64,000 nt of DNA, taken from assembly GCA_951812825.1 (NCBI GenBank), contig OX638324.1, forward strand, positions 2,267,141-2,331,140, read 5' to 3'. Made by a program: the position numbers and the translations under genes. This document shows positions 1 to 64,000 of this stretch, piece after piece (positions within the stretch are counted from its first letter, which is position 1; each line of letters starts with the position of its first letter). The notes under the pieces were generated by a model that saw only the letters and a program-made list of their open reading frames with translations, did not search any database and was not told the origin of the DNA. This stretch comes from an uncultured Dehalococcoidia bacterium (GTDB lineage: Bacteria; Chloroflexota; Dehalococcoidia; Lucifugimonadales; GCA-2712585).

Positions 1-2
1 GC

Positions 3-827
3 GGCAAGGAAGCCGTCAACTCGAACAGGCTGCTCGCCCGGCTGGTGCAGGAAGCCATCGAAGATGCGGGGATTCCCCGGGATGCGGTGCAGCTGGTTGG
101 AGATACGGACCGCCGCCTCGTTTCCGCCATGCTTCAGATGAACGACTACATCGACCTGATGATTCCCAGGGGCGGCGCGGGCTTCATCCGGTTCGTCTCC
201 GAGAACGCCACCATGCCCGTGGTTGCGGGTGGCGTGGGCGTCTGTCACACCTACCTGGACCGCACTGCCTCCCTCGACATGGCAGTTGATATCGCCAACA
301 ACGCAAAGACCCAGCGTCCCACCGTCTGCAACGCCCTCGACACGTTGCTGGTCCACGCCGAAATTGCCGCCACCCACCTGCCCGCCGTCGCCCGCAAGTG
401 GTCGGAGGTGGGCGTGGAGATGCGGTGCGACGAGCGGGCAATGAGCCTCCTTGCTCCCCTGGACGGACTGAAACTGAAGCTCGCCGAGCCGGAAGACTAT
501 GGTACCGAGTTCCTTTCCCTGGTTGCCGGGGTGAAGATTGTCGACTCCCTGGACGAGGCGCTGGAGCACGTGGACGCCCACGGCTCCGGCCACTCGGAGG
601 CCATCGTCACCGAAGACTACTCCACTGCCACCCGCTTCCTGGAGGAGGTGGACGCCGCGGCTGTCTTCGTCAACGCCAGCACCTACTTCTGCGACGGAGC
701 GCAGTTCGGTCTCGGAGCCGAGGTGGGCATCAGCACCCAAAAGTTCCACGCCCGCGGGCCCATGGGTCTGCAGGAGCTCACTTCCTACAAGTGGATTATC
801 CTGGGGAGCGGCCAGATCCGCACCTGA
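3..827 (+). CDS. proA: Gamma-glutamyl phosphate reductase, C-terminal part
   Basis: This is the 3' part of an aldehyde-dehydrogenase-fold enzyme that reduces L-glutamyl 5-phosphate to glutamate semialdehyde with NADPH in proline biosynthesis. The frame is open from base 3 (GKEAVNSNRLLARLV), so the N-terminus lies outside the window. The catalytic cysteine is in RPTVCNALDTLLVH, and the conserved end region (FGLGAEVGISTQKFHARGP, then LTSYKW) is intact. It stops with TGA 14 bases before the next small gene, so the two are probably co-transcribed. The family assignment is secure; only the N-terminal part cannot be judged. Confidence 0.95.
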   Translation, partial: GKEAVNSNRLLARLVQEAIEDAGIPRDAVQLVGDTDRRLVSAMLQMNDYIDLMIPRGGAGFIRFVSENATMPVVAGGVGVCHTYLDRTASLDMAVDIANNAKTQRPTVCNALDTLLVHAEIAATHLPAVARKWSEVGVEMRCDERAMSLLAPLDGLKLKLAEPEDYGTEFLSLVAGVKIVDSLDEALEHVDAHGSGHSEAIVTEDYSTATRFLEEVDAAAVFVNASTYFCDGAQFGLGAEVGISTQKFHARGPMGLQELTSYKWIILGSGQIRT

Positions 828-841
828 GAGGACGGAGCGTC

Positions 842-1159
842 TTGGGAGACTTCACCTTCGAGAGAGACTGCCGCACCCCCTATTCAGAGTCGTTCATAAT
901 TGTGGGAGACGACGACCGTACCATCGCCAGGGTTGAGCTGCACTATATGTCGTCCCTGGTCCACGGGACCCTCTGCGTCACGGATGAGGTGGGACCGGAG
1001 AGGACGAGGGAGCTAGTTAGGGCAATTGACGAAGAAATCGTGGCGACGGCCGGAGTTCCCCGCCAGGAATTGATCATTCACGTCTTTCAAGGCCGGGAAA
1101 TCGGGGTCATTGGTGATAGCAGTTTCGACCAGAACGGCAACGGGCTGGAGCGGATATGA
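842..1159 (+). CDS. Conserved-looking small protein of unknown function
   Basis: I do not recognise this 105-residue protein. The likely start is TTG at 842, preceded by a purine-rich GAGAGGACGGAG; the frame is open further upstream but there it only shadows proA. It has an alternating polar/hydrophobic pattern (RIARVELHYMSS, ELIIHVFQG) suggestive of a small alpha/beta fold, and no signal peptide or membrane segment. It sits between proA and recR. Its stop overlaps the ATG of a 24-codon ORF (ATGA), so it looks like part of a tightly packed operon. Confidence 0.65.
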   Translation: MGDFTFERDCRTPYSESFIIVGDDDRTIARVELHYMSSLVHGTLCVTDEVGPERTRELVRAIDEEIVATAGVPRQELIIHVFQGREIGVIGDSSFDQNGNGLERI

Positions 1160-1230
1160 ACAGTAAAAACCATAACGGAAACAGCCACAATGGCAGAGAC
1201 CGAAGTGGAAAAGGGTCAAAGCAAATATGA
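1156..1230 (+). CDS. 24-codon ORF bridging two ATGA overlaps
   Basis: This short open frame starts at the ATG overlapping the stop of the upstream gene (ATGA at 1156-1159). It ends with a TGA that overlaps the recR ATG (ATGA at 1227-1230). The peptide is polar and rich in Asn, Gly, His, Ser and Lys (begins MNSKNHNGNSHNG). Without it, recR would lie 67 bases beyond the preceding stop with only a modest ribosome binding site. It may act as a translational-coupling leader, or the overlaps may be chance. No homologue is known to me. Confidence 0.35.
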   Translation: MNSKNHNGNSHNGRDRSGKGSKQI

Positions 1231-1835
1231 ACGGAAAAATTCCGGCCCCGCCGCCGGTGGTCCGTCTCATCACTGAGCTTCACCGTCTCCCCGGCGTCGG
1301 CCCCAAAAGCGCCCAGAGGCTCGCCTACTTCATCATCCGCCAGCCGGAGGATGAGGCCCAGGAATTGGCCGAAGCCATAATGGGGGTCAAGGAGCGCATC
1401 ATCTTCTGCTCCGTTTGCCAGAATCTGACGGAGATAGACCCATGCGACCTCTGCATCGGCCCGCAACGGGATAGAAGCCAGGTCTGTGTGGTGGAGGAGC
1501 CTCTCGACGTGCTTGCCCTGGAAAGGGCGGGCTTCTACAAGGGCCTGTACCATATTCTGCACGGCGTGATCTCGCCCATGAACGGCGTCGGCCCCGAAGA
1601 CATCCGCATCCGGGAGCTGCTGCCCCGGCTGCAGGACGGCTCCGTCACGGAGGTTATCATCGGCATCAATCCCACCCTGGAGGGTGACGCCACGGCCATG
1701 TACCTCCACGGCCTCATCAGGCCGTTGGGCATCAAGGTGTCGAACCTGGCCAGGGGGCTGCCCGTGGGCGGACATCTCGAATACGCCGACGAAATTACCC
1801 TCAGCAGAGCCTTCCAGGGACGGCAGGAGCTCTAA
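1227..1835 (+). CDS. recR: Recombination mediator protein RecR
   Basis: RecR works with RecO (and RecF) to load RecA on SSB-coated single-stranded DNA at gaps. The 202-residue protein has the normal length. It shows the helix-hairpin-helix region (LPGVGPKSAQRLA, about 21-33), the four-cysteine zinc motif at residues 61-76 (CSVC...CDLC), and a TOPRIM domain with the VVEEP acidic motif and the conserved C-terminal ARGLPVGGHLEYAD segment. The stop overlaps the recO start by one base (TAATG), so recR and recO are translationally linked, which is fitting for partners in one pathway. Confidence 0.96.
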   Translation: MNGKIPAPPPVVRLITELHRLPGVGPKSAQRLAYFIIRQPEDEAQELAEAIMGVKERIIFCSVCQNLTEIDPCDLCIGPQRDRSQVCVVEEPLDVLALERAGFYKGLYHILHGVISPMNGVGPEDIRIRELLPRLQDGSVTEVIIGINPTLEGDATAMYLHGLIRPLGIKVSNLARGLPVGGHLEYADEITLSRAFQGRQEL

Positions 1836-2767
1836 TGGCTGCGCCCCGGCTATTCAAGACGGCAGGCATCGTGCTGAAGACCGCGCCTCTGGGGGAGGCG
1901 GACCTGTTGGCTACGCTGATATCCCAGGACGGGTCCAAGCTGCTGGCCATGGCCTGGGGCGCACGCAAGATGAACAGCCGGAAGATGGGCCACCTCGATT
2001 CCCTCACCCGCGTCGACCTGGACCTCTACAGGGGGCCAAGCATGTACAGTATCAGGCAGGTGTTGACGCTGGAGTCCTTCGTTGTCCTGAAGAGTCGGCT
2101 GGACGCCACTGCTAGGGCCTTCTACCTCGCCGAGCTTGTGGACGGGTTCGCCGTCGAAGGCAGCCCCAACCCGCCTCTCTACAGCCTGTTCCTTGAAACC
2201 CTGCGGTCCGTTCAGGACGCCCCTGAAGACAAAGAACCGATTCTGAAGTTCCAGCTGGAGATGCTCCGGGTAAACGGGTTCATGCCGGAGCTTTACCGGT
2301 GCGTGGAATGTCGCCGGGATGTGGAAGCGGGAAGACACCGCTTCGTCGTCAGCCTGGGCGGCGTGATCTGCACCGACTGTGCATCCAAGCGGGAAGGCGC
2401 AACGCCCTTGTCCCTGCCCGCCCTCAAGACGCTGCGACACTTCCACCGCAACGGGGACGCAGACACGTCCCGTATCCGCATCTCTCCTGACCTGTACGAG
2501 GAGGTGCACGCCGTTCTGGATAGAGCAATCCGCTACTGGCTGGACCGGGAAGTCCGCTCAAGGCGGTTTGTGGTGCAGGTGCAGCGACAGCAGGCGTGGA
2601 TGGCGGCAGAGCGTCGCCCCGACCATCCCCCTCATTCCGGCGAAAAGCCTGCCCTAGTGCCCCGACACAGGGGCCGGAATCCAGTTCCTCCGCCATCCCG
2701 GGCCACCTCCCTTCATTCCCGCACCTCCACATGTCATTCTGAGGAGGCTCCGCGACGAAGAATCTAG
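1835..2767 (+). CDS. recO: DNA repair protein RecO with repeat-derived tail
   Basis: RecO anneals complementary strands and helps RecR load RecA. The first ~250 residues fit the family: an N-terminal OB fold (TAGIVLKTAPLGEADLL) and a four-cysteine zinc finger near residues 152-180 (CVEC...CTDC). The frame then runs on to 310 residues. The last ~50 residues (from about PDHPPHSGEKP) are encoded by two dispersed repeats, including one copy of the ATTCTGAG/AAGAATCT element at 2731-2765. The normal C-terminus is therefore probably replaced or extended by non-homologous sequence. It overlaps recR by one base. Confidence 0.93.
   Translation: MAAPRLFKTAGIVLKTAPLGEADLLATLISQDGSKLLAMAWGARKMNSRKMGHLDSLTRVDLDLYRGPSMYSIRQVLTLESFVVLKSRLDATARAFYLAELVDGFAVEGSPNPPLYSLFLETLRSVQDAPEDKEPILKFQLEMLRVNGFMPELYRCVECRRDVEAGRHRFVVSLGGVICTDCASKREGATPLSLPALKTLRHFHRNGDADTSRIRISPDLYEEVHAVLDRAIRYWLDREVRSRRFVVQVQRQQAWMAAERRPDHPPHSGEKPALVPRHRGRNPVPPPSRATSLHSRTSTCHSEEAPRRRI
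2631..2684 (+). repeat. Dispersed 'CATTCCGGCGAA...GGAATCCAG' repeat
   Basis: This element runs from CATTCCGGCGAAAAGCC to GGGGCCGGAATCCAG, with the ends forming an inverted pair (ATTCCGGC/GCCGGAAT). Fragments of similar type occur near 14862-14893 and 17813-17838. It lies inside the 3' end of recO. Confidence 0.6.
2731..2765 (+). repeat. Family A dispersed repeat, copy 1
   Basis: The unit begins ATGTCATTCTGAGGAGG and ends CGCGACGAAGAATCT. ATTCT and AGAAT can pair, giving a small hairpin. The same unit recurs at about 4870, 6022, 8292, 17751 and 20549. This copy is read through by recO. Confidence 0.9.
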
Positions 2768-2807
2768 TAGGCGCCAATACACGCCCTATCAAAAGCGCTC
2801 CAACCTC

Positions 2808-2840
2808 CGTAGGGGTGGGTTTCAAACTCGCCCTCGCCCC
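2808..2840 (+). repeat. Family B palindromic repeat, copy 1
   Basis: CGTAGGGGTGGGTTTCAAACTCGCCC is an imperfect palindrome of the same type as the copies at 4940, 7116, 9947 and 16645. It lies just upstream of the accC promoter region. Confidence 0.75.
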
Positions 2841-2853
2841 AAACCCAAACGTG

Positions 2854-2859
2854 TATAAT
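2854..2859 (+). promoter_or_regulatory. -10 box for accC
   Basis: A perfect TATAAT lies 13 bases before the ATG at 2873. The predicted transcript start would leave a leader of only a few bases, so the mRNA may be almost leaderless. No convincing -35 box is visible because the upstream sequence is the family B repeat. Confidence 0.55.
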
Positions 2860-2872
2860 TGCCGGAGTTGCC

Positions 2873-4423
2873 ATGTTTAGCAAGATTCTGGTTGCCAATA
2901 GGGGAGAAATAGCCTGCCGGGTCATCCGCAGCTGCCAGCGGCTTGGAGTGCGGACGGTGGCCGTCTACTCGGAGGCGGACAAGGACGCCCTTCACGTGCG
3001 TATGGCCGATGAGGCCTATCTTCTCGGACCGGCCCCCGCCTCGGAAAGCTACCTGAACATCGTCAAGATTGTCGAGGCGGCGGAGACCTCCGGGGCAGAG
3101 GCCATCCATCCCGGCTACGGGTTCCTTTCGGAGAACGCCGCCTTTGCCGTTGAATGTCGTAAGGCAGGAATAAAGTTCATCGGCCCCCAGCCGGAAGTTA
3201 TGGAGAAGATGGGCGATAAGGTCTCCGCGCGAAAGCTGGCAAAGAAAGCCGGCATCCCCGTCATTCCCGGCACCAACACCGCCGTCGGCGACAAGAACGC
3301 GCTGAAGCACGCCAAGAAGATTGGCTTCCCCCTCATGGTGAAGGCCGCGGCGGGCGGCGGCGGGATCGGTATGCAGATCGTCCATTCCGAGGACGAGCTT
3401 TCGCCCATCATCGCCCGGGCGCGTTACCAGGCCCAGAACTCCTTCGGCAGCCGACGCCTCTACTTCGAGCGCTACCTGGAGCACGCCTCCCACATCGAGG
3501 TGCAGGTTCTGGCCGACGAGCGCAAGAAGACGATACATCTGATGGAGCGGGATTGCTCCGTGCAGCGTCGCAACCAGAAGATTCTGGAGATCGCTCCCTC
3601 CATCAAGATGACCCGGAAGCTCCGGCGTGAACTGACCAAATACGCCCTGAAGCTGGCAAAGCACGTGGGTTACACCAACGCCGGCACCGTTGAGTTCCTT
3701 GTGACGCCCAAGGGTGAGATATTCTTTCTGGAGATGAACATGAGGCTCCAGGTGGAGCACGGCATCACGGAGATGATTACCGGCGTCGATTTGGTGGAAA
3801 TGCAGCTCCGCATCGCTTCCGGTGAACGAATGCCCTACCGGCAGAAGGATATCGCCAGCCACGGATTCGCCATGGAAGCTCGCATCTACGCCGAGGACCC
3901 GGACCAGTTCCTGCCCTCCTCCGGCACCATCACGGCCCTGCAGGAACCACCCACCCACGAGCACGTTCGAGTCGATGGGCACATCTACCCTGGGTACAAT
4001 GTGGACATCTACTACGACCCGCTTCTGGCCAAGTTGATGTGTTGGGGTGAAACGAGGGAGGAGGCCCGCGCCCTGCTCGCCGATTCCCTGTCCAAGTATC
4101 AGGTGAAAGGCGTTCAGACCAACATCCCCTTCCTGCAGCAGCTGGTTTCCAGCGAGGAGTTCGCCTCCGGTGTCTACGACACCTGGTTGGTGCACAACCT
4201 GAAGACACGGGAAGCGGAATCGACCAACGGCGCCGGCGGCCTTCAGACTGAGTCAGCGCGGCGCGAACTGGCTGCGGCAACGGCCGTCGCCCTGGTGGCG
4301 GCGTCGGCGGAAGAGAACGGAAGAATGCTCAACGGCAACGGCCATTTGCCCAGCCCGTGGCGCATGGCGGGCCGTATGGCCCAGATGTCGGGCTGGCGCG
4401 CATCCGGCAGGGGATGGCGTTGA
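2873..4423 (+). CDS. accC: Biotin carboxylase subunit of an acyl-CoA carboxylase
   Basis: This subunit carboxylates biotin on a carrier protein using ATP and bicarbonate, the first half-reaction of acetyl- or propionyl-CoA carboxylation. It shows the N-terminal domain (KILVANRGEIACRVIR), the glycine-rich ATP-grasp loop (KAAAGGGGIGM, about 162-172), RDCSVQRRNQK and the active-site strand. The usual NTRLQVEHPVTE is here NMRLQVEHGITE, an uncommon variant. The 516 residues include a ~70-residue low-complexity C-terminal tail rich in Ala, Gly and Arg. It overlaps the biotin carrier gene, with which it must work. No carboxyltransferase gene lies nearby, so the acyl-CoA substrate cannot be told. Confidence 0.93.
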   Translation: MFSKILVANRGEIACRVIRSCQRLGVRTVAVYSEADKDALHVRMADEAYLLGPAPASESYLNIVKIVEAAETSGAEAIHPGYGFLSENAAFAVECRKAGIKFIGPQPEVMEKMGDKVSARKLAKKAGIPVIPGTNTAVGDKNALKHAKKIGFPLMVKAAAGGGGIGMQIVHSEDELSPIIARARYQAQNSFGSRRLYFERYLEHASHIEVQVLADERKKTIHLMERDCSVQRRNQKILEIAPSIKMTRKLRRELTKYALKLAKHVGYTNAGTVEFLVTPKGEIFFLEMNMRLQVEHGITEMITGVDLVEMQLRIASGERMPYRQKDIASHGFAMEARIYAEDPDQFLPSSGTITALQEPPTHEHVRVDGHIYPGYNVDIYYDPLLAKLMCWGETREEARALLADSLSKYQVKGVQTNIPFLQQLVSSEEFASGVYDTWLVHNLKTREAESTNGAGGLQTESARRELAAATAVALVAASAEENGRMLNGNGHLPSPWRMAGRMAQMSGWRASGRGWR

Positions 4424-4845
4424 AGGAAGTCAGGGTCAAGATCGGGGACCGGTGGTACACCGTCGAGGTGGAGGAATCCTTGGGCTCCCCGGCGCGGGTC
4501 ACTGTCGAGGGAGAGACTTTTCTGGTCGAGGTGGATAGAGGCGGCTCCCGCCCCTCACCTGCGCGGACTTTCCGTCCCGGGTTGTCTGCCCCCGCGACTC
4601 GAACCGGCCCAGCCGTTCAGAGCGCCGCCGACGATGGCATCATCAAGTCGCCCATGTCGGGCAAAGTCCTGGCCATCCGCGTAAAGCCGGGCAGCAAGGT
4701 GGCCTCAGGCGAAGAGGTGTGCGTGGTGGAGGCAATGAAGATGGAGCAGAGCATCAAGGCTCCCAGGGCGGGCACAGTCAAGAAGATCCACGTCAAACCC
4801 CTTCAGCAGGTGAACATCCACGCCCCCCTGGTGGAACTCGACTAA
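4414..4845 (+). CDS. accB: Biotin carboxyl carrier protein
   Basis: This 143-residue carrier swings biotin between the carboxylase and the carboxyltransferase. The C-terminal half is a biotinyl domain with the biotinylated lysine in EAMKMEQS (Lys109) and the usual SPMSGKVLAIRVKPG strand. The N-terminal ~45 residues form a small beta-rich domain, joined by a Pro/Ala/Arg linker. The start chosen is ATG 4414, overlapping accC by 10 bases. TTG at 4420 (TTGA overlap, better spacing to AGGGG) is an alternative. An upstream in-frame ATG at 4357 would give a leader that only shadows accC. Confidence 0.93.
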   Translation: MALKEVRVKIGDRWYTVEVEESLGSPARVTVEGETFLVEVDRGGSRPSPARTFRPGLSAPATRTGPAVQSAADDGIIKSPMSGKVLAIRVKPGSKVASGEEVCVVEAMKMEQSIKAPRAGTVKKIHVKPLQQVNIHAPLVELD

Positions 4846-4869
4846 CCCCCTCTTTTCCCCTCCACCCAA

Positions 4870-4906
4870 ATGGCATTCTGAGGAGGCCCCGCGACGAAGA
4901 ATCTCG
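4870..4906 (+). repeat. Family A dispersed repeat, copy 2
   Basis: The unit runs from ATGGCATTCTGAGGAGG to GACGAAGAATCTCG. It lies in the convergent gap between accB and the NHL gene. Confidence 0.9.
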
Positions 4907-4939
4907 TTGGCGTAGCCGCCGTCTCTACCCTGAGCACAC

Positions 4940-4967
4940 CCGTAGGGGCAGTTCGCGAACCGCCCCA
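4940..4967 (+). repeat. Family B palindromic repeat, copy 2
   Basis: GTAGGGGCAGTTCGCGAACC followed by GCCCC is a near-perfect palindrome centred on TTCGCGAA. It lies between convergent genes and could act as a bidirectional transcription stop. Confidence 0.8.
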
Positions 4968-4986
4968 CCCTGCCAAACCCCTACCC

Positions 4987-5931
4987 CTAACCCTGCCGCA
5001 CCAGCTTCTGAAGGCTCCGCATCTCCCGCGGCGGCTCCAGCGTCCGGCCCATCATCGTCCACGACACCTCTCCTACGTAAACGTCCCCGTGGGAGTCCAG
5101 GCATATGCCGTGGGGACTGACGAACTGCCCCGCCGCCTCGCCGGCGTAGGCGTCCCCAAGCACAGCCACCCGATTCCCCGAAGTGTCATACACCGTCACC
5201 CGGTGGCCGAAGTTGGGAGCGTCGTTGTAATAAGCGTCGGCGATAAGCTCCGCCACGTAAACGTTGCCATCCGCCCCAACTCGTATGCCCGAAGGCTTCC
5301 AGATGTTATTCCACATCGCCAGCAGCTTCCCGTTCGTGTCGAACACCTGCACACGGTGGCACTCCCTGTCCGCCACGTACACGTTGTCGTCCTTGTCGGT
5401 GCAGATGTTGTGGGGAATGACGAACTGGCCGGGGCCGATGCCCGCCTCGCCCCACGACATAATATGCTCTCCGTCGGTGCTGTACTTGTGAATCGTCGAA
5501 TTACCATAGCCGTCGGAGATGAAGAGGTCTCCGGACTTGTTGGAGACGGCCAGGCCCGTCGGTAGGTTGAAGGCGTCGCCGCTGAAGCGGGGCGAGGGCT
5601 TGTCCCTGGTCCCCAGGGTCATCAGAAGCTCACCGTCAGTGGAGAACTTGCGCACCGTGTGGTCGCCGTTGTCAACGCAGTAGACAGCGTCGTCGGGGCC
5701 GATGCAGATGCCGTGGGCGTTGCCGAAGATATCTGCGCCCCACGCCTTGAGAAAATTCCCGTCCCTGTCGAAGACCACCACTCCGTGGTCGCCCCGCGAG
5801 AAGGCGTACACGTTGTCCTTGCTGTCCACCGCCACGTCAGGCGTTTCCTTCAGTGTCATCCCGTCCGGCAAACTGCCCCACCCCTCTGCCACCTCAAAGC
5901 TCAAAGCGCCGCTGCCCACTACTGTAGTCAT
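4987..5931 (-). CDS. NHL-repeat beta-propeller protein
   Basis: The protein has 314 residues with successive NHL blades (units like GICIGPDDAVYCVDNGDHTVRKF, NICTDKDDNVYVADRECHRVQVF and GICLDSHGDVYVGE). It is predicted to form a six-bladed propeller. No signal peptide is visible after the chosen start, so it may be cytoplasmic. The start is MTTVVGS at 5931 because AGGAGGA lies just before it; a longer frame begins at 5976 without such a site. Similar proteins are often labelled peptidyl-alpha-hydroxyglycine lyase-like, but no catalytic assignment is justified. The substrate is unknown. It is a single gene, convergent with accB. Confidence 0.85.
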   Translation of the reverse strand: MTTVVGSGALSFEVAEGWGSLPDGMTLKETPDVAVDSKDNVYAFSRGDHGVVVFDRDGNFLKAWGADIFGNAHGICIGPDDAVYCVDNGDHTVRKFSTDGELLMTLGTRDKPSPRFSGDAFNLPTGLAVSNKSGDLFISDGYGNSTIHKYSTDGEHIMSWGEAGIGPGQFVIPHNICTDKDDNVYVADRECHRVQVFDTNGKLLAMWNNIWKPSGIRVGADGNVYVAELIADAYYNDAPNFGHRVTVYDTSGNRVAVLGDAYAGEAAGQFVSPHGICLDSHGDVYVGEVSWTMMGRTLEPPREMRSLQKLVRQG

Positions 5932-6021
5932 GGAGTTCCTCCTCTGGTATATTCGTGCCAATGCTATGACTGGCACGGATTCTTGTCAATGCGACAAACT
6001 CACCCCTTCCTCCGCCACCCA

Positions 6022-6059
6022 CATGCCATTCTGAGGAGGCCCCGCGACGAAGAATCTCG
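6022..6059 (+). repeat. Family A dispersed repeat, copy 3
   Basis: The unit runs from CATGCCATTCTGAGGAGG to ACGAAGAATCTCG. It sits in the 256-base divergent gap between the NHL and SDR genes. A possible -10 (TATACT near 6123) follows for the SDR gene. Confidence 0.9.
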
Positions 6060-6187
6060 CCCCAGTAACGCTCCCACCATTCCCTAACCACTTTCTCCCC
6101 CACACGCCACAATATGAATCCGTTATACTGGTTCCGCTAAGGCCTCCGAAAACGGGAAACCATAGACCACAGCAAAAGGAGCAAATC

Positions 6188-7006
6188 ATGGATCTTGGAC
6201 TGACCGACAAAAAAGCGCTGGTGGCCGGCGGAGGACGTGGCATCGGCAAGGCCATCGCCATGGAACTGGCGAGAGAGGGCGCCGATGTGGTCGTCGTCTC
6301 CCGAACGCAGGATGAACTGGAGCGTACGGCCAGCGAGATAGCAGACGAAACCGGACGCTTGGTTTATCCCTTGTCCTTCGACGTGACGAATACTGAGCAG
6401 GTTAACTGGGGCGTCAAGCAGGCTGCTGCTGCCTTGGGCGCACTCCACATCCTGGTGAACAGCGCCGCTCTTCCCGGCGGCTCCCCGGAGGCCATCGGCC
6501 CCGTGGAGACGGTGGACGAGGAAATTCTGAAGTGGGACTTCGACGTGAAGTACGTGGGTGCACTGAGGCTGGCCAAGGCCGCTATTCCCTTTCTGAAGGC
6601 AGCGGGATGGGGTCGGATCATCAACATCAGCGGCGGCAACGCACGGGCCGCTGGCAACCTGAGCGGCGGAGCGCGGAACGTTTCGATGGTGCATTTCACC
6701 AAGACCCTCTCAATTCAGCTTGGACGCTTCGGCATAACCGTCAACTGCATCCATCCCGGCACGACCCGGACGGAGCGGACGCCGGGGATGTTCGCAGAGC
6801 GCGGCGCTGAGTTGGGCATCGACGCCGAGGAAGTGGAACGTCGCGACTTTGCAGAAGGCTCTCCTGCCGCCAACGCCATCGGCCGCATGGTGGACGCCCG
6901 GGAGGTCGGCTACGTGGCCGCATACCTGTCCTCCGACAAGGCTTGGGCCGTCACCGGCGAGGTGCTCGCCGCAGGCGGCGGCGTAGGCAACTCCGTCTAC
7001 TACTGA
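6188..7006 (+). CDS. SDR-family protein lacking the YxxxK pair
   Basis: The Rossmann-fold protein has 272 residues with the SDR cofactor motif GGGRGIG (about 14-20), NSAALPGG in place of the NNAG motif, INISGG, and ITVNCIHPG with the following TxRT segment. Aligning on the conserved downstream helix (HFTKTLSIQLGRFGITVN), the catalytic Tyr and Lys positions are occupied by Gly and Asn (SGGARNVSM), while the Ser of INIS is present. It may bind NAD(P) without normal dehydrogenase chemistry, or use other residues. An A-rich leader with AAGGAG precedes the ATG. The neighbours are unrelated catabolic genes. Confidence 0.88.
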   Translation: MDLGLTDKKALVAGGGRGIGKAIAMELAREGADVVVVSRTQDELERTASEIADETGRLVYPLSFDVTNTEQVNWGVKQAAAALGALHILVNSAALPGGSPEAIGPVETVDEEILKWDFDVKYVGALRLAKAAIPFLKAAGWGRIINISGGNARAAGNLSGGARNVSMVHFTKTLSIQLGRFGITVNCIHPGTTRTERTPGMFAERGAELGIDAEEVERRDFAEGSPAANAIGRMVDAREVGYVAAYLSSDKAWAVTGEVLAAGGGVGNSVYY

Positions 7007-7049
7007 TGGGCAGCCATTTGGCATCTCCGGCATTCCGCCCCCTCCCTAA

Positions 7050-7091
7050 AACTCCCTCTCCCTCAAGGGAGAGGGCTGGGGTGAGGGTGAC
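7050..7091 (+). repeat. Family C repeat, copy 1
   Basis: CTCCCTCTCCCTCAAGGGAG, then AGGGCTGGGGTGAGGGTGA. The first part is an inverted repeat (CTCCCT/AGGGAG). Related copies are at about 14775 and 18412. Confidence 0.75.
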
Positions 7092-7115
7092 TCCCCCACA
7101 AAATGAGACTTTGCC

Positions 7116-7146
7116 CCGTAGGAACGGCTCGCGAACCGCCCTCCCC
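7116..7146 (+). repeat. Family B palindromic repeat, copy 3
   Basis: CCGTAGGAACGGCTCGCGAA then CCGCCCTCCCC is a diverged copy centred on TCGCGA. It ends just before the DUF917 start and makes a spurious N-terminal extension of that frame. Confidence 0.75.
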
Positions 7147-7162
7147 CGCTCCCGCCAAACAA

Positions 7163-8233
7163 ATGTGGCGTCTGACTGAAGACCACCTGGAGTCCATCGC
7201 CACCGGCGCCGCCATCCTTGGCACCGGCGGGGGCGGCAATCCCTACGTGGGCATGCTCCGTGCCCGCGAGGCCCTACGACGTTATTCTCCTGTAGACGTA
7301 CTAACCCCCGAGGAGTTGGATGAAGACGCCCGCGTAGTCTGCGTCGGCGGCATCGGAGCGCCCACGGTGGGCATCGAGAAGATGCGCGACATCCAGGCAT
7401 ACCACGCACTTCGCGCCCTTGAAGACTACGTTGGCGAGAAGGCCACGGCCCTGATTTCCAATGAAATGGGCGGCAGCAACTCCCTGGAGCCGATTATCCC
7501 CGCTTCCATCGCCGGTCTGCCCATCGTTGACGGCGACGCCATGGGCCGCGCCTTCCCCGAGCTCCAGATGAAGACTTTCTTCATCTACGGCGTTCCCTGG
7601 TACCCCCTCGCCCTGGCCGACGAGAAGGGCAACTCCGCCATCTTCCCCAAAGCCATCAGCGCCACCTGGATGGAGCGCATGGCACGCTCCGTCACCATCC
7701 AGATGGGCTGCATCGCCTGTTACGCCCTTGCGCCCATGTCGACAGACCAGATTCGACGCACCGCCGTGCCCCACACTCTATCGCTGGCCCTTTCGCTGGG
7801 CAGGGCCGTCAAGGACGCCCAGGCCCGCCACGAAGACCCCATCGACGCCATCATGTCCGTCTATCCCGGCAAGGTGCTGTTCCAGGGCAAAATCGTCGAC
7901 CTTGAACGACGCACCACAACCGGCTTCGCCCGCGGCAAAGTTGTCATCGACGGTCTCGGGGATTACGCCCCTGGCCAGATGTCCATCGAGTTCCAGAACG
8001 AGAACCTCATCGCCTCCATCGACGGGCAAGTCGTCTGCCTCGTCCCCGACCTCATCTGCGTCGTCGACACCGAGCGGGGCGAACCCATAACCACGGAGCT
8101 TCTCCGCTACGGCTTTCGAGTCACCGTCCTCGGCTTCCCCGCCCACCCCCTGCTGAAGTCCCCCCAGGCCCTGGAAGTAGTCGGCCCCAAAGCCTTCGGC
8201 TACCCCCACCAATACCTCCCCCTGGAAGTCTGA
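7163..8233 (+). CDS. DUF917 (S-methyl thiohydantoin desulfurase-like) protein
   Basis: The protein has 356 residues and starts with the family's MWRLTEDHLESIATGAAILG and the glycine-rich GTGGGGNPY. Other family-like segments are EMGGSNS, PIVDGDAMGRAFPELQM and a C-terminal FRVTVLGFPAHPLLKS. DUF917 proteins usually stand next to hydantoinase/oxoprolinase genes, as here, and one member is reported to remove sulfur from S-methyl thiohydantoin; the substrate here is unknown. The start is ATG 7163, because the upstream in-frame ATG at 7103 would translate a family B repeat. It probably acts with the following hydantoinase-A gene in cyclic amide breakdown. Confidence 0.88.
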   Translation: MWRLTEDHLESIATGAAILGTGGGGNPYVGMLRAREALRRYSPVDVLTPEELDEDARVVCVGGIGAPTVGIEKMRDIQAYHALRALEDYVGEKATALISNEMGGSNSLEPIIPASIAGLPIVDGDAMGRAFPELQMKTFFIYGVPWYPLALADEKGNSAIFPKAISATWMERMARSVTIQMGCIACYALAPMSTDQIRRTAVPHTLSLALSLGRAVKDAQARHEDPIDAIMSVYPGKVLFQGKIVDLERRTTTGFARGKVVIDGLGDYAPGQMSIEFQNENLIASIDGQVVCLVPDLICVVDTERGEPITTELLRYGFRVTVLGFPAHPLLKSPQALEVVGPKAFGYPHQYLPLEV

Positions 8234-8291
8234 AATGCCCCCAACTCTCCACCCATTCCCCTCCCCTCATCCCCCTCCCCCCCTCAACACA

Positions 8292-8330
8292 CATGTCATT
8301 CTGAGAAGGCCCCGCGACGAAGAATCTCGT
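8292..8330 (+). repeat. Family A dispersed repeat, copy 4
   Basis: The unit runs from CATGTCATTCTGAGAAGG to ACGAAGAATCTCGT. It lies between the DUF917 and hydantoinase genes. Confidence 0.9.
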
Positions 8331-8380
8331 CCCCATGACCATCCATCCCCCTCCCCCAATCCATCGGAGAACATCCCCCC

Positions 8381-9925
8381 ATGCTGACTAGAATCGGCGT
8401 AGACGTGGGCGGCACAAACACTGACGCCGTCCTAATGCAAGACGACTCCCTGCTCGCCCAGGCAAAGGTCCCCACCACAGCCGACGTCACCTCCGGCATC
8501 GAATCTTCCATCCGCGCCGTCATGCGCGACGCGAGCCCCGACGCCCAACCCTCGGCGGTGATGCTCGGCACCACCCACTTCACCAACGCCCTGCTGGAGC
8601 GTCGCAGGCTGGCCAAAACCGCCGTGATGCGCCTCTGCCTCCCCGCCACCACCCTTCTGCCTCCCCTCTGCGACTGGCCCGCCCCCCTCAAGCAGGCCAT
8701 CGGCGGCCACAGCCACATGGTCCCCGGCGGCCACGAGTTCGACGGCCGCGAAATCTCCCCCCTCGACCATGAAGAAATCCGCAACTCAGCCCTCCGAATG
8801 CGCGACGCTGGCGTCCAAGCCGTAGCCGTGAGCGGCGTCTTTTCTCCCATCGACCCCACCCACGAAGAGCAGGCCGCCGAGGTCATCCGCCAAACGGCGC
8901 CCGAACTCCGCGTCACCCTCTCCCACCAGATAGGTCGTGTGGGCATCCTCGAACGCGAAAACGCCGCCGCCCTCAACGCCTCCCTCTCCGTCGCCGCCGA
9001 AAGCATCATCCCCCGCATCCGTGGGTCCCTGGCCGCCCTCGGCCTCCACGTTCCCCTCTACCTAAGCCAGAACGACGGCACCCTCATGGACGCCGACTTC
9101 GCCACCCGCTATCCCGTCTTCACCATCGCGTCAGGGCCCACCAACAGCATGCGTGGCGCCGCCTTCCTCTCCGGCGTCCGCAACGGCATCGTCGTCGACG
9201 TGGGCGGCACATCCACCGACGCCGGCGCGCTGGTCAACGGCTTCCCTCGGGAGGCGTCCGTGTCGGTGGAGATGGCCGGTGTCCGCACCAATTTCCGCAT
9301 GCCCGACGTTACCAGCATCGCCCTCGGCGGCGGCAGCATCGTCGAGACGACGCCCCTCCGCATCGGCCCCACCAGCGTCGGCCACCGATTAACTCATGAA
9401 GCGCAAGTCTTCGGCGGAACAACCCTGACAGCCAGCGACCTTGCCGTCGCTGGCGGCTTGACCCGGATGGGCGATCCCAACGCTCTGCGCGACCTGGACC
9501 ACGACCTGGTTCAGGAAGGTCTCAGCCATATCCAAGGGATGCTTGAGGACGTGATGGATAGGGTGAAGCTCAGCCGTGGCGACGTTCCCCTGGTGCTCGT
9601 TGGTGGCGGCAGCGTACTTGTTCCCACCCCTCTCACGGGAGCGTCGGAGATAGTCAGGCCGAAACACGCAGAAGTCGCCAACGCCATCGGCGCCGCCATC
9701 GCCCAGGTGGGCGGACAGGTGGAGAAGGTCTACTCCCTCGCCGAAATGTCCCGCGAAGAAGCCCTCGCCGACGCCCGCACAACCGCCACCCGCCAGGCCA
9801 TAGCCGCCGGCGCCGACCCCGCCACCATTGAAATCGTCGAAGTCGAAGAAATCCCCCTCACCTACCTCCCCAGCAACGCCACCCGCATCCGCACCAAAGC
9901 CGTGGGGGATCTGGGGGTTGGCTAA
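8381..9925 (+). CDS. Hydantoinase/oxoprolinase A-type subunit
   Basis: The protein has 514 residues, with an N-terminal HyuA domain starting RIGVDVGGTNTDAV and a second phosphate-binding motif VVDVGGTSTDAG near residue 270. Together these mark the actin-like ATPase fold of hydantoinase A / 5-oxoprolinase. The family hydrolyses cyclic amides, often with ATP, and usually has a HyuB partner. No HyuB is adjacent; the DUF917 gene upstream is the other common companion. The C-terminus is repetitive in Ala, Thr and Glu. The ribosome binding site before ATG 8381 is weak. The substrate is unknown. Confidence 0.9.
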   Translation: MLTRIGVDVGGTNTDAVLMQDDSLLAQAKVPTTADVTSGIESSIRAVMRDASPDAQPSAVMLGTTHFTNALLERRRLAKTAVMRLCLPATTLLPPLCDWPAPLKQAIGGHSHMVPGGHEFDGREISPLDHEEIRNSALRMRDAGVQAVAVSGVFSPIDPTHEEQAAEVIRQTAPELRVTLSHQIGRVGILERENAAALNASLSVAAESIIPRIRGSLAALGLHVPLYLSQNDGTLMDADFATRYPVFTIASGPTNSMRGAAFLSGVRNGIVVDVGGTSTDAGALVNGFPREASVSVEMAGVRTNFRMPDVTSIALGGGSIVETTPLRIGPTSVGHRLTHEAQVFGGTTLTASDLAVAGGLTRMGDPNALRDLDHDLVQEGLSHIQGMLEDVMDRVKLSRGDVPLVLVGGGSVLVPTPLTGASEIVRPKHAEVANAIGAAIAQVGGQVEKVYSLAEMSREEALADARTTATRQAIAAGADPATIEIVEVEEIPLTYLPSNATRIRTKAVGDLGVG

Positions 9926-9938
9926 CTGCAACCCCCAG
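9911..9938 (+). terminator. Hairpin at the end of the hydantoinase gene
   Basis: CTGGGGGTTG and CAACCCCCAG form a perfect 10-bp stem with an 8-base loop, overlapping the stop codon at 9923-9925. No T-run follows, so intrinsic termination is uncertain. Confidence 0.5.
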
Positions 9939-9946
9939 ATGCTCAC

Positions 9947-9974
9947 CCGTAGGGGAGGTTCGCGAATTGTCCTG
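9947..9974 (+). repeat. Family B palindromic repeat, copy 4
   Basis: CCGTAGGGGAGGTTCGCGAA then TTGTCCT is a decayed copy. It marks the left side of the lower-GC islet. Confidence 0.65.
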
Positions 9975-10016
9975 AAAACTGCGGGGTGATTGCCGCGAGT
10001 TGAGGTGGGATTACCT

Positions 10017-11939
10017 TTAGGATTGCTCCAAGTTTTCGACTTCCTCCGCGTTGATATGTACACCGTTGCTCAACTTCTCAATGGTTCTAGTTGAGGAGGG
10101 TACCTCCGCCTGAATTCCAAGCGTTTCCTTCACCAAATTAAGTACCAATGCGAAGGACTGGAAGTCCTCTGCAGTTCCATTCGTGCACAGCCAATCACAA
10201 AGATTGGTTTTTTCATTTTCGTTGATTGACCACTCTTCGGGAACTGGATGAGGCTCTCCCCGTATTGTTTGGATACGCCCAGGATCAATGTCTATGAATG
10301 CCGGTTTGTATTGCAACGCCTTGTCGAGCGTAGCCTTAGGAAACAGGTTTTCGATGCCCTTCGCTAAAGGATTGTTAGGCTGACGTATAATGGACCGTCG
10401 GTAAAGGTTTCCTCTATTGCGTGGCTCAATATTCACATCACAGTCATACAGGAGCAGGACGCGCTGGAGAATTATGGAGGGTAATGGAGCCTTAAAGTGA
10501 TTCCATATATTGGTCAAGTCCTTGTCCCCACCGCCATCCTTCACGTCAACTTGCTGGAGAATGCTCTCCTGACCCAGTAGTTGCGCCGCTCTTTGCAAAT
10601 ACTTCTTGCCAGTCTTGCCTTCCACAAAAACAATAGGTTTCTGTGAATTCTCAATTGCCGCCTGAACATCATCATTGAATGTTCGTGTGGTGGTAAGAGC
10701 ACGGTATGCTTCTCCAAATTCACTAAACTTCTCCGGGCTGATCTGGTGCCCCTGTGGCAATCGATAAAGACCGAAACCATCCTCTCCAAATGCTTTCTGC
10801 ATGCCCAACACGAAGAGGGGAGAATGAGTGGTTACAATAAACTGTACCTTAGGGAACATCTTTATCAAATTGGGCAGAACTTCGTATTGGTGGGTCGCAT
10901 GCAGGTGCAGGTCAATTTCATCTACAACTACGATTCCTCGTACTTCTGCCATTCGAGAAAAAGGGGCACCACACAAGTCAAAGTCACGTAGGATTGAAAG
11001 AAATAGGTTCAGAAGTGAAGTTTCTCCACTTGATAGCTGGAAGATATTTGGAACTATCTGCCCAGTTGGGTCTAAAATGAGGCTGACTACTCGATTCTTT
11101 CTTGTTCCGATGCCAAATCTGATCTTATGCTCTCGCATGATCGTTCGGATTACTCGGAGTGCAACTCGGTACAAGGCAGTTGCGGCGCCTCGATATCCCA
11201 TTAACACCGGGAGGGGAATCGCGGTAGCTCTATTAGCGACAGGGACGTTCATGTTTTGTGTGTGGATTTCCAAGACTGCTCTATCATAGAGTAGATCAAA
11301 AAGCCAATTCTGATTGTCATGTAGCGGGGACAATGTAATTACTTCACGCTCTGTGTGGCCCTGCATATGCTTAAGGTCCATGTATTGGGCCTGGGCTTTC
11401 AAGTTTTCTTCATTCAACCAGGCCGGCTCTTCAAAGCGATTGTGTGGGAGATACAGTACACAGTTCTTGTCAAATATTGTTTCGATCTCTTTCGGGCTGT
11501 TGCCGCGAGGATTAATGTTTGTATCATATTTGTCGTTCTCATGGGGACTTAGCTTTTCCCACAAGGGTTGGGCAGCAGTCCCTGTCATGCCTGCAGGAGC
11601 GTCGGGATACTCTCGTTTATCCTTCTGCGTTCTTATTTCGCTCACAAAGAGGGAGCCATCGAAATCTACTCTTCCAAAGTAGTACTCACATCGTGACTTG
11701 ATGTAAGAACTACTGCGGAGTTTGTAAACCTTGCCGATATCCACTTCTGGGGTTTCCGGATATGCTACACTCTTGGCCGTAAGCAGCCCGTTCACGATAT
11801 GGGGTAGCAGTATGCTTTTCCCGGAACCGTTCTCCCCTACTAGGACGACAGGTAGTGGGGTCTCACCATTAAAGGGGAATTCAATGTCTAACTTCTCGAT
11901 TGGCCCATAGTTGATAAGTTGTATACGCTTTGCGTACAT
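10017..11939 (-). CDS. OLD-like ATPase with C-terminal TOPRIM domain
   Basis: The protein has 640 residues. An ABC-type ATPase has Walker A GENGSGKS (35-42), signature LSSGETSLLN and Walker B VVVDEIDLHLHATHQ, followed by TTHSPLF. The C-terminal third has TOPRIM features: IVFVEGKTGKKYL, then LLLYDCDVN (DxD). This order fits OLD-family ATP-dependent nucleases, known from P2 phage exclusion and related defence systems. No UvrD-like helicase or second nuclease is adjacent, so a class 1-like stand-alone OLD is the best match. Base composition is clearly lower in GC than its neighbours, suggesting acquisition by transfer. A role in phage or plasmid defence is inferred. Confidence 0.85.
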   Translation of the reverse strand: MYAKRIQLINYGPIEKLDIEFPFNGETPLPVVLVGENGSGKSILLPHIVNGLLTAKSVAYPETPEVDIGKVYKLRSSSYIKSRCEYYFGRVDFDGSLFVSEIRTQKDKREYPDAPAGMTGTAAQPLWEKLSPHENDKYDTNINPRGNSPKEIETIFDKNCVLYLPHNRFEEPAWLNEENLKAQAQYMDLKHMQGHTEREVITLSPLHDNQNWLFDLLYDRAVLEIHTQNMNVPVANRATAIPLPVLMGYRGAATALYRVALRVIRTIMREHKIRFGIGTRKNRVVSLILDPTGQIVPNIFQLSSGETSLLNLFLSILRDFDLCGAPFSRMAEVRGIVVVDEIDLHLHATHQYEVLPNLIKMFPKVQFIVTTHSPLFVLGMQKAFGEDGFGLYRLPQGHQISPEKFSEFGEAYRALTTTRTFNDDVQAAIENSQKPIVFVEGKTGKKYLQRAAQLLGQESILQQVDVKDGGGDKDLTNIWNHFKAPLPSIILQRVLLLYDCDVNIEPRNRGNLYRRSIIRQPNNPLAKGIENLFPKATLDKALQYKPAFIDIDPGRIQTIRGEPHPVPEEWSINENEKTNLCDWLCTNGTAEDFQSFALVLNLVKETLGIQAEVPSSTRTIEKLSNGVHINAEEVENLEQS

Positions 11940-12037
11940 TGATCACTCCACGAGCAACCACATTTTAGGATTCACACTAAGCCGTTTTGGAAGCAGGACA
12001 TCTCCCGCCCTCTGCCTCGTAAACCCCACCCCCTCGC

Positions 12038-12319
12038 TCACTCCGCGTACATCTCCCCGGTCATTTGACGCAGCATTGTCGCTTCGTTGGCAGAGATACG
12101 GTCTATGCGACGACTCAGACGCTGCTTGGAGATAGTTCTAATCTGGTCAACTGCAATCTCAGCGGCCTGTCCCGCGCATTGGATTTGAAGACGCCCTCGC
12201 CAGCGGGGATGCAGCCTAGAGGTTAGCGGACAGACTACTACCGTGTTGAGAAGCCGGTTCATCTCATCGCGGCTCACCACTACCACCGGCCTGACCTTAC
12301 TGATCTCACTGCCTACCAC
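12038..12319 (-). pseudogene. MazF/PemK-like toxin, N-terminally truncated
   Basis: The 93-residue frame has the MazF core (GSEISKVRPVVVVS, then VVVCPLTSR, and AVDQIRTISKQRL). MazF-type toxins cleave mRNA. The first beta strand, usually like 'MxRGDIWxADLNP', is broken. Reading upstream in frame gives only IADLNPV before a TAG stop, while MAYR, a plausible original start, lies in the antitoxin frame. A loss of about 13 bases would explain this. A GTG at 12319 could still start a shortened protein lacking the strand that carries the loop after RGD. It is probably inactive, but this is not certain. It lies directly downstream of the AbrB-like antitoxin. Confidence 0.7.
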
Positions 12320-12333
12320 AGGATTAAGGTCCG

Positions 12334-12624
12334 CTATCTATACGCCATACCTCCGTGGAAAGGAGACCGTGAATCCAGTCCGTCGCCCACGACGGCTTCG
12401 AAGTCACTCCAGTCCTCCGATTCCTCGGCCATGGCGCGATACGTTTCTTCCCAAGACAGTTTATTCTTTTCCTTGCCGCGCAATACAATGCTCTCTTCCA
12501 ACTCTTCCATCGTCAGACGGTCGCTCCATCCATACTTGTCCAAAATCGCCTTGGGTATCCGGATGCCCTTGGAGTTGCCGATGGCAATCAGATTAACTTC
12601 CCTGGATTGCGACGATTGATTCAT
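12334..12624 (-). CDS. AbrB/MazE-type antitoxin
   Basis: The 96-residue protein has an N-terminal swapped-hairpin DNA-binding domain (VNLIAIGNSKGIRIPKAIL, then EESIVLRG) and an acidic C-terminus (EESEDWSDFEAVVGD) of the kind that wraps the toxin. Start ATG 12624 is chosen because GGAGG lies 8 bases before it; a longer frame begins at 12651. The C-terminal codons (GMAYR) run over the apparent remains of the toxin start. It should repress its own promoter, which carries AT-rich repeats at about 12657-12674. It completes a low-GC islet with the OLD-like gene. Confidence 0.85.
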   Translation of the reverse strand: MNQSSQSREVNLIAIGNSKGIRIPKAILDKYGWSDRLTMEELEESIVLRGKEKNKLSWEETYRAMAEESEDWSDFEAVVGDGLDSRSPFHGGMAYR

Positions 12625-12656
12625 GCCCTTCGCCTCCCTCGTGACATCCAATCGCG

Positions 12657-12674
12657 TAATTATAGAAATTATAC
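12657..12674 (-). promoter_or_regulatory. Putative antitoxin promoter/operator
   Basis: Read on the minus strand this is TGTATAATTTCTATAATTA, with two TATAAT units and partial inverted symmetry. TTGACG lies upstream. It is well placed for the AbrB-like gene and as an autoregulatory operator, though no binding site is known. Confidence 0.45.
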
Positions 12675-12766
12675 ATTCTCGCCGGCGTCAACTCCCACGA
12701 ATCCCAATTGCCTGACAAGCACAAAGCTCGCCGAGTCCGACTCAATCGGTCCAGCCCCACTCCCCC

Positions 12767-14038
12767 CTAAACCCCAAAAACCTCCCGAAACCGGCGCTCG
12801 CTCCGAAACGGCCCCACCACCGCCAGGTTCATCCGCTTCTCGTCCACCAACTCCCCCGCCACCCGGTTAACGTCCTCCAGTGTCACCCCTTCGATGGCCG
12901 ACACCACCTCCTCCACCGTCGACACCTGGTTCAGCAGCAATTCCTGCCCCCCCTGCCACATCGCCACGCTGCGAGTGTCCTCCATCCGCAGCATGATCCG
13001 CCCCTTGGAATACTCTCGCGCCTTCTCCAGCTCCCGCTCCGAGAACCCCTCCCGCAGCGCCGAAAGCTGCCCCATGATGGCCTCCAACGACTTCCGGCTT
13101 CGGGAAGGCTCCGACCCGCAGTACACGACCAGCGACCCGCAGTCCCGAAACTGGCTCAGTGAGCTGTGAACATCGTAGGCCAGCCCCTGCTTCTCCCGAA
13201 TTTCCAGGAACAGCCGGCTGCTCATCCCCTCTCCCAGCATGATGTTCACCAGGCTCTGCGCGTACCTGTCCGGGTGGTCCAGCGGCAGCGCGGGCATCCC
13301 CACGCAGATGTGCGCCTGCTCCGCCTTCTTGTATTCGACCCGGATCGCCGCTTCCTTCTGACCAAGCGTCACCGGCGACCACGACATCGTGTCGCGTCGT
13401 TTCCAGCCGGAGGTCACGCCCTCTATCTCCTCCAGCACCTCCTCGTGGGAAACGCCGCCCGCTACGGAAATCACCACGTTGGATGGCCCGTACTGCTTCT
13501 GCATCAACGCAACCAGGTCGTCGCGGGTGATCGCGTTCACCGAGTCGGGCGTACCCCCCACGTCGCGGCCCATGGGCTGGTCCGGCCACAGCATCTCATC
13601 CATCAGCAGGTCCACCCGGTGCGTCGGATAGTCGTTGCTCATCCGCAGCTCTTCCAGGATGACCTGACGCTCCTTCTCCATCTCGTCCGAGTCCAGCAGT
13701 GGATTCAGCACCATGTCAAGCAGCACCGCCAGCGACCGCCGGAAGTGGGGCTTGGCCACCTTGCACCAGTAGATGGTTATCTCCCGGTCCGTGCTCGCGT
13801 TCATCACCCCGCCCACGCCTTCGATGGCCTCGCTGATGTCCTGCGCCTTCGGCCAGTTCTTTGTGCCCTTGAACAGCAGGTGCTCGAGGAAATGGGTGGA
13901 ACCCGCCGTTTCGTTGGGCTCGTAACGGGAACCCACGCCCACGAACAGCGCCAGCGTCACCGAATAGGTGTGGGGCATATTGGACGTGAGGACGCGCAGA
14001 CCGTTGTCCAGCGCCGTGCTCTTGTGGTCTAGACTCAT
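12767..14038 (-). CDS. M16-family zinc peptidase
   Basis: The 423-residue protein is a pitrilysin/processing-peptidase-type enzyme. It has the inverted zinc motif HFLEH at residues 49-53 (THFLEHLLFKGT), a downstream EELRMSNDYPTHRVDLL region that supplies the third ligand, and the C-terminal half-domain (LGEGMSSRLFLEIREKQGLAYDV). It degrades short peptides or processed leaders. No signal peptide is seen, so it is likely cytoplasmic. The length matches single-unit bacterial M16B enzymes. It lies 24 bases after the metallo-beta-lactamase gene in the same direction. Confidence 0.93.
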   Translation of the reverse strand: MSLDHKSTALDNGLRVLTSNMPHTYSVTLALFVGVGSRYEPNETAGSTHFLEHLLFKGTKNWPKAQDISEAIEGVGGVMNASTDREITIYWCKVAKPHFRRSLAVLLDMVLNPLLDSDEMEKERQVILEELRMSNDYPTHRVDLLMDEMLWPDQPMGRDVGGTPDSVNAITRDDLVALMQKQYGPSNVVISVAGGVSHEEVLEEIEGVTSGWKRRDTMSWSPVTLGQKEAAIRVEYKKAEQAHICVGMPALPLDHPDRYAQSLVNIMLGEGMSSRLFLEIREKQGLAYDVHSSLSQFRDCGSLVVYCGSEPSRSRKSLEAIMGQLSALREGFSERELEKAREYSKGRIMLRMEDTRSVAMWQGGQELLLNQVSTVEEVVSAIEGVTLEDVNRVAGELVDEKRMNLAVVGPFRSERRFREVFGV

Positions 14039-14062
14039 GGAGGCTTCAGACGCTCGCGATCG

Positions 14063-14707
14063 CTAGCTGGTCAGCCAGGCAATTTCGCCGTGCAGGTCTT
14101 CCGGATGGGGCTTGGAATCGAAGACGGCAAACTCCTCCTTGGCCGCGCCGATGGTCGTGTCCCCCCCGTGGCCGGGGTAGACGTTGGTGTCCTCCGGCAG
14201 CACGAGAAGTCGGGACGTAATGCTCTCCACCAGCTGACGAAAAGCCTCCGGCGAACGGCTGGCGCCGGGCCCGCCGGGGAACAGGGTGTCGCCTGAAAAG
14301 AGATGCTTGCCCGTCAGCAGGCAGACCGCGCCGGGCGTGTGCCCAGGCGTGAACATCACCTTCAGGCTCACGTCCCCCACCTGGATCGTGTCCCCGTCCT
14401 TGAGGAAGAAGTCGGCGTCACCCGAGGAAAGATTGGGCTCGTCCTCTTTGTGGATGCCCAATTCCTTGCCCGTGCCGCTCTTCATCTCTCGCACCCCTGC
14501 TATGTGGTCCCCGTGGCCGTGGGTAATCAGAATGGCCTTGATTTTGGCGTCGCCGATCTCGTTAAGCAGCTTTTCCGGCTCACCGGGGGCGTCGATGATG
14601 ACGGCCTCGCCGGTGTTGGGACACCGCACAATGTAGCTGTTGTTGTCCATGTAGGTCATGTGGGGCACCTTGTATATCTGGACCTCGCCGTCGTAGTGCA
14701 GGGGCAT
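14063..14707 (-). CDS. Metallo-beta-lactamase-fold hydrolase (glyoxalase II-like)
   Basis: The 214-residue protein has the HGHGDH metal motif (THGHGDHIAGV), VMFTPGHTPGAVCLL with the third histidine, and FSGDTLFPGGPG with the bridging aspartate. This is the layout of hydroxyacylglutathione hydrolase-like enzymes, which hydrolyse thioesters. The C-terminal substrate domain of true glyoxalase II is missing or short, so the thiol partner is not known. GGAGGAAGC before ATG 14707 supports the start. It leads a two-gene unit with the M16 peptidase. Confidence 0.92.
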   Translation of the reverse strand: MPLHYDGEVQIYKVPHMTYMDNNSYIVRCPNTGEAVIIDAPGEPEKLLNEIGDAKIKAILITHGHGDHIAGVREMKSGTGKELGIHKEDEPNLSSGDADFFLKDGDTIQVGDVSLKVMFTPGHTPGAVCLLTGKHLFSGDTLFPGGPGASRSPEAFRQLVESITSRLLVLPEDTNVYPGHGGDTTIGAAKEEFAVFDSKPHPEDLHGEIAWLTS

Positions 14708-14774
14708 GCTTCCTCCCGAAAAAGAACTGCAATCAATCGTAGCAAATTAGGGTCGAAATTGAAACTGCGCCCCA

Positions 14775-14824
14775 CCCTTCTTCACCCTTCCCCCTCGACG
14801 GGGGAAGGTTTGGATGGGGGTGAT
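14775..14824 (+). repeat. Family C repeat, copy 2
   Basis: CACCCTTCCCCCTCGACGGG, then GGAAGGTTTGGATGGGGGTGA. The stem CTTCCCCC/GGGGGAAG is preserved. Confidence 0.75.
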
Positions 14825-15068
14825 CCTCTTCCCCACTGCCTCCCTCTCGTCATTTCTGCACTCCCACCCCAATTCCCGCGACGACGAGAACCCATCCCCA
14901 CCTCCCCCACTGACATCTTCTCCTTGCCACAAAGCAACCAACCCTGCTATCCTTTCCCCATGAATAGAACGTACATACCCCAACCCTTAGCCCGATGGTA
15001 CATCCCGGTCGATAGCAATGGTACGCCGTATCAATTCTTACCCCCATTTTCTCCGCAAAATTCCCAAT

Positions 15069-15190
15069 AACGAGTACGAGTCCCCTAAATCTAGAAAATC
15101 GTGCCTGCAACATTACATAAGCGCCACAAAACGAGTAGGCTCGTTACTCAAAACGAGTCAACTCCACGCCTGGCCGATTCGAAACGAGCC
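15069..15190. promoter_or_regulatory. AACGAGT motif cluster upstream of lysA
   Basis: AACGAG occurs at 15069, 15130, 15152 and 15183, with ACGAGT following directly at 15076. At 15130-15145 it forms AACGAG-TAGG-CTCGTT, a perfect inverted repeat. At 15155-15164 GAGT-CA-ACTC is another dyad. This density suggests binding sites for a regulator of the downstream lysA gene; the protein is not known. Confidence 0.45.
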
Positions 15191-15309
15191 CACTCGCTCC
15201 CCCCTCGTATTACAGAATGAGTCTCACTAACCCAACCCTGACAATTCTCCCGCTTGACACCCCCAATTTCCCCTACCTAAGATTAGTGCACCATTTAGGA
15301 GGAACGCCC

Positions 15310-16623
15310 ATGTTTCCCCGGAACGTCTTCCCCACCACTTCTGAAGTCAACGAAGCCGGTCACCTGGTCATCGGTGGCTGCGACACCGTTGACCTCGCCG
15401 CCGAGTTCGGCACGCCGCTCTACATCTTCGACGATGCGACCCTTCGCGGTCGCTGCAGAAGCTTCGTCCAGGAGTTCAACAAGCGTTATCCCAACACCAC
15501 CGTCGCCTACGCCAGCAAGGCGTACGTTAACCCCGCAGTGGCGCAGATCTTCGCCGACGAGGGTCTGGGATTGGACGTGGTTTCCGGCGGTGAGCTGGCA
15601 GTGGCCCAGGCCATAAACTTCCCGAAGGAACTGGTCTACTTCCACGGCAGCAACAAGACCGCCGCCGAGCTGGAGCAGGCCGTGGAATGGAAGATTGGCC
15701 GCATTGTCATCGACAGCTTCCACGAGCTTGGATTACTGGAAGAAGTCGCCGCCTCTGCTGGCACTTCCCAGGACGTGCTGCTTCGGGTGTCGCCCAGCAT
15801 CGATCCCCACACCCACGAAAAGACCACCACCGGCGTCCTGGACAGCAAGTTCGGCTTCGCCATCGAAACCGGCCACGCCGCCGAGGCCGTCCGTCAGGCC
15901 GTGGCCGCGCCCCACCTGAACCTGAAGGGTCTTCACTTCCACCTCGGCTCCCCCATCTTCGAGCTGCAACCCTACCGTGACGGCGTCGAGGTTGTGCTGG
16001 AGTTCGCCGCTAGCATGAGAGAGGAGGGGCTGGACCTGCAGGAGTTCAGCCCGGGCGGCGGATTCGCCATAGCCTACACCGCCGACCAGAACCCGCCTAC
16101 CCCGGCGGACTACGCCGAGGCCATCATCGGCACCATGACCGCCGAATGCGACCGGCTGGGCCTGGACCTTCCCCACCTCACAATCGAGCCGGGCCGCGCC
16201 ATCGCCGGTCCCGCGGGCGTCGCCCTCTATCGGGTCGGCGCAGTCAAGGAGATTCCCGGTGTCCGCCGTTACGTGTCCGTGGACGGCGGCATGGGCGACA
16301 ATATCCGACCCGCCCTCTACGACGCCGCCTACGAGGCCGTCGTAGCCAACCGGGTGAACGACAGGGGCGAGCAGGTGGCCACCATCGCCGGTAAGTACTG
16401 CGAGTCCGGGGACGTTCTCATCAAGGACGTTCTGCTCCCCGCCATCGACGGCAGCGGCAAGGATCTCATCGCCATCCCCGCCTCCGGGGCCTACTGCATC
16501 CCCATGGCCAGCAACTACAACCTGAACCCCAAGCCGCCCATCGTCCTCGTCAACAACGGCCAGGCCCGCCTCATCCGCCGCCGCGAGACCTTCCAGGACC
16601 AAATGCTCCTCGATGTTGCCTAA
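15310..16623 (+). CDS. lysA: Diaminopimelate decarboxylase
   Basis: The enzyme decarboxylates meso-diaminopimelate to lysine with pyridoxal phosphate. The 437-residue protein shows the PLP-lysine region as YASKAYVNP (most homologues have YAxKAN), DVVSGGELAVA, GLHFHLGSPI, the phosphate-binding FSPGGGFAIAY, EPGRAI and the C-terminal CESGDVL that completes the active site of the partner subunit. Start ATG 15310 follows TAGGAGG at good spacing; the longer frame from 15217 covers non-coding sequence. It appears to be a single-gene unit ending at a family B palindrome. Confidence 0.95.
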   Translation: MFPRNVFPTTSEVNEAGHLVIGGCDTVDLAAEFGTPLYIFDDATLRGRCRSFVQEFNKRYPNTTVAYASKAYVNPAVAQIFADEGLGLDVVSGGELAVAQAINFPKELVYFHGSNKTAAELEQAVEWKIGRIVIDSFHELGLLEEVAASAGTSQDVLLRVSPSIDPHTHEKTTTGVLDSKFGFAIETGHAAEAVRQAVAAPHLNLKGLHFHLGSPIFELQPYRDGVEVVLEFAASMREEGLDLQEFSPGGGFAIAYTADQNPPTPADYAEAIIGTMTAECDRLGLDLPHLTIEPGRAIAGPAGVALYRVGAVKEIPGVRRYVSVDGGMGDNIRPALYDAAYEAVVANRVNDRGEQVATIAGKYCESGDVLIKDVLLPAIDGSGKDLIAIPASGAYCIPMASNYNLNPKPPIVLVNNGQARLIRRRETFQDQMLLDVA

Positions 16624-16644
16624 CCTCCCCGCGCCATCTTCCCG

Positions 16645-16675
16645 TCGGGGCGGGTTTCAAACCCGCCCTTGCCCC
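16645..16675 (+). repeat. Family B palindromic repeat, copy 5
   Basis: GGGCGGGTTTCAAACCCGCCC (16649-16669) is a perfect palindrome, followed by TTGCCCC. It lies between lysA and holB and could end lysA transcription. Confidence 0.85.
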
Positions 16676-16689
16676 TTCCCTCTAAACCC

Positions 16690-17715
16690 ATGTGGCACGT
16701 AGTAGGACAGGAAAACGCCACCAGAATCCTGGATTCCAGCCTGGCCACGGGGCGGCTCTCCCACGCCTACCTCTTCGCAGGCCCGCCCCACGTGGGCAAG
16801 ACCACCCTGGCCCTGGATCTGGCTTGCGCCGTCAACTGCGTCACCGTAGAGGACTCTCTTCCGTGCCAGGACTGCATCCAGTGCCGTCGAATTTCCAGTG
16901 GGCATCACGCCGACGTCAGGCTCATCGGCCTCCGGCGACAGGAGGAAGGGTCGAGGCGAAGGGAGTTGGGCATCAGCGAGATACGTTCCGTCACCAACCA
17001 GTCGCATCTGAAGCCTTACGAAGGTGCCTCCCGGGTCTTTATCTTCGAAGATGCCGAGACCATGAGCGAGGAGGCGGCCAACGCCCTTCTGAAAACCTTG
17101 GAGGAGCCTCCTCCTCAGACTCTGCTTATTCTTCTTACGTCCCAGGAAGACCGGCTTCTGCCGACCATCAAGTCCCGGTGCAGCCGTATAGAGCTTAAGC
17201 CCATGGCGGAAGACCCCCTAGCCCGCTACCTGGAGGAGACTCGCGGCGTGGAGACCGAACAGGCCCCGCTTCTGGCCCGGTTGTCGAAGGGGTGTCTGGG
17301 CTGGGCGCTGACGGCCCTTGAGGACCCGCTGGTGCTGGAACGACGTACCACGGAGCTGGACCGTCTTATCGGCCTGCTGGGAGCAACCGTCGAGCAGCGC
17401 TTCCACGCCGCCTCCGACGTGGCAAACCTCTACTACCGAGACCGGGAGGAGGCCCTTGAGACCCTGGACATCTGGCTGAGCTGGTGGAGGGACCTGCTGG
17501 TGCTCAGGGAGACAGGTCTGGAGTGGGTCTACAACCAGGACTATTCGGAGCAGTTGCAGGAGTGGAAGTCCGCCTACACCCCCGGCCAGATAGCCGGATT
17601 CATCGGAGCGATGGCCAGGACTGTCGAGGCGCTGAACAGCAACGTAAACGCCCGGCTGGCCCTCGAATCTCTCATGCTATCCCTCCCCGCCCCCGCCAGA
17701 ACCCCCTCCCCATAA
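16690..17715 (+). CDS. holB: DNA polymerase III delta prime subunit
   Basis: This clamp-loader subunit has 341 residues. It shows GPPHVGKTTLALDLA as the P-loop (about 30), a zinc-module cysteine set (CVTVEDSLPCQDCIQCRR), DAETMSEEAANALLKTLEEPPPQ and the SRC motif (KSRCSRIEL). These match HolB/DnaX-like AAA+ proteins. The start MWHVVGQ at 16690 matches the usual family beginning; the in-frame ATG at 16669 would translate the palindrome next door. It functions at the replication fork with DnaX, HolA and the beta clamp. Confidence 0.92.
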   Translation: MWHVVGQENATRILDSSLATGRLSHAYLFAGPPHVGKTTLALDLACAVNCVTVEDSLPCQDCIQCRRISSGHHADVRLIGLRRQEEGSRRRELGISEIRSVTNQSHLKPYEGASRVFIFEDAETMSEEAANALLKTLEEPPPQTLLILLTSQEDRLLPTIKSRCSRIELKPMAEDPLARYLEETRGVETEQAPLLARLSKGCLGWALTALEDPLVLERRTTELDRLIGLLGATVEQRFHAASDVANLYYRDREEALETLDIWLSWWRDLLVLRETGLEWVYNQDYSEQLQEWKSAYTPGQIAGFIGAMARTVEALNSNVNARLALESLMLSLPAPARTPSP

Positions 17716-17750
17716 CCCCCAAGCCCCTAAACCCTTCCCGCTCTACCCAC

Positions 17751-17788
17751 ATGTCATTCTGAGGAGGCTCCGCGACGAAGAATCTCGC
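17751..17788 (+). repeat. Family A dispersed repeat, copy 5
   Basis: The unit runs from ATGTCATTCTGAGGAGG to CGACGAAGAATCTCGCC. It lies between the convergent holB and HNH genes and is followed by a fragment CACTCCCGCGCAGGCTGGAG near 17813. Confidence 0.9.
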
Positions 17789-17856
17789 CCCCGGTTGACG
17801 CCTCCCCAATCCTCACTCCCGCGCAGGCTGGAGTCCATCCCTCCCGTTACCCATCC

Positions 17857-18366
17857 TCACCCAATCTCCCAGGGAATAAACTTCTTCCATTCGTCGAGAA
17901 TGGTCCGTCCGTGGAGCACGTAGTAGGGGCTGGGATACGGGGCCTTGGGCACCTTCAGCAGCTTCATACCCGCTTGCTGGGGCGTACGTCCCGCCTTCCG
18001 GTGGTTGCAGGGAATGCAGGCGCTGACGATATTCTCCCACGTCTGCGTCCCGCCCTGACGACGCGGCCTCACGTGGTCCATGGTAAGCTCCAAATTCCGC
18101 TGGCCGCAGTACTGGCACGTGTGACGGTCCCGGAGCAACACTTCCTTCTTTGAGAGCTTGCGCTTAACGAAGGGCCGCTTGACCATGTAGACCAGGCGAA
18201 TTATGCAGGGGAGGTCGAAAACCTGTGTGGCGGACCTCACTTGTCCTCGTCCGTTCTCCAAAAGCTCCGCCTTGCCGCGAAAGATGAGCAGCAGGGCGCG
18301 ACGGGCGTTGCAGACGTTAATCGGCTCGTAGTTAAGGTTGAGAACTAGGACGGGAGAGCTCAGCAT
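17857..18366 (-). CDS. HNH endonuclease family protein
   Basis: The 169-residue protein has a complete HNH module: CQYCG, then LTMDHVRPRRQGG with the catalytic His, WENIVSACIPCNHRKAG with the Asn and the second CxxC. The N-terminal ~70 residues (VLVLNLNYEPINVCNARRAL) match the common bacterial type in which the HNH fold follows a short beta region. This type is widespread in bacteria and cyanobacteria, and its cellular role is not settled. It stands 9 bases after the PAP2 gene in the same direction. Confidence 0.9.
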   Translation of the reverse strand: MLSSPVLVLNLNYEPINVCNARRALLLIFRGKAELLENGRGQVRSATQVFDLPCIIRLVYMVKRPFVKRKLSKKEVLLRDRHTCQYCGQRNLELTMDHVRPRRQGGTQTWENIVSACIPCNHRKAGRTPQQAGMKLLKVPKAPYPSPYYVLHGRTILDEWKKFIPWEIG

Positions 18367-18375
18367 TTGAGGCCA

Positions 18376-19110
18376 TTATAGATGCGAAAAGTCCGCTTTT
18401 CCACCGCCTCCTTCCCTCCCTTCCCCCTTGATGGGAGAAGATTGAGATGGGGGTGATTCACCCCTCAGCCGTGAACGAAGCGGCAAGCAAACGGCAATGA
18501 TAACCCAGAGAAAAACTCCGCCATATAACCACGCGCCAAGAATGTCCGTGGGCCAGTGAACCCCAATGTAGATGCGTGAATAGCTCACAATCGCAATCAT
18601 CAGGACTAGTCCCGCCTGCAAGGCGAGACGCAGCCTTCCGGGCCGCAGGTAAACGTGGCAGACATACGCAATGAACCCGAAGAACAGCACGGCGTGAAGC
18701 GTGGTGCCGCTGGGGAAGCCGGGACTTGGCGAAATGGTAGTCCACTCCTGCGGCAGTAATATCGGGCGATCCCTGTCGATGACCTCCCGCAAGCCCAAGG
18801 TGAAAAATTCCAGGGGAATTATCAGCAGGCAGGCCAGCGCCTCTGCACGCCGCTTCCGCACCCATAGAACGGCGCTCAACGCCAATGCCGACGCGACAAT
18901 AACCCAGCGTCTGCCCAGCCAATCCAACGCCTGCGATATGCGGTCTAGAAGCGGAAACTCCGCATTTCGAACAGCCTCCAATATCGGCTCTTCCCCAGAC
19001 AATGGGGACGCGACGGATACCAACATAGAAAGGCCCGCTGCCGCGGCCGCAAGTCCGAGCGGAATAAACAGCCAACTCCTAGACCCGATTCCTTGTGCTG
19101 CCCAACGCAA
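18376..19110 (-). CDS. PAP2-family membrane phosphatase
   Basis: This 244-residue multi-pass membrane protein carries the PAP2 motifs: LREVIDRDRP (KxxxxxxRP type), FPSGTTLH where the usual PSGH histidine is Thr, and SRIYIGVHWPTD with the catalytic His and Asp. About six helices are visible. It would dephosphorylate lipid phosphates such as phosphatidate or undecaprenyl diphosphate. The last ~25 residues (SPPSQSSPIKGEGREGG) are encoded by a family C repeat. The start is TTG 19110 after GGGAGGAG at long spacing and is uncertain. It is divergent from cmk. Confidence 0.85.
   Translation of the reverse strand: MRWAAQGIGSRSWLFIPLGLAAAAAGLSMLVSVASPLSGEEPILEAVRNAEFPLLDRISQALDWLGRRWVIVASALALSAVLWVRKRRAEALACLLIIPLEFFTLGLREVIDRDRPILLPQEWTTISPSPGFPSGTTLHAVLFFGFIAYVCHVYLRPGRLRLALQAGLVLMIAIVSYSRIYIGVHWPTDILGAWLYGGVFLWVIIAVCLPLRSRLRGESPPSQSSPIKGEGREGGGGKADFSHL
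18412..18460 (-). repeat. Family C repeat, copy 3
   Basis: CTTCCCTCCCTTCCCCCTTG, then ATGGGAGAAGATTGAGATGGGGGTGA. It forms the C-terminal codons of the PAP2 gene. Confidence 0.75.
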
Positions 19111-19157
19111 AATGGTCTTAAGCTCCTCCCTATCCGGTGCTGGTACGCTTGGCCAGA

Positions 19158-19166
19158 TGCTATAAT
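19158..19166 (+). promoter_or_regulatory. Extended -10 promoter for cmk
   Basis: TGCTATAAT is an extended -10 (TGn-TATAAT) 14 bases before the TTG at 19181. No -35 stands out. The resulting leader would be very short. Confidence 0.5.
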
Positions 19167-19180
19167 AATTCCCACAGCCC

Positions 19181-19870
19181 TTGCCAGTTCATCCTGTGAA
19201 TACGCTCTTGCCCAAACCGAACCTGATAGCCATCGACGGCGCCGTGGCTACAGGCAAAAGTGTGGTTGGGCGGAGTCTGGCGCAGCGGCTCGGCTACCGA
19301 TTTCTCGACACCGGCGCCATGTATCGGGCCGTCACCTGGCTGGCAATGGAGCGTGGTGTGCACCACCAAGACGAGGAGTCCCTGACAGAACTTGCCGGCG
19401 CTTCCTGCTTCACGATGTCTGAGGAAGGTGACCAGTTGCTCGTAGATGGCGAGCTCCTGCCTTTGGAGGAACACCGTGCCCGCATCGATCAGTTGGTATC
19501 GCCCGTCAGCAAGGTTCCCGGCGTTCGGGAAGCTCTGGTGCGTAAGCAGCGCCGGATAGCGTCGGAAGGAAACATAGTGGTGGCAGGACGGGACATCGGC
19601 ACTGTGGTCGCGCCGCAAGCGACGGTGAAACTCTTCTTCCAAGCCTCCACCGTCGAGCGGGCCAGGAGACGTTACAAGGAGCTTGTGGAAAAGGGAAAGC
19701 AGATAGATTACACCCGGGTGCTAAGGGACTTGGAAGCCAGGGACAGGATCGACTCAGAGCGGGCTCACTCTCCCCTCCGTCCAGCGGCCGACGCTCGCAT
19801 CATCGACAGCGATCGCCTTACGGTCGAACAAGTGACGGAGCAGGCCTTGGCGATAATCGAGGAGGGGTAG
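19181..19870 (+). CDS. cmk: Cytidylate kinase
   Basis: This kinase phosphorylates CMP and dCMP with ATP. The 229-residue protein has the P-loop variant IDGAVATGKSVVGRSLA, FLDTGAMYRAVTW for substrate binding, VVAGRDIGTVVAP and the lid region RARRRYKEL, then ARDRIDSERAHSPLR. The usual GPAGSGKS is here GAVATGKS. The start could be TTG 19181 or GTG 19196; neither has a strong ribosome binding site. It ends 1 base before plsC, so the two form an operon, which is a common pairing. Confidence 0.93.
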   Translation: MPVHPVNTLLPKPNLIAIDGAVATGKSVVGRSLAQRLGYRFLDTGAMYRAVTWLAMERGVHHQDEESLTELAGASCFTMSEEGDQLLVDGELLPLEEHRARIDQLVSPVSKVPGVREALVRKQRRIASEGNIVVAGRDIGTVVAPQATVKLFFQASTVERARRRYKELVEKGKQIDYTRVLRDLEARDRIDSERAHSPLRPAADARIIDSDRLTVEQVTEQALAIIEEG

Positions 19871-19871
19871 C

Positions 19872-20579
19872 GTGGTGCTGTACGAGTTGGGAACGGCCGT
19901 TGCGCGCTTGCAATTCACCCTCTTCTCCCGCTGGAAAGTGGAAGGGCAAGAGTCCATCCCTCCCAGGGGGCCGCTGATAATCGCCGCAAACCACCTCAGC
20001 AACGCAGACCCGCCGGTGGTGGTGGCCAGCTCCAACAGAAAGCTGCACTCTCTGGCCAAGGAGGGGCTGTTCAAGACCCCCGTGGGGGCCTGGTTTTTCT
20101 CTCGCTGTTACGCCCATCCCGTCAAAGAGGGACAGGTGGAACGGACGGCCCTGCGGTGGGCGTTAAGGGTTCTGGAACGGGATGGCGCCCTGCTGGTGTT
20201 CCCCGAAGGGGCAAGAAGCCGCACAAGCGGGCTTCAGCCGGCCATGCCGGGAATTGGGTACCTGGCCTTCAAGTCGCAAGCTCCGGTGCTGCCCGTGGCC
20301 GTCACGGGCACTGAGCACATCCCCGGCTACTGGCGTATCGCCTTTCCCTTCTGCAAAATGAACGTGAGGTTTGGCGAACCATTCACTCTGCCCGCCATAG
20401 AGGGCAGGCTGAGCCGGGAGATTCTCCAGCAGGGAGCTGACATGGTGATGGAGAGAATAGCCCAGCTGCTGCCCCCTGGATACCGGGGCCACTACTCCAC
20501 CGCAAACATTTCAACGCCTCATTCTGAACCGGACGAAGCGACCCCCTCATGTCATTCTGAACGGAACGCAGCGGAGTGA
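19872..20579 (+). CDS. plsC: 1-acyl-glycerol-3-phosphate acyltransferase with repeat tail
   Basis: This membrane-associated enzyme adds the second acyl chain in phosphatidic acid synthesis. The 235 residues include NHLSNADPP (HxxxxD catalytic pair), the FPEGARSR motif and PVLPVAVTGTEHIPG. The GTG start at 19872 follows cmk's stop immediately, with GAGGAGGGG overlapping the cmk end. The last ~20 codons (HSEPDEATPS and beyond) are encoded by two degenerate family A repeats (20519-20588). The natural C-terminus has therefore been extended. Confidence 0.92.
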   Translation: MVLYELGTAVARLQFTLFSRWKVEGQESIPPRGPLIIAANHLSNADPPVVVASSNRKLHSLAKEGLFKTPVGAWFFSRCYAHPVKEGQVERTALRWALRVLERDGALLVFPEGARSRTSGLQPAMPGIGYLAFKSQAPVLPVAVTGTEHIPGYWRIAFPFCKMNVRFGEPFTLPAIEGRLSREILQQGADMVMERIAQLLPPGYRGHYSTANISTPHSEPDEATPSCHSERNAAE

Positions 20580-20588
20580 AGAATCTCG
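20549..20588 (+). repeat. Family A repeat, variant copy 6
   Basis: The unit runs from CATGTCATTCTGAACGG to GGAGTGAAGAATCTCGCC; the middle differs (ACGGAACGCAGC). A half copy, CATTCTGAACCGGACGAAGC, precedes it at 20519. It encodes the end of plsC. Confidence 0.85.
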
Positions 20589-20664
20589 CCCCCACAACCC
20601 CAATGTCCTCCAAACAATCCCTACTAAGTCCAGTCCTCGTAACCCGTAGCTTAAGGAGACCTGA

Positions 20665-21063
20665 ATGAGGATCTATCTGGCGGGAAACATGCACACCGAT
20701 TGGCGGGAAAAAGTCGCCTCCGCCATAGGCGGCTGTGAATTTCTGTGGCCCCACAAGTACCCCAAGCACGGCGGATCCAGAGGCAAGGGGGCCGACGTAT
20801 TCTTTCCGAGGGACGTTACGCTGCTCAAGTCGGCAAACCTGGTCTTCTGCGTTATCGAGGATGAAGGCAGGAATATCGGCACGGCGGCGGAAGTCGGAAT
20901 GGCCTATGCGTGGAACAAGCCGGTGGTGCTGGTGAACCTCTGCCCGGACATCCCCAGCTTCTACTTCCTGGAGAAGGCCTCCACAACCGTTTGCTACAGC
21001 CTGGAGGACGGGCTGGAAATTCTGCGATTCCTCACCGCCGACGGCCCCGTCAGCGCCGCCTAG
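20665..21063 (+). CDS. Nucleoside 2-deoxyribosyltransferase-like protein
   Basis: The 132-residue protein has RIYLAGNMHTDW at the N-terminus, ADLVFCVIEDE-like SANLVFCVIEDEGRNIGTAAEVGMAYAWNKPVV and a short C-terminal helix. The Asp/Glu-GTAxExGxAxAxxKP pattern is that of the NDT/blasticidin-type deoxyribosyltransferase superfamily, in which a Glu acts as nucleophile. The real substrate is not known; such small members are often salvage or DNA-modification enzymes. AAGGAG precedes ATG 20665. It stands alone between plsC and dnaG. Confidence 0.75.
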   Translation: MRIYLAGNMHTDWREKVASAIGGCEFLWPHKYPKHGGSRGKGADVFFPRDVTLLKSANLVFCVIEDEGRNIGTAAEVGMAYAWNKPVVLVNLCPDIPSFYFLEKASTTVCYSLEDGLEILRFLTADGPVSAA

Positions 21064-21179
21064 GCCCTTCCGGCGTCCGCGTCTTTGACAAACTGGGCCT
21101 TGAGCAAGGGTATACAATTGACTGCACATAACGTAAGGTTACTCGCATCTCCATTTGCAGGTAGAATTCATCCAAATCC

Positions 21180-22961
21180 ATGACCGTCGTCGATGACATA
21201 AAGGCAAAGCTGGACGTCGCAGACCTGATATCCGGCTACGTTACTCTCCAGAAGTCCGGAGCCAGCTTCAAGGGTCTGTGTCCCTTCCACACGGAAAGGA
21301 CGCCGTCCTTCTTCGTGTTCCCCAACCGGCAGAGCTGGCGGTGCTTCGGGGCCTGCGCCACGGGTGGCGACGTTTTCTCCTTCTACATGCAGCGGGAGAA
21401 CGTGGACTTCCGTCAGGCCCTCCAGGACCTGGCCCGGATGACGGGCACGGAGCTCCCTTCCAGGCGGAGACGGAAGAGTGAAGACCCTCTCTTCAAACTA
21501 ATCGAGGCGGCTGCGAAGTTCTTTACCCGCAATCTAGCCTCGTCGGAGGGCACGGAAGCCCGGGCCTACGTGGAGGAACGGGGCATCACCCCCGAAACCG
21601 CCGTCAAGTTCCAGCTTGGCCTCAGCCCAAACGACGGCTCCGCCCTGCGGCGTCATCTGCTTTCTCTGGGATATACGGAGGGCCAGCTCTCCCTCGCAGG
21701 GCTGGTTTCCCAGCCTCAGGAGGGAGCGGGACAGGACCTGTTTCGCCGCCGACTAATCTTCCCCATCTGGGACGCCGAAGGTCGCATGGTTGGCTTTGGC
21801 GGGCGCGCCCTCGACGATTCGATGCCCAAGTATCTGAACTCGCGCCAGGGACCGATCTTTGACAAGAGCAAGATTCTCTTTGGCTTCCACCTCGCCAGGG
21901 AGTCCATCAGAAACGGCGGCACGGCGGTTGTGGTTGAAGGTTACATGGACGCCATCATGGCCCACCAGAACGGCTTCGACAACGTTGTCGCCTCTATGGG
22001 CACGGCCCTGACGAGCTACCAGACGGACCTCTTGCGCTCGACCAGCGAAGTGGTTATGGCCCTCGACCCCGACGCCGCCGGAAAGGAGGCGACCTTTCGG
22101 AGCCTCGAATCTACTTGGAAAGTGATGCAGGGACAGAAAGTTTCCGAAACGCGGCAAGGTAGTACCGTTTATCGCCGGCCCGGCGGCCCGACCCTGAAGA
22201 TCGCTCCGCTTCCGGCGGGAAGAGATCCGGACGACATTATCCGGGAGGACCACGCAGAGTGGGAGCGGCTCACGAGGGAAACGCAGCCGGTGTTTGAGTT
22301 TCTGCTTCAGGCTTACGCCCGCCGCTTCGACATCTCCACCCCCCAGGGCAAGTCCGATATGGCCGGGGCCGTTTCCCATCTTGTATATGCGGCGAACGAT
22401 CCCTTCGAGCAGGACCGGCACGTCCGAATTCTGGCGGAAGTCCTGGACGTTCCCGAATCCACGCTGAAAGCCAGAATAGACAGCCCCCGCCCCCAGAGAG
22501 CGGTCCGTCGACCGCGCCGGCCCGATGCGGCGGTGGCCACGCCCTTCAAACAGCTTGAGCGCGACCCACTGGAGGAGCATTGCCTGGCCCTCCTGCTGCA
22601 AAACCCCGACATGACGGACATGGCCTCCGGCCTCCGCTCAGAGATGTTTCAACGCGTCGAGAATAGAGAACTGTTTACAAACTGGCTGCGAGGTATCACA
22701 ATAGAGTTACTGGATGAGGGAATTCGCAGCCATCTCGATTATCTGACCGCCAAGCCGCTTCCGCCCACCGACCGCAAGGAGTTAGAGGCGGACCTGTTCC
22801 AGTGCGTTCACCGCCTGCAGGAACGTCGGCTTCGGCAGTTAAAGGTGGAGGAAGGCCTGCGTCTTTCTGACGTTGGCCCGAATGAGTTCAGTCAATTCGA
22901 GGAGGAGATTCTGAAGATTAACAGCGACATGGAAGCTCTCTTTAGAGCCAGGAGCGTGTGA
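21180..22961 (+). CDS. dnaG: DNA primase
   Basis: DNA primase synthesises RNA primers at the replication fork. The 593-residue protein has the N-terminal zinc domain ([11 protein letters not shown], then [12 protein letters not shown]), the RNA polymerase core and a TOPRIM domain ([28 protein letters not shown]), with a C-terminal helicase-interacting region. The second zinc pair is C-x3-C (CFGAC), whereas most primases have C-x2-C. It lies 4 bases before rpoD, so the classic macromolecular-synthesis pairing is kept. Confidence 0.96.
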
Positions 22962-22965
22962 ATAT

Positions 22966-24528
22966 ATGGTAAGCACAAGAAAGAAGCGGGGGACCCGCAA
23001 GGCGGACGAAGAGTATCTGGAATCTGTGGCCAACGGCCAGGATGCCGGTGAGACCGTCAACGGGCTGGGCGTCGATAGCGCCGCAGCAAAGGCCTTGGAG
23101 GTAATACCCACCGCCATAACCACCGCCAACGTGGATTCCGGAGATGACTCCCTCGAAGGCGGAGCAGGGCCTCTCAAGATAGTCGTACCGCCCTACGCCG
23201 TGCAGATCCAGGCCGAAGACCCCGATTGGGAGCCGGACCTGGAAGGCGCCGAAGTGCTGGACGATCCGGTTCGGATGTATCTGCGGGAAATCGGGCGGGT
23301 CCAACTGCTGACCTCCGAGGACGAACGGGTCCTCGCCCGCAGCATGGAGGGTGGCAAGCACCTGGACGAGTTGGAGGAGGAGCTTAACGAAGGTTCCGGC
23401 CGGCCCGTTCCGGCTTGGGAGATGAGCATTGCGTTGCTGAAAAGGCTGGTTGGCGCCGAGCCCCTGGTTATCTCTCTGGGTCGACGCCTTGGCATCTGCG
23501 AGGATCTCACCCTCTTTGCCATAATCACCAACCGGGAGGTGCGGGACGCCATCGACGTGCTGCTGGACCCGGAGTTGATGGAGAGGGTGGCCGGCGACCT
23601 GGACTGGGAGATGACGGAAGTGGAGAAGGCCATCATCCAACTCTCTCTGGATAGCTGGGTGTTGCCGCCGGAAAGCGCCAATGTCCTCGGCGATTGCAAC
23701 TTGGGCCAGCTGCGTTCAAAGCTGGAAAACAATAGCAGCCCGTCGCGGCTGAGACGCGTGGACCCGCGGCTCCGGTATCACATCATGCGCATCAGGACTG
23801 AAGCCTTCAGGTCGCAGCAGCACCTGACGGAGGCCAACCTGAGGCTCGTGGTCAGCGTTGCAAAGAAGTACATCGGGCGGGGCATGTCCCTGCTGGACCT
23901 GATCCAGGAAGGGAACATCGGGCTGATCCGCGCAGTGGAGAAGTTCGACTACCGCAAGGGATACAAGTTCAGCACCTACGCCACCTGGTGGATTCGACAG
24001 GCTATAACCAGGGCAATCGCCGACCAGGCGCGGACCATTCGCATTCCCGTTCACATGGTTGAGACCATCAACAAGCTCATGCGACACAACCGCCGGTTGC
24101 TCCAGGACTTTGGGCGTGAGCCGAGCCCGGAGGAGATTGGCCGCGAGATGGACCTGACGCCGGAGCGCGTGGAGGAGATCATCAAGATTTCCCAGGAGCC
24201 TGTTTCCCTCCAGACCCCCATCGGCGAGGAGGAGGACAGCCACCTCGGAGACTTCATCGAGGACCAGAGCGCACCGGCACCCTCCGACGCCGCATCCTTC
24301 CAGTTGCTTAAGGAGCAGATTAGCGACGTTCTCCATACGTTGACGGACAGGGAGCGGCGCGTGCTTCAGCTGCGCTTCGGCCTGGAAGACGGAAGGAGCC
24401 GTACTCTGGAAGAAGTGGGCCGAGAGTTCGGCGTTACCAGGGAGCGTATCAGGCAGATTGAGGCGAAAGCCCTGCGGAAGCTGCGGCATCCGACCCGGTC
24501 GAAGCGGCTGAAGGACTTCCTGGAATAA
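22966..24528 (+). CDS. rpoD: Primary sigma factor RpoD (sigma-70)
   Basis: The protein has 520 residues. Region 1.2 ([21 protein letters not shown]) is followed by a non-conserved insertion of about 150 residues. Region 2 ([20 protein letters not shown], then [13 protein letters not shown]) recognises the -10 box. Region 3 and region 4 ([13 protein letters not shown], then [16 protein letters not shown]) recognise the -35. The N-terminus is short and lacks an obvious region 1.1. The extended -10 promoters noted elsewhere in the window fit a sigma of this class. It is co-transcribed with dnaG. Confidence 0.96.
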
Positions 24529-24537
24529 CCTCCCGGG

Positions 24538-26688
24538 TCAGTTCCCGCTGTTAATAGTCACGGCGTAGCTGGCGGGATACTGGCTGTCTGCAGCGAGGCT
24601 GCCCACAACCAGGACAGTCTCGTCGGCATCATCCAGGTTTGTCACCGACAGGCTGACCTGATTACTGTCGTCAAGGGGCATGGGCGTCACCTGAACGGCG
24701 TCCCCCCGAACCTCCACCAGATGAACGGCAAAGTTCTGGGGCATTCGGTTGTTGGTCCGGTAGAACCCCTCGGAAGTCCAAGCCTGGTTGGTGGACGCGT
24801 CGTCAAAGAAGCCTAACTCAGGTATTCCCACAGAGTCGAGGCAGATGCCCGGGCCGGTTATGGCGTCGTCGGTCACGTAGTGGAAACGAACGAGAACCTG
24901 TCTCTCCGCGTAGGCCGTGAGGTCCACCGAGTCTGAAACCCAGCCATCGCTTTCGCCAGTGTAGCCCGGGCCGTAGGCGTTGAGGGAGGGGTTGTCCGTG
25001 GAGGCTAGTGCGCCTTGGAGGATATCCCACGTGGAGCCGCCGTCAATGGAGACCTGCACGTAGGCGTAGTCCCAATCTTCTTCGATTGAATACCAGGCAG
25101 TGTAGCTGAGAGTGGCCCGCTGCAGGCTGGAAAGGTCAAATTCCCCGGTCAACGTGGTGCTGATGGTATCGCCGTAGTTGCTCCACCAGCAGTGCCCCCC
25201 CGTGGGCGGGGCTTCGGGAAGCAACCTGACGTCGGTGTCAGCCGTGAAGCTAACTTCTGAGTTTTCGGCGTCCAGGTCAAGCAGCAGGTACCGGGATGAG
25301 AACTGGGGCTGGCTGAACCGGTGGGATCCATCGCTGCTCAGCACGTCCGTGGGGTCTATGGATGGCCACCAGCCGGCGTATCCGTAGGGGCCGCCCTCCC
25401 CCTTTTCCGAGAGATAGGCAGCAACGGTCCACCGTCCGAACAGGGACTCAAAGGACTCTTCCGCGCCCAGCGTTTCCAGGTAGGCGTCCACAGCGGGGAT
25501 ACCTTGATGGTCGGTCCTAAGCAGGGGTTCCAGGCTCACGGGCGATCCCAGCTGCTCTGAAAGGAACTGGGTGAACATGAACGAGCTTCCATAGTATGGC
25601 CGCGTGTCACGGAAGCTGAGGGGCCAGTAAACGAGAGAGATGGGAGCCGAATAGACGAAGGCTTCTACGGACCCCGGCCGCCAACCCAAACGATGCTCGG
25701 CAACCTGGGAGAGACCCTCGTTGAGCCACGTGGCCTCGCCCCCGTTGAGATTCCAGTTGATGGCGTGCTGAAGCTCGTGAGCCAGGGTTGCGAGGTAGTT
25801 TGGTGTACCTATTTGGAAAGCCACCGGGTTCATATAGATAGTCTTACGCTGGTTGCTGTTCTCGTGCACAAGCGGAGGGTACTCGTCGGAGGAACTGTAA
25901 TAGCCACCAAGGCCCGGCGTTGATGCATGGAGGATAGTTAGTCGCTGACCTGGTTCCTCTTCCGGGCTCCAGAGTGGGCCGAAGGAGGACAGAAGACCGG
26001 GGAAAATCCGCTCTTCGAAGGTCACCGCCGATTCCTTCAGTGAGTCGCGGTTGAACCTGACGCCCTCCTGTATGTACCAGTAGGCGTTGTCAGAAACGTG
26101 CTCCAGCTTGGCTCTGATCTCGCGGAACTCGACGGGTTCTACATTGGCAATGACCTTGAAGGTATCCACCTGACCGACCTGTAAGTCCGGTGGAACCTGA
26201 AGGCGTAGATGAGGGATGGGGTCTTGAGACTTGTGACGGAGAGAGCGAGCCAGTTCGTAGAGGTCTCGTCGGGGTGGGACGGGTACTCCCGTTGGTTCTG
26301 GTAGCGTCGTTGGCGTAGACGTAGACGTTGGCGTGGGGGAGGTAGTGGGTGACGGGAGTTTGGTTGCACCGGTGGAGGGTGGGGTCGGTATCCGTGTGGC
26401 GGTGGCAGTGACCGTGGGAGAGGCGGGACGCTCCGCAGGAGTTGTTGCGGTGACTACGTCGGTGGGTCCGGCTGTGCTGGTGGGAGCCGATGCGGTAGGG
26501 GCGGCTGAGGTTGTGGTTGTGGTTGTGGTAGGGGTAGGGCTAGGGGCTGTCTCCTCAATGCCAGACGAGTCGTCCGTGCAGGCGGCAAGCAAGAGCAGTC
26601 CCGCGGCCAGCGACAGCAGCCCGACCACCAGGGACGGGGGAACGATCAACGGTTTGCTAGTTATGATGGGCTTCCTGTTTATCGGCAT
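24538..26688 (-). CDS. Surface lipoprotein zinc metalloprotease
   Basis: This is a large secreted protein. A lipobox (LLLLAAC) is followed by a long Thr/Pro/Ser/Ala stalk of about 110 residues. The catalytic region carries a zincin motif HELQHAINW and, ~15 residues on, WLNEGLSQVAEH, which supplies the third ligand. A C-terminal beta-rich domain resembles the immune-inhibitor-A type (TLSYTAWYSIEEDWDYAYVQ). It would be anchored to the outside of the membrane and digest proteins. The start is taken as ATG 26688; a GTG at 26736 in the same frame is possible, with GGGGAGG between. It converges with rpoD. Confidence 0.88.
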   Translation of the reverse strand: MPINRKPIITSKPLIVPPSLVVGLLSLAAGLLLLAACTDDSSGIEETAPSPTPTTTTTTTSAAPTASAPTSTAGPTDVVTATTPAERPASPTVTATATRIPTPPSTGATKLPSPTTSPTPTSTSTPTTLPEPTGVPVPPRRDLYELARSLRHKSQDPIPHLRLQVPPDLQVGQVDTFKVIANVEPVEFREIRAKLEHVSDNAYWYIQEGVRFNRDSLKESAVTFEERIFPGLLSSFGPLWSPEEEPGQRLTILHASTPGLGGYYSSSDEYPPLVHENSNQRKTIYMNPVAFQIGTPNYLATLAHELQHAINWNLNGGEATWLNEGLSQVAEHRLGWRPGSVEAFVYSAPISLVYWPLSFRDTRPYYGSSFMFTQFLSEQLGSPVSLEPLLRTDHQGIPAVDAYLETLGAEESFESLFGRWTVAAYLSEKGEGGPYGYAGWWPSIDPTDVLSSDGSHRFSQPQFSSRYLLLDLDAENSEVSFTADTDVRLLPEAPPTGGHCWWSNYGDTISTTLTGEFDLSSLQRATLSYTAWYSIEEDWDYAYVQVSIDGGSTWDILQGALASTDNPSLNAYGPGYTGESDGWVSDSVDLTAYAERQVLVRFHYVTDDAITGPGICLDSVGIPELGFFDDASTNQAWTSEGFYRTNNRMPQNFAVHLVEVRGDAVQVTPMPLDDSNQVSLSVTNLDDADETVLVVGSLAADSQYPASYAVTINSGN

Positions 26689-26897
26689 AGGCTCTATGTG
26701 AATGTCCTCCCCAATCGGTGTGTGAGTCAACCCCACTCCGTAGAATTATACGTTATCTGAGTCTGGCCAGATGGCTGGCGGCGGTTGATGCTGCTGCTTT
26801 TGCCAAAATGCCCCTTGTAACTTTTGCTGGAATCGCTAAACTAGTATCTGCACGGTGCGCCTCGGCACACCTGAAAAACGCAGAAAACGAATGAGGG

Positions 26898-27122
26898 ATG
26901 ATGAGCAAGGAAGAAAAGGATCAGCAATCCACGGGAATGACTCGCCGCGGCTTTCTGGGTCGCGTCTCGTTGGGTCTGGCGGCAGCGGCGGCGCTGACAT
27001 TGCCCGTCCGCAATCTTCTCTCCTCAGATTCGTCCTCCAACGACCCCGCGGACGGTTTGCCGGAGGACTCCATCTACCGGCCCCGCGACGACTCCCGAGG
27101 CGACGGCTCGCTTAACGCCTAG
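26898..27122 (+). CDS. Small Tat-signal protein
   Basis: This 74-residue protein has a twin-arginine leader: MTRRGFLGRVSLGLAAAAALTLP (RR at 16-17, then a hydrophobic stretch), followed by about 40 polar Ser/Asp-rich residues. No enzyme domain is present. It could be exported folded by Tat, or be an anchored peptide. Its function is unknown. TTGTAA and TAAACT about 17 bases apart upstream (near 26817-26845) could be its promoter, divergent from the metalloprotease. It converges with mutL. Confidence 0.65.
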   Translation: MMSKEEKDQQSTGMTRRGFLGRVSLGLAAAAALTLPVRNLLSSDSSSNDPADGLPEDSIYRPRDDSRGDGSLNA

Positions 27123-27147
27123 CCTGCTCTGACACCCGTCAGGGTGG

Positions 27148-28851
27148 TCACCGACGGCCAAACTGCCGCTCCAGATTCTGGGAGCTCAAATGCAGCATGG
27201 TCGGGCGTCCGTGGGGGCAGGTGTGGGGGTTCTCCACCTTCTCAAGCAGTCTGATGATCTCCTGCATCTCCTCCATGCTCAGGCTCTTGCCCGCCCGCAC
27301 CGAACTGTGGCAGGCAATCGACGCCGCCAGGGCCTCCTGATGTCCGCCCAGCGAAGCTCCGTCCCGTAGCGTCATCTCCAGCACTTCCAGTAGCGCTTCC
27401 GCCGGGTCCCCCCGCCGAAAGGTTGCCGGCACCGCCCGCAGCACGTAGGAATCTCCATCGAAGGACTCTAGTTCAAATCCGTAGGCTTTCATCGCCTCGG
27501 CGCCGTCCTTCACCAGCTCCTGGTACTCCGGCGAAAGCTCCACCGGCACGGGCTCCAACAGCGCCTGCACCGACGGGCTGCCTCGCTTCATCTCTGTGAC
27601 TATCTTCTCGTACAGCACACACTCGTGGGCCGCATGCTGGTCCATCAGGAATATGCCGCTCGGCCCTTCCGCCACTATGTAGGTGTTCGACGCCTGCCCC
27701 AATACCCGCAACGCCGGTGACTGCACCTCCGGGACCTGCCCGTCAACCGGACGAGGAGGTGGGGATGTCGTGGGCCGCGACGCCAGCGGCGACGCCATGA
27801 AAGATGGCTGGAAGGCGGGCGCGCTTTCCGTCGGCGATATGTGAAACTGTGGCACGGGCGTCGACGCGATAAGCACCCCCCGCACTGCCCTCTGCACCGA
27901 GGAAAAGACCTGCGACCCCTTGCGGAACCGCACCTCCGCCTTCGTTGGGTGCACGTTCACGTCCACGTCCTCGTAGGGAAGATTGATGTTCACCGCCGCC
28001 ACCGGGTATCGCCTCTGGGGAAGCAGCCCGTGGTAGGACTCCTCCAGCGCCACGCTTAGCATCCGGTTCATCACCCAGCGCCGGTTGACGAATAATGTGA
28101 TGTGGCGCCGGTTCGACCGATGAAGGGACGGAGGCCCCACAAATCCTTCTACCGACACTTCTCCCTCAGCGTCCGTCCACTCCACCGCCAGAGCCTCCTT
28201 GGCCACCTGAGGCCCGTAGACGGCGGCCAGTGCGTCCTCCGAACGCCCGCTGCCTGAGAAGTTAAGCGCCTCCCGCCCGTCTATCGTCAGGCGGAAAGCA
28301 ACCCCCGGGTAGGCGAGAATCAGGCGTGAAATCAGCGTCCGAATTCGTCCCACTTCAGCAGCGTTGGAGCGCAGGAACTTCCGGCGGGCGGGCACGTTTT
28401 CGAAGAGTTCCGCTACGGCAACGGAGGTGCCTGGGGCGCAGCCTACGGGACCCTGGCGCTCCAACCGCCCCCACTTGAAAGCCGCCTCCCAGCCGCTGGG
28501 GAAGGACTCCTTTCGGCTGGTCAGGTTCACGCTGGCAACGGAGGCGATGCTGGGAAGGGCCTCCCCCCGAAACCCCAGGGTGGCGATGCTGTCCAGGCCT
28601 GACACGTCGGCCAGCTTGCTGGTAGCGTGGCGTTGGAAGGCGAGGGGTATCTCCTCTGCTTCCATACCGGAGCCGTTGTCGACGACGCGGATGAGTTCAA
28701 CGCCTCCGCCTCTAACGTCGACACGGACCCGCGTTGCGCCCGCGTCCAGGGAATTCTCGATAAGCTCTTTCGCCACGGACACGGGCCGTTCCACCACCTC
28801 GCCCGCGGCGATCTTGGCGGCAAGCTGCTCTGAGAGAAGCCTTATTGTCAT
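27148..28851 (-). CDS. mutL: DNA mismatch repair protein MutL
   Basis: MutL couples MutS mismatch binding to strand incision. The 567 residues include the GHKL ATPase motifs (KIAAGEVVERP, ELIENSLDAGAT, DNGSGM, GFRGEALPSI) and a C-terminal endonuclease-type metal motif DQHAAHECVLYE plus CPHGRPT. Nicking-type MutL is expected in bacteria without MutH. It is the last gene of a minus-strand run (mutS, an ArsC-like gene, a HAD gene, mutL), 58 bases after the HAD gene. ATG 28851 is the natural start. Confidence 0.96.
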   Translation of the reverse strand: MTIRLLSEQLAAKIAAGEVVERPVSVAKELIENSLDAGATRVRVDVRGGGVELIRVVDNGSGMEAEEIPLAFQRHATSKLADVSGLDSIATLGFRGEALPSIASVASVNLTSRKESFPSGWEAAFKWGRLERQGPVGCAPGTSVAVAELFENVPARRKFLRSNAAEVGRIRTLISRLILAYPGVAFRLTIDGREALNFSGSGRSEDALAAVYGPQVAKEALAVEWTDAEGEVSVEGFVGPPSLHRSNRRHITLFVNRRWVMNRMLSVALEESYHGLLPQRRYPVAAVNINLPYEDVDVNVHPTKAEVRFRKGSQVFSSVQRAVRGVLIASTPVPQFHISPTESAPAFQPSFMASPLASRPTTSPPPRPVDGQVPEVQSPALRVLGQASNTYIVAEGPSGIFLMDQHAAHECVLYEKIVTEMKRGSPSVQALLEPVPVELSPEYQELVKDGAEAMKAYGFELESFDGDSYVLRAVPATFRRGDPAEALLEVLEMTLRDGASLGGHQEALAASIACHSSVRAGKSLSMEEMQEIIRLLEKVENPHTCPHGRPTMLHLSSQNLERQFGRR

Positions 28852-28909
28852 AACACTGATACTTTCACATCACAGCCATGAAGACAACCCTGGTCGTTGC
28901 ATCATGTCT

Positions 28910-29353
28910 CTAGGCGCGCACCAGGGGACGAAGATCGCCCCTGGCGCGGAAGTGGGCGTCGTCGGAATAGCCATTGGTGGCGAAGGAGGTTGCTGCGGCC
29001 AGCACGCGCTTCATTGCGCCGTTGTCGTCGCCCTGCTTGTAGTAGGGCGGAACCCATAGCCCGCCGAAGGCAGACACCACCTGCGGGTCGTCGTCAACGA
29101 CGAAGTCGGGGGCGAAGGCCAGACCCAACTCCTCCAGCCGCTCCACGTAATCGTAGAGGGGCTTCTGGTACAGACCGGATACGTAACACTCCAGCCCGTG
29201 CCGCCGGACAGTCTCCCGCCGTATTCCCATGCCGGACCAGATGTAGACGTTGTGTCCCATCTCCTTCAGGCCGGACATGGTCTCGTGAACGCCAGGACGA
29301 AGGGAGTTGTCCATGCCCAGGATGGTCTGGTCTACGTCAAAGAAGATATTCAC
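28910..29353 (-). CDS. HAD-superfamily phosphatase-like protein
   Basis: The 147-residue protein has the first HAD motif FFDVDQTI (DxDxT), motif II IWSGMG and a later DDDP segment, all within a small core without a clear cap. It would be a phosphohydrolase with unknown substrate. The start is taken as GTG 29353 (VNIFFDVD), 13 bases after the ArsC-like stop; the longer frame from 29431 overlaps that gene and is improbable. It belongs to the mutS-mutL run, though no repair role is implied. Confidence 0.8.
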   Translation of the reverse strand: MNIFFDVDQTILGMDNSLRPGVHETMSGLKEMGHNVYIWSGMGIRRETVRRHGLECYVSGLYQKPLYDYVERLEELGLAFAPDFVVDDDPQVVSAFGGLWVPPYYKQGDDNGAMKRVLAAATSFATNGYSDDAHFRARGDLRPLVRA

Positions 29354-29366
29354 TATGCCAGGTAGG

Positions 29367-29723
29367 CTACGCCGATGACAGGACGCTTTCGATGGCCTTC
29401 TTGCCGCCGCCCACCACCAGCTTGTCGCCAATGCGGAACATGGGACGACGGATGAGTCGAGGTTCCTGGGCCATCAGACGGACCAGGTCTTGAGGCTCAA
29501 GGGTGTCCTTGTCCACGTTCAACTTGCGGAAGCTGGGACTTCGCCACGAGAATACTTCCGAGGGGGGCGCCAGGGTAAGAAGCTCCTCGATTTCAGCCTC
29601 GGATAGCGGGTCCTTGAAGAAGTCCCGTTCATCGAATTCCAGGCCCTGTTGCGAGAGCAACTCTCTCACCTTGCGACAGGAGCTTCAACGGGCCCACCAG
29701 TAGAAGGTAACTTTCTCTGCCAT
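29367..29723 (-). CDS. ArsC/Spx-like selenoprotein (in-frame TGA as Sec)
   Basis: Reading through one TGA gives 118 residues: MAEKVTFYWWAR, Sec13, then SSCRKVRELLS and the ArsC-family C-terminus with LIRRPMFRIGDKLVVGG. Thioredoxin-fold ArsC/Spx proteins carry C-x-x-C (or C-x-x-S) here, and the TGA (29685-29687) falls on the first Cys, giving U-S-S-C. AGGAG lies 6 bases before ATG 29723. Without the read-through the frame begins only after the redox site. A stem-loop that could be a SECIS follows. It is 42 bases after mutS. The natural activity is probably a redox or arsenate-reductase-like reaction. A nonsense mutation is the alternative reading. Confidence 0.85.
29651..29669 (-). promoter_or_regulatory. 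Candidate SECIS stem-loop of the ArsC-like gene
   Basis: In the mRNA, GUGAGAG-AGUUG-CUCUCGC folds into a 7-bp stem (one U-G pair) and a five-base loop with G as its second base. The loop starts 22 bases after the TGA. A lower stem, CCUGU with ACAGG, can close around it. Spacing and the early loop G agree with the published bacterial SECIS rules as I know them. A competing hairpin (GUUGC-UCUC-GCAAC) exists. Confidence 0.55.
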
Positions 29724-29765
29724 GCTTTCTCCTCTTGTGTGGTAAGTCTGTCCAGGAATGTTCGT

Positions 29766-32330
29766 CTATTCCGCTTCCTTGGCCATGGATTGAAGCTCGT
29801 ACAGCTTGTTGATGGCCTCCAGGGGGGTCATGTTGGTAACGTCCAGCTTGAGCAGCTCCTCCACCAGCGGAGGGGTGAGGGAGAAGAGGGGGATCTGCTG
29901 ATTGTTCTGGGACGTAGGGCTGGCGCCGTTGAGGGAATTCGACTGGGGCAGGGCTTCCAGGGCCTCGAGAATCTCCCAGGCCCTGTGGACTACGGTTTGG
30001 GGTAGCCCCGCCAGCTGGGCCACGTGGACGCCGTAGCTTCTGTCGGCGCCGCCGGGGACGATACGGTGCAGGAACACCAGTTGTCCGCCGCTTTCGCTTA
30101 CGGCGACGGTGTGGTTCTGCACCCGGGGGAGGCTTTCGGCAAGCTGGGTTAGCTCGTGGTAGTGGGTGGCGAAGAGGGTGCGGCACCCCATCTTGGGATC
30201 GTTGTGGATGTGCTCTGCGACTGCTCTTGCAATGGACAGGCCGTCGTAGGTGCTGGTGCCGCGTCCTATCTCGTCGAGAATCACCAGCGAGCGCCGGGTG
30301 GCCTGGTTCAGGATTGCCGCTGTCTCCACCATCTCAACCATGAATGTGGATTGGCCGGCGGCAAGGTCGTCCTGCAGGCCCACACGGGTGAAGATGCGGT
30401 CGGCCAGTCCTATGGTGGCGGAGTCGGCGGGTACTAAGCTGCCGATTTGCGCCATAAGGGCGATGAGGGCCGCTTGCCGGATGTAGGTGGACTTGCCGGA
30501 CATGTTGGGGCCGGTGATAAGAAGAAGCTGGGATTCGTCAGCCGAAAGATGCAGGTCGTTGGGCACGAAAGCGCCGGCGGGAAGAATTCTCTCCGCCATG
30601 GGATGCCGTCCGCCCTTCACTTCCAGAACCGGTTCCTCCACCAGGCTTGGTCTGACGTAGCCATAGTTGTCCGCTGCCTCCGCAAACGAGACCAGGACGT
30701 CGGTCAGGGCGATGCCGTGGGCCAGCTCAAGGATCCCTTTGGCTTCCTGGCCCACCTGGGCGCAGATCCGGGAGTAGAGGTCCTGCTCCAGACGCTGGAT
30801 ACGTTCCTGTGCGTCCAGGATTCGGGCCTCGTAGCCCTTTAGCTCCGGAATGATGAACCGCTCGCCGTTGGTGAGAGTCTGCCGACGCTCGTAGGTGCTC
30901 GGCACCTGTTGAAGGTTGGCCTTTCTCACCTCGATGTAGTAGCCGAAGACTCGGTTGTACCCCACTTTCAGGGAGCGGATGCCCGTGGCTTCCTTCTCCC
31001 GGCGTTCGAGTCCGGCTATGAACCGGCGGGCCTCGCGCACGGAGGAGCGCAGTTCGTCCAATTCCTCGGAGAAGCCCTCCTTCACCACTTCGCCGTCACC
31101 GGGGTTGCCGGTGGCGTCTTCTTTCAGGGCGCTTTCCAGCAGGTCTTCCAGGGGGCCGAAGGTGCGGATTTGCTTCCTTAGCCAAGCCGCAGTTTCGTCC
31201 CCTTCCAGCAATGGCGAAATGGCCGCGGACGCGCGCAGGCTTTCCTTCAAGGCCAGCAGGTCTCTGGGTGGCGCCGAGCCCAGCCGGACGCGGCTCATGA
31301 TGCGCTCCAGGTCGGAGATTCGGGATAGGAGGGACCGGAGCTCTTGTCGCCGCAGTAGATTGGAGTGGAAATACGCCGTGCCGTCTAGCCGCCGCTCAAG
31401 GTCGTCCATGTTGAGAAGCGGCTGGCCGATCCAGCGGCGAAGCAGCCTCGCGCCCATGGCCGTTCGGGTGAAGTCCAGGGTAGACAGGAGGGAGTATCCG
31501 CCTTCGCCCCAGCGTCCACCATCGAAGAGTTCCAGGTTTCGACGGCTCTGGGGGTCCAGGGTCATGTACTCCGAGACGGAGTAGGTCTTCAGGGAAGTTA
31601 CCTGGCCCAATATCTGGGGCTGCGTTTCGCCCAGATAGCCTAGGATAGCTCCGGCGCTGCCAACGGCCAGGGGGAGGTTCTCGCAGCCGTAGGCCTCCAG
31701 CGTGAGCGCTCCGAAGTGGGTCAGAAGGGCTTCCCGCGCCTTGGGGGCATGAAACTCATTTGCCGACAGGGGCACGGAGACTTCCACGTTTAGCTCCGTG
31801 AAGTCATCGTTACCCTTGTGGACCAGAAGCTCGGCGGGCGAGAGGCGAGTGATTTCGGCAGGCAGATGACTTAGAGGAAGCTGTGTGGCGGCGAATTCCC
31901 CGGTAGTGATGTCGATGTAGGCTAGGCCGGCCTCTACTCCATCCACCTGCAGGGCTGCTAGATAGTTGTTGGACTGCTGGTCGAGCATGGAAGGCTCGAC
32001 GACGGTGCCGGGGGTGACTACTCGCACCACGTTCCTATCCACTATCCCCCTTGAGGCGGATGGGTCGCTCAACTGCTCGCAGATGGCTACTCGGTGACCG
32101 GCTTCGATGAGCTTGGCGAGGTAGGACTCCACGGAATGGGCTGGAATGCCGGCCATGGGAACCCTGACGCGCTTGCCCATGCTACGGGACGTGAGGACGA
32201 TGTCCAGCGCCTTCGCCGCCAGTTTGGCATCGTCGTCGAAGGTCTCATAGAAGTCGCCAAGGCGAAATAGTAGAATGGCGTTTGGATAACGCTGCTTGAT
32301 GCTGAGATACTGGCGGCGAATGGGAGTCAA
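29766..32330 (-). CDS. mutS: DNA mismatch repair protein MutS
   Basis: MutS recognises mismatches and small loops. The 854-residue protein carries the N-terminal mismatch-binding domain (LLFRLGDFYETF with the Phe-x-Glu-type residues), the core and clamp domains, and the C-terminal ATPase (ITGPNMSGKSTYIRQ, then LVILDEIGRGTSTYDG, and LFATHYHEL). Length and order are normal for MutS1. The start is TTG 32330 after AGGAAG. It is divergent from the membrane protein at 32544 and heads the run mutS, ArsC-like, HAD, mutL. Confidence 0.96.
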   Translation of the reverse strand: MTPIRRQYLSIKQRYPNAILLFRLGDFYETFDDDAKLAAKALDIVLTSRSMGKRVRVPMAGIPAHSVESYLAKLIEAGHRVAICEQLSDPSASRGIVDRNVVRVVTPGTVVEPSMLDQQSNNYLAALQVDGVEAGLAYIDITTGEFAATQLPLSHLPAEITRLSPAELLVHKGNDDFTELNVEVSVPLSANEFHAPKAREALLTHFGALTLEAYGCENLPLAVGSAGAILGYLGETQPQILGQVTSLKTYSVSEYMTLDPQSRRNLELFDGGRWGEGGYSLLSTLDFTRTAMGARLLRRWIGQPLLNMDDLERRLDGTAYFHSNLLRRQELRSLLSRISDLERIMSRVRLGSAPPRDLLALKESLRASAAISPLLEGDETAAWLRKQIRTFGPLEDLLESALKEDATGNPGDGEVVKEGFSEELDELRSSVREARRFIAGLERREKEATGIRSLKVGYNRVFGYYIEVRKANLQQVPSTYERRQTLTNGERFIIPELKGYEARILDAQERIQRLEQDLYSRICAQVGQEAKGILELAHGIALTDVLVSFAEAADNYGYVRPSLVEEPVLEVKGGRHPMAERILPAGAFVPNDLHLSADESQLLLITGPNMSGKSTYIRQAALIALMAQIGSLVPADSATIGLADRIFTRVGLQDDLAAGQSTFMVEMVETAAILNQATRRSLVILDEIGRGTSTYDGLSIARAVAEHIHNDPKMGCRTLFATHYHELTQLAESLPRVQNHTVAVSESGGQLVFLHRIVPGGADRSYGVHVAQLAGLPQTVVHRAWEILEALEALPQSNSLNGASPTSQNNQQIPLFSLTPPLVEELLKLDVTNMTPLEAINKLYELQSMAKEAE

Positions 32331-32411
32331 GGGAATTCTTCCTGTCTATAGTGGCATTGTACCCCAAAGATAAGGGTGGGGAAACGGCCGGCCCGTTCCG
32401 GCCCTTCAAAA

Positions 32412-32441
32412 TTGACTTTCTGGGAAAGCCGTACCTATAAT
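32412..32441 (+). promoter_or_regulatory. Sigma-70 promoter for the six-helix membrane protein
   Basis: TTGACT (32412-32417) and TATAAT (32436-32441) are 18 bases apart. The leader to ATG 32544 is about 95 bases and ends with the ribosome binding site AGGAGGTAA. Confidence 0.75.
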
Positions 32442-32543
32442 GCGACATCCTCGGAGAAATGTTTCTCCTTCAGGCTGTTGCCGTTTTTGGGACTTTGTAT
32501 TTGGAAGCTTAAGATAACTTGAGTATTAGATAGGAGGTAACGC

Positions 32544-33110
32544 ATGGAACTAGTCTTTTTGATGATCTTACCTGCAACTCTTTGGGCCCAGTCCTGGTAT
32601 TTCCTGGACCTTTACAACAACACCAAGACCCTTGGGATAATGGCCGCAACGGCTGCCGCTGTTTTGGGGGGCTTGGTGATTTTCTCGGGGGGCGGCTTCA
32701 CTTCCCTAGTGGCAGGGCCGCCGGAGGTAGCGGACGTGGGCGCCGTGATGTCAACCTTCATTGCCCTTTGGGCAATCTACCTTGCCATGATGGCAGGGGT
32801 GTATCTGGGAGGCTTCGACGAACGCGCTCTTGGTTTCTACTCCATCTTCCTTGCGGTGGTCTCCATTGTCTACGCTGTCTACTTCATCGCTGGAGGAGAG
32901 CTCCTGGGAGGCTCCCAGGTAGGCTACCTGGTTCACTGGCCCATGGCCATAGTGTCCACCTTGCTGGCAGTATTCGCTCTGCTGGTGTTCTTCTACCTGG
33001 CCACACCTTACCCCAGGCTCCGGTACTTCATCGGTTGGTTTACTTTGATACTCTCCATATTGTCCGTCCTGATGGGCGCCTTGATAATCCTAGGCGTCCC
33101 AATTGACTAA
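32544..33110 (+). CDS. Six-helix membrane protein, possibly AmiS/UreI-like
   Basis: The 188-residue protein is nearly all hydrophobic, with about six transmembrane helices (for example TLGIMAATAAAVLGGLVIF and FIALWAIYLAMMAGVYLGGF). Size and helix count resemble AmiS/UreI amide or urea channels, and the last helix pair has FIGWFTLILSILSVL similar to their GW segment. That match is weak. No amidase or urease gene lies near. It has a strong promoter and AGGAGG site, suggesting steady expression, and it ends in a strong bidirectional terminator. Confidence 0.6.
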   Translation: MELVFLMILPATLWAQSWYFLDLYNNTKTLGIMAATAAAVLGGLVIFSGGGFTSLVAGPPEVADVGAVMSTFIALWAIYLAMMAGVYLGGFDERALGFYSIFLAVVSIVYAVYFIAGGELLGGSQVGYLVHWPMAIVSTLLAVFALLVFFYLATPYPRLRYFIGWFTLILSILSVLMGALIILGVPID

Positions 33111-33158
33111 CAACCCGATGTAAGCCCATAAGCATTGTAGCGGCGATAGCTTGACATA

Positions 33159-33194
33159 AAGAAAGGGGCCTTCAACGTTGAAGGCCCCTTTCTT
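33159..33194. terminator. Bidirectional intrinsic terminator
   Basis: AAGAAAGGGGCCTTCAAC is followed directly by its exact reverse complement, giving an 18-bp perfect stem whose outer part is A/T rich (AAGAAA, TTTCTT). It serves the membrane-protein gene from the left and the oxidoreductase gene from the right. Confidence 0.9.
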
Positions 33195-33214
33195 CGTATT
33201 CATCGATGCTTGCG

Positions 33215-33946
33215 CTACTGCTTCCAGAAGCGCTCTTCTTTGACGTTGAAGCCTTTGGGCGCCAGCCGCTCCTTTACGTCCTCGATCATGCCGGGGTGGC
33301 CGCAGGCATAGACCAGCGTGGAAGAAGGCTCCAGCCCCAGCTTTTCTATCTGCTCTTCGACGATCTCATTCGCGCGGCCTGAAGCGCCTGTCCAGCCGTT
33401 GTTCCTCGACTCGGTTGGGCGGCTGACGGTGGGAATGAAGGTGACGGTGTCGGGGTGCTCTGCAACCATCTGCTGCAACTCTTCGTCGTAGACCAATTCG
33501 TCCTGATAGCTGGCGCCCTCCAGCACGTAGAAGCGGTGCCCCTCGCCTTGGCGGTGGAAGTAGCTTCTGAGCATGCTGATGAAGGGCGCAACGCCAGTGA
33601 CTGTGGCTACCATGAGATGGGAGTTGTACTTTTCGTCCAGGGTGAATATGCCCTTGCACCGGGGACGAATTGTCATGGTATCCCCTTCCTGCATCTTCCA
33701 CATGAGGGGAGTCAAGGCGCCGTCGGGATAGGGCACCAACTCAACGAAAATCTCCAGGTTCTCTTCGTGGGGGGCCGAAACGATGGAATAGGCCCGCTCG
33801 ATGTCTTCCAGTCCAAGGGTGCAGTACTGCCCCGGCTTGAAGGTAATTGCCGTTTCTGGCCTCATCTTGATGACCATCAGGTCTTCGGTTATATCCTTCC
33901 GCTCCACAAGAGCGGCTGTTGGCAGGCTTACCTGTCTGCGCGCCAT
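33215..33946 (-). CDS. Ferredoxin-NADP reductase-like flavoprotein
   Basis: The 243-residue protein has FAD-binding and NAD(P)-binding lobes: FKPGQYCTLGLEDIERAYSI (RxYS-type FAD motif), VTGVAPFISMLRSYF for the nucleotide phosphate, and LVYACGHPGMIEDV at the C-terminus. It resembles FNR/FPR-type reductases. It would move electrons between NAD(P)H and a ferredoxin-like partner. The start ATG 33946 has GAGGACGTT before it; a GTG at 33976 lies further up. It follows the NuoG-like gene by 43 bases and probably joins that complex's operon. Confidence 0.88.
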   Translation of the reverse strand: MARRQVSLPTAALVERKDITEDLMVIKMRPETAITFKPGQYCTLGLEDIERAYSIVSAPHEENLEIFVELVPYPDGALTPLMWKMQEGDTMTIRPRCKGIFTLDEKYNSHLMVATVTGVAPFISMLRSYFHRQGEGHRFYVLEGASYQDELVYDEELQQMVAEHPDTVTFIPTVSRPTESRNNGWTGASGRANEIVEEQIEKLGLEPSSTLVYACGHPGMIEDVKERLAPKGFNVKEERFWKQ

Positions 33947-33989
33947 AACGTCCTCTTCGGTTCTAGATTCCCCCACACGCCCCTGGTTT

Positions 33990-36800
33990 CTATGACTCTA
34001 CTTTAACGAGCCGGGCGGCGGCGATATTCAATCCGGCAATCTCTGACATGGGGTCCGGCGACTGGCTGGCCTCCACTTCGACCATAAGCTGACCGAATAG
34101 CTGGGTAGAGGAAACCACGCCTCGCTGCAGGCCCTCCCTGAAAGCCAGCCTGCCCTTGAGGCTGGCGCCGTTGGTCTGTAGCTCCACCATGTCTCCTTCC
34201 CGGAGGCCCAGGACCTGGCCGTCGTCCCTGTGAACTTCGATTATCTCCTCCCGCTCTATGCGGTTGGAGAGTCCCTTGATGACGGTCATCTTTCTTTCAG
34301 ACTGGAGAAGCACACGGCCAGGAGTGAAGAGTAGGGGGAATGCAGAATCTTCAGCTAGTTCGATCTTGCGGTAGTCAGGTATGGGAATTCGCGGCATGGC
34401 ATCTCCAAAGCCGCTGGCGAAGAGGATCTCTACGCCGGAGCTCTCCGTGGTGGGGCAGGGCCACTGGATGCCGTGATACTCCTTGTCGGAGTAGAGCACC
34501 TGGGTGGGAAGGGGGTTGCCTACGTCCGGCCGGAAGACAAGACGCCCCTCGTTCTCCAGTCTCTGATGGCTCACGCCACCGTAGATGGGAGCGATCCGGG
34601 CAATTTCGTCCATAACCGCAGCAGTGTCGGAGAACTCAAAGCCCTTTGCCCCCATGCGCTGGGCCAGCTGACAGATAGCCCACGACTCCGGCTTGGCGGC
34701 GCTGTTCTTGGGTGCAATTACGGGTCGAACGGACTGGATGCGACGTTCCAGGTTGGTGTAGGTGCCGGTTTTCTCGGCGAAAGAGCTGCGGGGAAGCACC
34801 ACGTCCGCCCTCTGGGCGGCGGCGCTCAGGAAGCTGTCCTGGACTACAAGAAAGTCCAAGGCTTGTAGCGTTTGAAGGGCGTCGGCAGTTGGGTGGTCCA
34901 GGCCTCCAATCAGGATGAGTGCCTTGACTTGTCCCGAACGGAGCATGTCTTGCTGTCCAAGACCCTTTGCCTGAGGAAGCTGGATGGACCATTCTTCTTC
35001 TACGCGCTGTCGTGCTTCTGTGTCTTCCAGAGGTGAGGTTCCGGGCAGGTGGGTGGGAACGCAGCCTACGTCCCAAGCTCCCTGGCTGTTGGCTCCGGGC
35101 TTCAAGGGGTAGATGCCTGACGATGGTTTGCCGAGGTTGCCTGTCAGCAGAGAGAGGGCGGAGAGGGCGGACGCGCAGTCCTTGTGGAGTTCTTCAGGCA
35201 CGTTGTCTATGCCGTAGACGATGGAGGAATGCTCTGATGGTCCGTAGACTCGCATTGCGGCGTCTATCGTGTCCTGTGGGATGCCTGTCTGTTCTGAGAT
35301 CTCCCCAATTTCCAGGGAGGCCATAGCCTCTCGAAGTGGTTCCAGGCCGGAGCAGTTTTCGTATAGCCATTCGCGGCGCTCCAAACCTTGATGCAGCAGG
35401 GCCTTGACGAGACCGTTAAGTAGAAGAAGCTCCGTGCCCGGTTTGGGCCGAAGCCACAGGTCTGCGTATCGGGTTAGTTCGACCTCACGGGGGTCGATGA
35501 CGATGAGCTTTGCGCCTTCCTTGATTGCGCGCTTGATGGGCACTGCAACCACGTTGTGTTCTTCGGTGACGTTGGCGTTGAATACCAGGATGCAGTCGGA
35601 ATTCTCCAGGTCCCAGATGGGGTTGGTTGCTGCGCCAAAGCCCAATACCTCGCGCTGGGCATTTACCGCATCCGGCTGGGTGTTGGACGTGTAGTCCACG
35701 TTGTTGCTGTTCATCACAACGCGGGCGAATTTCTGGGCCAGATAGTGTTCCTCGTTGGTGCTGTCCGAGGCCGAGAGCATGGCGAAGGTGTCTCCCTGGT
35801 GCTCGTCCAATCGCTCGGCCACGTAGTCGAAGGCTTCTTCCCAGGTGGCCTTCTCCAAGGTGCCGTTGCGCCTGATAAGTGGGGTCTTCAGCCGCTTCTT
35901 GCTGTTCACAAAATCGAGACCGAACTTGCCCTTGAAGCAGCCCTGACCGCGATTAGCGGGGGAGCTGATCTCAGGCACCGAGCGTACGACTTTTTCAAAC
36001 CGGTTCACTTCCAGGTTCAACTGGCAGCCCACGGGACAGTGGGAACAGATGGTGCGCTCCACCTGCTGGGCCTTTTCCCACTTGTGATCGCTCTCCACGA
36101 GGGCGCCAACGGGGCAAACGTCCAGGCAGGCGCCGCAAAACTCGCATCCAGACTCAAGGAGGGAGGTGCCGGCGGAGGTGCCGACCAGCGCCTGTCCGGC
36201 CCTCTCGGTGAAGGTGATTGCGTTGTCGCCCCGTACCTCTTCGCAGACGCGGACGCAGCGTCCACAAACTATGCAGAGGTTGTAGTCGCGGTCATAGAAT
36301 GGATCTCCGGTTTCCACGGGCAGATCGCGGTACTTGTACTCCAGGGGAGATTCCATCTCCATGCCTAGGTAGCGCACGGTGTCCTTGAGCTCACATCGCT
36401 CGTTTTTGGGGCAGGTGACGCAGCGGTCGTTGACAGATACGTGGCGCAGGCAGACGTCCTGGGGGCCGCACAGGTCCACCCGGTGGCAGGTGAGGCAGCC
36501 GTGGGGGTGGTCCGCTATGAGCAGTTCCATAACGTCTCTGCGGAGTTCGTGGACCTGGCTGCTGTTGTTACGGACTTCCATGCCCTCTGCAACGGGAAGG
36601 GTGCAGGACGCCGGGAAGCCTCGCCCGTTCTCGACCTCCACCACGCACATGCGACAGGCAGCGAAGGGTTCCATGCCGGGGTGATAGCAGAGGTACGGGA
36701 TGTAGATGCCAGCCTCGATGGCGGCTTCCAGCACCGTCTGGCCGCGGCGCGCCTTGACCTCTACGCCGTCAATGGTGATGGTAATGCGGTCGTCGGCCAT
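33990..36800 (-). CDS. NuoG/FdhA-like iron-sulfur molybdopterin-fold subunit
   Basis: The 936-residue subunit has an N-terminal [2Fe-2S] domain (CYHPGMEPFAACRMC), histidine-liganded cluster region (HPHGCLTCHRVDLCGPQDVC), a two-cluster ferredoxin domain (CIVCGRCVRVCEE, CEFCGACLDVCPVG), the [4Fe-4S] CSHCPVGC motif and the molybdopterin oxidoreductase fold. At the position of formate dehydrogenase's Cys/Sec ligand the sequence is NNVDYTSNTQPDAV, with no Cys or Sec. This is more like NuoG/HoxU-plus than an active formate dehydrogenase. Start ATG 36800 follows GGAGGTAACCTA. It lies right after NuoF, with which it should form a soluble NADH-oxidising module. Confidence 0.88.
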   Translation of the reverse strand: MADDRITITIDGVEVKARRGQTVLEAAIEAGIYIPYLCYHPGMEPFAACRMCVVEVENGRGFPASCTLPVAEGMEVRNNSSQVHELRRDVMELLIADHPHGCLTCHRVDLCGPQDVCLRHVSVNDRCVTCPKNERCELKDTVRYLGMEMESPLEYKYRDLPVETGDPFYDRDYNLCIVCGRCVRVCEEVRGDNAITFTERAGQALVGTSAGTSLLESGCEFCGACLDVCPVGALVESDHKWEKAQQVERTICSHCPVGCQLNLEVNRFEKVVRSVPEISSPANRGQGCFKGKFGLDFVNSKKRLKTPLIRRNGTLEKATWEEAFDYVAERLDEHQGDTFAMLSASDSTNEEHYLAQKFARVVMNSNNVDYTSNTQPDAVNAQREVLGFGAATNPIWDLENSDCILVFNANVTEEHNVVAVPIKRAIKEGAKLIVIDPREVELTRYADLWLRPKPGTELLLLNGLVKALLHQGLERREWLYENCSGLEPLREAMASLEIGEISEQTGIPQDTIDAAMRVYGPSEHSSIVYGIDNVPEELHKDCASALSALSLLTGNLGKPSSGIYPLKPGANSQGAWDVGCVPTHLPGTSPLEDTEARQRVEEEWSIQLPQAKGLGQQDMLRSGQVKALILIGGLDHPTADALQTLQALDFLVVQDSFLSAAAQRADVVLPRSSFAEKTGTYTNLERRIQSVRPVIAPKNSAAKPESWAICQLAQRMGAKGFEFSDTAAVMDEIARIAPIYGGVSHQRLENEGRLVFRPDVGNPLPTQVLYSDKEYHGIQWPCPTTESSGVEILFASGFGDAMPRIPIPDYRKIELAEDSAFPLLFTPGRVLLQSERKMTVIKGLSNRIEREEIIEVHRDDGQVLGLREGDMVELQTNGASLKGRLAFREGLQRGVVSSTQLFGQLMVEVEASQSPDPMSEIAGLNIAAARLVKVES

Positions 36801-36804
36801 TAGG

Positions 36805-38523
36805 TTACCTCCGTACACGGGTGGGGGAATGCCAGGAACCTGGACAGGTTCCCGTAGGGCAAACCTTATCATTCAAGTGTTGTTCAAACTCCTCCCGGAA
36901 GTAGCGGACCGCTGAGGATACGGGGTTGAACCCCAGCTGGCCGTGGCCGCACAGGGACCCGGCCTGCATACTGCGGCCCACACGGCCCATGAGGGTCATG
37001 TCTTCCGGCGTGCTGTCCATCCGGCAGATGCGTTCCAGGACTTCCAGCAGGTGGGTCATGCCAGTGCGGCATGGGAAGCACTTGCCGCAGGACTCGTACT
37101 GGCAGAAGGCGATCAGGGCCCGCGTCAGGTCTACGACGCAGGCGTCTTCACTGGCTGCGATTAGGCCACCGGAACCCAGAATTGCGCCCGCCTTGGACAT
37201 TGCATCGAAGTCCAGGGCGATGTCCAGGTCCACGGCGCTGAGCACGCCGCCAAGAGGGCCTCCTGTCTGGAGCAGCTTGAGGGCCTTGCCGTTGGGAACG
37301 CCACCGCCAATCTCGTCTACCACCTGCCGCAGAGTCATGCCCATGGGAACTTCGGCCATTCCGCTGTAGGTGAGGTCTCCCGAGAGGCAGAGAATGGCCG
37401 TGCCTGTGCTGCGGTCCTGACCGATGCCGGCGAACCACCTTCCGCCGTTGAGGATTATCTGGGGAACGTAGGCGAGGGTTTTCACGTTGTTGATATTGCT
37501 GGGCTTCCCGAACAGGCCGATCTGCGCCGGGAAAGGTGGACGGAATCGGGGCATAGCCCTTTTGCCCTCAATGGATTCCATGAGCGCGGTCTCTTCTCCG
37601 GCCACGTAGGAGTCGCCGGTTAGGGAAACTTCCATGTCGAAGCAGAAGTTGGAGCCGAATATGTTTCGTCCTAATATTCCCAACTGCCGGGCCTGCTCGA
37701 TGGCCCGCCACGTGCGGTCTATTGGGCCGTCGTGGCCGTGGCGGATGAAGACGTAACCCTTAGTTGCACCGGTGGCGTATCCGGCAAGTATTACGCCCTC
37801 TATCAGGCTGTGGGGATCGCTCTCCAGGATGCCCTTGTCGTTGAAAGCCCCAGGGTCGCCTTCTTCGCAGTTGACCAGGATGTACTTGACGGGGTCATTG
37901 GCTCCGGCGAGGAAGTTCCACTTGGTGCCCGTGGGAAAAGCGGCGCCTCCTCTGCCTCGCAGGCCGGAATCGCTGACTTCCTGCCGGACTTCGTCGGGAG
38001 TCATTTCCGTCAGGGCCTTGTGGAGGGCGGCATAGCCGTCATTTGCCGCGTACTGGTGGATGTCCATGGGATCGACCTGGCCGGCGTTGCGCAGGGCGAT
38101 GCGGCGTTGGGGTTTCATCATGGGGTGGTCCCAGAGGGACGGGATGCTTCCGTTTAGCTGGTTCCCAATAACGCCCAATGCTGCATCGGCCAAAGGTTGG
38201 CCCTCAAGAAGGTGGCTATCTACGATGCGGGTGGCCAGTTCTGGAGTTACGTTACGGTAGACTACGCGGGAGCCGTCGGGCATTGAAACGTCCACTAGAG
38301 GCTCGGCGAAACAGGGGCCCAGACATCCAACCTCGCTGACCATGGCGCTCACGTGTTTCTGGTCCATCCGCTCGACGATGGAAGCCACGACGGCATCGGC
38401 GCCTGCGGCCTTGCCGCAGAGAGCCGTGCCAATCCTGACCCAGGGGCGGGTCCCCTGTGTCAGACCCCGCCAGCGGTCGATGCCCTGTTCTCTGATCTCT
38501 TCGAAGCTAGGAGGCACCGTCAT
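36805..38523 (-). CDS. NuoF/HoxF-like NADH-binding subunit
   Basis: The 572-residue protein binds NADH and FMN. An N-terminal thioredoxin-like [2Fe-2S] part (GTALCGKAAGA, VGCLGPCFAEP) precedes the FMN/NADH core (SGLRGRGGAAFPTGTKW, NCEEGDPGAFND, YVAGEETAL) and the [4Fe-4S] motif ESCGKCFPCR. This is the HoxF-type fusion rather than short NuoF. The start is ATG 38523, overlapping the NuoE stop, or GTG 38517, which has better spacing from GGAGG. It forms a set with the NuoE and NuoG-like genes. Confidence 0.92.
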   Translation of the reverse strand: MTVPPSFEEIREQGIDRWRGLTQGTRPWVRIGTALCGKAAGADAVVASIVERMDQKHVSAMVSEVGCLGPCFAEPLVDVSMPDGSRVVYRNVTPELATRIVDSHLLEGQPLADAALGVIGNQLNGSIPSLWDHPMMKPQRRIALRNAGQVDPMDIHQYAANDGYAALHKALTEMTPDEVRQEVSDSGLRGRGGAAFPTGTKWNFLAGANDPVKYILVNCEEGDPGAFNDKGILESDPHSLIEGVILAGYATGATKGYVFIRHGHDGPIDRTWRAIEQARQLGILGRNIFGSNFCFDMEVSLTGDSYVAGEETALMESIEGKRAMPRFRPPFPAQIGLFGKPSNINNVKTLAYVPQIILNGGRWFAGIGQDRSTGTAILCLSGDLTYSGMAEVPMGMTLRQVVDEIGGGVPNGKALKLLQTGGPLGGVLSAVDLDIALDFDAMSKAGAILGSGGLIAASEDACVVDLTRALIAFCQYESCGKCFPCRTGMTHLLEVLERICRMDSTPEDMTLMGRVGRSMQAGSLCGHGQLGFNPVSSAVRYFREEFEQHLNDKVCPTGTCPGSWHSPTRVRR

Positions 38524-39058
38524 CCTCCGAAGGAATTCCGTTCCTGATCTCTTCGAGAACGTGACGCGCCCCATCCGGCGTAATTCTGCCCATCAGATGA
38601 TGGTCTACGCTGATGACGGGTCCGTTGGCGCAGGCCCCGAGACAGGTGTTGAAGCGAAGGCTCACGTTGCCGTCCTCGGTAGCGCCTTCGCCGTCAATGC
38701 CAAGGATGTCCATGACCTGACGGATGACGGGCATGACGCCCTTGACGTGGCAGGTGGGGCCCCAGCAAACCTCCACTCTGTGGCGGCCGGGGGGCTGGAA
38801 CTGGAAGTTGGTATAGAAGGACGCCACACCCCAAACGTCGTTAATGGTGGAGCCGGTTACGCGGGCTACTTCCTCCGCGGCCTCGGGTGGGATGTATCCC
38901 AGTTCGTCTTCCACTGCCAGGAGGCATGAAAGGACGGTTACGGTTTCCGGCTTCTGACCCCTGATGGCCTGGAAGGCGCGATTTCTCAGAGATTCGGCGT
39001 TGGAGGTCACAAGACCTCCAAGATGGTGGATTTGCTGACTGGTGAAGAGGTCACGCAA
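38507..39058 (-). CDS. NuoE/HoxE-like [2Fe-2S] subunit
   Basis: The 183-residue protein shows the thioredoxin-like [2Fe-2S] motif with CWGPTCHVKG and NTCLGACANGPV giving four cysteines, as in NuoE. An N-terminal helical region with VEDELGYIPPEA is typical. It passes electrons in an NADH-oxidising complex. It leads the run NuoE, NuoF, NuoG-like, ferredoxin-reductase-like, and overlaps NuoF by 17 bases. TTGAAC and TACCAT 17 bases apart (about 39095-39123 on this strand) may be its promoter. The rest of Complex I is not here. Confidence 0.9.
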   Translation of the reverse strand: MRDLFTSQQIHHLGGLVTSNAESLRNRAFQAIRGQKPETVTVLSCLLAVEDELGYIPPEAAEEVARVTGSTINDVWGVASFYTNFQFQPPGRHRVEVCWGPTCHVKGVMPVIRQVMDILGIDGEGATEDGNVSLRFNTCLGACANGPVISVDHHLMGRITPDGARHVLEEIRNGIPSEDDGAS

Positions 39059-39183
39059 TCTAGAGATTTGCTAATTGACATATCGCAGGAATGGTAGCAT
39101 AGCCCTTTGCAAGGTTCAATTGGGAAAAGCCGGACGAGCAGGCCCATCCAACTCATCATTGGGCCCAAAATGTTCAGCACCTG

Positions 39184-40509
39184 CTACCGATTTCCGTGGT
39201 CCTCCATTGCCAATTGTGCGACCTTGCGCCCCAGCTTCACACTGTAGTTGGTGCCCCTGTCTTCGGGATAGATCTGGGTAGTGTTGGCAAGGTAAAGCGC
39301 CGGGATGGGCGTCCGCAGGTCTGGAATCTGCTGGCCGTAGTTGACGCCGATGATGGGTTGGGCCGCATCGACCTTATGGTGATGGTAGTCCACGATCCAG
39401 GACCGGTCGAAGTTGGGGTTAATCCGGGAGAGGTGGGGGAGATATTCCTCAAGAAGCTCGTCGGGCGTCATCTGGTAGATTGGTTCGTCGGTAGCGGGGT
39501 AGTTGGTGAGATAGACGACGTGATTGCCGCCGTAAAGCTCGGGAGAAACGAAGTTTGTCTGCTCGATAATGCCAACGAAGGGGATGGAGCGGTCGGCGAT
39601 GTTCAGCCAGTACTTCTCTGTGAGGGGGCGGTCCAGGACAAGGATGGCGAGGACGGCCGAGAGGTAGGTTACGTTGCTCAGGCGCTGCTGATAGTCCTGC
39701 GGAAGCATGGGGGCGAGGCGGGTGAATACGTAGGAGGGTGTTGTGGCAATAACGGCGTCGTAGCGCCTAGTCTCCGGTTCGCTGCCGCGGGTCTGTACTT
39801 CCAGTCCAGCGGCCCGGTCATCTTCGACGATGACACGCCTCACGCCGGTGGAGAGGCGCACGTCGCCGCCCATCCGCTTGATTTCCGCGTCCAGGGCGTC
39901 GAAGATCTCGCCGAAGCTGCCCATAGGGTAGCCAAGCTTCTCCTTCTCCCATATACGCTCCCTGGAGGCGACTCGCAGGTAGATCTTGCCCCAGAGCCAT
40001 GCCATGCTGACCTTGTCGCAATGCCGGCCAAATTTACCCCGCAGCATAGGCTCCCAGATAACTTCGTAGGGTCGGCGGCCAACGCGCTTCTGGAGCCATT
40101 CCAGGGCTGTGATGCTTTCAAAGCGCTGCCAGTTTTTGCTCTTCTGCAGGTACAACGTCACCAGACCCAGGCGGACTCTGTCGATGAAGCTGAGTGGGGT
40201 GAAGGTCAACAGGTCTTTAGGGGAGGCGAAATTCCAGATGCGACCATCGTGGAAGAGGCCGACTTTCGATTCTATCCAGTGGAGCTTTGGGCCCAGGCCC
40301 AGCTGATGAATGAGGTCCACAATGTCGGTGTCACTCCTGAACAGGTGGTGATAGCCCTTCTCCAGCAGCCCGCCGCCCACTTCGAAGGTGGACGCCTGGC
40401 CTCCCAGAAACGGGGCGACTTCAAATACTTCCGGCTTATGGCCCTTTAGGCAGAGGTGGTAGGCGGCGGCCAATCCCAGGGCGCCGCCACCGATGATAGC
40501 TACCTTCAC
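39184..40509 (-). CDS. FAD-dependent amine-oxidase-fold oxidoreductase
   Basis: The 441-residue protein begins with the FAD motif GGGALGLAAAYHL followed by KPEVFEVAPFLGGQAS, typical of protoporphyrinogen oxidase/desaturase-like flavoproteins. A later PALYLANTTQIYPEDRG forms the FAD-binding end. Its substrate is not evident. It heads no operon but follows the LPG-synthase-like gene by 27 bases on the same strand, which hints at envelope lipid or glycan work. A possible redox role for a polyprenyl or sugar substrate is inference only. Confidence 0.85.
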   Translation of the reverse strand: MKVAIIGGGALGLAAAYHLCLKGHKPEVFEVAPFLGGQASTFEVGGGLLEKGYHHLFRSDTDIVDLIHQLGLGPKLHWIESKVGLFHDGRIWNFASPKDLLTFTPLSFIDRVRLGLVTLYLQKSKNWQRFESITALEWLQKRVGRRPYEVIWEPMLRGKFGRHCDKVSMAWLWGKIYLRVASRERIWEKEKLGYPMGSFGEIFDALDAEIKRMGGDVRLSTGVRRVIVEDDRAAGLEVQTRGSEPETRRYDAVIATTPSYVFTRLAPMLPQDYQQRLSNVTYLSAVLAILVLDRPLTEKYWLNIADRSIPFVGIIEQTNFVSPELYGGNHVVYLTNYPATDEPIYQMTPDELLEEYLPHLSRINPNFDRSWIVDYHHHKVDAAQPIIGVNYGQQIPDLRTPIPALYLANTTQIYPEDRGTNYSVKLGRKVAQLAMEDHGNR

Positions 40510-40536
40510 CGTTCCTCCTGGTTATGGGCCAACTGT

Positions 40537-41616
40537 TCAGACTTTCTCGCGACCCAGGCGGGGATATCCCTTGTCTTCCCGTCGCATTAGCCGGGAGAGA
40601 GAGATGTTGCCAAACCAGAGGTAGAGCAGCCCGAGGACGGTTACGGGAAGCAGGGCAGTAACGTGGACCAGGATGGCGTAGGCTCCTGCGACGCCTTCGC
40701 CCCCTCCGGGTCCGCCGCCGAGACCCACCAGAGCGAGGGCGGCAACTGCCGGGGCTTCGAAGGTGCCCAACGAGCCGGGAGATGATGGTATGGACGTGGC
40801 CAGGTTGGATACCGCCGTTACCAGAATTACCACGGGAATCACCATGGCGGCGGGTTCGAAATAGGTTGGCAGGTCGAAGGAGAGGGCGACAACGAGATAC
40901 ATGCTCCCTTCAAGGAGCCAGACGGGGAGGGAGAGAAGGAATAGTCCCAGGTGCCGTCGCGGTTCACGGAGCACGGAGAGCCCTTCAACGAACGTGGAGA
41001 TCAGTCCGCGTACCTTGGGTCGCAAGGGTTTGGGCAGCAGGTTCGCGAGCCTTTCGATGAATTCGCTGAATCCCGGCTTGAGCGCGATGAGAGTAAGTAC
41101 GACGATGGCGGCGATGAAGATGAGAGCCGTGATACCACCTACGATGGCCCAGGTCACTTCGGAAGTTGTCCCGGAGCCGTCTACTATCCCGCCAAAGATG
41201 AGGAAAGGAACGGCCAGTGCTACCAGGAAGAGCAGGGTCAGGCCGTCGTAGACCCTCTCTACAAGAACCGTCGCCAAGCCGGTGCTGGTGCTCAGGCCCT
41301 CACGTCGACCGAGGTAGTATGCCCTTGCAATCTCGCCCAATCGGGCGGGCAGCAGGTTGTTGGCCATATACCCAACGGTCACGACGGGAAACAGGCGGGC
41401 GACGGAGATGCGGCTGACCGGCGTGAGGAGGAACTGCCATCTTATTGACCGGAAGAAGAGGGCCACGAAGTAGAGAGCGATGGCAGGAAGGATGAAGCGG
41501 TATTTGGCAGACGCCAGCGCTTGGCCCATCTCTCCCAAGTCCACAATGAGGAAGAAGAGGAGCAGAAAGGCAAGGCTTACTGCTATTCCCAGAAGAAAGC
41601 GACGGCTGATCAACAA
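40537..41616 (-). CDS. Lysylphosphatidylglycerol synthase TM-region (UPF0104) protein
   Basis: This 359-residue integral membrane protein has about eight helices. It has the UPF0104 hallmarks VGYMANNLLPARLGEIARAYYLGRREGLS and a later SIPSSPGSLGTFEAPAVAAL. Homologues are lipid flippase-like or bound to phospholipid modification, but this one has no synthase domain. It stands between the FAD oxidoreductase and the Agl23-like gene and may take part in envelope glycolipid assembly. Confidence 0.88.
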   Translation of the reverse strand: MLISRRFLLGIAVSLAFLLLFFLIVDLGEMGQALASAKYRFILPAIALYFVALFFRSIRWQFLLTPVSRISVARLFPVVTVGYMANNLLPARLGEIARAYYLGRREGLSTSTGLATVLVERVYDGLTLLFLVALAVPFLIFGGIVDGSGTTSEVTWAIVGGITALIFIAAIVVLTLIALKPGFSEFIERLANLLPKPLRPKVRGLISTFVEGLSVLREPRRHLGLFLLSLPVWLLEGSMYLVVALSFDLPTYFEPAAMVIPVVILVTAVSNLATSIPSSPGSLGTFEAPAVAALALVGLGGGPGGGEGVAGAYAILVHVTALLPVTVLGLLYLWFGNISLSRLMRREDKGYPRLGREKV

Positions 41617-41719
41617 CTATTTCCTCTGCTGTTCATTGGTCTATCACTTCTGTCGTACCGTCAAAGTATAGCCGGGATTGGGCGTCATGTCTTTAAGGTG
41701 GTGTGCTCGTACCTCAAGT

Positions 41720-44104
41720 TTACGCATCTCTGGGTCGGTAGTTATAGAACTTGGAGTCCCACCACTCCTCATCAATTCGCCGATACAGGATGTAGTCGAG
41801 AGCGTCCTTCCATGTGGAGCGGCGGGGAGCCATGCTTGTGGCGAACTTGGTGTCCAGCCAAAGTTCCTGGAAGATGTTCTCTTCCTTGCGGCGCTCGCCC
41901 GGACGGCGGTATATCTCGGGGAACCAGAGAAGTTCCTTGTACGAGCCGTCACGCTTGTACTCGTTCAGGTGGGTGTGGTATTTGTACCCGTTCTCGTCGA
42001 GAAGCAGCAAACCCTCAACAGAGGGCGGGGCTGATATGTCCTGGCAGCCCGGCTTGCTCCCGTAGCACTGGTATTGGATGAACTCGTCGCTGCGTACGTA
42101 CCAGTTCAGGGGGTACCACAGCTCGTAGTCGACGTGGAGCTTCGCCTCCGTGTCTTGCAGGTGGGGCTGGTCGCGAAGGTCGTTGGCCACCTGGCGAAGT
42201 TCGGCGCTGGCGCCTGCGTACACAATCATCTCTACCGTCGCGTCGTCGCTCACCCACCCTGTTCGGAGGGCAACAAAAGCAGTGAAGCCCAACAGCAGCA
42301 AGGCCACGCCCAGACCACCCAGAGCAAGCCCCTTCCGAACGCTCAGCTTGTCCACAATTGCGCTGAAGATCAGCGCCAGGACCACGACCGCGCCCAAACT
42401 GAGCCAGCCTTCGAGGGTATTGATGCCCTCCGCGTCCAACAATCTCAGGGTGAGATTCACCACTGCCGCCAGAAGCAGGGGCCCGACGAGGATAATCGCG
42501 CCGTCAAGACTGGGAACCAGCCGGCGCCATGGAAGATGCTCCAGCGCTTCGCCAAGGAACTTGGCCGAGAGGATGATGAAGGGCAGAGTAATGTTTACCA
42601 GGAGCCAGGGCATCTTCTCGCTGGCTATGGTGTAGGCTCCAAAGGTGACCACGGCCCAGAAGACGAGGAATAGGGAGAGGGGGCTGCGCTTCTTCAGGTA
42701 GTAGATGATGGCGACAACGCCCACCAAAAGAGGGAGGAACTCGTACACGGAGCCGATCAGCAGGTAGTAGAACCAGGGCTGGTTGCCGCGGGCCACTTCC
42801 TGCTGCGCCAGCCAGTAGCCGAGGCCCTGCCAGACGCCTGTAAAGGCGCCGCCGAAGCGGGAGCACACCGACTCAACGGTGTCGTTGAGGGTAGATGGAC
42901 ATTCGGTAAAGGGACGGCCAAAGGCGCCAAAAATGGCAGTGTAGAAGGTGAGCCAGACGGTGTAGAAGATGCCGGCGCATAGGAGCCAAACCCGCCACTG
43001 CCACATCAGGCCAATTGCCACCGTCACCGCAGACACGAGGAATAGCACGACGCCTGCGACGAGATAGCTGCGGGCGATTTCCAACTCAGATAAGGACATG
43101 GCAGCGTAGAGCAGGGCGAGGGCGGCTATGGCCAGGAAGGATGCTACAGCGTACCTGATGCTGTATCGGGCGAGGTAGAGAGACGCAAGGGCAAGGGCAG
43201 CGATTAAGCCGCGTATGACGTGGTGTAAGAAACCCAGATTGGCGAAGACGCCAAGATTGACGAAAGGTTCTCCCCAAAGAGGCAGCCCTGTGGGATTAGA
43301 AGTGTCGCCGCCGGAGTAGGCGAGGACGAGACTTTCGCCAAAGAGGCCCTGAAAAACCGATACCAGGGCCGCCCACTGGGGAAGTGTCAGCGTTATCAGG
43401 AGAAGTAGGAACACACCCGGTCGGGTGAGACTCGACAGGCTGAATCGGCTCATGGCACCGGACCGCAAGTCGCTTACTGCGAGTACAAGTAGGAAGAGTC
43501 CGAAGATTGCCACGATGATGTAAGCCGTTTCCTTGGAGGCGAAGGCCAGAGCAAGGACCGCCGAGGCCATGTAGAGGTAGCGGTTCTTTCCTTCCTGGAT
43601 GTATCGCCACATGAGGATGGCGAGTCCCAGGGCGAAAACGGCCATATAGATATCGTTGCGGGAGTAGCGGCTGAAGTAGAAGAGGGCCGGGGAAAAGGCG
43701 AGCATTACCGCTGCCAGAAGGGCGCCGGTGCGACCGATATAGTCTCGGAAGAAATAGGGGAGTCCAACCAGGATGACGCCGAAGATGACGTAGCTGATGC
43801 GGACGGTGTAGTCGCTGTCCCAGAAGACGGCGAACACGGCGGAGTTGAGGAAGAATTGCAGCGGGCCGTGGATCCAGGGTTCGTGACGATAGCCGTCCCC
43901 AGCGAAAAGCTGCCAGCTATAGAAGGCGTGAAGCCCCTCGTCGTAGTGGATAGGCCGTCCCCCCAGGTCCCACAGGCGGAGGGCCAGGGCAAGCAGCATG
44001 ATGGCGCCAAAGGCCGCCACGTATGGAGAAATGCCTATCTTTTCCAGGAGTTCCAAGACTCGCCGGGACCGGTGAATAAGGGAATCGGCAACGGTATTCA
44101 TCAA
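41720..44104 (-). CDS. Agl23-like / TIGR03663 glycosyltransferase-fold membrane protein
   Basis: The 794-residue protein is a multi-pass GT-C type with DLGGRPIHYDEGLHAFYSW near the N-terminus (the Asp-Glu pair of protein-mannosyltransferase-like enzymes), HEPWIHGPLQ and SRYSRNDIY. A soluble C-terminal part of about 160 residues contains LWYPLNWYVR. This family is found in Chloroflexi and Archaea, where it is linked to glycan transfer or flipping. It overlaps the DUF2298 gene by 4 bases (ATGA), so the two are made together. Confidence 0.9.
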   Translation of the reverse strand: MMNTVADSLIHRSRRVLELLEKIGISPYVAAFGAIMLLALALRLWDLGGRPIHYDEGLHAFYSWQLFAGDGYRHEPWIHGPLQFFLNSAVFAVFWDSDYTVRISYVIFGVILVGLPYFFRDYIGRTGALLAAVMLAFSPALFYFSRYSRNDIYMAVFALGLAILMWRYIQEGKNRYLYMASAVLALAFASKETAYIIVAIFGLFLLVLAVSDLRSGAMSRFSLSSLTRPGVFLLLLITLTLPQWAALVSVFQGLFGESLVLAYSGGDTSNPTGLPLWGEPFVNLGVFANLGFLHHVIRGLIAALALASLYLARYSIRYAVASFLAIAALALLYAAMSLSELEIARSYLVAGVVLFLVSAVTVAIGLMWQWRVWLLCAGIFYTVWLTFYTAIFGAFGRPFTECPSTLNDTVESVCSRFGGAFTGVWQGLGYWLAQQEVARGNQPWFYYLLIGSVYEFLPLLVGVVAIIYYLKKRSPLSLFLVFWAVVTFGAYTIASEKMPWLLVNITLPFIILSAKFLGEALEHLPWRRLVPSLDGAIILVGPLLLAAVVNLTLRLLDAEGINTLEGWLSLGAVVVLALIFSAIVDKLSVRKGLALGGLGVALLLLGFTAFVALRTGWVSDDATVEMIVYAGASAELRQVANDLRDQPHLQDTEAKLHVDYELWYPLNWYVRSDEFIQYQCYGSKPGCQDISAPPSVEGLLLLDENGYKYHTHLNEYKRDGSYKELLWFPEIYRRPGERRKEENIFQELWLDTKFATSMAPRRSTWKDALDYILYRRIDEEWWDSKFYNYRPRDA

Positions 44105-46440
44105 GAATCAGACGTCCTTTCGAATACAACTACGTCGCCGCTTCTGAAATAGACCTGCATGGAATGCAGAAACTTCTCCTCACCCACCGGGCCGTACTGG
44201 GCCCGTTCTCTGGCCCCAAGGTATACGTAGCGAGCGCTGTATTTGTCAAGGAGGGTTGTGAGTTCCGTTGGACTGCTTGACTGGTAGATGGCGGCCACGT
44301 CTTCTTCTCGACCGGCAAGGGGCTGATGGGACCCGCGCCATTGGGCCTCGTGTCCCGGCCAGTTCAGAATGGAAGGCAGGCCGGTGCTGGAGGCCACGCG
44401 CCCGAATTCCGAGTAGGACGACCCGACGGCTTCTACGAGGACGCCTCTTGGGGCGTGGTCTCTCAGTTGCAGGATGGCTTCGTATTCATCAGGTTCGCTC
44501 TTCTTCACAAAGGCCAAGCCATCCAGCGTTGCGGGGTCGGAGGAGCCTTGGATTCTGTCCAACGCTGCCCCTATCGGGTAGTAGAGGGAGCATAGGACAA
44601 GCACAGAAACCAGCCCAACCCAGGCGTAGTCTGCAATTCTCAGAGCGTGGATCTTCGGTAGAGGTTGGGAGAACCAGTAGTAGACTCCAAAGGCGGAAGC
44701 GACTGCCAGCAGTAGCCATGCCTGGTAGTAGAGCTTGAAGACGGTGTTCATTCTCAAGGGGAAGAAATCTTTCACATAGAACAGTTCGGCGCCCATGAGA
44801 AGATAGAAGCCAAGGGCGGTTAGGGCAAGGGTGAGCACCAGGGGTGTTGGGCCTGTTCGAGATCGTGCGAGGGCACTGTAGACGGCAATGCCGACGACGG
44901 CCATGATGGGAAGCAGCTTTGCCAGACGGGAGCCAATGAGGGTCGTGGCAGAATAGAGGCCGTTGTCGAAGGTCTCCAGGGGCAGGACAATCACCGTCCA
45001 TATCAGGAATGGTAGGACAGTGACTGCGAGGGTGAGGGACAGGAAGGGGTCCTTCCTCCGCCCGGTGGGCGGGAGGCTCGAGAGCTGACGAAGTAGCACG
45101 GCAGCGGCGATGGCCAGGAATAGGCCCCAGATCAGCAGGAAGTGGAGGGGTCGGGTGCTTACTTCTAGGAGGGGAACGATTCCTGCGGCCTGGCTCTCGA
45201 GGTTCAGGTAGAAGGGCAGGAAGAGAACGACGGAAGCAGCCAGAACAGGCAGGCCGACGATGGCGGTACGGAGCAGAGCCGAACCGAGTCCGGCATCTTT
45301 ATGACGCAGCCCTATCAGCAGCAGTATGGCGAGGAAAAGCGTGCCAAGGGTGGGGATGTCCCACGTGTTGATGAAGCCCAACGCGCCGATGGAGAGGGCC
45401 AGTGCCGCACACTCCCACGGATTGCGACGGAGCCAGGCCAAGCCTGGCGGGATCTTTGACAGGAGCACGTTCAATAGTAATCCCAGCGCCAAAGCGAGGA
45501 AGGGCAGGGCAATCACATGGGCGTGGAGGTCTCCCAGAAGAAAGCTGAAGAAGGGGAACTCGGTGATGGTGTAGTCCAGGCTTCTACCGTTCACCACGGT
45601 GTCGATGACTCGGGTGTCGCGCCACCACCAGTTGAACTGGTCCGGGAAGAATCCGCCGCCGCCGATGGCTCTGAGGTCCTTTATTCCCACCCAATCCCAG
45701 AAGGCGTGTCCACCCCACCCTCTCGTCTGGAAGAAGTGCAGGATGCCCACCAGGTTGCTAATTAGCCCTAGGAATAGGGGCGCTGCCAGGGAGAACAAGC
45801 CCGCCTTGAGGCGAGAGGCTCCGGTCAGACGGATGATGTTGTACAGAAGTCCGTAAACGCCAACGGACACTAGGGCGGGGACCAGGGCCACTGAGAGGTT
45901 GTAGGTGATGTTGGCGGGAAGGCCGGACAGTATGGTCAAGCCGCTCATGGTCAGGTGGCCGAAGTGATAGTAGTTCACGGGATGGCCGGCCAGCCAGAAG
46001 TCCTCAGGCGGATAGCTGGTAGCGCTGACGAGGGCGTTCAGGAATCCGAAGTCCATGGGCTTTTCGGTATGGTTGATTGCCGGCACCTGAGCCGCGATGA
46101 GCGCCCATCCGACGAGAACGGCCAGAAAAACGGCTTCTGAAGCCAGGAGATGCCAGCGTTCGCGTTTCAGGAAGTCTCGCAGCTCGCGCCACTTTCGCCA
46201 CGCCAGCCAGCCGGACGCAGCCGCGAGTACCAGGAACAACACGGAGGCGATAGCTTGTGATTGAGGCGCCAATCCTGCCAGTCCGACCAGCCAAAGGGCG
46301 TAGCTGAAGAGAAGAATTCCAAAGACCTTGCTGAAGGTTGCGCCCCTGTCGGGAAGACGTTTGAACAGCCCGTAGGCCAGCGGGAAGGCAGCGAAGCTCA
46401 GAAGCTCCGCCACCAAGAGCCAGATCAGGAAACTACTCAC
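44101..46440 (-). CDS. DUF2298 (Chlor_Arch_YYY) membrane protein
   Basis: The 779-residue protein has many membrane helices. It contains GHPVNYYHFGHLTMSGLTIL, the motif FFPDQFNWWWRDTRVID and FSFLLGDLHAHVIALPF, which mark the 'YYY' membrane family seen mainly in Chloroflexi and Archaea. A C-terminal soluble part includes RGVLVEAVGSSYSEFGRVAS and YVYLGARERAQYG, like GT-C glycosyltransferases. It is thought to act with Agl23-like proteins in glycan transfer. It follows ftsY by 30 bases on the same strand. Confidence 0.9.
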   Translation of the reverse strand: MSSFLIWLLVAELLSFAAFPLAYGLFKRLPDRGATFSKVFGILLFSYALWLVGLAGLAPQSQAIASVLFLVLAAASGWLAWRKWRELRDFLKRERWHLLASEAVFLAVLVGWALIAAQVPAINHTEKPMDFGFLNALVSATSYPPEDFWLAGHPVNYYHFGHLTMSGLTILSGLPANITYNLSVALVPALVSVGVYGLLYNIIRLTGASRLKAGLFSLAAPLFLGLISNLVGILHFFQTRGWGGHAFWDWVGIKDLRAIGGGGFFPDQFNWWWRDTRVIDTVVNGRSLDYTITEFPFFSFLLGDLHAHVIALPFLALALGLLLNVLLSKIPPGLAWLRRNPWECAALALSIGALGFINTWDIPTLGTLFLAILLLIGLRHKDAGLGSALLRTAIVGLPVLAASVVLFLPFYLNLESQAAGIVPLLEVSTRPLHFLLIWGLFLAIAAAVLLRQLSSLPPTGRRKDPFLSLTLAVTVLPFLIWTVIVLPLETFDNGLYSATTLIGSRLAKLLPIMAVVGIAVYSALARSRTGPTPLVLTLALTALGFYLLMGAELFYVKDFFPLRMNTVFKLYYQAWLLLAVASAFGVYYWFSQPLPKIHALRIADYAWVGLVSVLVLCSLYYPIGAALDRIQGSSDPATLDGLAFVKKSEPDEYEAILQLRDHAPRGVLVEAVGSSYSEFGRVASSTGLPSILNWPGHEAQWRGSHQPLAGREEDVAAIYQSSSPTELTTLLDKYSARYVYLGARERAQYGPVGEEKFLHSMQVYFRSGDVVVFERTSDS

Positions 46441-46470
46441 AGGTTATCGAGTCGGGGCCAGATGGGCATT

Positions 46471-47427
46471 CTAGTCAGCGGGGGCTAGCAAAGCCTCCAC
46501 GAAATCCCGAGGGTTGAAGGGGGCCATGTCTTCCACGCCTTCTCCGGTGCCGATGTAATGGATGGGCAGACCTAGTTCCCTACTTATCGCAAGGACTATG
46601 CCTCCACGAGCGGTGCCGTCGAGCTTGGCGAGAAAGACGCCTGTGCAACCGAGAGCGTCGGTGAAGGCCCGAGCCTGGCTCAAGCCGTTGTGTCCTGTGG
46701 TGGCGTCCAGGGCCAGCAGCACCTCGTGGGGAGCGGAAGGCTCCAGCCTGCGGATGACGGAGTGGATCTTCTTGGCTTCGGCCATCAGGTTGGTCTTGGT
46801 GTGGAGTCGGCCCGCAGTATCGATGATGAGGGTGTCGGCTCCGCGAGCGCGGGCTGCCTGGAAGGAATCGTAGGCGACGGCGCCCGGGTCGGCGCCCTGA
46901 GAGTGGGCCACCACGTCTACGCCCACACGATCGCCCCATATCTGGAGCTGGTCGATTGCGGCGGCGCGGAAGGTGTCGGCGGCTGCAAGGAGGACTTGAC
47001 GCCCTTCCTGTTTGTATGCGTAGGCCAGTTTGGCGATGCTGGTGGTCTTTCCCACGCCGTTTACGCCTACTACAAGGACGACGAGGGGCGGCGTTTCAGC
47101 CGCTGTTGGCTGGCTGTTTGAGTTTTCGTTGGTGGAGTTGAGAAGGGCGACGAGTTCTTCTTTGAGGGCGTCGAAGATCTGTTCAGGCTCTTGCAGGGAC
47201 TCTGTGCGGGTACGGGTTCTAAGGTCTTCGACAAGGTCCAGGGAAGTCTCGACGCCAACGTCGCCAGAAATGAGAAGCTCCTCCAACTCTTCCCAGATGC
47301 TTTCGTCCAAGCGGGAACGCTGAAAAACGTCGCGAATGCGCCCGAACAAGCCATGGCGACTGCGGTTGACTGCAGATTCAGTCTTGGCCCTGGTCTCCCC
47401 GTCGCTCCTGCGCAAGAACTTGAGCAT
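46471..47427 (-). CDS. ftsY: Signal recognition particle receptor FtsY
   Basis: FtsY docks ribosome-SRP complexes to the membrane. The 318-residue protein has a short charged N-domain start and the G domain: GVNGVGKTTSIAKLAYAYK (G1), DTFRAAAIDQL, IIDTAGRLHTKTNLM (G3), LLALDATTGHN, LAKLDGTARGG (G4), and GTGEGVEDMAPFNPRDFVEALL at the end. The acidic A-domain of E. coli FtsY is missing, as in many bacteria. Its ATG overlaps the rnc stop by one base, so it is in an operon with rnc and the DsbA-like gene. Confidence 0.96.
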   Translation of the reverse strand: MLKFLRRSDGETRAKTESAVNRSRHGLFGRIRDVFQRSRLDESIWEELEELLISGDVGVETSLDLVEDLRTRTRTESLQEPEQIFDALKEELVALLNSTNENSNSQPTAAETPPLVVLVVGVNGVGKTTSIAKLAYAYKQEGRQVLLAAADTFRAAAIDQLQIWGDRVGVDVVAHSQGADPGAVAYDSFQAARARGADTLIIDTAGRLHTKTNLMAEAKKIHSVIRRLEPSAPHEVLLALDATTGHNGLSQARAFTDALGCTGVFLAKLDGTARGGIVLAISRELGLPIHYIGTGEGVEDMAPFNPRDFVEALLAPAD

Positions 47428-48191
47428 TACCCTTGTTCCCGGTCGGAAGGTATTGGGGTGGCAAGGGACAACAAGGCCTCTTCCGCAGCCTTCCGCTCTG
47501 CGTCCACCTTTCGACCCGCAACGCCGACGCCGGCGACTCGGTCTTCCAAGAGCACCTCGACGGTGAAGGTTCGTTGGTGATCCGGCCCGTATTCGTCCAC
47601 CACGCGGTACTGGGGCAGCGGCTCGTGGCGGGCCTGGATGACTTCCTGGAGGTGAGACTTGGGGTCTAGGGGTGCATGGCCTCTCTGTTCAACCTGCTGG
47701 AACTCCGGTGCAAGCAGCTTCAATATCAGACTTCTGGCTGTATGAGGCCCCTTGTCGAGATACGTCGCGCCAATAAGGGCTTCGACTGCCGCCGCCAAGT
47801 TTGAAGAGCGGTGTCGGCCGCCGTTGGCCTCCTCGCCTCGACCCATGGAAAGTTGGGCGCCAAGTTCAAGGGACTCGCCAATGGAGGCTATGCTGCGCTC
47901 CTGGACGAGGTGTGCGCGGAGTTTGGTGAGTTCACCTTCGGGAAGGGCGGCAAAGCGGCAGAAGAGTTCCGACGCCGTTACGTACCCCAGGACAGCATCG
48001 CCCAGGAACTCCAGGCGCTGGTAGGACGTCCTGGACGCATCCGGGTTTTCGTTTAGGAATGAGGGGTGGGTAAGGGCTTCGACGAGCAAAGCGGGACTGT
48101 CGAATGACAGTCCCAGCCTTTCAGCCGCCCACTCTATTTCGGACAAGTTTGACCCGGTGACTACGCTGCAGGAGTGACGCCCGCCGGCCAT
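47427..48191 (-). CDS. rnc: Ribonuclease III
   Basis: RNase III cleaves double-stranded RNA in rRNA processing. The 254-residue protein has the RNase III signature RLEFLGDAVLGYV, then AAAVEALIGATYLD with the second acidic pair, and a C-terminal double-stranded RNA-binding domain (residues about 165-245, DPKSHLQEVIQ... GRKVDAERKAAEEAL). The first ~15 residues before TTG/Leu16 look non-homologous; the start could be 48191 or about 48146. It overlaps the DsbA-like gene's end and ftsY's start. Confidence 0.94.
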   Translation of the reverse strand: MAGGRHSCSVVTGSNLSEIEWAAERLGLSFDSPALLVEALTHPSFLNENPDASRTSYQRLEFLGDAVLGYVTASELFCRFAALPEGELTKLRAHLVQERSIASIGESLELGAQLSMGRGEEANGGRHRSSNLAAAVEALIGATYLDKGPHTARSLILKLLAPEFQQVEQRGHAPLDPKSHLQEVIQARHEPLPQYRVVDEYGPDHQRTFTVEVLLEDRVAGVGVAGRKVDAERKAAEEALLSLATPIPSDREQG

Positions 48192-48796
48192 GGCGGCTGG
48201 GGGCGTTTGATCTCACCGATGTTGACCCACTGGGACATCATCTTTACGAGGCTGTCGTACATTTCACCCGCCTCATCCTGGGACGGGTAGAACATCTTGA
48301 GAAACACGGAGCCGCCGTTGTCGAAGGCAAAGGTAGGCACGCCGAAAGCACCGAATTTCTCAGTGGCTTCCGTGTGGCTCTCACCTATGGTGGTGATTAT
48401 GGAGGGGTCTTTCATGTCCTCCTGGAGGCGACCTGTGTCTAGTCCCGCATCCATGGCGATGGCCATTAGCACGTCTGGATCGTCCAGATTCTTCCTGTCC
48501 ACGTGTCGGGCCTTGAGCAGGCCATCGTGGAAGGCGTCGTACAGTGCGTCGCCCTGGCGCATGGCGGCGATGCCGGCAATATGGGCCAGCATGCCCCTGA
48601 TCTTCTCCTCAGCAGGGCGTTCCCAAGCCTTCCAGCCGGGGCCTTCCTTGCTGTTTGCCTGGGCCAGGACGAAGGGACGCCAGCGAATGTTTTGCCTCTC
48701 TCCCTTATCTTCCTCGACTCTTCGCAACCAGACCGTTGCGTTGTAAACGAAGGGTCAAGTGTAGTCGTAAAAAACCGTAATCTCTTCCTTTGCCAT
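48161..48796 (-). CDS. DsbA-family selenoprotein (in-frame TGA as Sec)
   Basis: Reading through one TGA gives 211 residues: MAKEEITVFYDYT, Sec14, then PFVYNATVWLRRVEEDKG and a DsbA/FrnE-type helical insert. The cis-proline region GAFGVPTFAFDNG follows near residue 170. Relatives begin VxYDYTCPxCY or similar; the TGA (48755-48757) is exactly on the first Cys, giving U-P-F-V. A strong AAAGGAGGG precedes ATG 48796. A stem-loop fitting a bacterial SECIS follows. No signal peptide is present, so it is cytoplasmic, probably a redox enzyme. Without read-through the frame would start at TTG 48727, after the active site. It leads the rnc-ftsY unit. Confidence 0.88.
48723..48740 (-). promoter_or_regulatory. 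Candidate SECIS stem-loop of the DsbA-like gene
   Basis: In the mRNA, CGCAAC-GGUCUG-GUUGCG makes a perfect 6-bp stem with loop GGUCUG. The loop begins 20 bases after the TGA. The first bases GGUCU match the apical loop of E. coli fdhF, which SelB binds. Confidence 0.75.
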
Positions 48797-48882
48797 AACG
48801 CCCTCCTTTTGTTGAAATTCTAGCCAGCATGAGGCCGAAAGTCAAAGAATCTTGTGTGAAAGAGGGGTAATCCATCGCTTCG

Positions 48883-48891
48883 TGATATAAT
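48883..48891 (+). promoter_or_regulatory. Extended -10 promoter for cca
   Basis: TGATATAAT is an extended -10, only 9 bases before ATG 48901. No -35 or Shine-Dalgarno sequence is visible between it and the ATG, so the transcript should be leaderless. Confidence 0.6.
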
Positions 48892-48900
48892 GCAATTGGG

Positions 48901-50160
48901 ATGAAAACTACGTCCATTTCAGCAGTCGCGGACTGTCTGGTTAACGAATTTCAACGTTCTTTGAATGTGGAGACGGCACGTCTCTTGAATGTGACTCTGT
49001 CGGAAGCCAGGCGACGGAAGGCTCACCTCTATCTGGTGGGCGGACCGGTTCGCGATCTGATGCTTAATCGTCGGTCTGAGGACCTGGACCTGGTGACGGA
49101 AGGGGATACGGAAGCATTGGCCATGGGGGTAGCTCAGGCTGTAGGGTCGAAGGCAGTCCTCCACCGGCAATTTAGGACCGCTACGGTGAAGTGTGAGGGG
49201 GCGCGGTTGGATCTGGCGATGGCGCGCAAGGAGACCTACGCCCGGCCTGGCGCGCTGCCGACGGTGACGGCGGGTACGATTGAGGAAGACCTTGAACGGC
49301 GTGACTTCACCATTAACGCCATGGCGCTGGGTCTTGCCGGACGTCAGGAAGGGCGGCTGTTGGACCCCAGCGGCGGGTTGACCGACCTGACAGAGGGGGT
49401 GGTGAGGATTCTCCACCGGGGGAGCTTCGAGGATGACCCTACACGTATCTTCCGCGCCATTCGTTACGAGCAGCGGTTGGGCTTCCGTCTGGAATCGGGC
49501 ACTCTTTCGCAGCTATCCGATGCTCTGTCAGCTGGAATGCTGGCGGCGGTTAGCCCAGATAGGTTGCGTAATGAGCTTCAGTTGATTCTGGCGGAGGATG
49601 TGCCCGTTCGGACCTTGCTACGCGCGGGAGAGCTGGGCGTGCTGCACGGGCTATATGCGCCATTGGGGCAGGCGGATTGGCTTAGGGAGCTTGATGAAGA
49701 GGCTGAGCCGCTCACCCTGTTTGCGGCGCTGGCGTTTCGCATGAGCCAGATGGAGGGCCAGGGATTCATCGCGCGATTGAATATGCCGACGGAATGGGCC
49801 GAAGTTGTTACCGGCATGGTGCAGTTGTCGTCCGATGCACCAAGGTTGAAGGATCCCATGTTGTCGCCTTCGGGGGCCTTTCGTACGTTGGAAAGCTGCC
49901 CTATAGCTTCTATCAATGCTTTTATGCTGTTGACCCCAAGCGTGGTCATGAGGGAGAGGCTGGCCCATTATTCGGAAAGCCAGAGGTTCGTACAGCCCCT
50001 ACTGCGGGGTGGCGATCTACTCGCGTTGGGTGTGCCTCAGGGGCCTCAGATGGGCGAGATTCTGCGTCGAATTCAGGACGCTCGCCTTGAGGGAGAGGTG
50101 ACGACTCTGGAGGAGGAGCGCGCGTTGGTTTTGCGCTGCTTGGCTGATTTGCAGGCTTGA
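48901..50160 (+). CDS. cca: CCA-adding tRNA nucleotidyltransferase family protein
   Basis: The 419-residue protein has the class II nucleotidyltransferase head: LVGGPVRDLML, EDLDLV (the DxD metal pair), RRDFTINAMAL and FEDDPTRIFRAIRYEQRLGF. This adds CCA (or part of it) to tRNA 3' ends, or A to RNA in the poly(A) polymerase branch. No HD domain is seen in the C-terminal half. It is preceded by an extended -10 and looks leaderless. It is divergent from the DsbA-like gene. Confidence 0.92.
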   Translation: MKTTSISAVADCLVNEFQRSLNVETARLLNVTLSEARRRKAHLYLVGGPVRDLMLNRRSEDLDLVTEGDTEALAMGVAQAVGSKAVLHRQFRTATVKCEGARLDLAMARKETYARPGALPTVTAGTIEEDLERRDFTINAMALGLAGRQEGRLLDPSGGLTDLTEGVVRILHRGSFEDDPTRIFRAIRYEQRLGFRLESGTLSQLSDALSAGMLAAVSPDRLRNELQLILAEDVPVRTLLRAGELGVLHGLYAPLGQADWLRELDEEAEPLTLFAALAFRMSQMEGQGFIARLNMPTEWAEVVTGMVQLSSDAPRLKDPMLSPSGAFRTLESCPIASINAFMLLTPSVVMRERLAHYSESQRFVQPLLRGGDLLALGVPQGPQMGEILRRIQDARLEGEVTTLEEERALVLRCLADLQA

Positions 50161-50257
50161 TGCCTCTAGTCGAGCAATGTAGGAGCGGCAAAATCTGTGA
50201 GTCCCGGTCTGACGTCGAAAATTGAGAATTGGAACCATCCAGGGAGACGAGATAAGC

Positions 50258-51295
50258 ATGAGAGCAGTTTACATCGAAAGCCACGGTGGGCCGGAGGTGC
50301 TGCAATACGGGGAACGCCCTGAACCTTCACCCAAGGCAGGGGAAGTGATGGTACGGGTGAGGGCGGCGGCCCTGAACCGATTAGACACCTACGTAAGGAC
50401 GGGTCGACGCGGCCAGCGCAGGAACTTTCCGTCTTTGCATATTCTGGGGGGCGATTGTGCCGGCGTAGTGGCCGAAGTTGGTTCCAGTTCCTTGTCCTAT
50501 CTGGTTGGTCGGAGGGTGGTTGTCAACCCACGGATTCCATGCGGGGCCTGTGACTTCTGCCTGGGAGGGAGTGACGATCTCTGCCCCAGATTCCGATTCC
50601 TGGGCAGCAACTGCGAGGGAAGTTATGCGGAGTATGTCTGTGTGCCCGCAACAAACGTACACGCCATCGCGGACAACGTGCCATTTCAAATCGCCGCGGC
50701 GACGCCTACGGTGTACCTACCCACCTGGAACATGCTCATTCGCAAGGCCCAGTTGAAGCCGTGGGAGACTGTTCTGGTGCTCTCGGCGTCGGCGGGGGTA
50801 GGCACGGCCGCAATTCAGGTGGCCAAGTCCGTTGTTGGAGCTACCGTAATTGCCACCACAAGCAGCGCGGAGAAGGCGACTATGGCCAAGGGGATAGGCG
50901 CGGACCACGTAATTGACTATACGGAGGAGAGCGTTTCCGAAAGGGTGAAGGAGCTTACCGGTGGGCGTGGGGTGGACGTGGTGGTGGACCACGTGGGCGC
51001 GCAGTTCTTCGATGATGCTTATGATTCATTGAAGCGCGGCGGTCGTTACGGTATTTGCGGGGTGACCTCCGGGTACGTAGTCAACCTGCAGTTAGGGAGC
51101 TTGTTCACCAAGCAGCTTCAGGTGTTTGGCGTCTTCATGGGTTCCAGGGCCGACATGGCCAAGGTTACGCAGATGCTGAACGAGGGACGAATTCGGCCAG
51201 TGATCCATCAGGTGTTTACACTGGAACAGGCCGCCGAAGCCCACAGGGTCATGGAGGAACGGAGTTTCTTTGGCAAGCTGGTGCTGAAGGTATAG
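50258..51295 (+). CDS. Zinc-binding alcohol dehydrogenase / quinone reductase
   Basis: The 345-residue MDR-superfamily protein has the structural-zinc cysteine set PCGACDFCLGGSDDLC, an N-terminal GroES-like domain (RLDTYVRTGRRG) and the Rossmann segment VLVLSASAGVGTAAIQVAK with SSAEKATMAKGIGADHVIDY. It would use NAD(P)H on a carbonyl or quinone; substrate unknown. Start ATG 50258 follows GGGAGACGAGAT; an upstream in-frame start at 50222 is unlikely. It stands alone between cca and the Gfo/Idh gene on the opposite strand. Confidence 0.92.
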   Translation: MRAVYIESHGGPEVLQYGERPEPSPKAGEVMVRVRAAALNRLDTYVRTGRRGQRRNFPSLHILGGDCAGVVAEVGSSSLSYLVGRRVVVNPRIPCGACDFCLGGSDDLCPRFRFLGSNCEGSYAEYVCVPATNVHAIADNVPFQIAAATPTVYLPTWNMLIRKAQLKPWETVLVLSASAGVGTAAIQVAKSVVGATVIATTSSAEKATMAKGIGADHVIDYTEESVSERVKELTGGRGVDVVVDHVGAQFFDDAYDSLKRGGRYGICGVTSGYVVNLQLGSLFTKQLQVFGVFMGSRADMAKVTQMLNEGRIRPVIHQVFTLEQAAEAHRVMEERSFFGKLVLKV

Positions 51296-51339
51296 CTACT
51301 AGCTATAGACGCCAATCCTGGCCGCCGAAGCCGGTCGGG

Positions 51340-52365
51340 TTAACGCAGGATACGCTCGATCAGCTGCTGAATACGTAGAGCAGCCTCAAAGTTAGGGAGT
51401 TCATGATGTTCGCCGCGAATCATTGCGGCGACTGAGTCTAACTGGTTGGGCGCGTTGGACCACGCGTCCAACGAAACGGGTTCCCAACGTCGACCTCTTT
51501 GAGTCTCCAGGTTGCTCCAGTTGACTATGCGGTAAGTTTGCTTGGTACCCATCAGCGTCCACGTGAGGCATTCTTCCCGCACCTCTCCTACGCCGCCTTC
51601 AAGGGTGACGGGGATGTTGCCGGTGCTCATTTGGGTGAAGACCCGCGATTCGGCGAGGGATGGTTCATCGGGATATATGACCATGGAGTTGTTGACAACG
51701 GGAACGCCGAGCAACTTGCTGGTAAGGTAGGCAAAGTGGGAGAAGACTTCCCTTACAAAGCCCCCTTCCTTGCGATAGGCGAGCCAGCCGGCGGCATTTT
51801 TCTGCCAGCTTCGGGGCCATTCGGTGAACTGGAGCTTGATCTCAACCTTTAGGGGATCCCCAATCAGTCCGGTGGCGAGGGCGTTCCTCAGGGCGGTGTA
51901 GATTGGCCCAGTTGCATAGCTGAAATTGACGGCATTGGGGAGGCCGGAGAGCCTTGCGTCCTCCACCAGGCTGCGGGCATCCTGCATATCAACGGCCAGA
52001 GGCTTTTCGCAGAGGATGGGCTTTCCCATCTCCAGGGCAAGCTCTGAGTACTCCACGTGGGTGGACGGTGGAGTGGCAATATAGATCAGGTCAATGTCAT
52101 CAAAGGACACCAACTCGTCGGCACTTCGGGGGAACTGTATTTTGGGATAGGAGCTCCAAACCTTACGGCACTGGAGAACGTTCATGTCCCAGGCGTAACG
52201 AACATCGAACTCCGTATGTCCGTTCATAGACTCCAGCATACGCTGGCCCATGGTGCCTAGACCGATAATGCCGACCCTGAGGGACAGATCGTGCTTGAAC
52301 ACGGTGCGGACCATCCGCCATCTGCTGGACGAGGTCATAGACACAGTTACCGGGACCTCCTCCAT
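51340..52365 (-). CDS. Gfo/Idh/MocA-family oxidoreductase
   Basis: The 341-residue protein has the N-terminal NAD(P) fold RVGIIGLGTMGQRMLES and the family EKPLA motif (ILCEKPLAVDM), with a C-terminal beta-sheet domain (GGVGEVREECLTW). These enzymes oxidise or reduce sugars, inositols and related compounds. It overlaps the upstream RraA-like gene by 19 bases, so the two are translated together. The true start may be M10 (MTSSSRW) or the first ATG at 52365. Substrate unknown. Confidence 0.9.
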   Translation of the reverse strand: MEEVPVTVSMTSSSRWRMVRTVFKHDLSLRVGIIGLGTMGQRMLESMNGHTEFDVRYAWDMNVLQCRKVWSSYPKIQFPRSADELVSFDDIDLIYIATPPSTHVEYSELALEMGKPILCEKPLAVDMQDARSLVEDARLSGLPNAVNFSYATGPIYTALRNALATGLIGDPLKVEIKLQFTEWPRSWQKNAAGWLAYRKEGGFVREVFSHFAYLTSKLLGVPVVNNSMVIYPDEPSLAESRVFTQMSTGNIPVTLEGGVGEVREECLTWTLMGTKQTYRIVNWSNLETQRGRRWEPVSLDAWSNAPNQLDSVAAMIRGEHHELPNFEAALRIQQLIERILR

Positions 52366-53117
52366 TGTTGGTATCTGGCCTGGAGGTCCGGTGGCAGGTC
52401 TCCATGGACCTGGTTGACGGTGTAGCCTTCCTCCAGAAGCGTGCGGGTGAAAGTCTCCTCTACTTCCTGGGCGATGGCGCCCTCTATAACCTCCTCCGCG
52501 ATGAACTGAGGACAGACAACTACGCCGTCGTCGTCACCGACTAGGAGGTCGCCGGGATAGACGGTCACGTTGCCGCAATCGACGGGCAGCTGTACGTCTG
52601 CAGCCCAGTGTTCGGACATGTGGCCGTAGCCGTGGGGGGCACGGACGAAAACGGGGAAGTCCTGGTCTCTAAGGTAGGGGACGTCGCGTATTGCGCCGTC
52701 GGTGACAAGTCCGGCGGCGCCAAGGAAGTGCATTCGAGCGACGAGTCTATCGCCGAAGATGCCGGCATGGACGTTGCCACGGGCGCTGACTACGAGGACG
52801 TCTCCCGGCCCGACGGATTCTACGGCTACGTGCTCAGGGTAGAGGTGTCGCGCTTCCATCGGGATGGGGAACATGGGGTGGTCTTCCCGGCGCGGCAGGT
52901 AACGGAGGGTGTAGGCACGGCCTGAAAATACGGAGCCGGCCTTCAGCGGTAGGACGCCGGCCATATAGACAAACCGGAAACCGCGTTTGTTGAGCTCCCA
53001 GGAAATGGTGGCGGAGCTGGCCTGCTTTGCCTTCTCCAGAAATTCAACGGAGAGGAACTTGATTGGCGGCCTCAGCGGTGAAGAAGCTGTGTTTTGAGGA
53101 CTATCTTGGGTTTCCAA
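52347..53117 (-). CDS. RraA-like / HMG aldolase-family protein
   Basis: The 256-residue protein has the RraA-fold signatures GPGDVLVVSARGNVHAGIFGDRLV, VTDGAIRDVPYL and YPGDLLVGDDDGVVVCP. Members with the Asp and Arg kept in these motifs act as class II aldolases or decarboxylases on 4-hydroxy-4-methyl-2-oxoglutarate-like acids. The N-terminal ~60 residues are extra. It lies between the nitroreductase and Gfo/Idh genes on one strand, consistent with a catabolic unit. Confidence 0.88.
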   Translation of the reverse strand: METQDSPQNTASSPLRPPIKFLSVEFLEKAKQASSATISWELNKRGFRFVYMAGVLPLKAGSVFSGRAYTLRYLPRREDHPMFPIPMEARHLYPEHVAVESVGPGDVLVVSARGNVHAGIFGDRLVARMHFLGAAGLVTDGAIRDVPYLRDQDFPVFVRAPHGYGHMSEHWAADVQLPVDCGNVTVYPGDLLVGDDDGVVVCPQFIAEEVIEGAIAQEVEETFTRTLLEEGYTVNQVHGDLPPDLQARYQQWRRSR

Positions 53118-53133
53118 AGTGATGCTTCCTTTT

Positions 53134-53763
53134 CTAGTCTTGGCTGCCGTTGTGCCGGCCCCAGGTATCCCAGAAGGTTATTTCTCCGACGGGCCGACGG
53201 CGGGTGGGGCCGTAGCCGTCTCCTTCAGCTATGTAGCCTATGGGCAGAAGGGCCGCGGTTTCCACGTTGTCGGGGATTCCCAGGAGGGTCTTGATTTCGT
53301 TTTCAAAGCCCTTGTGCAGTGTGGTCAGGGCGCTGCCAAGGCCCAAACCACGGGCTGCTAGCAGGATGTTTTGTACGGCGGGGTAAATGGAAGCGCCCCG
53401 GCCCATGGAACTGGGGCCGCCGTTGTGTTCAATGCAGGCCAGAATTAGGGCAGGGGCGGTGTGCATGTTCTCGGCAAGATGGGTGGCAGACCTTCTGACC
53501 CCTGAGGCCAGAGGTGGAGGCGAGGAGGCTTTCGCGCCATAGACCCTTTCCCAAGACTCTCGGTAATGGCGGCTGATTCGTTTCTTTAGCTCTTCGTCAC
53601 GGATGATGAGGAACTTCCAAGGCTGGCTGTTGCCGCCGCTGGGGGCTTTTACGGCGCATTCTATGAGACGTAGAAGAGTCGCCTCAGGCACAGGATCCGG
53701 CTTCAGGTAACGGACAGCCCGCTGGCTGTAGATGGCTTCAAATAGGCCTATGTCTTTGCTCAT
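53134..53763 (-). CDS. Nitroreductase-family flavoprotein
   Basis: The 209-residue protein starts with IYSQRAVRYLKPDPV, the FMN-binding R(S/A)xRxxxxxPV pattern, followed by KAPSGGNSQPWKFLIIRDEEL and ARGLGLGSALTTLHKG. These match NfsB/BluB-like FMN enzymes that reduce nitro or other groups with NAD(P)H. It ends 16 bases before the RraA-like start. The physiological substrate is not known. Confidence 0.92.
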   Translation of the reverse strand: MSKDIGLFEAIYSQRAVRYLKPDPVPEATLLRLIECAVKAPSGGNSQPWKFLIIRDEELKKRISRHYRESWERVYGAKASSPPPLASGVRRSATHLAENMHTAPALILACIEHNGGPSSMGRGASIYPAVQNILLAARGLGLGSALTTLHKGFENEIKTLLGIPDNVETAALLPIGYIAEGDGYGPTRRRPVGEITFWDTWGRHNGSQD

Positions 53764-53822
53764 GTCCTCACCGAGCAGGTTAACTTGCCCATCGGCACCC
53801 GCCCGCCTTCTCCACCGGCGTT

Positions 53823-54659
53823 TCAGGCGGACGGCAGACCGAGACCATATTCATTGGTGGCGTCGAGGGTACTCATAGTTTCGTGAACAAGGCGGCCTGT
53901 GTCAACGATAAACTGGCGCTGTTCCATGGAGTTGATCATGCCATGCTTGGTCATGATGGCGACCAGGTAGGGCTTACGGGGGAGATAGACAATTCCTGCG
54001 TCGCATTGAACGTTGTCCATGCCGCCGGGTTTGTTAGCCACGGGGACATCAGGGGGAACGACTTTGTTCAGAGGGGCGTCCTTGGGATTTTTCAGGATTT
54101 CAAGGGTTTCCCTCGCGACGTATGACGAGGGGCGGCCTTGTTGAAGCGCCATCAGCATGGCAACGCATTCATCAGGCGTGGACACGTTTTCGCGGCTTTG
54201 GGAGATGGCGTCGGGGTCCTGCATCTTGCGGCGGAGGGTTGTTGCGGTAAGGCCCAGACTGCGGATGAGGCTGTTGGTTTCTTCCATGCCTGCGAAATCT
54301 ATGCACAGGTTTGTGGCAGTATTGTCGGAGAGGGCTATCATGAGTACGGCCAGGTTGTACAGGGTGAGTTCAACGTGGCCGTGCAGGTGGCTTAGAATGC
54401 CGCTGCCGGGGACGCGCTTTTCCTGGGTTACAACTACCCTGCTATGCATATCCAATTCACCCTTTTCTGCCCTGGCGAAGAGTTGGGCGAGGACGTGGAT
54501 CTTGATGGTGGATGCGGTGGGGAAAAGTTCGCTTCCGTTGATTGAAATGCGGTTCTGCCCGCCAATCTTCTGGACGCAGGCGCCCGCGACGCCGGGGAAC
54601 TCATCCAACACCTTCTGAAGTTTGGATTCTAACTTCTTCCACATCAGTTGTTGAGCCAT
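53823..54659 (-). CDS. Class A beta-lactamase-related serine hydrolase
   Basis: The 278-residue protein shows FPTASTIKIHV (Ser50-x-x-Lys53 catalytic pair), ALSDNTATNL (SDN loop) and KPGGMDN in place of KTG. The omega-loop Glu of true class A enzymes is not seen; the region reads SRENVSTPDE. There is no signal peptide, so it would stay in the cytoplasm. It may be an esterase or peptidase relative rather than a resistance gene. It stands 59 bases upstream of the nitroreductase start in the same direction. Confidence 0.82.
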   Translation of the reverse strand: MAQQLMWKKLESKLQKVLDEFPGVAGACVQKIGGQNRISINGSELFPTASTIKIHVLAQLFARAEKGELDMHSRVVVTQEKRVPGSGILSHLHGHVELTLYNLAVLMIALSDNTATNLCIDFAGMEETNSLIRSLGLTATTLRRKMQDPDAISQSRENVSTPDECVAMLMALQQGRPSSYVARETLEILKNPKDAPLNKVVPPDVPVANKPGGMDNVQCDAGIVYLPRKPYLVAIMTKHGMINSMEQRQFIVDTGRLVHETMSTLDATNEYGLGLPSA

Positions 54660-54878
54660 GAGTGTAACCTTTCGTAAGCTGGCGACAGGTTAGCCAGCCC
54701 GTGATATGGAATGTTAGCACAATTCAGGAGTTTAAGTAGGAGTTTGGTGTGCCTAAGGGAGCAGATAGTTGGCGTAACTGAATGAATTGCTAGAAATGGG
54801 GCGATGAATCGGTCAAAGGGCAAGGAAGGGCCCCGAGGATTTCTGAGTTGCGCACGGAGTATGGGAAGAGTTCCATAC

Positions 54879-54887
54879 TGCTATAAT
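54879..54887 (+). promoter_or_regulatory. Extended -10 promoter for the epimerase gene
   Basis: TGCTATAAT lies 32 bases before ATG 54920. The ribosome binding site GGAGG is between them. The rest of the 260-base gap back to the beta-lactamase-like gene shows nothing else. Confidence 0.55.
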
Positions 54888-54919
54888 GCGGGTATCCACC
54901 CGGTTTTGGAGGAGGCACA

Positions 54920-55897
54920 ATGGCAACGGCGGTTAGCGGAGGCACTGGATTCGTAGGGTCCAACATCGTGAGGATGCTGGCGGAGAGGGGGCATCGCGTG
55001 GTCTCTCTGGATATTGCTCCTCCCAACGAGATGGTACTGAAGTACCTGGGGCCGTGGGAGGACCAGATAAACTTCGTTGAGGTGGATATTCTTGATACGG
55101 ATGCGTTGAAGGCCGTGGCCGAAAGCAGCGTGATGGACGGGGTGGACAGGATTATTCACGCTGCGGTCTATACCTCAACGTTGCCGGAAACTGAAAGAGA
55201 TGACAGCAAGCGGATTATCGACGTTAACGTGGGCTGCACTATTAACTTGCTTGAGATGGCGCGGGGAATTTCTGCAAAGCGGTTTCTTTACGTGAGTTCC
55301 GGGGGCGTGTACAGGGGCCAAGGGGGCCCCGGCAAGGTTTTGACGGAGGACTTGCCTCTGCTGCCGGAGTCCTTCTATGGCGTGACGAAGTTTGCGTCGG
55401 AGGGTATCACCAAGAGGTACGGGGAGCTGCATGATCTGGAGACGGTTTCGGTGCGACTGTCTTCGCCATACGGTCCCATGGAGCGGGCGACTGACTACCG
55501 GATCAAGATGGGTATACTGTACGACTGGACGAGGAGTGTGGTGTGGGGTGAGCCGATTCACGTGCCGGCTCAGGTAGGAGGAGGCGATTGGATGTTTGTT
55601 ACGGACAAGGCGGAGGCCATCGCGACTGTGTCGGACGCGCCGGTATTGGAGCACAGCATGTACAACATTACCCAGGGGGACCCAACTTCGCTGGAGGGGC
55701 TGATGGACGCGTTTCGTCAGGCGGAACCTTCGGTGGAGTTTACAGGCCCCGGGGCCGGTGGAGGGGTCGCACCGTGGGACCAGGGTCGCATGGGTGTCAG
55801 CCGTTTACGCAGTCTGGGGTTCCGGCCCAAGTACAATATCGTCACCGGCGTGGCAGAGTACATTAAGTGGAGGCGGGAGTTCCCGTTTTTGGACTGA
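54920..55897 (+). CDS. NAD-dependent epimerase/dehydratase
   Basis: The 325-residue protein has the extended SDR features: SGGTGFVGSNIVRML at the N-terminus, IIHAAVYTSTLP, FLYVSSGGVY and YGVTKFASE (YxxxK) at about residue 155. It acts on nucleotide sugars or other polyols. GGAGGCACA precedes the ATG. No glycan-synthesis genes are nearby, so the substrate is open. It converges with the amidohydrolase gene. Confidence 0.9.
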   Translation: MATAVSGGTGFVGSNIVRMLAERGHRVVSLDIAPPNEMVLKYLGPWEDQINFVEVDILDTDALKAVAESSVMDGVDRIIHAAVYTSTLPETERDDSKRIIDVNVGCTINLLEMARGISAKRFLYVSSGGVYRGQGGPGKVLTEDLPLLPESFYGVTKFASEGITKRYGELHDLETVSVRLSSPYGPMERATDYRIKMGILYDWTRSVVWGEPIHVPAQVGGGDWMFVTDKAEAIATVSDAPVLEHSMYNITQGDPTSLEGLMDAFRQAEPSVEFTGPGAGGGVAPWDQGRMGVSRLRSLGFRPKYNIVTGVAEYIKWRREFPFLD

Positions 55898-55939
55898 AGA
55901 ACGTGGGCGACTGTTCCAGTCTCCTTCTGAAGTCGCCGG

Positions 55940-57016
55940 CTAACCCGGTAGGTTGTACATCTCCAGAGCGTTGTCGCGCAGGATGGCCTTCTTATCGGTC
56001 TCGGAAAGGTCGGTCCGGTCCCAGATGCTGTAGAGGCTTTCCGGGTATTCGTGGTCCCAGTGGGGCCAGTCGGAGGCGTAGAAGAGGCGGTTGCTGCCCA
56101 TAAGCCTGATGACGTCCGGGATCAGCTTTTCGCTGGGTTCGGCGTGGATGAATACGTTGCCGCTCTTGATGTATTCGCTGGGTTCCTTCTTGCAGTTGGG
56201 GGTCTCGAACCATCCTCGCTTCTCCCACTCCTCGTCCATACGGTCAAGCATTCCGGGGACCCAACTGCAGCCGCCTTCCAGATAGCCGACCTTGAGGTTA
56301 GGGAACTTTTCGAAGACGCCTTCGTAGGTCATGTGCATCATCTGAATCATGTTGGAGACGGGGAAGCCGATAGTGTGGCTCTGGATGAACTTGGTGTAGT
56401 TGTTGTATTCCGCCGTGGCGTGGCCGCCGTGAACGGCTATGGTTGTGCCCAGGCGTTCGGCTTCGGCGTATAGAGGGTCAAATCTGCGGTCACCGAGAAG
56501 ACCGGCGCCGGTGGCTCCGACGAAGATGCCGGAGTAGCCCAACTCCTCCACGCAGCGTCGCATCTCCCTGACGGACTCTTGGATGTCCTTCAGTGGCACC
56601 ATGGCAACAGACTTGAAGCGTGGGCTGAACCGGAGCCATTCTTCGTAAACGTAGTTGTTGTAGCCCCTGCCGAGGGCAACTTGATAGTCGGGGTCACGGA
56701 TGCCGGAGTAGCCTAGGAGGACGGTGGGGAAGAGGAAGACAGTTTCCATCCCGCCGGCGTCTGCATTGTCCAGCCAGTCTTGGGGGGTTGGGAAATCGGC
56801 GCCTCCGTGGGTGCCAAGCCGGCCGCCCAAGGTTGAATCCATGTAGGACTTGGTGGCGATGACGCTGGCGCTGGTGCCTACGATGCCATCCTTGTTGGGG
56901 ATGTAGCAGTGGATCTGCTTCATCTCTCCGTAGGGACCTTCTATATATTCCCTGAGTCTGTGCTCCGGTTCGAGGATGTGGCCGTCTCCGTCTACGACGC
57001 CAAAGGGCGTTTTCAT
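55940..57016 (-). CDS. Amidohydrolase (ACMS decarboxylase-like, PF04909)
   Basis: The 358-residue TIM-barrel protein starts GVVDGDGHILEP (the D-x-D-x-H metal motif), has IAVHGGHAT with a metal His, and ends RLFYASDWPHWDHEYPE with the catalytic Asp region. These match amidohydrolase family 2 enzymes that decarboxylate or hydrolyse aromatic and cyclic substrates. GGGAGG precedes ATG 57016. It lies just beyond a strong terminator that closes the solute-binding gene upstream. Confidence 0.92.
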   Translation of the reverse strand: MKTPFGVVDGDGHILEPEHRLREYIEGPYGEMKQIHCYIPNKDGIVGTSASVIATKSYMDSTLGGRLGTHGGADFPTPQDWLDNADAGGMETVFLFPTVLLGYSGIRDPDYQVALGRGYNNYVYEEWLRFSPRFKSVAMVPLKDIQESVREMRRCVEELGYSGIFVGATGAGLLGDRRFDPLYAEAERLGTTIAVHGGHATAEYNNYTKFIQSHTIGFPVSNMIQMMHMTYEGVFEKFPNLKVGYLEGGCSWVPGMLDRMDEEWEKRGWFETPNCKKEPSEYIKSGNVFIHAEPSEKLIPDVIRLMGSNRLFYASDWPHWDHEYPESLYSIWDRTDLSETDKKAILRDNALEMYNLPG

Positions 57017-57080
57017 GGTGAACCTCCCTGATGATGCGGCTGTTTTACATGGCTATTCTACTATTTTACTAGTCCTAACA

Positions 57081-57115
57081 TGGAAGGAGGCCGCACCAGT
57101 GGCGGCCTCCTTCCA
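57081..57115 (-). terminator. Hairpin after the first solute-binding gene
   Basis: TGGAAGGAGGCCGC and its exact reverse complement make a 14-bp stem with a 7-base loop, located 18 bases after the stop of the gene at 57133. It separates that gene from the amidohydrolase. Confidence 0.7.
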
Positions 57116-57132
57116 CACCGGGTTTGAGGCAT

Positions 57133-59229
57133 CTAGTTGTATACCGGCACAGCGAACTCAATGTGGCGGACGGGGCCGAAGTTACCCATGTTGGCGTCGT
57201 ATTCTGCTACGACTTCCGGATCCATGGCTGCTTCCGGCAGTATCCAGAACATGGGGACGGTGCCGTAGTTTTCGTACATTCTCTTGCCGTAGATCAGCTC
57301 CAGCTCGTCCAGCCTATCGGCGTCTACGGTCTGCTCGTACTCCTTGTAGTGTTCAAGGAGCACGGGGTCTTGCCAGATTGGGACTCCAGAGAATAGGCCG
57401 TTGCTCCAGGTGCCTGAGATGTAGCCGGGGCCAACACCGAACCGGTATCCCACCATGGTCCGACCGTACTGGTAGGACTGGGTATTGCTAATGACGAGGC
57501 CGTAGTCAAGGGTGGTGAAGTTAGTCTCCACGCCGATGGCGTTCCAGTAGGGGAGTGTGGCTTCAGTAATGTCGGGAGCCTCCGGGAAGCCTGACATGTT
57601 GGGGGCAACTACGACGTTGAGTTCCAGGCCATCGGGATAGCCTGCTTCTGCCAGGAGCATCTTGGCGCGCTCCGGATCGTAGGGATAGGGAGTCCATTCG
57701 GGATTGTAGGCGCGGCGGGTGGGCATCATCCCGTGTACTGCCTGAAGGAAGGCGCGGTCGCCCAGGAAGACTTCCCGGATTTCCTCACGGTTGATGGCTA
57801 TGTTGAGAGCTTCACGCACTCTAACGTCATTGAGGGGATCGTCAGGGTCGTAGTTAGCTCCGTACTCCGATCCCTGGAACTCGATGGGTTCGGGGAAGAA
57901 GAGGGGGAATACGAAGAAGAAGGACATGCCCGGGAGCGTGCTACGGACCCGTTTGAATCCTGCGGCAGTAGCACCCTGCATGAGCAGGGCGGGGATGCTG
58001 GCAATGTGGGTCTCACGGGCGATGAGTTTTGCCTGCCGAGTGGCGGGTTCGGGAATGTACTGGAATTCCACTTCGGCAAACTCGGGTATCTTCCACCAGT
58101 GGTCTTCGTCCGCATCCTTGAAGCGCTCCACTACGAGGCCCACGCCCACGCCGAATTCGGCAAAGGTGAAGGGGCCTGTCCCTATAGGATTATCGGAATA
58201 GCCTTCCTCACCTTCACTGTCCCAGTGGTCGGCGTTCAGGATGGGGAAGACAGACGCTTCGGCTACATCCTGGATCAGGAAGGGAGTGGGCACCTGAAGG
58301 TTGAACACCACCTGGTAGGGGTCTGAAATGTCGATGTTAGCGGAATCGCCTACCCAGTTGTCCCATGTTCTCTTCCGGTAGCTGAGGCTGGACTCAAGGG
58401 TTGTAACGTCGAAGGAGCGGCGTACGTCCTTGGAGGTGAACTCAGTTCCGTCATGGAACATGACGCCCTCGCGAAGGTCGAATGTCCACGTTTTTCCGTC
58501 GGGAGACATGGACCAATCAGTGGCCAGCATGGGCTCATAGGCTTCGGTATAACGGTCCATCCAGAGAAGCTGGTCGTATATGGTGCGGAGTACGCCGGTG
58601 GAACTGCCGCTGTTTTGGGTGTGGTACATGGTTGTTTGAGAGCCCGGGGGTGAAATGGCGACCATAAGTCGGGAGACAACGGGCACCTTTGGGGCCATTG
58701 TTGCCGCTGGAGTTGGGGTAGGCGCCGCCGTCGGCGCAGGGGTGGGTGCGGGAGCAGGGACAGGCGTAGCCACAGCCGCACGCACAATGCGTTCCACATC
58801 GGCCTGGGTTAGAGGGTCAGGCTGTGCTGCTGCTGCTTCCGCTAACGCCGCGCCAATGGCTGTGGTGACTTCTTCTTGATTCACGCCTTCGGCAGCGGCA
58901 GCAGCCACCGCGCTATCCACCATGGCCTGGATCTCAGCGCTGGAGATTCCTTCCGGTGCGCTCTGGCTCACCGCGTTTTCGATGAGGGAGCGAATCTCGT
59001 CTTCCGAAAGTGGCGGTTGCATTTGGGCCATTGCGTCAAGCATGGATTGTTCGAGCCGACTAATCTGGCTGGCTAATGGCGCGATGTCAACCGGTGTGGC
59101 AGTAGGCGCCGGCTGGGTCGATGGCTCAGGCTCATCGTCTCCGCAGCTTAGGATTAGAAGGGACAGCACCAAGAGGGCTGCCAGGGTTGCCAGTATTGTG
59201 AGCTTAGATGGCTTTACGTATTGCAACAT
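57133..59229 (-). CDS. ABC-type solute-binding lipoprotein, family 5
   Basis: This 698-residue lipoprotein has LVLSLLILSC (Cys about 29) and an unusual ~115-residue N-terminal segment of four similar helical units (ENAV, DSAV, GAAL and RAAV ends) plus a Pro/Ala/Thr linker. The SBP_bac_5 domain follows (WTFDLREGVMFHDGTEFTSKDV, then DVRVREALNIAINREEI). It binds peptides or other oligomers for ABC import; no permease gene is adjacent. Start ATG 59229 has AGGTGA before it. It is a paralogue of the next gene on the same strand. Confidence 0.92.
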   Translation of the reverse strand: MLQYVKPSKLTILATLAALLVLSLLILSCGDDEPEPSTQPAPTATPVDIAPLASQISRLEQSMLDAMAQMQPPLSEDEIRSLIENAVSQSAPEGISSAEIQAMVDSAVAAAAAEGVNQEEVTTAIGAALAEAAAAQPDPLTQADVERIVRAAVATPVPAPAPTPAPTAAPTPTPAATMAPKVPVVSRLMVAISPPGSQTTMYHTQNSGSSTGVLRTIYDQLLWMDRYTEAYEPMLATDWSMSPDGKTWTFDLREGVMFHDGTEFTSKDVRRSFDVTTLESSLSYRKRTWDNWVGDSANIDISDPYQVVFNLQVPTPFLIQDVAEASVFPILNADHWDSEGEEGYSDNPIGTGPFTFAEFGVGVGLVVERFKDADEDHWWKIPEFAEVEFQYIPEPATRQAKLIARETHIASIPALLMQGATAAGFKRVRSTLPGMSFFFVFPLFFPEPIEFQGSEYGANYDPDDPLNDVRVREALNIAINREEIREVFLGDRAFLQAVHGMMPTRRAYNPEWTPYPYDPERAKMLLAEAGYPDGLELNVVVAPNMSGFPEAPDITEATLPYWNAIGVETNFTTLDYGLVISNTQSYQYGRTMVGYRFGVGPGYISGTWSNGLFSGVPIWQDPVLLEHYKEYEQTVDADRLDELELIYGKRMYENYGTVPMFWILPEAAMDPEVVAEYDANMGNFGPVRHIEFAVPVYN

Positions 59230-59473
59230 AGTTGTCACCTATCCTGTAGTAATTTCGTTGAACTGTTCGTTACAGGCAACTTTTATCAAGTGTGGATTCT
59301 GGGGAGATACTACATTAGCGAAATTTGGTAGTCAAGCTTCGGAAAATGACGGCTATGCTCTGCGGATTGACGATTGGGGGAGTTGAAATTGACCAAACGG
59401 AAAGAGGGACAAAGGGAACGATATGATCAGATGAGTGATAGCCAGCTGCAATGAGAGTAAAATCGGCAGAAAG

Positions 59474-59508
59474 AGAAAGGGCCGACCCGTTGCGGGTCGG
59501 CCCTTTCT
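59474..59508 (-). terminator. Intrinsic terminator after the second solute-binding gene
   Basis: AGAAAGGGCCGACCCG and its exact reverse complement form a 16-bp stem with a TTG loop, 26 bases after the stop of the gene at 59534. On that strand a T-rich run follows. Confidence 0.85.
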
Positions 59509-59533
59509 TGGCGTTCTTTTGGAACGCGGGGGT

Positions 59534-61672
59534 TTATTGCTGATACACGGGTACGGTGTACTCGTGGTGTCGCACTGGGCCCATGTGAAGCATGTTAGCT
59601 TCGTAACTCTGTAGAACACCAGGATCGTAGCCCACCTGAGGGAAGAGGAAGAAGAGGGGGATGATCAGGTGGTTGGCGTACATCCAGTCACCCACGCGGT
59701 GAATTCCAGCCAGCATAGTGTCGGCAGTTACCTGTTTCCGAAGGTCGACGTAGAGTTCGTCCAGTTCAGGATACTCCCAGACGGAGGAGCCGCAGCCGCC
59801 GCCGACGTTGCTCATGGGGAAGCACCAGCCGAGAGGAGCCGGGCCTGTGGCGTAGCGCATCATGAAAACCGTGCGTCCCATTTCGCGCTCCCGATTGAGG
59901 CGCAGGACTTCAGCGAACTCCACCACTTCGATGTCTGCTGAAAGGCCTATGGCGCCCCAGTCCGAGTGTATTGCCTCGCCAACGTCTGGGCCTTCGGGGA
60001 CCCCAGCCATGTTGGGGGCCATCATGAGACGGAAATCAAAGCCTTCGGGATACCCAGCATCGGCCAGAAGCTGCTTAGCTCTATCCGGGTCATATGCGTA
60101 GGGATAGCCGTTGCCCGCGCAGCCGGTGCCGCCATCAGGACCTGGGTGTGGGAACCATTCGTCCTTACAGTCGAAGCGGTAGGGCGGGACATTGTGAATT
60201 GCCTGGGGAATAGCTGCGTCGCCCCAGAAAGCCTTGCGGATAGCGTCCCGGTTGATGGCGACGTTGAGGGCCTCACGAACCCTGGGATCCCTCAATGGAT
60301 CGTCTGCGGAGTAGCTAGGTGCAAGCGGTTCTGTTTCACCGGTTCGGGCACCAGCCAAAACCGTCGTGGGTTGATCGTAGTACTGGCCGCCGATGAAGGC
60401 GTAGATGTAGAAGCCCGGCAGGGTGCTAGTGGCGATCTGCAGGCCTCTCTGCACTGCCTCTGGAAGCTGAGTACGGGGAACGTCCGCAAGTGCAACTTCC
60501 CTGGTGAGAAGTTTGGCCAAGCGAGTCGAGTCCTCCTTAATGTAGAAGAACTGGAGCTCGTGGAACTCCGGAGTCTTGCGCCAGTGGTCTTCCACTCTCT
60601 CGTGGAGAATGTGGGAGTCAATGACTATCTCGACGAACCGGAACGGTCCGGTGCCAATGGGACGCTCGTGGTAGCCGTCAAGTCCAACGAGGTCGGTATA
60701 ATCTTTGCTAATTATGCCGGCTACCCACTCTTCAGCCATCCAGAAGTCAATGAGAGGTTCGGGCTTGTCCAGATTCCAGACGATCTCATAGTCGTTGACG
60801 ACTTCGAAGTTGCTTTCCGCAACGCCCAAGTCTCTCCAGATGGAAGCGCTAGCGAGTGAGTCGTCACGTGCCAGCACCTGAACCGTGTGGATGACGTCCT
60901 TCGCGGTGAACTCTGTGCCCGTGTGGTGGAAGGGGACTCCTTCACGGAGCTTTGCGCTCCATGTCATACCATCGGGCGTAAGGCTCCACTCGGTGGCGAG
61001 TTGCTCGTTGGTGAACTCGCCAGAATAGCGGTCCTTGTAGATGAGGTGCTCGTACATGGCCTTCTGGGGGCCAGTGGAGCTCTGGAAAGTTCTGTACATC
61101 ATGGTCACTTGGTGACCTGGGGGAACCATGGCTACTTTAAGTCGGGGGTCTACGGGAATCTTTGGAGCCATCTCGGCCGCAGGAGTCGGCGTGGGAGCTA
61201 CTGTAGGCGCGGGTGTGGGCGGAGGAGCAGGTGTAGGCACGGCTGCTCGCACAATCCGTTCCACGTCTGCCGGGCTCAACGGTTCCGCCTGGGCGGCTTG
61301 CGCTGATGCCAGAGCCTCACCAATGGCTGTGGTAACGTCTTCCTGGCTAACGCCTTCGGCTGCCGCGGCGGCTACAGCACTATCTACCATCGCCTGAATT
61401 TCGGCGCTGGAGACGGTGTCCGGAGCGTTCTGTATCACAGCATTCTCGATAAGGGAACGAATTTGGTCTTCGGACAGGGGCGGCTGAACTTTTGCCACCT
61501 CTTCACGAATGGTTTGTTCGAGTTGGGAAGTTAGTCCGGATACATCAACGGTAGCGGGGGCAGGCGCGGGCGTTGTTTCGTCCTCGTCGTCGCCACCGCA
61601 GGCCAGGATCACCAGCGATAAAACCGCCAGAGCCGCTATGGCCAGATATACTGATTTCATGCCTTTCGTCAT
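59534..61672 (-). CDS. ABC-type solute-binding lipoprotein, family 5, paralogue
   Basis: The 712-residue lipoprotein has AVLSLVILAC as lipobox. The same four-unit N-terminal segment as its neighbour follows (SEDQIRSLIENAV, AEIQAMVDSAV, DVTTAIGEAL, DVERIVRAAV), then a Pro/Ala linker and the SBP_bac_5 domain (WSAKLREGVPFH, DPRVREALNVAINRDAI). The likely start is ATG 61672 after AAGGGGG; a frame from 61747 has no site. Close similarity to the downstream gene suggests duplication with change of substrate. The two are separated by a terminator. Confidence 0.93.
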   Translation of the reverse strand: MTKGMKSVYLAIAALAVLSLVILACGGDDEDETTPAPAPATVDVSGLTSQLEQTIREEVAKVQPPLSEDQIRSLIENAVIQNAPDTVSSAEIQAMVDSAVAAAAAEGVSQEDVTTAIGEALASAQAAQAEPLSPADVERIVRAAVPTPAPPPTPAPTVAPTPTPAAEMAPKIPVDPRLKVAMVPPGHQVTMMYRTFQSSTGPQKAMYEHLIYKDRYSGEFTNEQLATEWSLTPDGMTWSAKLREGVPFHHTGTEFTAKDVIHTVQVLARDDSLASASIWRDLGVAESNFEVVNDYEIVWNLDKPEPLIDFWMAEEWVAGIISKDYTDLVGLDGYHERPIGTGPFRFVEIVIDSHILHERVEDHWRKTPEFHELQFFYIKEDSTRLAKLLTREVALADVPRTQLPEAVQRGLQIATSTLPGFYIYAFIGGQYYDQPTTVLAGARTGETEPLAPSYSADDPLRDPRVREALNVAINRDAIRKAFWGDAAIPQAIHNVPPYRFDCKDEWFPHPGPDGGTGCAGNGYPYAYDPDRAKQLLADAGYPEGFDFRLMMAPNMAGVPEGPDVGEAIHSDWGAIGLSADIEVVEFAEVLRLNREREMGRTVFMMRYATGPAPLGWCFPMSNVGGGCGSSVWEYPELDELYVDLRKQVTADTMLAGIHRVGDWMYANHLIIPLFFLFPQVGYDPGVLQSYEANMLHMGPVRHHEYTVPVYQQ

Positions 61673-61917
61673 AGACTTGATACCCCCTTCTAATTGGATT
61701 TTGAAGGTCTGGAAGCTGAGATTCCTGCAATGGCGTCGCATTGACATAGCTCCGCCCAGATAGGAAAATCAGCGTACCTTGGCGGTGACGCTAGCACCCA
61801 TCAATAGGTTTGTCAAGGAATGATGTCAGGCCCCAGAGAGGCTTGCGATGGGGGCCTCGAAAACCGCAATAAAGTGGACAATCAATATCGCTTTTCGTCA
61901 ATCAGGAGGACTTAATT

Positions 61918-63054
61918 ATGGTCGCACAACCCGACAAGAAAGCACTCTTCAATGAGGCGAGGTTCCGACGGCTGATGGACGAATCGGACCTGGCGGCAGT
62001 GATTGCCACCAGTCCGGCGAACATAACTTATGCGTCGGGATATCACAACATCGACATGAAACTGCTTCCTGAGCGGATGAAGGCTGTCATTCTACCAAGG
62101 GACGGTGAGCCGATTCTGATGTTGAACGGCAACAAGAACACGGTCGACACGTTCATCGATGACGTTCGCCGGTACGCGCTCTATGAGGGAGTGAAGGACC
62201 CCGGGCTGTGGAGCCTGGTGGACGTGCTCCGTACGATGGAACTGGTGGATGAGAAGGTGGGCATCGAGATGAGGTACGTCACCGGTCATACGCTGGGGGT
62301 GCTTGAGAAGGAGTTTCCGCGGGTGCGATGGGTGGGGGCGGACGACATTCTGGAGCGGACTCGGCAGGTGAAGACGGAGGCGGAGATTGAGCTCATGCGT
62401 CATGCGGCAAGGGTAACGGACCGGGCCATCGCTATGGCTTATCGTTCGGCAACGCCTACGGACACGGAGAAGTCGGTGGGTGACGCGATGAGCTACAACG
62501 TGATGAGGTTCGGGGCGGACATTGTGGCCTTTAACATTCTTGCCTCCGGGAAGCGTATGACAGCGGGCCACCACACGGGCGCGGCGGTGCCTCTCGAACA
62601 GGGCAGCCTGATGCGGTGTGACTTTGGCGCCAACTTCCAGGGATATTACAGCGACCTGGCCCGACTGGCGGTGGTGGGAAAGTCGGATTCCCGGCAGAAG
62701 GACACCTACGCGCGATACCTGGACGTTCATCACCGGACCCTGGACTTCGTCAAACCCGGTGTGACGGGCGAGGAGATTTTCGACTTTGCCTGTGGCTTGT
62801 ACAAGGAGCACGGGTTGAGTCTTCCGATGATGGGCGGGCACAGTATTGGGCTGATAATCCATGAGCGTCCCGTGATCATTCCAGGGGACGATTGGGAGGT
62901 GGAGGAGGGGATGACCATGTGCATCGAAACGGTGAGTTCCGTGGAAGAGCACAACGAACACTACCACCTGGAGGACATGATAGTCGTCAGGAACAAGGGG
63001 GTTGAAGTGCTCTCCGACTACACGCCCCTGGAATCGCCAATAGAGATTATCTAG
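61918..63054 (+). CDS. M24-family peptidase (Xaa-Pro aminopeptidase type)
   Basis: The 378-residue protein has an N-terminal creatinase-like domain (ATSPANITYASGYHNID) and a pita-bread metal domain. Its metal ligands are visible: RCDFGANFQGYYSDLAR (two Asp), GGHSIGL (His), MCIETVSSVEEH and LEDMIVV (Glu). This fits peptidase M24, which removes Xaa-Pro or acts as a creatinase-like hydrolase. AGGAGG is 9 bases before ATG 61918. It ends 47 bases before the Ldh2-type gene, so the two probably form an operon. Confidence 0.93.
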   Translation: MVAQPDKKALFNEARFRRLMDESDLAAVIATSPANITYASGYHNIDMKLLPERMKAVILPRDGEPILMLNGNKNTVDTFIDDVRRYALYEGVKDPGLWSLVDVLRTMELVDEKVGIEMRYVTGHTLGVLEKEFPRVRWVGADDILERTRQVKTEAEIELMRHAARVTDRAIAMAYRSATPTDTEKSVGDAMSYNVMRFGADIVAFNILASGKRMTAGHHTGAAVPLEQGSLMRCDFGANFQGYYSDLARLAVVGKSDSRQKDTYARYLDVHHRTLDFVKPGVTGEEIFDFACGLYKEHGLSLPMMGGHSIGLIIHERPVIIPGDDWEVEEGMTMCIETVSSVEEHNEHYHLEDMIVVRNKGVEVLSDYTPLESPIEII

Positions 63055-63101
63055 CGGAGGCGGCGAGGCGGTAAGGCTGGTCGTCGTCTAGAAGGCAACG
63101 A

Positions 63102-64000
63102 ATGCTCAAACAGTTTCAGATTCCCCAAGAGAACGTGGTGCGCGTAGACCACAACCGGCTGCGGGAGACAACCAAAGCATTATTCGTGGGTCACGGAGTC
63201 CCAGAGGCCGACGCGGAGATTGGTGCGGACGTGCTGGTGAGGGCGGACCTTCGAGGGGTGGATACTCACGGAGTGTCCAACATGCTGCGCCACTATTTGA
63301 GTGACTTCAAGAATGGGGTGATCAACCCAACGCCTGAGATTCACATCCTGCGAGAGACGGCGGCGACGGCTAACCTGCACTCGGACGACGGGCTTGGGGT
63401 GATAGTTGCGCCCAAGGCCATGGATCTGGCGGTTGAGAAGGCCAGGAACGCGGGAGTTGGTATGGTCACGGTGGCGTTTGGACGGCATCTGGGAATGGCG
63501 TCTTACCATGCCATGATGGCGATGGAACACGACATGATTGGTCTTTGCGTGACGAATGCAGGGCCGCGTGTGGTCCCCACGTTCGGGGCGGTGCCGAGGC
63601 TGGGTACGAACCCCATTGCGGTGGCGGCGCCGGCGGGAACGGAGCCGCCCTTCGTGTTCGACGTGGCGACCAGCGTAGTCGCGGGGAACAAGATAGTTAT
63701 TGCGCAGAGGCTGGGAAACAAACTGCCAGGCGGCTGGGTTGCGGAGGCTGATGGTTCGCCCATCATGGGAGATTCGGACCCACCCTCGGTGGACGTGGCG
63801 GCGCTGCTTCCGCTGGGGAGCAAACGGGAGACGAGTTCCCACAAGGGTTTTGGACTGGGGTGCGTGGTGGACATTCTGAGCGGGATACTGTCGGGAGGCG
63901 GGTACAGCATGTTTCCGGGAAGGCCGTTCAATCATCACATGGTGGCGGCGTACCGGATTGACGCTTTCTCCGACGTGGACGACTTCAAGGCTATGATGGA
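63102..64000 (+). CDS. Malate/L-lactate dehydrogenase-family (Ldh2) protein, partial
   Basis: This frame is open to the end of the window, so the C-terminus is missing. The first ~299 residues have RADLRGVDTHGVSNM (the LDH2 signature), GVGMVTVAFGRHLGMASYH, TNAGPRVVPTFG and KGFGLGCVVDILSG. LDH2-type enzymes oxidise 2-hydroxy acids such as malate, sulfolactate or ureidoglycolate with NAD(P); the specific one cannot be told. No strong ribosome binding site is seen (GAAGGCAACG before ATG 63102). Confidence 0.9.
   Translation, partial: MLKQFQIPQENVVRVDHNRLRETTKALFVGHGVPEADAEIGADVLVRADLRGVDTHGVSNMLRHYLSDFKNGVINPTPEIHILRETAATANLHSDDGLGVIVAPKAMDLAVEKARNAGVGMVTVAFGRHLGMASYHAMMAMEHDMIGLCVTNAGPRVVPTFGAVPRLGTNPIAVAAPAGTEPPFVFDVATSVVAGNKIVIAQRLGNKLPGGWVAEADGSPIMGDSDPPSVDVAALLPLGSKRETSSHKGFGLGCVVDILSGILSGGGYSMFPGRPFNHHMVAAYRIDAFSDVDDFKAMM

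Follow-up and report, generated by a model that had tools for sequence, protein, structure and literature searches.

The window, by which we mean the whole 64,000-nucleotide stretch of DNA that was analysed, carries on its minus strand, between positions 27148 and 32330, four genes in the order mutS (29766-32330), a short gene of the Spx/ArsC type (29367-29723), a small gene resembling HAD phosphatases (28910-29353; MNIFFDVDQTILGMDNSLRP...) and mutL (27148-28851). The short gene lies directly after mutS, as had been claimed in the preliminary description, with a gap of 42 bases. The small gene that follows directly downstream is called HAD-like because of its DxDxT motif and its resemblance to neighbours in other loci; a longer frame at this place had no match when compared with Pfam.

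The short gene opens with a ribosome-binding site, AGGAG (29729-29733), read directly from the sequence and separated by 5 nt from an ATG at 29723. Twelve sense codons lead to an in-frame TGA at codon 13 (29685-29687), after which the frame continues through SSCRKVRELL and EPRLIRRP to a TAG stop (29367-29369). With U placed at the TGA, the 118-residue protein runs from MAEKVTFYWWARUSSC to AIESVLSSA, and its motif is UxxC, with U at the first position. When U was entered as Cys, the protein matched Pfam ArsC (PF03960) with 56.5 bits against a gathering cut-off of 24. The coordinates, the layout of the start and the ArsC-type remainder with its conserved RRP had all been described correctly beforehand, and the strand is now known to be minus.

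We searched 147 related genomes for the gene and found it in 101 of them, nearly all matches having exactly one stop, a TGA. Among the 103 homologues that are readable at the codon-13 column, 98 have TGA and 5 have a Cys codon. Every relative that could be read here thus has either Sec or Cys in this column, in agreement with the earlier proposal that the TGA replaces the first Cys of a CxxC motif. In named genomes, which were scanned with a tight set of relatives, the TGA form occurs in Dehalococcoidia, in SAR202 and in Thermodesulfobacteriota (Syntrophaceae, Smithella), and the Cys form in one SAR202 branch and in Nitrosopumilus. Beyond the five counted above, more Cys forms stand among loci L168-L181. 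A tree, from which one row (L151) was left out, needs about five changes between Sec and Cys, at least three of them forced by well supported branches; only part of its forks are resolved. One close relative carries another copy of the gene, incomplete and close to the end of a contig (L100, G002:C8:1-683), that lacks the active-site part.

The RNA downstream of the UGA can form the hairpin expected of a bacterial SECIS element. The apical stem-loop (29651-29669), 16-34 nt past the UGA, has 7 bp and a loop, AGUUG, that starts 22 bases after the UGA, and the wider region (29643-29683) includes a possible lower closing stem, with a constrained fold of -16.3 kcal/mol. The preliminary description had reported this stem and loop, and also a competing hairpin, which proves to be equally stable at -16.4 kcal/mol, so the window sequence alone would not have decided the matter. 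The comparison of relatives, which concerned the apical hairpin, is more informative. The consensus pairs positions 16-23 after the UGA with positions 27-34, and over 95 distinct sequences 91% of the hairpin cells are paired, with 103 compensatory cells and 16 further pair types. Shifted registers of the hairpin pair in 24-64%, and a column-wise synonymous shuffle gives 81.1 +/- 0.7%, with a maximum of 83.4% in 500 shuffles. Local folding right after the UGA exceeds the synonymous expectation (mean z -1.36, with 72% below -1), as against a mean z near -0.1 over most of the remaining gene. The first loop position is G in about 96% of sequences, and the five Cys forms are mostly unpaired at the hairpin positions. 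The proposed SECIS element is therefore borne out by covariation in the UGA forms and by its absence from most of the Cys forms. Comparison of the region with Rfam gave no meaningful match. Two UGA-form loci (L101 and L109) have a different hairpin, in GGCCCGUCGGGCU, which is not in the canonical register and is perhaps a shifted SECIS.

These data also bear on the reading that the gene is a decaying pseudogene or its TGA an error of sequencing. The TGA of the window is seen in a single assembly, which is the point in favour of this reading, but 98 homologues share this TGA, their frames are intact before and after it, the SECIS is conserved, and the error would have to be systematic across about 100 assemblies. 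Further stops and decay in related genomes had been named beforehand as an observation that would speak against a selenoprotein. What we found was the opposite: the frames of relatives are of full length and almost always contain a single TGA, at this very codon, and a second stop appears in two matches among about 100. We consider error or decay extremely improbable, in keeping with the original judgement that random decay was unlikely.

The genome, that of a marine-type Chloroflexota bacterium, encodes the full machinery for selenocysteine insertion: a tRNA-Sec with the anticodon TCA (75.7 bits), SelB (349.7 bits), SelA (550 bits) and SelD (375 bits). In eight related genomes neither selA nor selB is present: the UGA form is missing from all eight, the Cys form occurs in two, and the other six have no copy of the gene. 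The co-occurrence of selA/selB with the UGA form gives a Fisher p of 1.4e-4, a value that is not corrected for kinship. Three genomes (G092, G119 and G130) have the UGA form and selA without a detected selB, and their assemblies are fragmented. A genome-wide reassignment of UGA to one of the ordinary amino acids, Trp for example, which an in-frame TGA could by itself suggest, is the least credible explanation of all, since TGA terminates 12 of the 36 genes in the window, so that the code is otherwise standard, relatives exchange the codon only for Cys, and tRNA-Sec and SelB are present.

Coding conservation crosses the UGA, the codon aligns with a Cys of the active site, and a SECIS element that covaries lies downstream; the UGA must therefore be read through. 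On these comparative sequence grounds, the UGA at 29685-29687 is very probably decoded as selenocysteine, which would make this a genuine selenoprotein gene and lends support to the Sec-containing ArsC/Spx-like UxxC protein that had been proposed. Following the established biology of bacterial selenocysteine, SelB would carry Sec-tRNA(Sec) to the UGA upon binding the hairpin loop, with its conserved G at the first position.

An in-frame TGA was also noticed in two other genes of this genome. The gene for SelD (L186, G000:C1:1058509-1059423) carries one and, to judge from its reading frame, this selenophosphate synthase is probably a selenoprotein as well. Within the window, a DsbA-family gene on the minus strand (48161-48796; MAKEEITVFYDYTUPFVY...) matches Pfam DSBA with 71 bits, has one TGA at 48757-48755 and is a selenoprotein candidate. 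In the RNA after this TGA, GCAAC can pair with GUUGC to give a hairpin whose loop is GGUCUG. The preliminary description spoke of another, independent selenoprotein in the window, and this DsbA-family gene is most likely the one that was meant.

The family placement of the UxxC protein was approached by profile and by structure. The AlphaFold2 model, with a pLDDT of 84, is closest to Spx (1z3e and 3gfk; TM 0.84-0.86, 38% identity), followed by ArsC-related proteins and then by E. coli ArsC (1i9d). A sequence-profile search likewise places the Spx structures 3l78 and 1z3e first (83-85 bits), ahead of ArsC. The nearest NCBIfam models are Spx and Spx/MgsR (NF002459 and TIGR01617), and the protein falls below the cut-off of both (70.8 against 123 and 70.1 against 75.05, respectively). 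It also misses those of TIGR00014, the glutaredoxin-coupled arsenate reductase (43.9 bits against 106), and of NF041106, ArsC_rel_Se_1 (30 bits against 85). Across 42 sequences, the invariant positions are 13 (Sec or Cys), Cys16, Arg93 and Pro94.

We think that the protein, which has a thioredoxin fold and belongs to the Spx/ArsC superfamily, is probably a UxxC selenol/thiol oxidoreductase, rather than an Spx-type regulator or an arsenate reductase. This oxidoreductase or redox-switch reading follows from two observations: the arginine triad of ArsC is only partly present, and neither the Arg47-Gly52 segment nor the C-terminal tail of Spx is kept. With these key residues missing, arsenate reduction and full Spx-type binding of RNA polymerase become less likely. 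Judged from fold and motif, the protein would most likely work in the cytosol, as an oxidoreductase or redox switch whose targets are disulfides or peroxides. Sec13 would make the nucleophilic attack and Cys16 would serve as the resolving thiol, the pair would cycle between a selenol/thiol and a selenenylsulfide, and a thioredoxin-type reductant may regenerate the reduced form.

The strongest competitor, though in our estimate an unlikely one, is a Sec-containing transcription regulator of the Spx type, in which oxidation of the U-C pair would alter binding to the RNA polymerase alpha-CTD and so switch stress genes. The nearness to Spx by both profile and fold, ahead of ArsC, speaks for such a regulator, as do the retained CxxC register and RRP motif of Spx and the fact that no other PF03960 protein was found in the genome. 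The scores below the NCBIfam cut-offs speak against it. In Spx, the Arg47-Gly52 segment contacts the RNA polymerase alpha-CTD; here, two residues near Arg47-Met48 are deleted in the profile alignment, the position of Gly52 is variable (P in 22 of the 42 sequences, G in 9), and the C-terminal tail of Spx is absent, the protein ending where that tail would begin.

A Sec-containing arsenate reductase is more doubtful still. The Pfam ArsC match is in its favour, the Sec occupies the place of the catalytic Cys12 of E. coli ArsC, and an earlier catalogue calls a UxxC group 'Arsenate reductase 2'. The score against TIGR00014 is less than half of the cut-off, however, and the catalytic arginines do not fit. 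ArsC uses arginines 60, 94 and 107, of which only the middle one has an invariant equivalent (Arg93); the first position varies (R in 32, K in 5, N in 4 and S in 1 of the 42 sequences), and near the third position no Arg is conserved. No ars gene was recognised by eye in the recurrent neighbour clusters.

The gene order of the window, with the UxxC gene and the HAD-like gene between mutS and mutL, recurs in part of the Dehalococcoidia (loci L119-L138). mutS lies upstream in 12 of the loci compared and mutL downstream in 14, in every case on the strand of the UxxC gene. Small genes resembling that at 28910-29353 follow in six other loci. Co-transcription with mutS and mutL is likely at the loci that have this order. 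A universal linkage to mutS was considered and rejected, since the two genes are adjacent in 12 loci and the neighbours differ in other relatives. At six loci in other Dehalococcoidia (L129, L139, L146, L153, L163 and L170), the gene sits, as recognised by eye, beside genes resembling SDR dehydrogenases or homoserine dehydrogenase, so the neighbourhood has been reshuffled. A more speculative idea, to which we give little credence, is that the protein is a redox switch akin to Spx but based on selenium, whose Sec-Cys pair would be a faster oxidant sensor than Cys-Cys and whose gene would be expressed together with mutS and mutL in Dehalococcoidia of the SAR202 type. If true, such a switch would tie the sensing of oxidative stress to mismatch repair or its regulation.

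Gene callers usually stop, or misplace the start, at a UGA of this kind, and the protein is therefore likely to be missing or truncated in many annotations of Dehalococcoidia and SAR202. Yet the gene is present in about two in three of the related genomes that were searched. With approximately 100 aligned UGA genes, the SECIS is well determined for a group that is largely uncultured, and the natural Cys versions allow a comparison of Sec with Cys.

A literature search for Spx selenoproteins, and for selenoproteins together with SAR202, found no papers. The UxxC Spx/ArsC gene belongs to a kind of bacterial selenoprotein that had been described before. A paper of 2006 mentions selenoproteins resembling ArsC (PMC1794560), and a COG1393 UxxC selenoprotein, MAM02162.1, appears in a 2022 review (PMC9312934). 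In the Global Ocean Sampling survey of 2008 (PMC2398784), the passage on the 'Arsenate reductase 2' family (cd03032) gives 42 sequences with a UxxC motif. By that description, our protein shares with the family an ArsC/Spx-type domain, a UxxC motif with Sec first and a source in bacterial metagenomes; the same passage assigns the family neither a function nor a host lineage, and describes neither its gene order nor any covariation of its SECIS.

NF041106 is likewise named as a Sec-containing family of ArsC proteins, but the low score against it indicates a different subfamily. E. coli ArsC shares the superfamily and the position of the catalytic residue (TM 0.76), and differs in its 20% identity, in the UxxC motif and in the arginine triad, which is incomplete here. 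Spx of Bacillus subtilis is closer, with the same fold, CxxC register and RRP motif; our protein departs from it in having Sec for the first Cys, in the changed and shortened Arg47-Gly52 segment and in the missing tail. What is documented here is the spread of this selenoprotein gene through Dehalococcoidia and SAR202, together with its recurring place in the order mutS, UxxC gene, HAD-like gene and mutL.
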